Below, piece by piece: positions 1 through 31,312 of a stretch of DNA of 31,312 nucleotides (within the stretch, counting starts at the first letter, position 1; each line of letters starts with the position of its first letter). The position numbers were made by a program, and so were the translations under genes. The stretch comes from a virus, in IMG/VR virus record IMGVR_UViG_3300047311_000248, positions 1 to 31,312 of that record, one strand, 5' to 3'. Under the pieces are notes generated by a model that saw only the letters and a list, made by a program, of their open reading frames with translations, was not told the DNA's origin and did not search any database.

Positions 1-1
1 C

Positions 2-466
2 AAACACGAAAAGAATTGGATGCCGTTGGTCGACGGGGACAATTTGTATTTCATTTATCGGCTTGGGACGGCGCTCAAGGTCGATGGCAGCGTGTTCAAC
101 AGCTATGATCCTGGCTTCGATGTCAGCCACATAAGCGGAGGGTCACAGGTCATCGAAGTTCCTGGAGGGCTCCTGTGCCTGGTGCATGAGGCGAGGACGA
201 TCCCAGGCCGGTCCAACCGCTATTACCAGCACCGGTTCGCCCTTATGGTGCATGGTGCAGGCATCCGGCTCTCGCCGCCGTTCGTGTTCCACGACAAGCA
301 GATCGAGTTCGCAGCCGGCCTGGCCTACTTCCCCGATGAGTACGTCGATCACGAACCCGATGGGGAGGGATTGTTGATGGCAAGTTTCGGCGTCATGGAC
401 CGCGAGGCCTGGGTTTGTGTGTTAGATCTACAGGAGGTTTTACGGTTCATCGAGGAGCCGCGATGA
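2..466 (+). CDS. C-terminal part of a GH43/GH130-like beta-propeller protein (5' cut by window edge)
   Basis: The reading frame is already open at the first base, so the first ATG at 20 is internal and the N-terminus lies outside the window. The visible part carries motifs I associate with the C-terminal half of predicted glycosidase or phosphorylase-like five-bladed propellers (GH43/GH130/DUF377 type): EKNWMPLVDGD near the edge, then GGLLCLVHE, RYYQHRF, IEFAAGLA and FGVMDREAW. Such domains bind or process glycans, often fused to or beside glycosyltransferases. It overlaps the next gene by an ATGA, so the two are probably translationally coupled. A role in modifying host or virion glycans is inference; substrate and full domain architecture cannot be judged from this fragment. 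Confidence 0.6.
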   Translation, partial: KHEKNWMPLVDGDNLYFIYRLGTALKVDGSVFNSYDPGFDVSHISGGSQVIEVPGGLLCLVHEARTIPGRSNRYYQHRFALMVHGAGIRLSPPFVFHDKQIEFAAGLAYFPDEYVDHEPDGEGLLMASFGVMDREAWVCVLDLQEVLRFIEEPR

Positions 467-1164
467 GCGTGCTGGCCGTCACCGGCTTTATCCCAATCCC
501 CGGTCATCCCCGCCCGGCGCAGGACTACGAAAGGCTCGGCGCGCAACTGGCCGCAGCCGACATCAAGTTGCTGCGCCTCGACACCGCGCTCGAGGCGTGC
601 TGGCTCTACCGGCATCTGCAATGGCACGGGCCGGTGACCCACTCGACCGCCGACAACCCGGCCAAGAACTCGCTCGCCTACCACATCGTACAGGCGGAGA
701 AGTCCGAGCTCATCGCGGACGCCGCCGATCTGGTTCCCGGCGCCGACGTCATCGTCTGGATCGATCTCGGCATCTTCCACCTGCCGGGCATGACCGCCGG
801 CGTGATCGAGGGCTTCATGGCCGGCGCTGCGGCCGAAGAAGCCATCGCCATCCCGGGCTGCTGGGAGAGGAACTACCAATACGACGATCGCTACCCGTGC
901 TGGCGGTTCTGCGGGGGCCTCATGGTCGTGCCGCACGAGCACGCCGCCGCGCTCGCCGCTGTGATGAGGGACGAGTGCAAGCGCCATCTGCGGGAGACCG
1001 GTAACCTGAGTTGGGAGGTCAACACCCTTTGCCGTGTCGAAGAACGCTACCCGCAGTTGCCGATTCGGTGGTATGGTCCCTGCAATCATGATGCGTCCAT
1101 GTTTTTAAACTATCAGGCAACGGAGCATGCCGATGGTATTCAAGCGCAAGTACGAAGGGTCTAA
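463..1164 (+). CDS. putative glycosyltransferase-like protein
   Basis: Protein of 233 aa. I chose the ATG at 463, which overlaps the upstream stop as ATGA and has GAGG about 5-8 bases before it, rather than an earlier in-frame start at 415. No signal peptide or membrane segment. Features reminiscent of small GT-A-like transferases (HtrL/YibB-like) are the acidic strand-end motif VIVWIDLGIFHLP around residue 95, FCGGLMVVP around residue 150 and a C-terminal WEVNTLCRVEERYP followed by WYGPCNHDAS. The glycan-type neighbour upstream supports a carbohydrate role. Family assignment is from memory of motif style only. It could equally be an uncharacterised phage protein. Confidence 0.5.
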   Translation: MSVLAVTGFIPIPGHPRPAQDYERLGAQLAAADIKLLRLDTALEACWLYRHLQWHGPVTHSTADNPAKNSLAYHIVQAEKSELIADAADLVPGADVIVWIDLGIFHLPGMTAGVIEGFMAGAAAEEAIAIPGCWERNYQYDDRYPCWRFCGGLMVVPHEHAAALAAVMRDECKRHLRETGNLSWEVNTLCRVEERYPQLPIRWYGPCNHDASMFLNYQATEHADGIQAQVRRV

Positions 1165-1291
1165 AGCTGATTTGGCCGAAGACAAGAAAGGCGCCAAGCG
1201 CAAGGGCGTCTCGCTCAAGGACTACGAGACTTCCGCACAGGACAAGGCCGAGGACCGCAAGGGCCAGGCCAAGCTGGGCCGCAAGAAGTGA
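1133..1291 (+). CDS. small highly charged protein, 52 aa
   Basis: The ORF overlaps the end of the preceding gene by 32 nt. The ATG at 1133 is preferred over 1127 because CGGAG at 1121-1125 then has normal spacing. The protein is very hydrophilic and lysine-rich, with a repeated Lys/Asp/Glu pattern (SKADLAEDKKGAKRKG and QDKAEDRKGQAKLGRKK) and no hydrophobic core. This suggests a disordered or helical nucleic-acid-associated or assembly peptide. I recognise no family. Short basic genes of this sort recur in this genome, for example at 29332 and 30002. Confidence 0.55.
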   Translation: MVFKRKYEGSKADLAEDKKGAKRKGVSLKDYETSAQDKAEDRKGQAKLGRKK

Positions 1292-1294
1292 GCC

Positions 1295-1336
1295 ATGATG
1301 ACGAGCGTCCGCTCTTGGTTCGCGGACAACCGTTAG
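1295..1336 (+). pseudogene. 5' remnant of a holin-like membrane gene cut by the HNH-AP2 element
   Basis: ATG ATG followed by 11 codons gives a 13-residue peptide ending VRSWFADNR and a TAG. The intact membrane gene at 1969 begins with KVRSWFQDNQ. The two stretches align codon by codon but with synonymous differences (for example TCT TGG TTC against TCG TGG TTT). This is therefore a diverged second copy of the gene start, not a recent duplication. The TAG at 1334-1336 overlaps the stop of the minus-strand endonuclease gene (1333-1335). Most likely the endonuclease unit entered this gene and the downstream copy came with it or was acquired separately. Confidence 0.6.
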
Positions 1337-1890
1337 GTGGGCCGATAAAATCTGCCGTGTAATTTGCGGGCGGCGGCTTCATAAGCCGCTGCTGCTTCCT
1401 CGCGAGTATTGAATGTGCCAAGATAATGCTGCTTTCTACGTATCTTTATTTGTCCTTCCCATTTGTCGGTTCGCTTTACAAAAAATGCGCCCTTTAATCC
1501 TGATGTGTTATTTTTACCTAAACGGCGGTTCCATTGTTGCTCTGTAGGAGTGGCGAGTCGTAAATTTGTAATTCTGTTATCGGTTCGTTTGTTGTTGATG
1601 TGGTCGATGCTGACAGAGGGGTCATTACCCGTGGTTAGTTTCCAGATTACTCTGTGAACTAATTGCGGAATTCTATCGATAGTGATGACATGGTAACCTT
1701 TGGTGCCTAATGCTGTACCGGCTCGTTTTGTAGCAAATCTGCTGTTCCATATTGCCCATGCATTTTTCGTTGAAAAATGTTCTCGATGCCAATGTTTCCA
1801 ATACAGTTTTCCGGTTTCCGGATCGTAGTCTAGGCGAGAACGTAAGTAGTCGACAGGAGGCAGCACTTTAGTAATATGGTGGTCGGGCAT
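1333..1890 (-). CDS. free-standing HNH-AP2 homing endonuclease (element H1)
   Basis: Protein of 185 aa. The start at 1890 is chosen because GGAG lies 7 bases upstream on the minus strand; a longer GTG start at 1905 would swallow that site. The central HNH_3-type motif is LVHRVIWKLTTG, then SIDHINNKRTDNRITNLRLA and EQQWNR. The C-terminus is an AP2-like DNA-binding domain (SGLKGAFFVKRTDKWEGQI, YLGTFNTREEAAAAY). Such enzymes nick or cut an intronless or empty allele and promote their own spread. The gene is visibly AT-richer than its neighbours and opposes the late genes. It belongs to a different family from elements H2-H4 but shares their 5' leader module (1921-1960). Confidence 0.9.
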   Translation of the reverse strand: MPDHHITKVLPPVDYLRSRLDYDPETGKLYWKHWHREHFSTKNAWAIWNSRFATKRAGTALGTKGYHVITIDRIPQLVHRVIWKLTTGNDPSVSIDHINNKRTDNRITNLRLATPTEQQWNRRLGKNNTSGLKGAFFVKRTDKWEGQIKIRRKQHYLGTFNTREEAAAAYEAAARKLHGRFYRPT

Positions 1891-1920
1891 CGATCCGCTC
1901 CACACGGTTCGAGGTCAAGT

Positions 1921-1960
1921 AGCGGGCGGTGTGGAAGCACCGACCCGCTGCGCATCCTAG
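1921..1960 (-). promoter_or_regulatory. H1 leader: -10-like hexamer plus long 5' hairpin
   Basis: On the minus strand a hexamer TAGGAT (complement of 1954-1959) is followed by GCGCAG and a hairpin (1921-1949) of two 6-bp stem halves separated by one bulged base, loop TTCCA-like. After it come ACTTGAC, CGAAC, GGAGC and the start codon. Three other HNH genes carry the same arrangement with different stem bases. The likely reading is a sigma70-type promoter whose transcript begins with a stabilising stem-loop. No clear -35 box is visible. Confidence 0.6.
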
Positions 1961-1968
1961 TGGGGTGG

Positions 1969-2259
1969 ATGGTGATCGACAAGGTAAGATCGTGGTTTCA
2001 GGACAATCAGGCGCTAGTCGTTTTCCTCATAGCGCAGGCGATTGCCATTGGCGCCGTGTCGATTTCCACGGTAGCGTACATGGTTCGACTGGAAACGCGG
2101 GTGAATACATTGGAGGTGCGTGGTTCACCGCACCTCCAGGAGATCAACAACCGGTTGACGGTGTTGGAGAGCACGACGCGGGATAACAAGGACACGCTCA
2201 ATCGGGTGACTGAGATCATGACCAGGCAATTATCCATCAACCCGTCGGCAAAGCCATGA
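1969..2259 (+). CDS. holin-like or spanin-like membrane protein
   Basis: Protein of 96 aa starting at the ATG at 1969, with GGGG just upstream. One strongly hydrophobic segment at about residues 14-37 (ALVVFLIAQAIAIGAVSIS onward) is followed by a coiled-coil-like tail with heptad pattern (RLETRVNTLEV, INNRLTVLEST). One N-terminal transmembrane helix plus a soluble coiled coil fits a small lysis-associated membrane protein (holin or inner-membrane spanin). Its stop overlaps the start of the endolysin gene (ATGA), which supports the lysis-cassette role. Its start region is duplicated in diverged form on the other side of the H1 endonuclease. Topology and exact lysis role are inferred. Confidence 0.65.
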   Translation: MVIDKVRSWFQDNQALVVFLIAQAIAIGAVSISTVAYMVRLETRVNTLEVRGSPHLQEINNRLTVLESTTRDNKDTLNRVTEIMTRQLSINPSAKP

Positions 2260-2813
2260 ACGAGGATCGCAGCCTGAGTTCTGCGGGTGCTAATTTAATC
2301 AAGCACTACGAAGGCTGTTTGAAGAAAGTTGGCGATTATTATCAACCGTACCATTGCCCTGCTGGAGTTCTCACGATTTGTTGGGGCCACACTCATCATC
2401 ACGGGAGAGAGTTCAATGCCGACTCTCGATGGACGATGGAAGAGTGCAATCAAGCGTTTCTGGAAGACATGGGGACGTTTGAGCGAGCTGTACGTAAACT
2501 TGTCAAAGTGCCTCTCGAGCCATGGCAGTTCGACGCCCTCGTCTCCTTCTGCTACAACTGCGGAGAAGGAAATCTCGCCAAAAGCACTCTCCTCAAAAAA
2601 GTAAACGCCGGGGATTTCGAAGGCGCTGCGCTGGAATTCCAGAAGTGGAACAAGGGCGGCGGGAAGGTCCTGTCTGGCTTGACCCGTCGGCGGGCCAGCG
2701 AGGCCCTGCTGTTTCAGAACATCACCGATGACGATTACGACGGCAAGCCGGACAAGGTCATTCGGCCGATCCCGGAGCCGATGCCGCAGGCGGTCGATGA
2801 TCCAGAGGGTTAG
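2256..2813 (+). CDS. GH24 phage lysozyme (endolysin)
   Basis: Protein of 185 aa, typical GH24 size. The conserved N-terminal catalytic region is LIKHYEGCLKK (catalytic Glu at residue 19), then GVLTICWGHTHH with the Thr and Gly-His of the T4/P22-type active-site signature. The downstream substrate-binding helix region has DALVSFCYNCGEGNLAKS and the family ending GLTRRRASEALLF. It hydrolyses the MurNAc-GlcNAc bond of peptidoglycan at the end of infection. No signal peptide or N-terminal anchor is seen, so export depends on a holin, probably one of the small membrane genes on either side. It overlaps the upstream membrane gene by 4 nt. Confidence 0.93.
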   Translation: MNEDRSLSSAGANLIKHYEGCLKKVGDYYQPYHCPAGVLTICWGHTHHHGREFNADSRWTMEECNQAFLEDMGTFERAVRKLVKVPLEPWQFDALVSFCYNCGEGNLAKSTLLKKVNAGDFEGAALEFQKWNKGGGKVLSGLTRRRASEALLFQNITDDDYDGKPDKVIRPIPEPMPQAVDDPEG

Positions 2814-2815
2814 CC

Positions 2816-2926
2816 ATGCGGTATGATCGTTCGATGTACGGTGCCGCTGCGATATTCGTGGCCCTCGTGATCGTGGTGCTTGCGCTGTATTTTTTCAGCG
2901 ACGTGCCCCCGCCAATAGGCGAATAG
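2816..2926 (+). CDS. tiny single-pass membrane protein, 36 aa
   Basis: The ATG lies two bases after the endolysin stop. The peptide has a short basic N-terminus (MRYDRSMYG), one hydrophobic helix (AAAIFVALVIVVLALYFF) and a short acidic tail ending PPPIGE. The next gene's ribosome site AGGAGG overlaps its stop. Position behind the endolysin and single-helix architecture suggest a lysis accessory or small membrane peptide. No family is recognised, and the call rests on frame, size and hydrophobicity only. Confidence 0.5.
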   Translation: MRYDRSMYGAAAIFVALVIVVLALYFFSDVPPPIGE

Positions 2927-2935
2927 GAGGCTGAT

Positions 2936-3136
2936 ATGGTCGCATTGCTGGTCTATCTCGTCATCATCGTCATCGTCTGCATCTTCCTGTGGTGGCTGTT
3001 GCAGCAAGTCGCCTTGCCGGAGCCGTTGCGGAAAATTGCGATGATCGTGATGGTGGCGATCGGTGTGATCGTGTTGATCGGTTTGTTGTTGCAGTTTACT
3101 GGTAATGGTGCTTTGCACATACCTAGGCTGCAATAG
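2936..3136 (+). CDS. small two-helix membrane protein (possible holin)
   Basis: Protein of 66 aa with a strong AGGAGG six bases before the ATG. Two hydrophobic segments (about residues 2-25, VALLVYLVIIVIVCIFLWWL, and 35-54, IAMIVMVAIGVIVLIGLLL) are separated by the charged turn LPEPLRK. Size and layout fit a class II holin, and also resemble the small two-helix membrane proteins often annotated as Thivi_2564-like in prophages. It lies in the lysis block directly after the endolysin. Whether this protein, the 96-aa protein upstream or both act as holin is not decidable from sequence. Confidence 0.65.
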   Translation: MVALLVYLVIIVIVCIFLWWLLQQVALPEPLRKIAMIVMVAIGVIVLIGLLLQFTGNGALHIPRLQ

Positions 3137-3145
3137 GAGGGGATT

Positions 3146-3883
3146 ATGGCATTGACGTCCTTATTGGCGACCATTCCGGCTGGGCAGTCGGTATCGAATG
3201 CGGTTGATTGTTCGTCTGGCAGGGTCGTTCGCATCATCATGCCACCGAGTTGGACCGGGGCGGCATCGTTGTCGTTTTGCACGTCGCCGGACAATACGAC
3301 TTTTCACGACTTGTATCATACGATAGCCGAAACTTACGCGACCAATGAAGTCATCATACCGGCCGTGACGCCGAATTCGGCGGTGGTCATGCCGACTGGT
3401 TCGGGCGACAGCTTCAACTGGGTCAAGCTTCGATCCGGCAATCACGCGGCGCCTGTGGTGCAGGCTGCTGACCGGGTGTTTCAGATCATTGTGGATGTAG
3501 CGGATGCTGCGGCATCGGGCGGCGGGTCGGATCTGATGGCTGCTTTGGGCGCGATGTTCGCCCCGATCGTCACCGGGGCGGTCATGAACCCATCGATCGC
3601 CGATATGGTTTCTAATCCTCCCGGCAGTGCCGTGGTCCAGATGCAGGCAGGCAACGGTAACTACACCACGATGGTGCCTCCCCCGACTTGGACGATCTTT
3701 TCCGAGACGCTGAATGGCACGTCGACATCCGGTTGGTGGACTATCGACCAGTACGGCAACCTGATTCCGGCTTCGACGACGCCGGGCAGGCTCAATCCGG
3801 ACGATTACGCGGTCGTCAGATGCCAAGCGACGAACGCCTTCGGCTCCGGGGTGGGCGACTGCATGATGACGTTCGTGGCTTGA
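3146..3883 (+). CDS. hypothetical virion-type protein, 245 aa
   Basis: It starts at 3146 behind AGGAGGGG. The composition is that of a beta-rich secreted or virion protein: many Thr, Ser, Val and Gly, few charged residues. The N-terminal 100 residues (IPAGQSVSNAVDCSSGRVVRI, then WTGAASLSFCTSPDN and a TFHDLY motif) resemble a beta-sandwich repeat seen in many phage accessory structural proteins. The C-terminal part (WTIFSETLNGTSTSGWW onward) looks like a second Ig-like domain. There is no signal peptide or transmembrane helix. It leads a run of small genes before the scaffold, so a capsid decoration or neck role is possible but unproven. Confidence 0.6.
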   Translation: MALTSLLATIPAGQSVSNAVDCSSGRVVRIIMPPSWTGAASLSFCTSPDNTTFHDLYHTIAETYATNEVIIPAVTPNSAVVMPTGSGDSFNWVKLRSGNHAAPVVQAADRVFQIIVDVADAAASGGGSDLMAALGAMFAPIVTGAVMNPSIADMVSNPPGSAVVQMQAGNGNYTTMVPPPTWTIFSETLNGTSTSGWWTIDQYGNLIPASTTPGRLNPDDYAVVRCQATNAFGSGVGDCMMTFVA

Positions 3884-3894
3884 GGGGGGTTGCG

Positions 3895-4203
3895 GTGGCG
3901 ATTCAAAAAGCTGTTCGGGTCATGACGTGGGCAGTGGCGGATGGGGTCTCGACGTCGTTTTCGTTTAATTTGAACATCAGCCCTTATTGGGTCGGGACCA
4001 GCGGTCCTACTAGCGTAGCAGGTGCTATCGTCAATTGGTTCGGCGGGGCGTCTTCCAGTAGCAAGTTTCCGCCTCCGACAGGTGTCGTGGCGATCGCTGG
4101 AGCTGATTCAGCGACCCTCGACAGTCCGGTTGTCACGGTTAACGTGCCGGTACAGCCGGCCGGATCGAGACACGAGGTCATCCTCGATCTGTTGTTCGAT
4201 TGA
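3895..4203 (+). CDS. hypothetical protein, 102 aa, GTG start
   Basis: I chose the GTG at 3895 because GAGGGGGG lies just upstream (3882-3889), right on the stop of the previous gene. The protein is beta-rich with short strands (VSTSFSFNLNISPYW, GVVAIAGADSATLDSPVVTV) and few charges, similar in style to the C-terminal domain of the gene before it. It has no helix-forming stretch or membrane segment. It probably belongs to the same structural or accessory group. No family is recognised. Confidence 0.55.
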   Translation: MAIQKAVRVMTWAVADGVSTSFSFNLNISPYWVGTSGPTSVAGAIVNWFGGASSSSKFPPPTGVVAIAGADSATLDSPVVTVNVPVQPAGSRHEVILDLLFD

Positions 4204-4245
4204 TGGGGTTACGGTAGAATGCGTGGAAACCAGCAGGAGGCAAAC

Positions 4246-4473
4246 ATGGCCGAGAAGTCGAAAGTGGAATCCGAAAAGAATGTCGAGTTTGCTAAAGGGG
4301 GTTCGGACAATCACATGTTCGGACCGCAGGCGGCGGGCCCGGACAAGCCGGGCGACACCGGCAAGGATCAGAGCAGCGCTCCTGGTGCCAAGTTCGCCAG
4401 CGGCGGATCAGGCAAGATGTTCGGATTCAATCCGTCAGTGCCGGCGACGGCCGGGCAAACAGGTGCCCGCTGA
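4246..4473 (+). CDS. small Gly-rich phage protein with duplicated FAxGGS...MFG motif
   Basis: The start at 4246 follows CAGGAGG with ideal spacing; an upstream in-frame ATG at 4219 lacks such a site. The 75-aa product contains two copies of one motif: EFAKGGSDNHMFGPQAAGP and KFASGGSGKMFGFNPS, each followed by a Pro/Gly-rich TG spacer. Proteins with this duplicated motif are common beside portal, scaffold and capsid genes in phages of Gram-negative bacteria, but I know of no proven function. It overlaps the next gene by TGATGG. Confidence 0.7.
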   Translation: MAEKSKVESEKNVEFAKGGSDNHMFGPQAAGPDKPGDTGKDQSSAPGAKFASGGSGKMFGFNPSVPATAGQTGAR

Positions 4474-4691
4474 TGGCACGAGGAATGGGACCGCGCATGC
4501 CCAAGGTGCCGATGCCGAAGGCGCCCAAGCCGATCGACCCCACCAAGGCCGTATCGGTGCCCCCGCGGCTCAAGCCCATCTCCACCCGTGACTACGGCAA
4601 GGGCGGCACGCCGCTTTCGGGAGCGCCGAACTTCGGCGTCCAGGGCGCCGGCATCGGCTACGGAGGGCCAAAACCCTATGGCACCATTTAA
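4473..4691 (+). CDS. small Pro/Lys-rich protein, 72 aa
   Basis: Its ATG shares an A with the preceding TGA (4471-4473), indicating translational coupling. The N-terminus is basic and proline-rich (MGPRMPKVPMPKAPKPI), and the C-terminus is glycine-rich (FGVQGAGIGYGGPKPYG). Low complexity suggests a disordered linker-like virion component. The next gene starts inside its 3' end. No family is recognised. Confidence 0.5.
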   Translation: MARGMGPRMPKVPMPKAPKPIDPTKAVSVPPRLKPISTRDYGKGGTPLSGAPNFGVQGAGIGYGGPKPYGTI

Positions 4692-4932
4692 GAAGCATCT
4701 TACCCCCCTTTCGAAGCACGGCCGCGTGGTCAAGCATGTCGGCAAGGGTTCGTCTCAGCGGCCTATGAACCCGATGGCGCCGCCGCAGAGTAGCTTTCCT
4801 GCGGATCCGCAGCCGACCAGCGATCAGTCGCAGATGCCGGCCCCGCCGTTGGGCGGGCCACCGCTCGGCTCGAGCCCGCCCATGGCCGGGACCCCGCCCG
4901 GGGTGCCTGACCCTACCGACCCAGGGCAATGA
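4678..4932 (+). CDS. small proline-rich protein, 84 aa
   Basis: The start at 4678 lies within the end of the preceding gene, with GGAGGG at about 4661-4667 upstream. A basic N-terminal stretch (FKKHLTPLSKHGRVVKH) is followed by about 50 residues dominated by Pro, Gly, Ser and Met (PAPPLGGPPLGSSPPM). It overlaps the next gene by ATGA. This is probably a disordered accessory protein of the head-assembly block; the function is unknown. Confidence 0.5.
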   Translation: MAPFKKHLTPLSKHGRVVKHVGKGSSQRPMNPMAPPQSSFPADPQPTSDQSQMPAPPLGGPPLGSSPPMAGTPPGVPDPTDPGQ

Positions 4933-5150
4933 GCACGAAACGCGCAAAAACTCTTTCCGCCGGGGTGACAACGACAGTGTCACCGCAGACGATCGATTGT
5001 CTGGTAGAGTGGTACGACATTGCATTCTACAGGTACCTCGTGTTTCTTCATGACGAAATACGCCGTCGTTTGCGCGACGATTCTGGTGTGCTGCCGGAAT
5101 TCCTCGACATCGAGGTGAAGCGGGTGATGGCTCGCACATTGTCGAGATGA
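4929..5150 (+). CDS. small helical protein, 73 aa
   Basis: It overlaps both neighbours by ATGA-type junctions (4929-4932 and 5147-5150). After a Thr-rich N-terminus the protein has an amphipathic helical core (CLVEWYDIAFYRYLVFLHDEI) and a basic, Arg-rich C-terminus (VKRVMARTLSR). Position directly upstream of the scaffold gene and tight coupling point to head assembly. No family is recognised. Confidence 0.5.
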   Translation: MSTKRAKTLSAGVTTTVSPQTIDCLVEWYDIAFYRYLVFLHDEIRRRLRDDSGVLPEFLDIEVKRVMARTLSR

Positions 5151-5362
5151 GCGTATCGACCAAGGAAATTTCTGAAGCGACCCGGTTCCTGCGGAACGCG
5201 GCCCCGCAGCAGTACGAGAAATTCGTCGCTGCTTTTGCTAATTATTCGGCCCAAACCACCGACCTGATGGTGCAAGCGACTGGCGATCTGCCGGTCATGC
5301 AGGGCCACGCCCAGCAATGCAAGAAATTGCTGCGCATCCTGGAGGAGATAAGACATGGCTGA
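5147..5362 (+). CDS. small helical protein upstream of the scaffold, 71 aa
   Basis: The reading frame is helix-rich throughout (EATRFLRNAAPQQYEKFVAAF, then HAQQCKKLLRILEEIRH) with no hydrophobic membrane segment. It overlaps the preceding gene by ATGA and the scaffold start by 8 nt. The GGAGGAGAT near its 3' end serves as the scaffold's ribosome site. Size, helicity and position resemble small proteins encoded before scaffold and capsid genes in podoviruses. Function is not recognisable. Confidence 0.55.
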   Translation: MSVSTKEISEATRFLRNAAPQQYEKFVAAFANYSAQTTDLMVQATGDLPVMQGHAQQCKKLLRILEEIRHG

Positions 5363-6413
5363 CGTGACCGTCGACGAAAAGCCGATGGCGAAACTGCCGA
5401 TCGATCCGGACTCGATCCCCGACGCCGTGAAAAAGCGTGCCGCGGCGGTCGATGCGCTTTACAACAAGAAAGGCCAGCTTGCTGAGCCCGCGCCGGAGCA
5501 ACCCTCTGCCCCGCCGCCGGAAGCTCCGGCTCCGCAGGCGCCGGCTCCCGCCGCCCAAGCCACACCACCGGCTGAGCCAGCGCCTGCGGAACCCGCTCCT
5601 TCCTCCGAGCCCAAGCCTGAGAATTGGGAGCATCGCTATCTGGCGATGAAGGGGCGCTATGACGCGTCGCAGAAGACGCTCGCCGAGATGCAGGAGCAGA
5701 TGACCCAGCTCGGTAACGAACTGTTACAGACCCAGCAGACGGTTTATCACAATGGGCGCACCGCACCGTCTTCGCTGCCGCCGCCACCGGCTTACGTGAC
5801 GGAGCAGGACGTCCAGAACTACGGCAGCGACCTGATCAACTTCACCCAGCGCGCCGCCGCGCAGGCGCTAAGCCCCGAGCTGCAGGAGATCAAGCAGCAG
5901 AACGCCGAGATGCAGCGGCGCCTCGCGGTCGAGGCGCGGCGGAACCTGGACCAGCGCCTCGAGCTCGCGGTGCCGAACTTCCGCGACGTCGACCGCGATC
6001 CCCGCTGGCACAGGTGGCTGCTCTCGCTTGACATGCTTTCGGGCCGTGTTAGACAGCAATTGTTGAACGAAGCGATTTCAGCGGCCGACGCCCCTAGAGT
6101 CATCTCGTTCTTCAGAGGATTTCTACAGGAAGAGCAAGCCACGGGTCACATCGAGCCTTCGCCCGCCGTTCAGCAGGCCCCGCCTCCTCGAACCCCGGCC
6201 GTCGATCTAGGCTCCTTGGCAGCCCCTGGCAGGGCCAGGCCGGCAACCGGAGGCGATGCCTCGGTGCCGCCCGACAAACCCATCTACTCACGCGCCCAAG
6301 TCAAGCAGCTGTACGAACAGCACCGTAAAGGTGCGTATGTCGGTCGCGAAGCCGAGTGGGCTCGGCTGGAGGCCGATATGTTCGCAGCCCAGCGCGAGGG
6401 GCGCTACCGATAA
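5355..6413 (+). CDS. capsid scaffolding (assembly) protein
   Basis: Protein of 352 aa immediately before the major capsid gene, the canonical scaffold position. Order of regions: acidic N-terminus, Pro/Ala/Glu-rich disordered segment (about 40-90, with repeats such as APAPQAPAPAAQ), the motif ENWEHRYLAMKGRYDAS at about 95, a long coiled coil (QKTLAEMQEQMTQLGNELLQ and later EIKQQNAEMQRRLAVEAR), a second Pro-rich linker and a C-terminal helical domain (YSRAQVKQLYEQHRKGAYV). A disordered acidic arm, long coiled coil and basic helical C-terminal capsid-binding end are typical of podovirus scaffolds. The AGGAGGAG ribosome site is strong. It acts in procapsid assembly and is normally absent from the mature head. 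Confidence 0.8.
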   Translation: MADVTVDEKPMAKLPIDPDSIPDAVKKRAAAVDALYNKKGQLAEPAPEQPSAPPPEAPAPQAPAPAAQATPPAEPAPAEPAPSSEPKPENWEHRYLAMKGRYDASQKTLAEMQEQMTQLGNELLQTQQTVYHNGRTAPSSLPPPPAYVTEQDVQNYGSDLINFTQRAAAQALSPELQEIKQQNAEMQRRLAVEARRNLDQRLELAVPNFRDVDRDPRWHRWLLSLDMLSGRVRQQLLNEAISAADAPRVISFFRGFLQEEQATGHIEPSPAVQQAPPPRTPAVDLGSLAAPGRARPATGGDASVPPDKPIYSRAQVKQLYEQHRKGAYVGREAEWARLEADMFAAQREGRYR

Positions 6414-6443
6414 ACCGGGGGCCGCCCGTATCCTAAAAGGACC

Positions 6444-6469
6444 GGTAGCTCCCAAGCGATGGAGCTACC
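6444..6469 (+). promoter_or_regulatory. 9-bp hairpin sequestering the MCP ribosome site
   Basis: GGTAGCTCC (6444-6452) and GGAGCTACC (6461-6469) are perfect inverted repeats around an 8-base loop. The only well-placed ribosome-binding sequence for the ATG at 6473, GGAG at 6461-6464, lies in the 3' arm. A second candidate, AAAAGGA at 6435-6441, is more than 30 bases away unless the hairpin is looped out. This suggests control of MCP translation or RNA processing between scaffold and capsid genes. Confidence 0.6.
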
Positions 6470-6472
6470 CTC

Positions 6473-9367
6473 ATGCCTATCCCGAGTGCGGGTTTTCCTG
6501 GCGCAACGTCAGGCTCAGTCCCGCCCCTGACCCCCGTAGGGTCTACCGGCAACCTACTCCAATCGACGGGATTCATCCCTCTCTGATCTCGGGGATGGTA
6601 GGCTTGACCTCAACAGGAGATTTGGTCAGCCAAGCTGGTTAGATTTCCGGCCAGCTTAAAACTGGATCTGAAGAACGGGGACCGATAAGGAACCCGATGC
6701 AAGCGCAAAAATCGCGAGCTAATGCCCGGAGGGCTAATTGTTCAGCGAGAAGTACCTAGCGGGTTTCGCCGACGCCGACGGTCATCTGTCGGTTCGAGCT
6801 AGGATCGGGGCAAGACCTGATCTGGTGTTCGAGATGGCGCAGAGAACGACACATTCAGATGTGTTGGCTTATGCACATGAGCTTTTTGGTGGGATTCTTA
6901 GAACCGAGCAGGTTCTCTACACCAAGCTTAGCCTTCGTGGCGGACATGCTAGAAAAGCGTTTGAGCGCCTGAAGAAGTACCTTGTTCTGAAGCGCGACCA
7001 AGCGGAGAGGTTTTTGGACCTTGTAGACCGCTCGGTGGTTCTAAAGACTGAGGACGATGTAAAGGCGGTACGCCAGCGTGTGAAGGAGATTCGAGCTTAC
7101 GGGGCAACTCAAGAGCCGAATTTTCCAGCACGTAAGTGGATGGCGGGATACGTTGACGGTGATGGTTCGTTCAACGTCAAGGTCTGTAAGAAAACAGGCT
7201 ATGCGTATCCTTCATTGGTAATTTTGGCGGCTCCAAATTACTTCGTGGGCATAACCCTTCTTCATAAGGCGTTTGGCGGCCAGTTACAGGCCATGGGGCA
7301 GAATGCCGTGTGGGCTGTATCTTTAAGCCAGCCAAGCAAAATCAAGCAGGTACTCGGCCATTTTGCCCAGTATCTGGTCTTGAAGAAGCCTCAAGCGTAT
7401 TTTCTTTTGGGGTGTGCAGAGAAAGGCAACCTCCGTGATGGAGAAGCCATTCGCCGCACCATAAAAGCCCTAAACGCGCAGCAGCACAGACTGAGCGATC
7501 CAGCCGCAGAGGCCGCTCGATTTGTCCAAGAGGTTCGGTTCGATGTACCGACCAGACCTTTAGGACGCCCGAAAGGGGTGATTGAGCTACAACCTCGGCG
7601 GAAGCGACAGTCGGCTCCGTAGAATATACGGACTGCGAGAAATTTTATGCGTCGACCGTTTTGTCGGCGATCAGCAATACCGACTACGAAGGCGAGATAG
7701 CGAACCAAGGCGACCGGGTGAAAATCCGGACGAAGCCTACGATCACGATCCGCAAGTATCAGGCGGACGGTTTGCTTGGTCTTGACCGACCGACTGGAGG
7801 CTCGGTCGAACTCTACATCGGCAATGGCTTTTACTTCTCTCTGATCCTCGACGACGTGATGGAGGTGCAGAGCGATCTGAATGTCTTGTCTATTTGGTCA
7901 GACGATGCAGCTCAGCAGCTAAAAATCGCAGTCGACACGGAAGTGCTCGACGGCATCGTCGGCCAATGCTCGGCGCAGAACCGCGGTGCGACGGCCGGGA
8001 AATACAGCAATCTCAACCTCGGGATCAAGGGCACGCCGATCACGGTGGTCGGGCAGGGTGCGACGGCCGGTCAGTCCAATCTGATCGATCTGCTTCTGCG
8101 CATGGGGGAGTGCCTCGACGAGCAGAACATCCCGGAGCAGGGCCGCTGGGTGGTGATGCCGGCGTGGGCCGGGCGGCAGATCAAACAATCGGAACTGCGT
8201 CAGGCTTATCTGTCGGGCGATCCGGTGAGCATGTTGAGAAACGGTAGACTGGGCATGATTGAACTTGCGATCCTTCACTAGGAAAGCTAGTGTCGAAAAC
8301 CGGGTGAACTCAGGGAAAGCTAAACTGTGAATGAAGTAGTCGCATGGCGTCTTTGGAAGATCGTGGGTCAGTTCACCGCTGACCACCGCGCAATGCTAGC
8401 GATCGAGTGTCCAGATTGTCAGCACAGGTACACTATCCGGCGCACGCAATACCGGACTTTTCGTACCTGCAATCGCTGTCGGTTTGTTGTTCAGAACCGA
8501 AAAAATCTGGGCCAGCATCGTGGCGCGGGTGACCTTACTCGGACGTTTTATAACTACTTTCGGAATGGAGCTAGACGGCGCAACATCCCGTTCGATGTAA
8601 GCATTGAATATCTATGGAACCTCGCGGTTCAGCAGGATATGCGATGCGCGCTGAGTGGCTTGGAGTTCGTTTTTCCCACCATTCAAAACGGTGTTGGCAA
8701 CTGGTCGGCTGACTACAATGCTCAGCAACGCATTCGTACAGGCGCCGGACGCATCGATGTAGCGTCTCTCGACCGTAGGAATTCTACGCTGGGCTATGTG
8801 GAAGGCAACGTTCAGTGGGTCAACAAGTGGATGAATATGGTGAAGAACGGTCTCGCTCACGACGAGTTTGTGCATGTATGCCATCTCGTTGCTTCACGGC
8901 ATGCCGATCCTGAGCCGAGCCGCCTGAACTGGTTCCCCTATGGCAGGGGATGTGTAGGGCGGAAGGTGCAGAGACTAGAAGGTGAGGCCGCCAGAGCCGA
9001 TAAGCCTTCCACGAGCGCCCGGCGCCGTAACGGGAAAGCCGACGGTGATGATATAGTCCGACACTCCGGAGAAATTCGGAGGGCAGAGGGTTAAACTCCC
9101 GCTGCATAACAGATGGATAGGTTTACCTTGTACATCAGCAACCTGCTGCCGACCAACACAACCGATTCGACCAACTTCGCAGCGGGCGAGTTCCCGATCT
9201 TCGCAGGGCATGCCCACGGGATTACGTTCGCAAGCCAGGTGAGTAAATTGGAAACGTTGAGGAGTGAGTTGACCTTTGGGCAGATCCTTCGTGGCCTACA
9301 AGTCTATGGCTATCAAGTCATTGATGGCACTGCACTTTGTCAGGCGCAGGTCATTTCTGGAGGTTAA
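6473..9367 (+). CDS. major capsid protein, interrupted by one 36-nt insertion and two group I introns
   Basis: Coding segments in one frame are 6473-6580, 6617-6640, 7640-8260 and 9116-9367, together 334 aa. Junction residues read FIP/EIWSAKLV, AKLV/KFYASTVLSAI and GRLGMI/DRFTLYISNLLP, which rebuild the continuous pattern of a phage capsid family I know from N-terminal FIPEIWS, NTDYEGEI and RLGMIDRFTLY motifs. No segment alone is a full gene, and the TTG at 7661 and ATG at 9113 are not real starts. It follows the scaffold and precedes a strong terminator, as expected of the most abundant late protein. Expression requires removal of both introns plus a solution for the 36-nt gap. I am confident of the product and the two introns, less of how the first gap is bridged. 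Confidence 0.85.
6573..6616 (+). other. 36-nt in-frame interruption of the MCP with take-off-like hairpin
   Basis: Bases 6581-6616 separate the codons for FIP from those for EIWSAKLV in the same frame and contain TGA (6584), TAG (6599) and TGA (6605). Removing exactly 36 nt restores the family motif FIPEIWS. The insertion starts at the foot of an 8-bp hairpin: TCATCCCT (6573-6580) pairs with GGGGATGG (6591-6598), with the first stop in the loop. CCT, the last codon before the gap, recurs in frame at 6608-6610. The insert ends in G. These features fit either a bypass element or a degenerate intron stub. Confidence 0.6.
6641..7639 (+). ncRNA. group I intron 1 in the MCP gene
   Basis: P1 is AAGCTGGTT (exon, 6632-6640) with GGCCAGCTT (6649-6657): nine pairs with the expected U-G at the splice site. 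P10 is GATTT (6642-6646) with exon AAATT (7640-7644). A Q-like segment (6710-6726) and P6-like GCCC/GGGC hairpin (6724-6734) precede the ORF. An S-like AAGCGACAGTCGG (7602-7614) and a P9-like hairpin (7616-7632) end the intron, whose last base is G. A possible R partner (7038-7050, GACTG with CAGTC) lies inside the ORF and is tentative. Splicing joins AKLV to KFYAST in frame. Confidence 0.78.
6738..7622 (+). CDS. intron-encoded LAGLIDADG homing endonuclease
   Basis: Protein of 294 aa with TTG start at 6738, chosen for GGAGGG at 6728-6733 and an in-frame stop just before it. Two LAGLIDADG motifs are present, YLAGFADADGHL at about residue 6 and WMAGYVDGDGSFNV at about residue 134, so it is a two-domain monomeric enzyme. 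The acidic metal-binding Asp of each motif is intact. It should cut an intronless MCP allele at the exon 1/exon 2 junction and drive intron homing; some relatives also act as maturases. Its C-terminus is unusually basic (LQPRRKRQ) and is encoded by the 3' intron core. The ribosome site overlaps a P6-like hairpin, so RNA folding may limit its translation. Confidence 0.92.
   Translation: MFSEKYLAGFADADGHLSVRARIGARPDLVFEMAQRTTHSDVLAYAHELFGGILRTEQVLYTKLSLRGGHARKAFERLKKYLVLKRDQAERFLDLVDRSVVLKTEDDVKAVRQRVKEIRAYGATQEPNFPARKWMAGYVDGDGSFNVKVCKKTGYAYPSLVILAAPNYFVGITLLHKAFGGQLQAMGQNAVWAVSLSQPSKIKQVLGHFAQYLVLKKPQAYFLLGCAEKGNLRDGEAIRRTIKALNAQQHRLSDPAAEAARFVQEVRFDVPTRPLGRPKGVIELQPRRKRQSAP
8261..9115 (+). 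ncRNA. group I intron 2 in the MCP gene
   Basis: Conserved core elements are clear: R as GTGCAGAGACTAGA (8966-8979) and S as GATGATATAGTCC (9047-9059), with P7 pairing GACTA (8973-8977) to TAGTC (9054-9058). A P-like stretch containing CTCAGGGAAAGC lies at 8309-8320 and a P9 hairpin CTCCG/CGGAG follows S. The 5' exon ends in T (8260), with a short P1 of GATT (8257-8260) to GATC (8269-8272) giving a terminal U-G. The intron ends in G (9115). Splicing joins LGMI to DRFTLY in frame. Length is 855 nt with an HNH ORF inside. Confidence 0.88.
8327..9094 (+). CDS. intron-encoded HNH homing endonuclease with zinc ribbon
   Basis: Protein of 255 aa with GTG start at 8327. The N-terminus has a four-cysteine zinc-ribbon-like pair (CPDCQHRY and CNRCRF). 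The catalytic part reads CALSGLEF, SLDRRNSTLGYVEGNVQWV and a helix ending NKWMNMVKNGL, an HNH variant frequent in phage group I introns. The last 50 residues overlap the R and S core elements of the intron RNA and look unconstrained as protein, so the ORF has grown into the ribozyme. Expected role: cutting the intronless MCP allele at the exon 2/exon 3 junction. Translation of the ORF and folding of the core must compete. Confidence 0.88.
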   Translation: MNEVVAWRLWKIVGQFTADHRAMLAIECPDCQHRYTIRRTQYRTFRTCNRCRFVVQNRKNLGQHRGAGDLTRTFYNYFRNGARRRNIPFDVSIEYLWNLAVQQDMRCALSGLEFVFPTIQNGVGNWSADYNAQQRIRTGAGRIDVASLDRRNSTLGYVEGNVQWVNKWMNMVKNGLAHDEFVHVCHLVASRHADPEPSRLNWFPYGRGCVGRKVQRLEGEAARADKPSTSARRRNGKADGDDIVRHSGEIRRAEG

Positions 9368-9383
9368 GGTACGCTCATTGTTA

Positions 9384-9410
9384 ACAGAGGGGGTTTACAG
9401 CCCCCTTTGT
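9384..9410 (+). terminator. strong hairpin terminator behind the MCP gene
   Basis: A 10-bp stem (ACAGAGGGGG with CCCCCTTTGT, one G-U pair) encloses the 7-base loop TTTACAG and is followed by an A/T-rich stretch (ATAAATGTT). It lies 17 bases after the MCP stop and 45 bases before the next start. A partial terminator at this place would set high capsid against lower tail-gene expression, as in T7-like genomes. The short U tract makes efficiency uncertain. Confidence 0.75.
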
Positions 9411-9454
9411 ATAAATGTTAGTTCCATGTGTGTGGCCGTCTCTGGAGAAGCCCC

Positions 9455-9916
9455 ATGCCGACTAGCCCAAGTTTTTTCGGGAATTTCAGCGACCGCGATC
9501 AGCCGACACTTGCCACCGTCGCCGATTACGTTGCCGACGCGCGCACGCTGTTGCAGGATATCGTTCCGCCTTATCGGTATGACGACGCTTCCTTGCTGAC
9601 GTCTCTAAATGTCACTCTGCTGGAAGCACGGCGGCTGCGCACTGATCTGTTCATCTTTAACATGCGGACGCGCGGGCAGACGCAGGCGTTCACTGAGGTG
9701 GATGACACCTATGTCGACATGGAGCCGCAGTTCCGGTTGGCGATCCTGCACGGGATATGCGCGCACGCGCTGGAACGCGATCAAGAGGACGTCCAGGACA
9801 GCCGGGCGACTTCGTATTTCGCACTGTTCAGCGCCGGGCTGGTCGGTCGCGCGTTGCCTGGCGTGGCCGGTGGTTCAGGGCCAGGCAGAGGACAACAAGG
9901 ACAACAAGGACAATGA
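9455..9916 (+). CDS. head-tail adaptor protein (DUF6682-like)
   Basis: Protein of 153 aa. The ATG at 9455 has GGAGA about 8 bases upstream; a longer ATG at 9428 lacks a site. The motif run VADARTLLQDIVPPYRYDD, SLNVTLLEARRLRTDLF and LAILHGICAHALERD is characteristic, as I remember it, of a small helical phage adaptor family encoded just after capsid genes (DUF6682). It probably forms the ring between portal and tail, like T7 gp11. The C-terminus is a Gly/Gln-rich tail (GRGQQGQQGQ). It overlaps the next gene by ATGA. Confidence 0.75.
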   Translation: MPTSPSFFGNFSDRDQPTLATVADYVADARTLLQDIVPPYRYDDASLLTSLNVTLLEARRLRTDLFIFNMRTRGQTQAFTEVDDTYVDMEPQFRLAILHGICAHALERDQEDVQDSRATSYFALFSAGLVGRALPGVAGGSGPGRGQQGQQGQ

Positions 9917-10566
9917 GCAAATCCAACCTTGCGGGCTACTGGGTTAAAATTCTCGGACAGGCTGACACTGCGTTGATGGGGGCTTCGCAGGCTGCCATGC
10001 AGGCACAACTGTTCGATGTGCTGGATGAATTTTTCAATGACTCGAATTGCTGGCAGGAGAACATCGGCATAACGGTGATACCGGGGTTGCTGGACTATCC
10101 GTTGCATCCGTCGACTGGCCGGATATTGCGGCTGTACGGTGTACTGGATCAGAACAACGTGCCGCAATCGGCGGTCATGCCGGTGATCGGGACGGTGCAT
10201 TTTCTCTATCCCTATACGAACACGCAGCCGATGACGGCCATCGTCGTCAAGAACGTGACCGACCCGCTGGAATGCGTACCGCCGCATATTCCGGATTGGG
10301 TGCTGCCAGCGCACGGTCAGGCGATTCTCAGTGGCATTCTCGGCAACATGATGCTGCAGCCGGGGCAGAGCTATTCCAATCCTACGCTGGCGCAATTCCA
10401 TCTGACCAGGTTCCGCGATAAGATCGCGCGTGCGCGGGTGGCGATGATGCGGGCGAATACCGTCGGCTCGCAGGCGTGGGCTTATCCGCAGCAGTTCCGG
10501 GTGACGGGTCAGAAGCGCGGCATGAGCACGTACAACGTCAATCCGACACCAACGCCGTTGAGATAG
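9913..10566 (+). CDS. head-tail connector or tail-completion protein, 217 aa
   Basis: The start at 9913 overlaps the adaptor stop. The N-terminal helical region (ILGQADTALMGASQAAMQAQL) is followed by a beta domain (GITVIPGLLDYPLHPSTGRI) and a C-terminal helical, basic region (HLTRFRDKIARARVAMMRAN). A protein of this size and order, paired with a DUF6682-like adaptor, is common in siphovirus and podovirus head-tail regions. Role in neck or tail-tube assembly is inferred from position; no catalytic motif is visible. Confidence 0.6.
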   Translation: MSKSNLAGYWVKILGQADTALMGASQAAMQAQLFDVLDEFFNDSNCWQENIGITVIPGLLDYPLHPSTGRILRLYGVLDQNNVPQSAVMPVIGTVHFLYPYTNTQPMTAIVVKNVTDPLECVPPHIPDWVLPAHGQAILSGILGNMMLQPGQSYSNPTLAQFHLTRFRDKIARARVAMMRANTVGSQAWAYPQQFRVTGQKRGMSTYNVNPTPTPLR

Positions 10567-10570
10567 CGCC

Positions 10571-10945
10571 ATGAACAAGCATAGCGTTACTTCGGCGTAT
10601 GAGCCGATGGTTGTGGACAACAACGGCTCATGGAGTGACGCCTACCAGTTCGACGATCCCGACGATCTGACGTGGACGTTGAACGGCTGCAGTTTTGAAA
10701 TGGACGTTCAGCTCAACGCCTATGACAAGACGCCGTTGCTGTCGCTCACGACCGCCAACGGGCGGATAATCACCGACGACGTCGTGCAGCGGGTCATTCA
10801 CTTCAACGTAACCGCTGCCGACATCCAGGCTAATCTCGACCCTGGAAATTACTTCTACGATCTCGTGATGATTGATTCTTATGGGGTCCGTTGGCCGTTC
10901 ATGCACGGAACCGTAAAAATCGTACAAGGAATAACTTACCCCTGA
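10571..10945 (+). CDS. small beta-sandwich virion protein, 124 aa
   Basis: The ATG follows the previous stop by four bases. Recognisable repeated phage-domain phrases are FDDPDDLTWTLNGCSFEMDV, then LLSLTTANGRIITDD, VIHFNVTAADIQA, GNYFYDLVMIDSYG and FMHGTVKIVQG. This is a common Ig-like domain in phage genomes, usually encoded beside fibres and baseplates. A related fold probably occurs in the 92-aa gene at 16993. It may be a collar or fibre-attachment component. No enzymatic residues are apparent. Confidence 0.65.
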   Translation: MNKHSVTSAYEPMVVDNNGSWSDAYQFDDPDDLTWTLNGCSFEMDVQLNAYDKTPLLSLTTANGRIITDDVVQRVIHFNVTAADIQANLDPGNYFYDLVMIDSYGVRWPFMHGTVKIVQGITYP

Positions 10946-10957
10946 CGAGGTGACACG

Positions 10958-11770
10958 GTGGCGGTTATAAAGAACGAACCGGCTATCGTGTCGACGCGAC
11001 CCGTCGTGGTTGTCGGCGGCCATACGGGTCCGGCTGGCGGTCCGACGGGCGGCACCGGTCCTACGGGCCCTACCGGAGCGGCGGCTACCGGGCCTACCGG
11101 ACTTGGCGCGTTCACTGGACCAACAGGCGCCATAGGCCCTACCGGACTGGCAATCACAGGTCCGACGGGATCGATCGGCGTTACGGGCCCGGTGGGCATC
11201 GGGACGCTTGGGCCGACGGGTGCCACGGGCGCCAGCGGGCTTGGGCTCACGGGTTCTACGGGCCCTACGGGCGTGCCGGGTACGGCGTCTGCGACCGGTG
11301 CGACAGGTGCCACTGGTCCGACAGGGCGCGTGGGTCAGACTGGGCCAACCGGTGTTTCTGGATCTGCCGTCAATACAGGAGCCACCGGACCGTCGGGTGC
11401 GGCTGGTACGACGGGTCCTATTGGGCCGACGGGCCTTCCTGGATCGGCGGGAGCACAGGGGCCGGTAGGTCCTGCAGGTCCTGGTGGATCGGCCGCCAAC
11501 ACCGGCGCTACCGGGCCGACGGGAGCCGCGGGAAGCGGTGGAGGTGGTGGTGGCGGCGGCTACACGGGCTCGAGCACGCCGCCGGCTTCTCCGACGCCGG
11601 GCTATCTCTGGTACGATCTGACGACTGGCATTCTGTCGATCTGGGTCGATGACGGCAATTCAACGCAGTGGGTGCAGGTGGCGCCGCCGCTGGCTGGGCC
11701 GACGGGGCCGGCCGGGAGTGGTGGTAGTGGTGGAGCGGTGACGTTGCTTATGCCGGGGTGGACGACATGA
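10958..11770 (+). CDS. collagen-like fibre protein A
   Basis: GTG start at 10958, GAGGTGA about 5 bases upstream. Protein of 270 aa. The N-terminal anchor [16 protein letters not shown] is shared with the two other collagen-like fibres at 14844 and 15583. Residues about 25-200 are Gly-X-Y repeats dominated by GPTGPTG and GATG. A glycine run ([10 protein letters not shown]) separates them from a short domain with the phage-fibre motif [19 protein letters not shown] and [15 protein letters not shown]. It should form a trimeric collagen-like rod. Its stop overlaps the start of fibre B, and B may continue the same rod as a separate chain. Confidence 0.85.
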
Positions 11771-12372
11771 TCGACTTCCCCAGCAGCCCGTCCGTCGGTC
11801 AGACTTACACGTACAATAGCGTGACCTACACCTACACATCGCAAGGTGTGTGGGTGGTTCAGGTGACGTCGGGTCCGCCAGGGCCGTCCGGTCCTACCGG
11901 CGTCTCGGGCCCGACGGGGCCGGGAGGATTGGGGCCTACGGGGCCGACGGGAGTTTCTGGTGTTGGAACGCTTGGGCCGACGGGAGCTACAGGTGCTGGA
12001 GCTACAGGTCCAACGGGAGCGGTCGGTCCCACGGGTGGCGGTGGATCAGGTACAGGTGGTGCGGGTCCAACCGGACCAACGGGAGATGCAGGTGGTGCGG
12101 GAGCTGCAGGTGCGACCGGACCAACCGGATCGACTGGGAGTGCGGGTACTCCAGGCACGCCGGGTACACCTGGTGTTACCGGACCGACGGGATCGATCGG
12201 AGCAACCGGTGCAGGCGGTGCTGGTACGATCGGGCCGACGGGGAATACCGGACCAACGGGATCGGCTGGTACGGCAGGCGGGGCGGGTTCTGCTGGAGCG
12301 ACCGGGCCGACAGGAGCCACGGGGATGACCGGGCCTTATACAACGGCGATCATAGCAGGAGGGCTATTCTGA
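11767..12372 (+). CDS. collagen-like fibre protein B
   Basis: Start at ATG 11767 (ATGA overlap with fibre A) rather than the in-frame GTG at 11758. Protein of 201 aa. The N-terminal 40 residues form the small phage-fibre module [20 protein letters not shown] with VWVVQVTSG, followed by about 155 residues of Gly-X-Y repeats (GPTGPTG, GATG, GAGGAG). There is no C-terminal head; the protein ends [10 protein letters not shown] right at the collagen repeat. The next structural gene is displaced by an HNH element whose stop overlaps this stop, so a former C-terminal domain may have been lost there. Confidence 0.8.
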
Positions 12373-12930
12373 ATGTTTACGTCGGCGCAGCAATTCGGCT
12401 TCAAGTTCGGCAGCGCTGAATTGATCGAGCTTGGCGTATTTATATCGCCATTCTTTGCGAGGACGCAGGTTATTTTGTTGTTCCTTTCGAGTTGCCCAGC
12501 GCACGTTATCAGGAGAATACGGGCCATTATTATCTATGCGGTCGATAGAGGTGTTGGGCGGGCGATCCCCAACGTCCATAAGAAACAATGTAAAGTCATC
12601 CCACCGTTCGCAAACTGTAATGCCGCGTCCGCCGTAATTCATATAGTTTGGATGTTTTGGATTGTTACAGCGATAGCGCATATTTCTCCAGACGTTATAA
12701 AGAGGGTGTGGGTTTTTGTCTCTGGCATAGCCATGACTATAGTTTCCTCTCTCCCAACATCCACAAGAAGCAACGTAGCCGCATCGAAGATTGCTTCCGG
12801 AAGCAGTAAACTGGTTTCCGCAGTCACATCGACACAGCCATTGCAGACGGCCGTTTCTGTTTCTTCCAACCGGTTGGATTGCAGTCAGACGACCAAATTT
12901 TTGATTTGTGATATCGATGCGTTTGCCCAT
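12364..12930 (-). CDS. free-standing HNH endonuclease with zinc ribbon (element H2)
   Basis: Protein of 188 aa. N-terminal region [16 protein letters not shown], then a zinc-ribbon pair (CRCDCGN and SCGCWERG). The HNH core is [33 protein letters not shown], then [20 protein letters not shown] and EQQNN. This is the phage HNH/zinc-ribbon homing family shared with H3 and H4. It opposes the fibre genes, is AT-richer than they are, and its stop lies within the stop of fibre B. The ribosome site is weak (GATGGAA), unlike H3 and H4. The C-terminal tail is long and basic ([10 protein letters not shown]). Confidence 0.9.
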
Positions 12931-12959
12931 AAGACCGGTTCCATCGGTTTGAGGGAAGT

Positions 12960-13003
12960 AGCGAGGTCAGTGTTGGAAGCACTGACCTCGCTGCGCACTA
13001 TAG
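12960..13003 (-). promoter_or_regulatory. H2 leader: -10-like TATAGT plus 13-bp hairpin
   Basis: On the minus strand TATAGT (complement of 12997-13002) precedes GCGCAG and a perfect 13-bp stem (12960-12992) with loop of about seven bases. The downstream leader starts TACTT as in the other copies but then diverges. The base pairs differ from the other three copies while pairing is kept. Confidence 0.65.
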
Positions 13004-13030
13004 CCTCGTTGGCGAAGGGAGGCTAGTCTC

Positions 13031-14839
13031 ATGGTTGATTATAACACCACTATATATTGCAACGCGGGAGATCAGAGCACTACAGGCTATTACAGTGTTG
13101 CCAAGCGGCCCCAGAACGCGGCCGTCGCCGCGGGTCAATTGGTTCGTCAATTTACGGCTCCGGCTGTCGGCAGCGAGCGTGTATTTATCTGTGTTGTTGC
13201 TGGTACGACCGCGAACACTACGGACGCTACTTGGACGCTGACTAGAGGTGCAAAGTCGACGGACGGTACCGCGACGTGGCAGGAAGTCACTGGCATTGCT
13301 GCCGTCAACGGTGATCTGACCAACACCGTGAATTGGACGCAAGCGAAGGCGATCGGCACGCCGACGCTGGGGACGATCATCCAGCGTAATAGCGGCGCGA
13401 GCTATTGGATTTGCAGCACTGCTGGCACAATGGGAGCGAGCGAGCCTGCGTGGCCGAACAACACGGCGGGAACGACCCAGGCGGATGGGACGACCACATG
13501 GACTTGCCTTGGTGTGGTTGGTAACTTCACTGGCGGTCAAGCTCCGCACGCCCGCATCCCCAACGCCGCCACCGTAAACTGGTTCGCGCCCGGCAACACG
13601 ATCTACGTCGGCGACAACCACGCCGAGTCGCAGGCCACAGCGATTACGATTACTCCGTCAGTCAGCGCTACAACCATTGGCAAGATCGTATGTCATAACC
13701 ATTCCGGCAGCTATCCACCGGCATCGGGTGATTTGAGGACAACTGCAACCGTATCGACGACCGCTGCGGTAAATTTGACCTTCAATCCGTCCAACGGCGC
13801 GGTCTATGTTTACGGGATCACGTTTCTGGCTGGTGTGGGAACATCGTCCGGTACATCAGCCATCATCCTGACACCGATCAACGCTTATTATTTTTTCGAT
13901 AATTGTGTTCTCAAGATTTCGAATACTTCCGGCACCTCGACCATTCAGTTGAACACTACTGCTGCCGGGGCTATCATCTGGAATAATTGTACAGTGGGCT
14001 TCGGTGCGGTCGGACAGTTTATCGATGTAGGCACCGCTATTTTCACTTGGCAAAATACCGGACAGGTGCTGGCGAGCGGATCGACAGTGCCCACCGTCTT
14101 GTTGGGGACTTCTACCAGCAGTCGTTTGGTCAGCACCATTCTGGAGGCGCTCGATCTAAGCCAGATCACGAGCACTCTTATCGGCACGACCAGCATCGTC
14201 GCGATGGGCAACACGGTGATCAAGGACTGCAAGCTGAATGCTTCTACCGCGATCGTGCAATCGGGAAATTTTGGGCAGACAATTCAGATTGTTCGCTCCG
14301 ACAGCAGTGGTACCGGCTACAAATCAGCCCGCTATCAATATGAAGGCACCGAAACCACCGAGACGTCGATTACCCGCGTTGGTGGCGCATCCGATCCTAC
14401 CGGTCAGGCACAGTCGCGCAAGATCGTCACCACCGCCAATTCGCAATGGCTGCGGCCGTTCAAGGCGGAGCCCTACGCGATATGGAATCCGAGGACGGCT
14501 GCCAACGTCACGGTGACGGTGTGCGGTACGATCAACGCTGGTGCACTGCCAAACAACGACGATATTTGGTTGGAGGTTGAATATCTCGGATCGGCGACAT
14601 TTCCGATCGGAACGATCGTCATCACGACTAAGGCCAACGTGTTGGCGACTGGTTCGGCAGTGGCGTCAGATGGCTCAACGTGGAATGGCGGCGGCAGTGG
14701 TGTTGGCTGGTCGCCTTTCAAACTCACCACCACGCTGTCCTCACCGCAGCCCGGCATGGCCGGCTATCTGCACGCGCGAGTGCGAGCCGCCAAACCGAGC
14801 ACGACGTTCTACATCGATCCACAGATCACACTGAGCTAG
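13031..14839 (+). CDS. tail spike or fibre protein, 602 aa
   Basis: The start follows GGGAGG by about ten bases. Composition is Thr/Ser/Gly/Asn-rich and beta-dominated, with no helices. Near residues 55-165 a motif is repeated: an aromatic/Cys strand, AGT, then a DGT-TW strand ([11 protein letters not shown] and [12 protein letters not shown], with SEPAWP). This is a repeat common in phage tail fibres. The middle (about 180-430) has short strands with regular N and T turns compatible with a right-handed beta helix. The C-terminal 150 residues look like a beta-sandwich ([27 protein letters not shown]). It likely binds the host surface. No catalytic residues are assigned. Confidence 0.65.
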
Positions 14840-14843
14840 CTCC

Positions 14844-15581
14844 ATGGCAACGCAACCTTCCGTTCCTGCTCCAATCATGACGCGGCCAGTGGTCGTTGTC
14901 GGTGGTCCTACTGGATCGGCTTCTGGTTTGACAGGGCCCACAGGACCGCAAGGAGCTATTTCCGTCACCGGCGCTACCGGTCCGCAGGGCGCTACCGGCG
15001 TTGTCGGCTACACGGGTCCGACAGGTTCTCCTGGTGCCGGTGCTTTCACGGGGCCGACGGGTAACACGGGGCCACCCGGGATCGGCTCGCCGTCGACGGT
15101 GGCGGGGCCGACGGGTCCACAAGGGCCCCCGGGAGCCACCGGCTCCGATGCCGGCGCCGCGCCGAATTTCAATTACGCAAATGCGCCGACGCCGGCCGGC
15201 AATGTGTCGATTACCGAGACAGCCATGGGTCTGGGCCAATCCGGCTGCGTGATTACGCCAAATAAATCCGGGAAAGTGCTGGTCATCTTTTCCGGCATGG
15301 TGCGGAATTCAACGGCTGCTGGCGATGGCGTACAGCTCACTGGCCGTTACGGTTCTGGTACCGCGCCAGCCAATGGTGTCACGACAGGTCTGGGAGCTGC
15401 ATTCAGCATACCGCAGAGCTTCATCGCTTCGACCACGACGGGGCGGCAGGGGTTCTGCTTGCACTATGTCTTCAGCGGTCTGACTCTTGGTACACAGTGG
15501 TGGTTCGACATTTCGTTGGTCGCCATATCGGCCGGCGGGGCGTCCGTCTTCGACGTGCAGTTTTCGGCGGTCGAGCTTTGA
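14844..15581 (+). CDS. collagen-like fibre protein C with globular head
   Basis: Protein of 245 aa. N-terminal anchor [16 protein letters not shown], matching fibres A and D, then about 80 residues of Gly-X-Y repeats (GPTGPQG, GATGPQG). The C-terminal 130-residue head is globular and beta-rich ([39 protein letters not shown]). The head resembles jelly-roll trimerisation domains of phage fibres. It differs from the C1q-like head of the following gene. Probably an alternative receptor-binding or decoration fibre on the same attachment site. Confidence 0.82.
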
Positions 15582-15582
15582 G

Positions 15583-16884
15583 ATGAGCAACCCAGCTCCC
15601 GCAGCACCGATCGCGACCCGCCCGGTTGTGGTGGTGTCGGGGCCTGCTGGCCCGTCCGGTCCTGCGGGTGGTCCTGGCCCGACCGGTCCTGCTGGCGGTC
15701 CGACGGGCCCTGTAGGGGCAACGGGGGCGCTTGGTGCTCTCGGTGACGTGGGCCCGATCGGACCGACGGGTGCTCCCGGCACCGCATCGGCAACCGGTGC
15801 TACGGGCCCGGCTGGTATCGGACAGACCGGGCCGACGGGTGCTCCCGGTCAGGCGGCTCTCCAAGGCGCAACTGGTCCGACGGGAGCGCAGGGTCCAGTG
15901 GGGTTCGTGGGAGCCAATGGGCCACCTGGTCCCGCCGGGGCGAGTTTTACGGGACCCACTGGCGCGTCGGGACTGGCCGGGGTGCAGGGCGCGGTGGGGC
16001 CGGCGGGACAGCAAGGCATCGCAGGAATAGCGGGACCACAGGGCATCGTGGGCTCGACGGGACCGACCGGACTGACAGGTGCGTCTGGATCGACAGGAGC
16101 GACTGGGCCGACGGGCCTCGGAGCGACAGGACCGGCGGGATTTGCGTCGGCAACCGGCGCCACGGGGCCCACGGGTCCTGGCGTCGGCGCCACCGGCCCC
16201 ACGGGCGCGGCAGGCTACAATGGTGTCGATGGGCCGACCGGCTACACCGGGCCGCGCGGGCTGACGGGTCCGACGGGCCCTCTAGGCTTGACCGGACCGA
16301 CTGGCAACACCGGTCCGTTCGGCGTCGGGCCCACGGGCCTGGGCGCTACGGGCCCGATCGGCAACACCGGCCCCACTGGCTCACTCGGTCAGACCGGCCC
16401 GACCGGACTGACCGGCCCTCTCGGTATGACGGGGTCGACCGGCGTTACGGGACCGGCTGGTACGTCGCCGGCCGTGAAAGACGCCTTCCGGGCCAAGCTG
16501 GCGACCAATCAGACCGGCATTGTCGACAGTACGAACACCAAGATGCACTTCGCCAGCAAGGTGTTCGACGTCAATAACAAGTACGATGCGACCAACTTCC
16601 GTTGGACGCCGTCGGCCGGGATCGTGCATCTCGGAGCAGGCTTGTATTTTTCGGCCGGAGTACGGAACAACGTGTTCCCGCAAGTAATGATCTTCAAGAA
16701 CGGCGCCTGCATCGTGCAAAATGGCGCGCAGTCAACGTCGAATTCGGCGTATACTCAGGTGGATACCGTCGACCAGGCCAACGGCACTGACTACTACGAG
16801 TGCTATTGCTTCTCACCTTCCGCCACCACGACGACGGTGGCTGCGGTCAATTTCGTCACGACGTTTTACGGAGCGTTGCTATGA
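15583..16884 (+). CDS. collagen-like fibre protein D with C1q-like head
   Basis: Start at ATG 15583, two bases after the previous stop; the ORF is open further upstream but only as a shadow. Protein of 433 aa. N-terminal anchor [16 protein letters not shown], then about 270 residues of Gly-X-Y repeats (GPTGATG, GPTGLTG). The C-terminal 140 residues fit a C1q/TNF-like jelly roll: [49 protein letters not shown], ending [11 protein letters not shown]1q heads trimerise and bind ligands. Its stop overlaps the next start (ATGA). Confidence 0.85.
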
Positions 16885-17006
16885 GCGAGGATACGATCGT
16901 CGTGCCGGAGCAGGACAGGATAGTGCTGGTGCGCGACGAAGAACGTGTGATCGTGGTGCCGGGAGAGCATAGGGTCATAGAGGTGTACGACGATGATTTT
17001 AGGTAG
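16881..17006 (+). CDS. 41-aa protein with three VxVPxExR-type repeats
   Basis: The start at 16881 overlaps the fibre D stop. The peptide is almost entirely three beta repeats of about 9-10 residues: [22 protein letters not shown] and [10 protein letters not shown] recall similar short Glu/Arg repeat proteins next to fibre and Ig-like genes in many phages. They may form a small beta-solenoid or ladder. It overlaps the next gene by 14 nt. Confidence 0.65.
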
Positions 17007-17271
17007 CCGGACTCACACGGCAGGCGACGTCATTCGTTGGCGTGTGGATTACGACGACTGGCTGGACAACGCCGCTACGATTGAACAGATCGATGTCGAG
17101 TCCAATTCCGCGACTTGCACTGTCGGCAACATATCGATTTTGGGGCGCGAGATCGTGTTTTTCTTGTCCGGCGGCGGCGTCAATGAGCAGGTAACACTGT
17201 CGCTGACGATGACTGACAGTCTAGAGAACGTCAAACATGACTCGCTTTCTTTCATTGTGGTCGCGCCATAG
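16993..17271 (+). CDS. small Ig-like phage protein, 92 aa
   Basis: The ATG lies inside the end of the 41-aa gene. The protein has a regular beta-sandwich pattern: AGDVIRWRVDYDDWL, QIDVESNSATCTV, REIVFFLSGGGVNEQ and TDSLENVKHDSLSFIVV. Similar phage proteins of about 90-100 aa are usually found beside the short VPxExR repeat protein and are treated as Ig-like virion components. No membrane segment. It probably mediates fibre or collar contacts. Confidence 0.65.
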   Translation: MILGSRTHTAGDVIRWRVDYDDWLDNAATIEQIDVESNSATCTVGNISILGREIVFFLSGGGVNEQVTLSLTMTDSLENVKHDSLSFIVVAP

Positions 17272-17280
17272 GAGGACAAC

Positions 17281-17487
17281 ATGGCTGTTATCGTGTTCAA
17301 CCAGTACAATGCAGGCGGTGTTTTCAAGCAAATATCTGATGCTGATGCTCAGGGTCCGGGCACTACGTACAATCAGTATGCGGCTGGCGGTGCGTGGGAG
17401 CAGCTGCGCGTCGTCTGCGGCTCTCCGACACTCGATCAACGTGCGGCTGGCGGGGTTTGCGCTGCGCTAGCTACCGGAGCTGCATAA
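17281..17487 (+). CDS. 68-aa protein with three NQYxAGG repeats
   Basis: Strong site AGGAGG upstream of the ATG. The sequence contains three copies of one unit of about 20 residues: FNQYNAGGVFKQI, YNQYAAGGAWEQL and LDQRAAGGVCAAL. The third is the most divergent. The repeats suggest a small repeated beta-turn structure, possibly a trimer or ring component. No family is recognised. It is followed by the next start after one base. Confidence 0.6.
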   Translation: MAVIVFNQYNAGGVFKQISDADAQGPGTTYNQYAAGGAWEQLRVVCGSPTLDQRAAGGVCAALATGAA

Positions 17488-17488
17488 G

Positions 17489-17992
17489 ATGGCTCAGCAA
17501 AAAACCGACTCGATCATCAAGGCGGAAGAACGGGTCGCCAAAATTCGCGACGAATCCGCGCGCATCGCGCTCGAGCGCGCCGAAGCCGAAGCAAGGCAGA
17601 AGGCCCATCGCGCCTCGCAGGATGTGGAGGCTCGCAAGGTTGCGGAGGACGATCTCAAGCAGGCGAGCTCGAACCCGAACCTCGAGCCTGCAACGCGCGA
17701 TCAGTTGCTCGAGCGTATCCGGCAAATGCGCGAGGAGAAGCCGGTCGAGATCACGCCGGTACCGCATCGCACGCCGCGGCAGCAGGCGGAATACGAGGCC
17801 GAGGTCGCGATGGGGCGAGCCATGGTGGCGAAGGCCGAGGCGGAAATCGAGCGCACCCGCGAAGTCCAGCGGAAGATCGCAGCCGATCAGCGGGAACGGG
17901 AAGGAACCATGACACCGGTCTATCACCCAAATCCAACGCAGGAAGAAGCGTTCCCAGTCAGTGGCGCAACATTCGGTAAGCCGCGAACATGA
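17489..17992 (+). CDS. coiled-coil protein, 167 aa
   Basis: The protein is highly charged and helical: residues about 5-75 form a continuous Glu/Arg/Ala coiled coil (IIKAEERVAKIRDESARIA, RAEAEARQKAHRASQDVEAR), then a short Pro-rich break and a second coiled coil (QAEYEAEVAMGRAMVAKAEA). The last 30 residues are extended and Pro-rich. No signal peptide. Such proteins in tail regions may serve as chaperones, scaffolds or internal proteins. It ends three bases before the stop of the opposing H3 endonuclease gene. Confidence 0.6.
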   Translation: MAQQKTDSIIKAEERVAKIRDESARIALERAEAEARQKAHRASQDVEARKVAEDDLKQASSNPNLEPATRDQLLERIRQMREEKPVEITPVPHRTPRQQAEYEAEVAMGRAMVAKAEAEIERTREVQRKIAADQREREGTMTPVYHPNPTQEEAFPVSGATFGKPRT

Positions 17993-17994
17993 CG

Positions 17995-18468
17995 CTATTT
18001 ACACGTACCCCATGGCCGTTTGTTATTGGCCGATTGTTTTGGGGTCGCCCAGCGGGTATTGGCTGGGGTGTAGTTACCGTTATTGTTGATCCTATCCAGA
18101 AGGTAACCGGGCGGTCGTTTTCCCATGTCCGCGATAAAGTTCACAAAGCTTTCCCAGCGTTTGCACACTCGTATGCCGCGTGCGCCATAATAGCTGTATT
18201 TTTGATCTGTTGGATTTTCGCAACGTGCATGCATAGTGCGCCAGATACTATAGAGAGGGTGCTCTTTTCCATGTCTAGCGTGACCGTGTCTGATACATCC
18301 GCATGAGCGAACATCACCAACTATAAGTGAACAGGCGTAAGCATGACGAGAGTTACCACAGTCGCATTTGCACCACCAAAGGCGACCACGTCCAGTACCT
18401 TTGGCGAGCAGTCGGATTGCGACCAGTTTACCAAAACGCTGACCTGTGATATCTATCGGTTTGGGCAT
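17995..18468 (-). CDS. free-standing HNH endonuclease with zinc ribbon (element H3)
   Basis: Protein of 157 aa. Start context TAGGAG, 7 bases, ATG. N-terminus DITGQRFGKLVAIRLL, zinc-ribbon pair CKCDCGN and SCGCIRHG, HNH core HPLYSIWRTMHARCENPTD, YYGARGIRVCKRW, then LLDRINNNGNYTPANTRWAT and SANNKR. It is closely related to H4, with an identical 5' leader and start context, and more distantly to H2. It lies between a coiled-coil gene and the nozzle-like gene and is transcribed against them. AT-richer than its surroundings. Confidence 0.9.
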   Translation of the reverse strand: MPKPIDITGQRFGKLVAIRLLAKGTGRGRLWWCKCDCGNSRHAYACSLIVGDVRSCGCIRHGHARHGKEHPLYSIWRTMHARCENPTDQKYSYYGARGIRVCKRWESFVNFIADMGKRPPGYLLDRINNNGNYTPANTRWATPKQSANNKRPWGTCK

Positions 18469-18499
18469 CGGACTGCTCCTACAGTTCGTGTGTCAAGTG

Positions 18500-18540
18500 G
18501 TGAGGCCGGTGTTCAAGCACCGGCCTCACTGCGCATTGTA
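18500..18540 (-). promoter_or_regulatory. H3 leader: -10-like TACAAT plus 12-bp hairpin
   Basis: Minus strand: TACAAT (complement of 18535-18540), GCGCAG, then a perfect 12-bp stem (18500-18511 with 18518-18529), followed by CACTTGACACACGAACTG, TAGGAG and the start. A weak -35-like TTGCAG lies about 18 bases before the -10. The leader from CACTTGAC to the start codon is identical to that of H4. Confidence 0.68.
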
Positions 18541-18554
18541 ACACGAGGACCGGC

Positions 18555-20819
18555 GTGTCTGCAATAAAGCTCGAACAATTTGGCGGAATGCTTCCGGCTT
18601 GGAGCGATAGATTGTTGCCGCCGGGCCAAGCGAGTTATTCTTTGAATGCATATTTGTTTTCTGGGGAGCTTAGAGGTTGGATACAACCGAAGCTGCTTTA
18701 CACCCTGAAGAACAGCACGTTCAAGCACGCCTATCGCATCCTTAATCCAAACCCTAACGACACGACGATCACCGCCAGCAACTCATTTTGGTGGGAGCAC
18801 GCGGACGCGGACACGACGGTGCTGCATAGCCCGGTGGTTGATGACAGCTACAACCGGTTCTATTACGCCAGCCCGAGCACGGTCCCGAAGTACAACACAT
18901 ATGACCGCATCATAGCCGGCCAGCCTGACTGGATACTCGGCGTGCCCGCTTCGGGTTGTCCGCCCGGTGTCACGGTCGACGGCGGCGGCGATACCAGCCA
19001 GGTCGGCAACGTGACGGTGCTGCCTGCCGCAGCGGGCATGACCGACTACCGGCCGGGCAATGATATTTTCCTGACTCCGATCGTGCCTGGTGGCACCATG
19101 CTGATTCAGTCGGTCAGCTTCATGCCGGCATCGTCGGACGGCGCGTTGAATTTCCAGGCCGTCGTCTATTCCGATCTCAATGGCGCTCCGGGCCAGCTTC
19201 TCGGTGCTGGCGACCAGATCACCGGCATCTCGGCCGGGACGACGGCGGTAGGCACGTTTCAGAACGGCGTCTCGGTCATCAGCAATACGACCTACTGGGT
19301 CGGGATTGCACACGACAATCCGTTCTACCTGAACATTGCCGACAATCGCGTTCAGAACGGGGCGTCAGGCTCCCATACCTTTTCGAACGGCCCGCCCGAT
19401 CCGATCGCAGCAACCGGTGGCTTTCCGGTCTGGCAGATGTGGGGCGATCTGCTCGGCGCGTCAGTGTTTGTTGCTCGCGCTTACGTCTACACCTGGGTGA
19501 CGGCTTACGGCGAGGAAGGGCCACCCTCGGAGCCTACCGTCGTCAACGGATGGTCGAACGCGACCTGGACCGTGAGCCTGTTCACGCCGACCCCCGCCGA
19601 CATGGGGGTTGATCGCAACATCACGCATACGCGCATCTACCGCTCGATCACCAACGTCTCTGGCCAGGGCACCTATTTCCTGGTGGCGGAAATCCCGGTC
19701 ACCCAGGCGGTCTATGTCGATACGATCGACGACGCGACCGTGGCACTCAATTCGCAGCTGCAGTCACTCTACTGGTACGCCCCGCCGTCCGATCTGAAAG
19801 GCTTCGTGGCGTTCCCGAACGGGATCGCGGTCGGCTGGAAGTCAAACGAGGTGTGGTTCTCGGAACCATATCGCCCGCACGCCTGGCCGCCGAATTATGT
19901 GCTGACGACGGCGTTCCCGATTGTCGGCGTCGGGGTGTGCGGGCAGGCGATCGTGGTCTGCACCCAGAGCACGCCCTACGTGATCACCGGGGTCAATCCC
20001 TCGGCGATGTCGATGATCAAGATCAACCTGGCGGAACCGTGCCTGACCCACGGCTCGATCGTCGCGACCGACACGACGGTCCTGTACGCCTCGCAGAACG
20101 GCCTGATCCAGATCAGCCAGTCGGGCGCAGGCGCCAACATCACTGAGGGCTGGATCACCCGCGAGCGCTGGCAGGCGCTGACGCCGCAAAAGCTGATTCG
20201 GGCGATCAAGCACGCGACGAGCTACTTCGCCTTCGGCACGACCTCGGGAGCCGATGTCTCGGTGGCGCAGCAGGGCTATACGGTCGAGCTGTCGACGCAG
20301 GACCAGACCAGCTTCACGATCTGGCCCGTCCCGGGCGGCCACCGACTAGGTTTTAGTGAACTTAGTAGCCCCAACGGATTTAATGTTGACAACGTACTGC
20401 AAGACCCCTGGACCGGAGTTGGATTGTTGGTTCAGTCAGGCGGCATCTGGTACTACGATTTCACCGAACAAGATCCAGTTATTGTCCCATATAAGTGGAA
20501 ATCGAAAACCTACCAACAACTAAGCGCGAAAAACTTTTCCGCAATGAAGCTGTGGTTTACGGTACCGACCACCACGCCTGCACAAGGAGATCGTAATACA
20601 GCAGAGCCGCAGCCGATATTAGGTCCAGATCAATACGGGATTGTGAGGGTGTACGCGGACGACCAACTCTATCAAACAAGAGAGCTGCGCAGGAGCGGGG
20701 AGTTGCTGCGTATCCACAGCGGCATCAAGGCCGAGGCTTGGGCTTTCGAGGTTGAGTCAAGGGTCCAAATCTCGAACTGGCAAATTGCTACGAGCGCGAA
20801 GGAGCTCGGGCTGATTTAG
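18555..20819 (+). CDS. large tail protein, nozzle/tail-tube-B-like, 754 aa
   Basis: GTG start at 18555 after GAGG. The N-terminus (KLEQFGGMLPAWSDRLLPPGQA, shown in part) resembles the opening of podovirus nozzle or tubular-B proteins, which begin with a short segment describing non-repeating loops. Middle part: a carbohydrate-binding-like beta domain (about 150-280), an FN3/Ig-like segment (YVYTWVTAYGEEGPPSEPT) and a propeller-like region (GFVAFPNGIAVGWKSNEVWF, TVLYASQNGLIQISQSG). The size matches T7 gp12 (about 794 aa). It probably forms the distal tail tube. The call is by size, position and style, not a proven homology. Its 3' end overlaps H4 by 32 bp. Confidence 0.6.
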   Translation: MSAIKLEQFGGMLPAWSDRLLPPGQASYSLNAYLFSGELRGWIQPKLLYTLKNSTFKHAYRILNPNPNDTTITASNSFWWEHADADTTVLHSPVVDDSYNRFYYASPSTVPKYNTYDRIIAGQPDWILGVPASGCPPGVTVDGGGDTSQVGNVTVLPAAAGMTDYRPGNDIFLTPIVPGGTMLIQSVSFMPASSDGALNFQAVVYSDLNGAPGQLLGAGDQITGISAGTTAVGTFQNGVSVISNTTYWVGIAHDNPFYLNIADNRVQNGASGSHTFSNGPPDPIAATGGFPVWQMWGDLLGASVFVARAYVYTWVTAYGEEGPPSEPTVVNGWSNATWTVSLFTPTPADMGVDRNITHTRIYRSITNVSGQGTYFLVAEIPVTQAVYVDTIDDATVALNSQLQSLYWYAPPSDLKGFVAFPNGIAVGWKSNEVWFSEPYRPHAWPPNYVLTTAFPIVGVGVCGQAIVVCTQSTPYVITGVNPSAMSMIKINLAEPCLTHGSIVATDTTVLYASQNGLIQISQSGAGANITEGWITRERWQALTPQKLIRAIKHATSYFAFGTTSGADVSVAQQGYTVELSTQDQTSFTIWPVPGGHRLGFSELSSPNGFNVDNVLQDPWTGVGLLVQSGGIWYYDFTEQDPVIVPYKWKSKTYQQLSAKNFSAMKLWFTVPTTTPAQGDRNTAEPQPILGPDQYGIVRVYADDQLYQTRELRRSGELLRIHSGIKAEAWAFEVESRVQISNWQIATSAKELGLI

Positions 20820-21300
20820 AAGGACGCCTATTCGCGGCCTGTTCCTTGGGAGTAGACCACTTGATGTTGCCTGGTTCGTAATGGCCATCGTTGTTGATGC
20901 GATCGAGAGACTTACCGGGCGGACGGTCACCAATTTCAGTGGTGACATCAGCAACGAATTTAACGATGTTACGCCGCCATTTCGGAGCTTTGATTCCGCG
21001 ACCGCCGTAGTTTTTATATCTTTTATTGTTCGGGTTGTAGCATCGTTGAATCATAGTTTTCCAAATACCGTAGAGCGGATGCAATTCCCCATCTTTAGCG
21101 TAACCGTGGCGATAAAACCTCGCTCTGCAACCGCAAGAGCGGACGTGATCGCGCAGAAGATCATGGGGAGTGACGAGCTTTACATTGCCGCAATCGCATT
21201 GGCAAAGCCACAATATGTTCCCGTCAGATCGTTCGGCCGTTGGCCGGATTGCAACCAGATGACTGAAACGCTGGCCTGTGATATTAATCGCTGTGGGCAT
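20788..21300 (-). CDS. free-standing HNH endonuclease with zinc ribbon (element H4)
   Basis: Protein of 170 aa. N-terminus NITGQRFSHLVAIRPT, zinc ribbon CQCDCGN and SCGCRARF, HNH core HPLYGIWKTMIQRCYNPNN, NYGGRGIKAPKW, then SLDRINNDGHYEPGNIKWST and EQAANRR. In the middle motif most relatives have C-x-x-W; here it is APKW, so one cysteine is missing. Start context TAGGAG, 7 bases, ATG, identical to H3. Its last 11 codons are read antisense to the end of the nozzle-like gene, the deepest overlap of the four elements. Confidence 0.9.
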   Translation of the reverse strand: MPTAINITGQRFSHLVAIRPTAERSDGNILWLCQCDCGNVKLVTPHDLLRDHVRSCGCRARFYRHGYAKDGELHPLYGIWKTMIQRCYNPNNKRYKNYGGRGIKAPKWRRNIVKFVADVTTEIGDRPPGKSLDRINNDGHYEPGNIKWSTPKEQAANRRPSKSARAPSRS

Positions 21301-21331
21301 CGGACTGCTCCTACAGTTCGTGTGTCAAGTG

Positions 21332-21371
21332 GCGGGATGGCGCGTCCAACGCCATCTCGCTGCGCACTATA
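21332..21371 (-). promoter_or_regulatory. H4 leader: -10-like TATAGT plus 11-bp hairpin
   Basis: Minus strand: TATAGT (complement of 21366-21371), GCGCAG, then an 11-bp stem with one G-U pair (21332-21342 with 21350-21360), followed by the same CACTTGACACACGAACTG leader and TAGGAG as H3. A TTGTTC about 17 bases upstream is a weak -35. The stem sequence differs from H3 at most positions although the flanking leader is identical. Confidence 0.68.
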
Positions 21372-21386
21372 GCAGAGAGCAACGAT

Positions 21387-21707
21387 ATGAACAAACCCCT
21401 TCGGCCCATGACGTTCGCGAACGGCGGCATCGCGCCGGTTTGCCCGACCTCCCGCTCGCAGTTCCCGGCAGCGCAGCCGATGTCGAGAGCGGTTCCGATC
21501 GCGACCGATCTGCCGTCGGCGATCCGGGCCATCAATCAGCTCATCATCATGATGGAGACGCCGAAATGGCAGGAGATACATCGGGTGGTGACGCCGGTGC
21601 GGATATTCAACCCAAATGACAGTAGTCAATGGGTGGATGTCGAGCGCATCGCAAGCCTGACGTTCCAGGATCAGACAACCGGTGGCTTATGGAACTGGAA
21701 GTACTGA
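21387..21707 (+). CDS. small tail-associated protein, 106 aa
   Basis: The ATG at 21387 has GAGAG a few bases upstream, between it and the H4 leader. The protein has an unstructured N-terminal half and a helical-beta C-terminal half (DLPSAIRAINQLIIMMETPKW, then VRIFNPNDSSQWVDVERI and FQDQTTGGLWNW). Short proteins with the helix plus W-V-x-V-x-R-I ending are frequent next to tail proteins in phages of this kind. It overlaps the next gene by one base (TGATG). Confidence 0.6.
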   Translation: MNKPLRPMTFANGGIAPVCPTSRSQFPAAQPMSRAVPIATDLPSAIRAINQLIIMMETPKWQEIHRVVTPVRIFNPNDSSQWVDVERIASLTFQDQTTGGLWNWKY

Positions 21708-22753
21708 TGCCTGGGCCACAACCATACACATATGCGGAAGGCGGCGGTGCGCTGCGGCCTTACGGAGAGGATTTCTTCCAGCGGATTGTCGGCGTGCATT
21801 GGCCTAAGCCGGCCATTGCCGGTGCTGCTGCCTTTGCGACAGGTGATTTTGAAGCTTTCGTCCAATATGCCCGCACAGATTTGGCTGCCGTCAACAAAGG
21901 CAAGGCCGCGTTTGTGGAAATCATGGGTGGATTTTTCACGCTTCCGCCGTTTTATCCTCCTGGAGGAACGATCAATGCTGGCTCATTCAAGCGCGTAGGT
22001 GCTGATAGGAACAACGTAGGCGGCAAGCCGGTATTTTTGCTGGGCGGCACGGACAATGGCGGGATCGTGTCAGGTCCGCCAAAGCTTGGCGGCATAAAAG
22101 GCATCATCATAGCTTCCAAGGACGGTTACAATTGGGAGACGGTATTCACGCATCCGTCCGAGAATAAAACACCCCGTCATGGAGTTTATCTGTCTGCGAC
22201 ATCTACTATTATAGGTTTTGTATGGGACGAAAGCGCGCAGGCTTATTTTGCTGCCGGGCATCTTTGGATGCGGGCCGATACTGGACCAGATGAAGACTGG
22301 GACGTGCTGTATCAATCAGATGATGGATGGAACTGGCTGGAAGTCAGTCGCGTGTTGATGCCGAGCGATCTTACCCCGATTTACACTGGGCTTTTGACAT
22401 CGAATTTGAACAATCCGGCGAAGCTGCCGGATGGTTTCTGGAGTGGCTCCGTGAACGCAGACGAAACATTCGGTGTTACAATTCAAGTGGCCGCTCCTCC
22501 ACTTATAGACTATCGAGGTGGGTCTATAGATACCAGCCCGACCGATCAAAACGTCATAATCACCAAATACAGTGGGTTTGGACGGAAATCGAAAACCGTC
22601 AATGTCGGCTCGTTTGTCAATGCTGTATCTTATGCAAACGGCGTGTTTGTAGCCGTTGGTGGCGCGAACATCATGATTTCTGGTGACGGCGGCAATACCT
22701 GGCTTAATGCAGGCAGTTCTCCAGTTGGGATTCTTGCTGTATGCGGCGGCTGA
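21707..22753 (+). CDS. BNR/Asp-box beta-propeller virion protein, 348 aa
   Basis: Start at 21707, coupled to the preceding stop. Three Asp-box-like motifs (S-x-D-G-x-x-W) are visible: ASKDGYNWETV at about residue 137, QSDDGWNWLEV at about 203 and SGDGGNTWLNA at about 328. Between them are strands such as VFLLGGTDNGG, ATSTIIGFVWDES and VSYANGVFVAVGG. This fits a sialidase-like propeller fold. No arginine triad for sialic acid is evident, so enzymatic activity cannot be claimed. It is probably a tail-tip or receptor-binding component. Confidence 0.65.
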   Translation: MPGPQPYTYAEGGGALRPYGEDFFQRIVGVHWPKPAIAGAAAFATGDFEAFVQYARTDLAAVNKGKAAFVEIMGGFFTLPPFYPPGGTINAGSFKRVGADRNNVGGKPVFLLGGTDNGGIVSGPPKLGGIKGIIIASKDGYNWETVFTHPSENKTPRHGVYLSATSTIIGFVWDESAQAYFAAGHLWMRADTGPDEDWDVLYQSDDGWNWLEVSRVLMPSDLTPIYTGLLTSNLNNPAKLPDGFWSGSVNADETFGVTIQVAAPPLIDYRGGSIDTSPTDQNVIITKYSGFGRKSKTVNVGSFVNAVSYANGVFVAVGGANIMISGDGGNTWLNAGSSPVGILAVCGG

Positions 22754-22770
22754 CTTTCAGGAGATAACAG

Positions 22771-23736
22771 ATGGCAGGCGGAACATATCAAGGCTCGCCG
22801 GCGAGTGAAAGCACGTCGACTAGCTCCGGCACCCAACAGTCGACCGGCCAGCAGCAATCGGCTTCCTACATTCCGGATTATTCGCAAACCCCGATCCTCA
22901 ACGAGATCGCTCAATATTCCAGGCAGATGGCGCCACAGGTCTATCAGTGGGGCATGGACCAGTTCAACAAGAACCAGGGCAACATCGACTCCATGATGCG
23001 GGACGCCCTGTCCTATGCTTCGCCGCAGCGTCAGGCGGTCGACATGGGGCAGGCCGAGGCGGGCGTGCAGCAGGCATCCGAGGCGGCCCGGCAGTCGGCG
23101 ATGTCCGATCTGCAGAGCTACGGCATCGATCCTTCGGCCGGACGCTATGCGGGGCTCGACCAGGCCAATCGAGTGCAGGCGGCGGCGAGCACTGCTGGCG
23201 CCGGCAACCAACAGCGCATGGCTGACGTCGCTACCGGCAACGCCATGCAGCAACAGGCGATCTCGTCCAGCATGCAGAACGCCACCAATGTCGGCTACGG
23301 CGCGTCCAACGCGGCGAACGCGCTTCTGGGCACTGCCATGTCGTTGAAGTACCCACCGTTGGGTACGGTGTCGTCGGGGACTTCGCAGTCGTCCGGGTCC
23401 AACGTGAGCTCAAGCCAATCCCTAAGTTCCGGAGCGGGTCCTGTCATCGCCAATTTCACGCCGGGGTACAGCCAGCATTTTGGTGGCGTCATGGCGGAAG
23501 GCGGCACCGTTGGCGACAATGCCACGACTGGCGGGTTCGTCTCCAACAATCTCAGTCCATCCAACGGCGCGCAGACTGACGACGTGGATGCCCGGCTCAA
23601 CGCTGGCGAATTTGTAATCCCGCGCGATGTAACCCAATGGCTTGGTCAACAACATTTCTATAAGCTGATGGCACAGGCACGCAAGGCTCGCGCTACGGCT
23701 GGTAATTCGCCCCAAGTCGGTTACGGAGCAAACTGA
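22771..23736 (+). CDS. internal virion / ejection protein, 321 aa
   Basis: Ribosome site AGGAGAT. N-terminal 35 residues are Ser/Thr/Gln-rich and disordered, followed by a long helical region (about 40-200: ILNEIAQYSRQMAPQVYQWG, QASEAARQSAMSDLQSYGID). The C-terminal motif GGTVGDNATTGGFV, then DDVDARLNAGEFVIPRDV and QHFYKLM, is widespread in phage proteins encoded before large ejection proteins. It overlaps the next gene by one base. It likely belongs to the set of proteins carried in the head and released with DNA, like T7 gp14. Inference from order and composition. Confidence 0.6.
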   Translation: MAGGTYQGSPASESTSTSSGTQQSTGQQQSASYIPDYSQTPILNEIAQYSRQMAPQVYQWGMDQFNKNQGNIDSMMRDALSYASPQRQAVDMGQAEAGVQQASEAARQSAMSDLQSYGIDPSAGRYAGLDQANRVQAAASTAGAGNQQRMADVATGNAMQQQAISSSMQNATNVGYGASNAANALLGTAMSLKYPPLGTVSSGTSQSSGSNVSSSQSLSSGAGPVIANFTPGYSQHFGGVMAEGGTVGDNATTGGFVSNNLSPSNGAQTDDVDARLNAGEFVIPRDVTQWLGQQHFYKLMAQARKARATAGNSPQVGYGAN

Positions 23737-25640
23737 TGGCAAAGCGCAGGATCGGCTACCAGGATGGTGGCGATGTCATGGATGACATCGGTGCGGGCCC
23801 TCCCGTCCTCAATCCTGGAGCGATGGCGCAACCCAGGCAGGCTGGTGGCGGCGGCAGGGGGTTGTCCGGCCTGATCAGCCAGGGCGTCAGCAACGCCAAA
23901 CAGGAGTGCATGGAAGACGCCGTTGGGCGGGGGAGCCGCCATGCGTCGGCGGAATGCGCGGATGCCGGGACTTTTGCGCGCGGGGGCCCGGTTGGATACG
24001 CCAACGGCGGCGCTATCCAGCCCGGCGCCGACATGAACCGGCGTGCTTCTCTCCTTGCCGGCTTGCGCAAACGCTACGACGCCATGATCGGCATGGCGCA
24101 GGGCGCGCTGGCGCACCGGGACGAGGATGCAGCCATCCGTTTCGCCCAGCGGGCCCACGACATGGTGCCGGACGGCAAGAGCTTGATCCTGCATGTGCAG
24201 CCCGATGGCAACGTCCTTGCGATCGTCCACGATCCGCGCGGCGGCGAGCACAGCCGGCATGTCATGACGCCGGATCAGTTCCACCATTATTTAATCGGTC
24301 CGGCGACCAGCTTCGACCATGTGATCGAGAACGGTGTCGGGCATAATCTCGGCATCGCGACTGGGCGGCCGACGCCGCGCCAACCGGACCACCCTGCCGA
24401 TCCGATCCACAAGGTGCGCCAGGTGCTGCAGCACACCCGCAAGATGTTCGGCGTCGACAAGATCGGCCAGGCCCCGCCGCGCGTGGGGTATGCGGTAGGT
24501 GGCCCGGTGCGGGTCGACGATACGTTGCCGCCGGATCCGGCATGGACAACTCAGGATGAGCGAGACAATCCGCCGCCCCCTGATGCACCGGATGACAGGC
24601 AGCCTTTGTGGGAGCAATTTGCACGCAAACATTTTGGCTACGGCGACGTTCCAGACGTCGGCACAGAGCCAGTTCCTTCTGATGATGAGGCTGATCGCAC
24701 ACCGTTGTACCAACAATGGGCGCAGAAACATCTCGGCCCGATCAAGGACACGATTGCGAGCTATCTCGGCGGCGCCAATGCAGCGTCTCCGCAGGAAGTA
24801 GATAGCACCCTGCAAGGCGTCGCCGAGCAAAATCCCGGCCTAACCATTCCCGAAACCGTGCAGCGGGCAGTTGCCGAGCAAAATCCGAGCTTGAACGCTT
24901 CCGGAACTACTTCGGGGGACGATAGAACTGTGGGCACTGGTTACGGTGGGGCTCAGACTAATCAGCCGTCGTCGAACGACAATCGCGAAGAGTTCTTTCG
25001 GCGATTGATGGCGGACCGGGACAAGGCGGTCAGTCAGTATGTCATTCAGGCCCCAGGGTCGCGGGCGCAAAGCAGCAGTCTGCTTCCCGAAACCGGGTTG
25101 CTGTCTTCTACTGACACCAAGACCGGAAAAGTCACGGAAACACCGCTCGGCATGCGGCAGCGCGAGGCAGCACAGACCCCCTCCCTACATGAGTTTTTGA
25201 ACCCTAAACCTGCTGTCGCTGGCGCCCTTCCCGCGCCGCCGAAAATGACCGGCAACAAGGCCGTGGACGAGCACAACATAGCGATCTGGAAAGAGCAGGC
25301 GATTGCTGCTCGCGGCTCGATCAGTCAGCAGAATGCCGCTACGGCGATCCAACAGCGTGCCGCCACCGCCGCCGAGGCAGGCATGTCCAGGGATGCCATA
25401 GCGGTTCTGCGGAATATCCAGGCCAAAGGCGGCGCCGAAACGGACGATGAGAAATTCGTAGAGCGTGAATACACTACGCGCGTCAGGCAAAATCTTGAAA
25501 AAATGAAAGGTCAGGGCGGCGGTCAGGCGCAAGCAGGTGGCCAACAGCGGGTCAAAGTTGGCTCGATCGCGGAAGCACGCAAGCTGCCGAGCGGCACGCT
25601 GATAACGCTACCTGACGGATCACCGGGGCAAGTACCCTGA
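23736..25640 (+). CDS. internal virion / ejection protein, 634 aa
   Basis: Start coupled to the upstream stop. The protein is Gly/Ala/Pro-rich and repetitive. Several R-x-G-Y-x-x-GG segments (RRIGYQDGGDV, GPVGYANGGAI, PPRVGYAVGGPV) separate a helical domain (about 100-135, RRASLLAGLRKRYDAMIGMA) and a compact beta segment with SLILHVQPDGNVLAIVHD and VMTPDQFHHYL. Two near repeats of WEQFARKHFGYGD and YQQWAQKHLGPIKD occur near 290-330, and two of AEQNPGL/AEQNPSL near 360-380. The C-terminal third is helical. It is a probable ejection protein. No enzyme domain is recognised. Confidence 0.6.
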   Translation: MAKRRIGYQDGGDVMDDIGAGPPVLNPGAMAQPRQAGGGGRGLSGLISQGVSNAKQECMEDAVGRGSRHASAECADAGTFARGGPVGYANGGAIQPGADMNRRASLLAGLRKRYDAMIGMAQGALAHRDEDAAIRFAQRAHDMVPDGKSLILHVQPDGNVLAIVHDPRGGEHSRHVMTPDQFHHYLIGPATSFDHVIENGVGHNLGIATGRPTPRQPDHPADPIHKVRQVLQHTRKMFGVDKIGQAPPRVGYAVGGPVRVDDTLPPDPAWTTQDERDNPPPPDAPDDRQPLWEQFARKHFGYGDVPDVGTEPVPSDDEADRTPLYQQWAQKHLGPIKDTIASYLGGANAASPQEVDSTLQGVAEQNPGLTIPETVQRAVAEQNPSLNASGTTSGDDRTVGTGYGGAQTNQPSSNDNREEFFRRLMADRDKAVSQYVIQAPGSRAQSSSLLPETGLLSSTDTKTGKVTETPLGMRQREAAQTPSLHEFLNPKPAVAGALPAPPKMTGNKAVDEHNIAIWKEQAIAARGSISQQNAATAIQQRAATAAEAGMSRDAIAVLRNIQAKGGAETDDEKFVEREYTTRVRQNLEKMKGQGGGQAQAGGQQRVKVGSIAEARKLPSGTLITLPDGSPGQVP

Positions 25641-28600
25641 TGGCTGATGACGACGATGACGAGTCCGATGACGACCTGCAGTCGGAGCAGCCTGTACAGG
25701 TAGCGGACGCCGGAGCCGACGACTGGTCCGCGTTCCGCACGCAGCCTGCAACGCAGCCCTCCAGACCGACCGACGAATGGGCGGCGTTTCGCCAGCCGCA
25801 AACATCCGGCGCAGGCGACGAATGGGCAGCGTTCCGCACCGGGCAACAACAACCGCAACAGCCGAAGGCCGAGAGCCCGTTCTGGACGACGCTGCGCCAT
25901 GTCGCGCATGGGCTGTTGCCGTCTGCCGCTGGTCTGGCGGCAATTCCGGGCGGCATTGCAGCGGGCGCCGCCATCGGCCTACCAGAGGCGGGTATAGGTG
26001 CCATTCCGGGCGCCTTCATCGGTGGTAGCTTGGCTTACATGGGGGCACGCGCCGCTCAGGACACTGGCGCCAAGCTGCTGGGCTTCGGTGACGACCAGCA
26101 AATGGCGGCCGACGATGCCGCTAACCCCAAGTCGGCGGTAGTGGGCGACATCCTGAGTGCAGCGCCGTTCCTTGGTCCGGGTGCTGCACCCGCTGCCGTG
26201 CGGGCGGGCGGCGCGCTGTTCGGCGCGGGCATGGAGGCGTTCAATCAGTGGAAGTCGGGCGAGGATTTCGACCCAGCACGACTTGCCATAGCGGGCGCTG
26301 GTGGCGCCTTCTTGACCACGCCAACCCGGGCTGGCGAGGCGATCGGCTCCAGGGCGGCGGCTGCCATCGGTCGACCCGATCTGTGGCACGGACCGGCTGC
26401 CGGCGAGAGCAAGGGGACTGCTACAGAACAGCCATCGCCTAAAGCTGGAACGCCGGTCGAGCCTGGCGCCGCTGCAGCCACGCCGGAAGCGACGGCTCCG
26501 GCCGGCGACAGAACCGGTCCGGAGGATCTTGGCAAGGAGGCGCCGCCTGCTTCCGCCGTCCAGCAGGGGGGGGGCACCGAGGGACTAGTCCCCGATCCGG
26601 CGCTGGACGCAGCGATCCGCGCCAAGATGGAGCCAGAGGGCGAAGCTGCAGCCCCGCCGCCGGGACAAGAGCCAGCAGCTCCGGCAATCCCGTCGGTTGC
26701 CGCCGAGCAGCAGGCGCAGCCAGCAACCCCGCGCGAGGCCATCGCGCAGCGCGCCCCGGGCGAGACGGTTGGGGAGGCGATGCGGCGGCAAGTCCTGGAG
26801 CGTGGCCGCTCCGGGCGTCCGATCGAGACCGAACCGCTGCCGATCGGCACCGAGCCGGCGATCCTCGAGAAAGGCCTGGAGCGGGCGACCGGACCTCGAC
26901 CCGAGGCTGAGCCGGCACCGCCAGGTCCGCCGCCGGGTGCAGGCGCGCCCCCACCAAAGCCGCCCACGGTCGGGCAGGCAGCGGCTGCGGGGGCCGGAAA
27001 GACGCCGCCGCCTGGTGCGCCGCCTAGCATGCCGAAGAACCGCTCGAACTTAAGCAATCTGTGGCGATCGATGAAGCTGCTAGTCGGGTCCGACATTGGG
27101 CCCTATGGCCGGGTAGCGGAACATGTCATTCGCGGGTCTTATGGTGAGGCCCAACGACTATTCGAGCAATCCATAAACCTGCTCAATCCACATCAGGAAA
27201 CGATTAGCGCCATGAGCGCTGCGGACCGCGCGGCGATGAACAACAAGATCGAAGGTGGCGACCGGTTCCCTGACTGGCAGCCTACGCCCGAGCAGCAGCA
27301 CGCGATGGACGACGTCAAGAAAGCGATGGACTTGTGGAAAGGAAAACTGCAGGGCCTTGGGCGCACAGAGGAGATGAATTTTGTCGAGAACTATCTCACG
27401 CATATGTACTCGAACCCGGAGGCCGAAACTCGTCAATTTTTCAGCCAATTTGGCAAGCGGGGCGGCGCGGGCAGCACCAAGGCACGAACCCATGCAACCT
27501 ACGAGGACGCCAAAGACGCTGGTCTAACGCCAATCAGCGACAATCCGATCGAGCTTGCGACGCGCTATGGCCTGTCGATGAAACAGTTCATCGCGGCCAA
27601 TGACGTCCTCGAGCGCGGGGTCAAGACCGGGGTTGTCGGATATTTCACGCCCGGGAAAATGGTCGGCGCCACCGGCTCTCCCGAACCGCACCAGGTCGGC
27701 GGACCGCCTCCCGGCTGGAAGAAACTCAATGCTCCGTCCAAAGGACCTTTCCTTGAGGCTTATGCGCCAGAGGATTTTGCCGACAAGTACAACGCCTTCT
27801 ACAGCCAGGGCCTGCGAGGGGCACACGCACCCATCTACGACGCTTTGCGCAGTGCAAATGCCGGGTGGACAATGATGGAGCTCGGGCTGAACGCCTATCA
27901 CTTTTTCACCATGGCCAACGAGGCGATCATTTCGGACGTGAAGCGTGGACTCGATCAGTTTTTTACCGGCCAGTTCAAGGAGGGAGCCAAGACCATCGCC
28001 GGAGCGCCGCTCGCACCCGGAACCCGCTACATCGAAGGCAAGCGGTTCCAGCGGGAGTACCTCGACCCGAACAGCACAAATCCGATTGCGTCGATCATGG
28101 CCGAAGCCAATGCACGACCGGTCGGCCGCGGACACGCCTACGACATCCTCGGCAGCGCCGGCGACGAGAACATATCCCGCGGATCGTTCATCAAGAATTT
28201 CGACAAGGACAAGATCAACTCCCAGCTCAAGCAGGCATGGGACGACGTTAAGGATGATTGGGGCCTAGCCGACACCGTCGGAAAGCAGGCCATGTTCCCA
28301 TTCAAGCAGGCATCTCGCGTTCTGCAGACCGTCGGCGCCCCGCTGTTCGACAAGTACATTCCGGCGCTCAAGGCCGGTGCCATGCACGCTCAGATGGCGG
28401 ACTGGCTGGCGGCCAACCCGCATATCGACATCAACACTCCGGCGGGCCGGCAGGCGGCCGTGGAGATGGCCATGAAGATTTCAGATAGCGTGGACAATGC
28501 CTTCGGCGAGATGGTGCATGACAATCTTTTTATGAACCAGGCGCTGCGGCATGCGGCGATGGTCGCCATGCGTTCGTTCTCGTGGTCGATCGGCGCCATG

Positions 28601-29320
28601 CGCCAAATCGGCGGGGGCACCTACGCCGCCGGCAAGGCTGCAGCACTGTCGCTCAAAACCGGTGAAAACCGCTTCAGCATGGCGCATCCGGAATTTGATC
28701 CGCGGATCAGCTATGCCATCGCCTTCCCGTTTGTGGTGGCGACCATATCGGCCATCTATCAGGGTCTGCGGGCCGGCGAAGCCCCACAAGACTGGCGCGA
28801 CCTCTACGCCCCGCGGACAGGCGGCACCGTCCCGGGGCTCGGCGGCAAAGGGCAGGTGCCGGAGCACGCCTTGATGCCAGGATTCCAGAAGGACGTTTAC
28901 GGCTGGCTCAGCCATCCACTGCGAGAGGCCTACGCCAAGCTGGGCGGCCTTCCCACGACGGCCATCGAACATATCACCAACCGGGACTGGCGCGGCGACC
29001 CCATCGCCCAGCGCGGAGCCAGCCCAATCGATCAGTTCCAGCAGCACATGGCGCATCTGTTCAGCAAGTTGGGACCGATCGGGGCTAGAGCCATAGCCAA
29101 GGGGCAGCCGGCGACCTCGGGGATCACCCCCGTGGAAACCGCCCTCGGCTTCCGTGCCCCAGGCGTCGACATCCAAGATCCACAACGCCTCGAGAAATGG
29201 ATGGCCGCGTCGGCGAAGAAGGAATGGAAGGGCAAGGAGCGGCACGACAAGACAGAGCAACGCAAGTACGCGCGTGAACGGGTTTATGATCCGCGAGAAC
29301 GAGAGCAACAGCCACAGTAA
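25640..29320 (+). CDS. very large internal virion (ejection) protein, 1226 aa
   Basis: It starts at 25640, overlapping the preceding stop. The N-terminus is acidic with repeats ([24 protein letters not shown]), followed by glycine-rich hydrophobic segments (about 95-150, [33 protein letters not shown]) that could insert into membrane. A Pro/Ala-rich region covers about 250-460. The helical C-terminal half ([58 protein letters not shown]) resembles domains at the C-terminus of large polyvalent phage proteins (LPD38-like). It is analogous in size and place to T7 gp16. I see no lytic transglycosylase motif. It probably forms a trans-envelope conduit for DNA. Confidence 0.68.
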
Positions 29321-29331
29321 GGGGAGCAAGC

Positions 29332-29490
29332 ATGCCGATTAAATCTCAAGCCATGCGAGGCGCGATGTACGCGGCGGCCGCCGGCAAGAGCACGCTCGGC
29401 ATTCCGAAAAAGGTTGGCAAGGAATTCGTCGCGACTGACAAGCCCGGCAAGCTGCCGGCCAAAGCGCCCAAACCGAAGAAAGGACGATGA
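29332..29490 (+). CDS. small basic phage protein, 52 aa
   Basis: Site AAGGGGAG precedes the ATG at 29332. The peptide reads [20 protein letters not shown], then [20 protein letters not shown] and a basic Pro/Lys tail. I have seen proteins with the [20 protein letters not shown] pattern in many phages, where they are uncharacterised. High basicity suggests association with DNA in the head. It follows the large ejection protein by 11 bases. Confidence 0.7.
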
Positions 29491-29493
29491 CCC

Positions 29494-29811
29494 ATGGCCC
29501 TCCCAGATGCAGCCCGCAAGGCAATGTTCGCGAATATCGCCAGCAACAAGCTCCCCGGCACCGGACCCGCACTTCCGCGGCCGCCTCGAGCGCCGCGGCC
29601 CTCAGGCATGAGCAAGGGCACGGGGCCGATGCCCGCCAGCTATGCCGCGGGGGGGCCGGTGATCCAAGAATCCCGCAGCCGATTCATGAAAACGCCGAAT
29701 GTTTTCACTACCGATATCGAACGCCAAAGCTATCCTAAGTCTGGCAAAACTGGCGAGATGTCGAACACCACCAAGGATAAGTCATTGCCCGCGATTAAAC
29801 CGCGCGCCTGA
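29494..29811 (+). CDS. small Pro/Gly-rich protein, 105 aa
   Basis: It starts three bases after the preceding stop. The N-terminus (DAARKAMFANIASNKLPG) is helical, then a Pro/Arg-rich stretch and YAAGGPVIQESRSRFMKTP. The C-terminus is hydrophilic and basic. The AAGGPV motif echoes the GG segments of the ejection proteins upstream, suggesting a small virion or internal component. No family is recognised. Confidence 0.5.
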   Translation: MALPDAARKAMFANIASNKLPGTGPALPRPPRAPRPSGMSKGTGPMPASYAAGGPVIQESRSRFMKTPNVFTTDIERQSYPKSGKTGEMSNTTKDKSLPAIKPRA

Positions 29812-30001
29812 TTTACCCAGGAGTTCCGAGTGCCGACGGGCGATGAATGGTTCCTGTCCCGAATCGCATAGCCCGGGAAAGCCAAGGACGGTCAAACTCT
29901 CTCGTTGGTTGACATCAGACCGATCTGCGGAGTGCGGCACTCGGAAGCTTCTTGCGGGACCATTCATTGCGCACACACCCAAAGCCGAGCATGAATGGCC
30001 C
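29812..30001. repeat. non-coding gap with three copies of ATGAATGG
   Basis: No convincing gene is present; a 13-codon ORF starting with GTG near 29830 is the only one with a plausible ribosome site. ATGAATGG occurs at 29843 and 29991 and inverted at 29960-29967. The first and the inverted copy form 9-bp arms (29843-29851 with 29959-29967) and both lie beside CCC/GGG runs. This could be a protein-binding array or a remnant of rearrangement. Confidence 0.4.
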
Positions 30002-30196
30002 GTGACCAGATCGCATAAAAAGACCCCGATCGCCGGCTTCACCACCGTGCGCAGCGAAAAGGCTTTCAAGCAGGTGGAAAACCGGCGACAGCGTGCCGCT
30101 GTGCGTACAGGGCAGGAATTCATTCCCGAGTCATACGGACCCAAGGATGGACGGCAATGGCTCGGCAAGGACTATCCAAAAGCCTTGCGCAAATAA
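30002..30196 (+). CDS. small basic protein, 64 aa
   Basis: GTG at 30002 is the likely start; the ribosome site is poor. The product begins RSHKKTPIAGFTTVRSEKAF and continues KQVENRRQRAAVRT, ending DGRQWLGKDYPKAL. This recalls a widespread family of short basic bacterial and phage proteins with the pattern R-x-x-KTPI-x-G-x-T, S-E-K and a C-terminal DGRxW. Function unknown to me. It is the last rightward gene and ends 11 bases before the parS-like palindrome. Confidence 0.6.
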   Translation: MTRSHKKTPIAGFTTVRSEKAFKQVENRRQRAAVRTGQEFIPESYGPKDGRQWLGKDYPKALRK

Positions 30197-30207
30197 ATCG
30201 TCGCGGG

Positions 30208-30221
30208 GTTTCACGTGAAAC
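30208..30221. promoter_or_regulatory. parS: parS-like ParB-binding palindrome
   Basis: The perfect 14-bp palindrome GTTTCACGTGAAAC is identical to the core of the chromosomal parS site known from Caulobacter and other bacteria. It is the only copy I find in the window. It lies between the converging ends of a rightward and a leftward gene, abutting the stop codon of the latter. A specific 14-mer is expected by chance about once in 10^8 bases per strand, so chance is unlikely. ParB genes are not present here. Confidence 0.8.
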
Positions 30222-30470
30222 TCAACAATCCTCTCCTTGCGCCATGTGGCGGCTTATTGCCTTCTGATCGTGATATTCCAAATTCTGTGGTTCAACCCAT
30301 CGGATCAGCCGAACCTCGACCTCGACAACACCGCACCCACCAGGGAGACAGGCTTTCTTCTCCCGCAGGGATTTCTCGCTCGGGAAAAGAACTGTTCCGT
30401 CCGCGTCGGCCTCGAGTTGGTGCTGCCAATCGATGCCGTCCATGAAGCATCGAACCGTTCCGTCCGCCAT
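30222..30470 (-). CDS. conserved hypothetical protein, 82 aa
   Basis: Start at 30470 (minus strand), with AGGAGG six bases upstream; a longer in-frame start at 30512 would absorb this site. The sequence begins MADGTVRCFMDGIDWQHQL, contains FPSEKSLREKKACLPGGCGV, and a strand-rich VEVEVRLIRWVEPQN. I recall similar short proteins in rhizobial genomes and their phages, without a known function. It runs in the same direction as the integrase, about 180 bases downstream of it, and may be co-transcribed. Its stop touches the parS-like palindrome. Confidence 0.7.
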   Translation of the reverse strand: MADGTVRCFMDGIDWQHQLEADADGTVLFPSEKSLREKKACLPGGCGVVEVEVRLIRWVEPQNLEYHDQKAISRHMAQGEDC

Positions 30471-30530
30471 CTTCCGCCTCCTGCGGCTCCCTGCGCCGTG
30501 TTGCCTGTTCAATCGCTACTGACATTCAAT

Positions 30531-30591
30531 GATTTCAATGGCCCGGCGCTTTTGGGCGCTGAGCGGAAACACCCCTTAACCAATTGAAATC
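30531..30591. repeat. inverted repeat between integrase and the 82-aa gene
   Basis: GATTTCAAT (30531-30539) and ATTGAAATC (30583-30591) are 9-bp inverted repeats around a GC-rich centre with a possible GCGC/GCGC hairpin. It lies 57 bases beyond the integrase stop, followed by two TAGTCA repeats (30604-30619). It could be a terminator, an integrase arm-site region or part of an attachment site. The remaining bases of the gap hold nothing else I recognise. Confidence 0.35.
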
Positions 30592-30647
30592 GCTAGATCC
30601 TGGTAGTCAATGCTAGTCATCGATGTTCGCGTTGCGTTTCCGGTGAT

Positions 30648-31312
30648 TTACGACGCATCCGTTCCCGCCTTGTTCCGGCTTGCGGCGCGCCCCTTCATCA
30701 CCCTGGCAATCGCCTTGGTGTCGTCCCGCGAGTAGGCTTGGGTCTGGCTGACGTTGCTGTGGGTCGCGGTGCGGCGCACGTCATCCATGGCGGCAACGTC
30801 CGTCCCTTCCGTGATCGCGCCGGCCCGGCTGTCCATGTTCCAGACGTGTTTTGGAATTCCGACCGCAGTCGCGACCTTGCGCCACTTCTCGCGGAAGTTC
30901 TTGGCTTGCCACGCCACTCCGGTTGCCTCGCAAATGATCAACGGGCCCTTCTCGGGGAACTTGCCGGCTAGATCCAGTTCCGCCATGACCATCGGGGCCA
31001 GGCGCAGATCGACCTCGACCGGCTTCTGCCGTTTGCTGGTCATGTGGCGCAGGATCAGATTGGCGTCGATCTCCTCGCCCCTAATACCTCTAAGCCACTT
31101 CCATTGACCGTCGTGGACATCCGACAGTTCCGGCTCGCCCATCGGTACCCATTCCCCGATCACGTCCTTTTGCCGCAGGGTGCATTCGAACTGGAACGCC
31201 TGGGCGAGCGCGATCGAGTGGCGGCCGAGCTCGTGGGCCTTGGCGATGATGGCGAGTGCCTGGGTCGCCGTGATGTATTCCTTCCGGGGCTTGCCCATCT
31301 TGAAGCGCAGCA
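30648..31312 (-). CDS. int: phage integrase, tyrosine recombinase (N-terminus outside window)
   Basis: The frame is open to the right edge of the window (codons LRFK precede the first visible Met at 31298), so the N-terminal arm-binding and core-binding parts lie beyond it. The visible 216 residues are the catalytic domain. The first catalytic arginine lies in the helix FQFECTLRQKDVIGEW, an ILRHMTSKRQKPVEV beta segment supplies the Lys, the second box reads NMDSRAGAITEG (Arg present, the usual His replaced by Met), then THSNVSQTQAYSRD with His and the Tyr nucleophile. It catalyses integration and excision at att sites. It is transcribed away from the window edge, toward the parS-like site. 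Confidence 0.88.
   Translation of the reverse strand, partial: LRFKMGKPRKEYITATQALAIIAKAHELGRHSIALAQAFQFECTLRQKDVIGEWVPMGEPELSDVHDGQWKWLRGIRGEEIDANLILRHMTSKRQKPVEVDLRLAPMVMAELDLAGKFPEKGPLIICEATGVAWQAKNFREKWRKVATAVGIPKHVWNMDSRAGAITEGTDVAAMDDVRRTATHSNVSQTQAYSRDDTKAIARVMKGRAASRNKAGTDAS

Follow-up and report, generated by a model that had tools for sequence, protein, structure and literature searches.

The DNA analysed here, termed the window, is the entire IMG/VR record IMGVR_UViG_3300047311_000248, of 31,312 bp, and is therefore a genome fragment. It belongs to a temperate, podovirus-like phage from soil. Towards its right end a 14-bp palindrome is situated at the junction between virion genes and an integrase gene (Table 1). 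The genes to the left are of virion type, with matches to head, internal virion and endolysin proteins, followed by a 1226-aa open reading frame (ORF) and small ORFs. The palindrome itself is flanked by the end of a small plus-strand ORF (30196) and by the stop of a minus-strand ORF (from 30222), and some 430 bp separate it from the integrase ORF, which ends (3′) on the side facing it.

Table 1. Features at the junction between the virion genes and the integrase gene, in window positions
Feature	Position	Strand	Basis or occurrence
Protein of 1226 aa, the final large one of virion type before the junction	25640..29320	+	ORF list and profile matches
Small ORF, 64 aa, GTG start	30002..30196	+	sequence reading; arrangement A only
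Palindrome GTTTCACGTGAAAC, match to the chromosomal parS core	30208..30221	.	exact match; 90/101 genomes of the order of M. crusticola
34-bp core, parS plus TCAACAATCCTCTCCTTGCG	30208..30241	.	unchanged in arrangements A, B and C; both flanks rearranged
Small ORF, about 82 aa (internal ATG) or 96 aa (TTG 30512)	30222..30470	-	ORF list
Tyrosine recombinase (integrase), C-terminal part	30648..31312	-	N-terminus lost at contig end

The integrase, which is about 409 aa at full length in relatives, has no match in Pfam, PHROGs or NCBIfam. Its residues R235, K282, R351, H373 and Y382 are invariant in an alignment of eight homologues and fit the tyrosine recombinase signature; by this motif the protein is classed as a tyrosine recombinase. 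The best matches are phage proteins of Bradyrhizobium and Sinorhizobium phages, and a distant one carries a tyrosine recombinase annotation. The structure predicted by AlphaFold has a pLDDT of 44.6, too low for use. These signature residues in the neighbouring gene bear out the preliminary description, which had placed the parS-like site next to a phage integrase.

The nearest named relatives by portal/capsid are the Rhizobium phages RHph_TM27A and kin (60.9 kb, 57%/65% identity), and among named integrase matches the Bradyrhizobium prophage ppBjS10J-1 ranks first (52%). The host is probably a rhizobia-like alphaproteobacterium.

Several other elements were observed in the window. A group I intron match (RF00028, 8251–9081, 50.6 bits, E 5.5e-10), with an ORF inside it, is situated between two parts of the apparent major capsid gene (ORFs 7661–8281 and 9113–9367); such a match was also obtained in relative G007 (L174, 2138–2455). 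A LAGLIDADG endonuclease ORF (6738–7622) directly precedes the capsid part at 7661–8281, which begins at position 61 of its PHROG profile, and the capsid gene perhaps has a second intron or an intein here. Minus-strand ORFs at 1333–1905, 12364–12930, 17995–18468 and 20788–21300, which sit among plus-strand virion genes, resemble free-standing homing endonucleases of the HNH/AP2 type, with a profile match (AP2/HNH_3) in relative G003 only. Between 10958 and 16884 several ORFs have long collagen-like Gly-Pro-Thr-Gly repeats and are probably virion fibres.

Identity of the palindrome

The sequence GTTTCACGTGAAAC is an exact 14-bp palindrome and matches the palindromic parS core GTTNCACGTGAAAC at every position; a crystal structure study of ParB describes the parS site as 14 bp long (PMC7383237). 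It is the sole such site in the window, even when zero to three mismatches are permitted. Under a trinucleotide Markov model, the expected number of exact copies is 7e-5 in the window and 1.1e-4 in a 61-kb relative. The full 16-bp consensus, with an outer T and A, is not present, as the flanking bases are G and T; a departure from the outer T/A is also found in 45 of 117 viral flank types of the 14-mer among the matches listed. Perfect 14-bp palindromes other than parS do occur in genomes of this phage clade. The assignment of the window palindrome as a chromosomal-type orphan parS, as predicted from its sequence, is well supported, and the preliminary description had read it in the same way: the match is exact, in single copy and far above chance.

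In the order to which Methylobacterium crusticola belongs, 90 of 101 genomes have the same 14-mer, and one of 101 has the reversed sequence, used as control. Copies typically number one to a few per genome and are often about 2 kb apart. In M. crusticola (L195) the 14-mer falls within the first part of a gene resembling rsmG/gidB, whose neighbours resemble mnmG/gidA on one side and parA on the other, a gid/par location that is as expected for a chromosomal parS. Judged by this sequence identity, a host of the kind found in this order should have a ParB that recognises the phage site. Thus the phage site resembles the chromosomal parS of ParABS systems (consensus TGTTNCACGTGAAACA) in having the exact 14-bp core found in these genomes and at the Methylobacterium gid/par locus, but it differs in being single-copy in most records, in having no parAB nearby and in having outer bases other than T/A.

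The junction in related phages

Thirteen viral contigs have the integrase at 97–98% identity, in records of 31–61 kb. The site position is covered by 12 of them; 11 have the exact 14-mer, and G008 has 12 of 14 bases, with one half-site (GTGAAAC) intact. The thirteenth, G012, begins inside the integrase. The check proposed in the preliminary description, that the site be sought at the same place in related phages, is thus answered by 11 of 12 close relatives with an exact copy at the same junction. It should be noted that the relatives fall into few lineages, and therefore these are not 12 independent observations. G003 (61 kb) overlaps G007 in circularly permuted form, which suggests a genome size of about 60 kb for the clade. 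Most records have one site per phage. In G005 (IMGVR_UViG_3300046517_000324) a second near-parS sequence, GTTTCACGTGAGAC, matches 13 of 14 bases at 53356–53369.

The junction shows four gene arrangements, of which A, B and C are each present in two or more assemblies. In arrangement A (window, G001, G007, G009, G010 and G011) the order is 64-aa ORF, site, 82/96-aa ORF, integrase; G010 and G011 begin near the site, so that their left side is visible only in part. Arrangement B (G002, G003, G005 and G006) has neither small ORF, the virion side abuts the site, and the distance to the 3′ end of the integrase ORF is about 185 bp. In arrangement C (G004 and G013) the 82/96-aa ORF is on the opposite, left side of the site. 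Arrangement D, represented by G008, has the degenerate site and again no small ORFs. In A, B and C alike neither the palindrome nor the 20 bp to its right vary, and homology begins precisely with its first base, what lies to the left being unrelated. A 24-mer made of the site and part of its flank is confined, within the viral collection, to the 11 contigs with the exact site.

The conservation of bases is weak evidence of function because the 20-bp flank is conserved equally with the palindrome, and the integrase block is variable at just 47 of 666 columns. The persistence of the site through rearrangement is the better argument.

The junction is on phage DNA, since it is found internally in viral contigs of up to 61 kb and matches host genomes weakly: the 30.2–31.3 kb region is common to viral contigs at 94–97%, with phage genes on either side, and it, including its 30.2–30.7 kb part, gave only weak, scattered matches against 397 genomes of the host order. 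These findings settle whether the region is phage or host, and they rule out a host flank. They lend no support to the suggestion, made in the preliminary description, that the site marks phage integration near the host origin; the site is seen on phage DNA inside viral contigs, and not near a chromosome origin as is typical of parS. A tRNA gene or a clear attB was looked for, and none was found.

Farther from this clade the site is rare. The exact site is absent in the distant integrase relatives L143–L147, the Bradyrhizobium prophage and Sinorhizobium phage NV1.1.1, and no site was found within an 11.9-kb stretch of L148, an integrase relative in Methylobacterium crusticola. Within the order, 22 of 397 genomes encode integrase homologues (29–46%), with no site within the roughly 4 kb examined at these loci. 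Of 48 records with a related portal, many of them fragments, 45 have no site at two or fewer mismatches, and these include three cultured Rhizobium phages. Among portal relatives with a copy, G504 has an exact one within a long ORF, G470 a 13/14 copy within an ORF, and G483 the full TGTTCCACGTGAAACA in an apparently non-coding stretch, which fits the consensus TGTTNCACGTGAAACA (PMC7022226). The full 16-bp TGTTCCACGTGAAACA was observed at L466 1501–1514, in a 64-kb record of a distant portal relative, with no relative of the window integrase in the 3 kb examined. As nearly all records of the wider family have no site, it is a trait of a single clade, and at least one other occurrence is probably independent. 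The preliminary description would have given up its proposal were the site absent from all relatives; this is not so for the close relatives and is so for most distant members and for the cultured ones.

The phages themselves appear to have no partition genes. Profile searches gave no ParB_N match in 20 relative records of up to 61 kb and no ParA-type ATPase (AAA_31 model) in 14 records, the window itself being a fragment. No match to HTH_ParB was over the cut-off; there are sub-threshold matches in three relatives, and the protein concerned was rejected as a phage ParB, being an MT-A70 methyltransferase that has an HTH at its N-terminus. When 50 G003 proteins were compared with Pfam, the 25 families displayed included RecT, an ArdC-type protein, CI-like HTH proteins, portal and terminase, and no partition protein was among them. 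A phage-encoded ParABS, with a ParB gene and a ParA-type ATPase on the same genome, was not found in the records searched. The earlier remark that the window has neither parA nor parB holds, there being no ParB domain in the window or its relatives and no AAA_31 match.

Orphan parS sites on other viral contigs

A scan of IMG/VR for the 14-mer gave, among the matches listed, 121 usable sites with 117 distinct flank types. Among these listed matches, 53% of sites are outside ORFs of at least 100 aa, compared with 14% of random positions, and the consensus outer T/A is present in 72 of the 117 flank types (62%), where about seven are expected. Thirty-six of the 45 listed contigs of at least 25 kb have no ParB domain; 25 of these 36 have T/A flanks and 17 have the site outside long ORFs. 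MnmG, RsmG and ParA were found at none of the 169 viral loci among the matches listed, with L195 as positive control; by that test the loci are therefore not host par loci, and contamination by such loci was rejected as the source of the matches. Overlooked host flanks, or a ParB lost beyond contig ends, are possible at some loci. Some viral contigs, such as L029 and L074, have up to five exact parS sites among the matches listed, and in multi-site contigs (within L002 to L121 and L198 to L246) MnmG, RsmG and ParA are absent in the stretch examined.

Control palindromes behaved in opposite ways, and therefore no claim is made from raw parS counts: one 16-mer had no matches and another at least 109 sites. 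For the control TGTTCTACGTAGAACA (L247–L366), 65 of 109 sites among the matches listed belong to one flank family and are mostly non-coding, and it is probably a conserved element of another phage group. The general argument rests instead on flank diversity, T/A flanks and location. These properties lead to a tentative proposal, somewhat more doubtful than not: that orphan parS is a recurrent, selected trait in many unrelated ParB-less phages, where it might load host ParB-CTP clamps such that phage DNA is moved, positioned or condensed by the host machinery for chromosome segregation, and that the present clade keeps its integrase-adjacent site through module exchange.

Proposed recruitment of host ParB and other explanations

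From its sequence the site is very probably able to bind host ParB. That it is an orphan chromosomal-type parS which recruits host ParB-CTP clamps for positioning or partition of phage DNA is a proposal to which we give an even chance, by analogy with SGI1 and published parS systems. It is established that ParB, once bound to parS, forms a closed CTP clamp and spreads from it; for Caulobacter ParB tested in E. coli this spreading reaches as far as 2 kb from one parS, wherever the site is placed (PMC5815017). Host ParB would bind the phage parS after infection or excision, close as a CTP clamp and slide about 1–2 kb to each side, so that clamps would cover the integrase gene and the presumed att region. 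The clamps may then tie phage DNA to the host ParABS/SMC machinery, and the circular phage DNA would as a result be positioned and passed on evenly, whether integration followed later or not at all. Binding, spreading and benefit at the phage site are all conjectured from published systems. Plasmids are known to be stabilised by a chromosomal par operon together with a single parS (PMC7022226).

Several observations speak against a partition role, namely the G/T outer bases, the presence of mostly one site per phage, the 12/14 site of G008, and the absence of the site from most distant family members and from the cultured relatives. In addition, an integrated prophage would be partitioned with the chromosome and have no need of a parS. 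Caulobacter cells are killed by a plasmid that has two strong parS sites (PMC5815017), and therefore a multicopy phage site could harm the host.

The main alternative shares the same ParB binding event and supposes local gene control, with clamps that repress or insulate the integrase and cargo genes and so couple integration to the host cell cycle. The distances from site to integrase 3′ end in arrangements A and B are well under the 2-kb spreading range of ParB (PMC5815017), the site is just upstream of the small cargo gene in arrangement C, and an artificial parS upstream of a promoter reduces expression in Pseudomonas (PMC7022226); KorB, which belongs to the ParB family, is reported to silence over long distances (PMC11790492). 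In arrangement A, however, the site lies where two converging genes end, not at a promoter, and there is no promoter-like match in 29800–31312. Such a role is unlikely, if the most plausible of the other readings. The missing promoter-like match also tells against an operator for another DNA-binding protein, a phage repressor or a host regulator. A 14-bp intergenic palindrome that adjoins an integrase gene would suit an operator, and phages of the family do encode CI-like HTH proteins; yet phage operators usually come in sets whereas this one is single-copy per genome, and its sequence is identical to parS, all of which leaves an operator very unlikely. The position between converging ORFs in arrangement A, with a possible stem of 5–7 bp, raises the question of an RNA-level hairpin acting as a terminator. 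There is no T-run, no terminator-like match and no Rfam match, and the folding energy equals that of shuffled sequences (z about 0), so that this candidate was rejected on all of these searches and is extremely improbable.

There are two further explanations. The palindrome could mark a boundary of recombination, where modules are exchanged at a hot spot or through short homology, with its parS likeness incidental or left over. This would account for the left edge of the homologous block, which in arrangements A, B and C coincides with that of the palindrome, and for the cargo ORF being on either side of it. But other perfect 14-bp palindromes are found in these genomes, it is improbable that a palindrome would match this one parS sequence by accident, and parS recurs on unrelated viral contigs, mostly with consensus flanks among the matches listed; a boundary role is thus quite unlikely. 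The site could also be a neutral relic: a piece of host DNA with parS, acquired a single time, that has since been passed on along with an integrase module of recent spread. The integrase block is 2–4% diverged in close relatives, and shared ancestry alone could retain the site; its decay to 12/14 in G008 and the distant members without it agree with this. Against a relic are the intact site across three gene arrangements and, among the matches listed, the repeated origin of similar orphan sites in unrelated phages, with a preference for non-coding DNA. A relic is distinctly unlikely, slightly more so than a boundary.

The proposed recruitment of host ParB can be compared with known systems. 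The closest is SGI1, an integrating mobile element without cognate par genes that carries ParB sites of another replicon: its two parS mimics bind ParB of the helper IncC plasmid and raise SGI1 stability (PMC10954446). The phage is alike in that it has the site and no parAB of its own was found; a host par system would be expected from the order. SGI1, however, uses the parABS of its helper plasmid, as experimentally shown, whereas the phage would use host chromosomal ParB. Exploitation of parS by a mobile element is known; what differs here is that the chromosomal system would be its target. No report of phage use of host chromosomal ParB via an orphan parS was found in a literature search that reached few subscription papers. 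Active partition of phage DNA, as proposed here, is a property shared with the ParABS of P1-type prophage plasmids and phage-plasmids, but in those the phage genome supplies ParB and ParA itself, and in this clade neither was found. The single intact half-site GTGAAAC of G008 resembles the half-parS sites of Pseudomonas aeruginosa (PMC10419367) and could bind ParB weakly; unlike these, the window has the complete palindrome.

If host ParB does load on phage DNA, phages could gain partition, polar positioning or condensin loading from 14 bp rather than from two genes. The idea makes a simple, testable prediction for many viral contigs that have parS and no ParB. Host ParB would then, if the idea is true, become a factor in lysogeny and infection.
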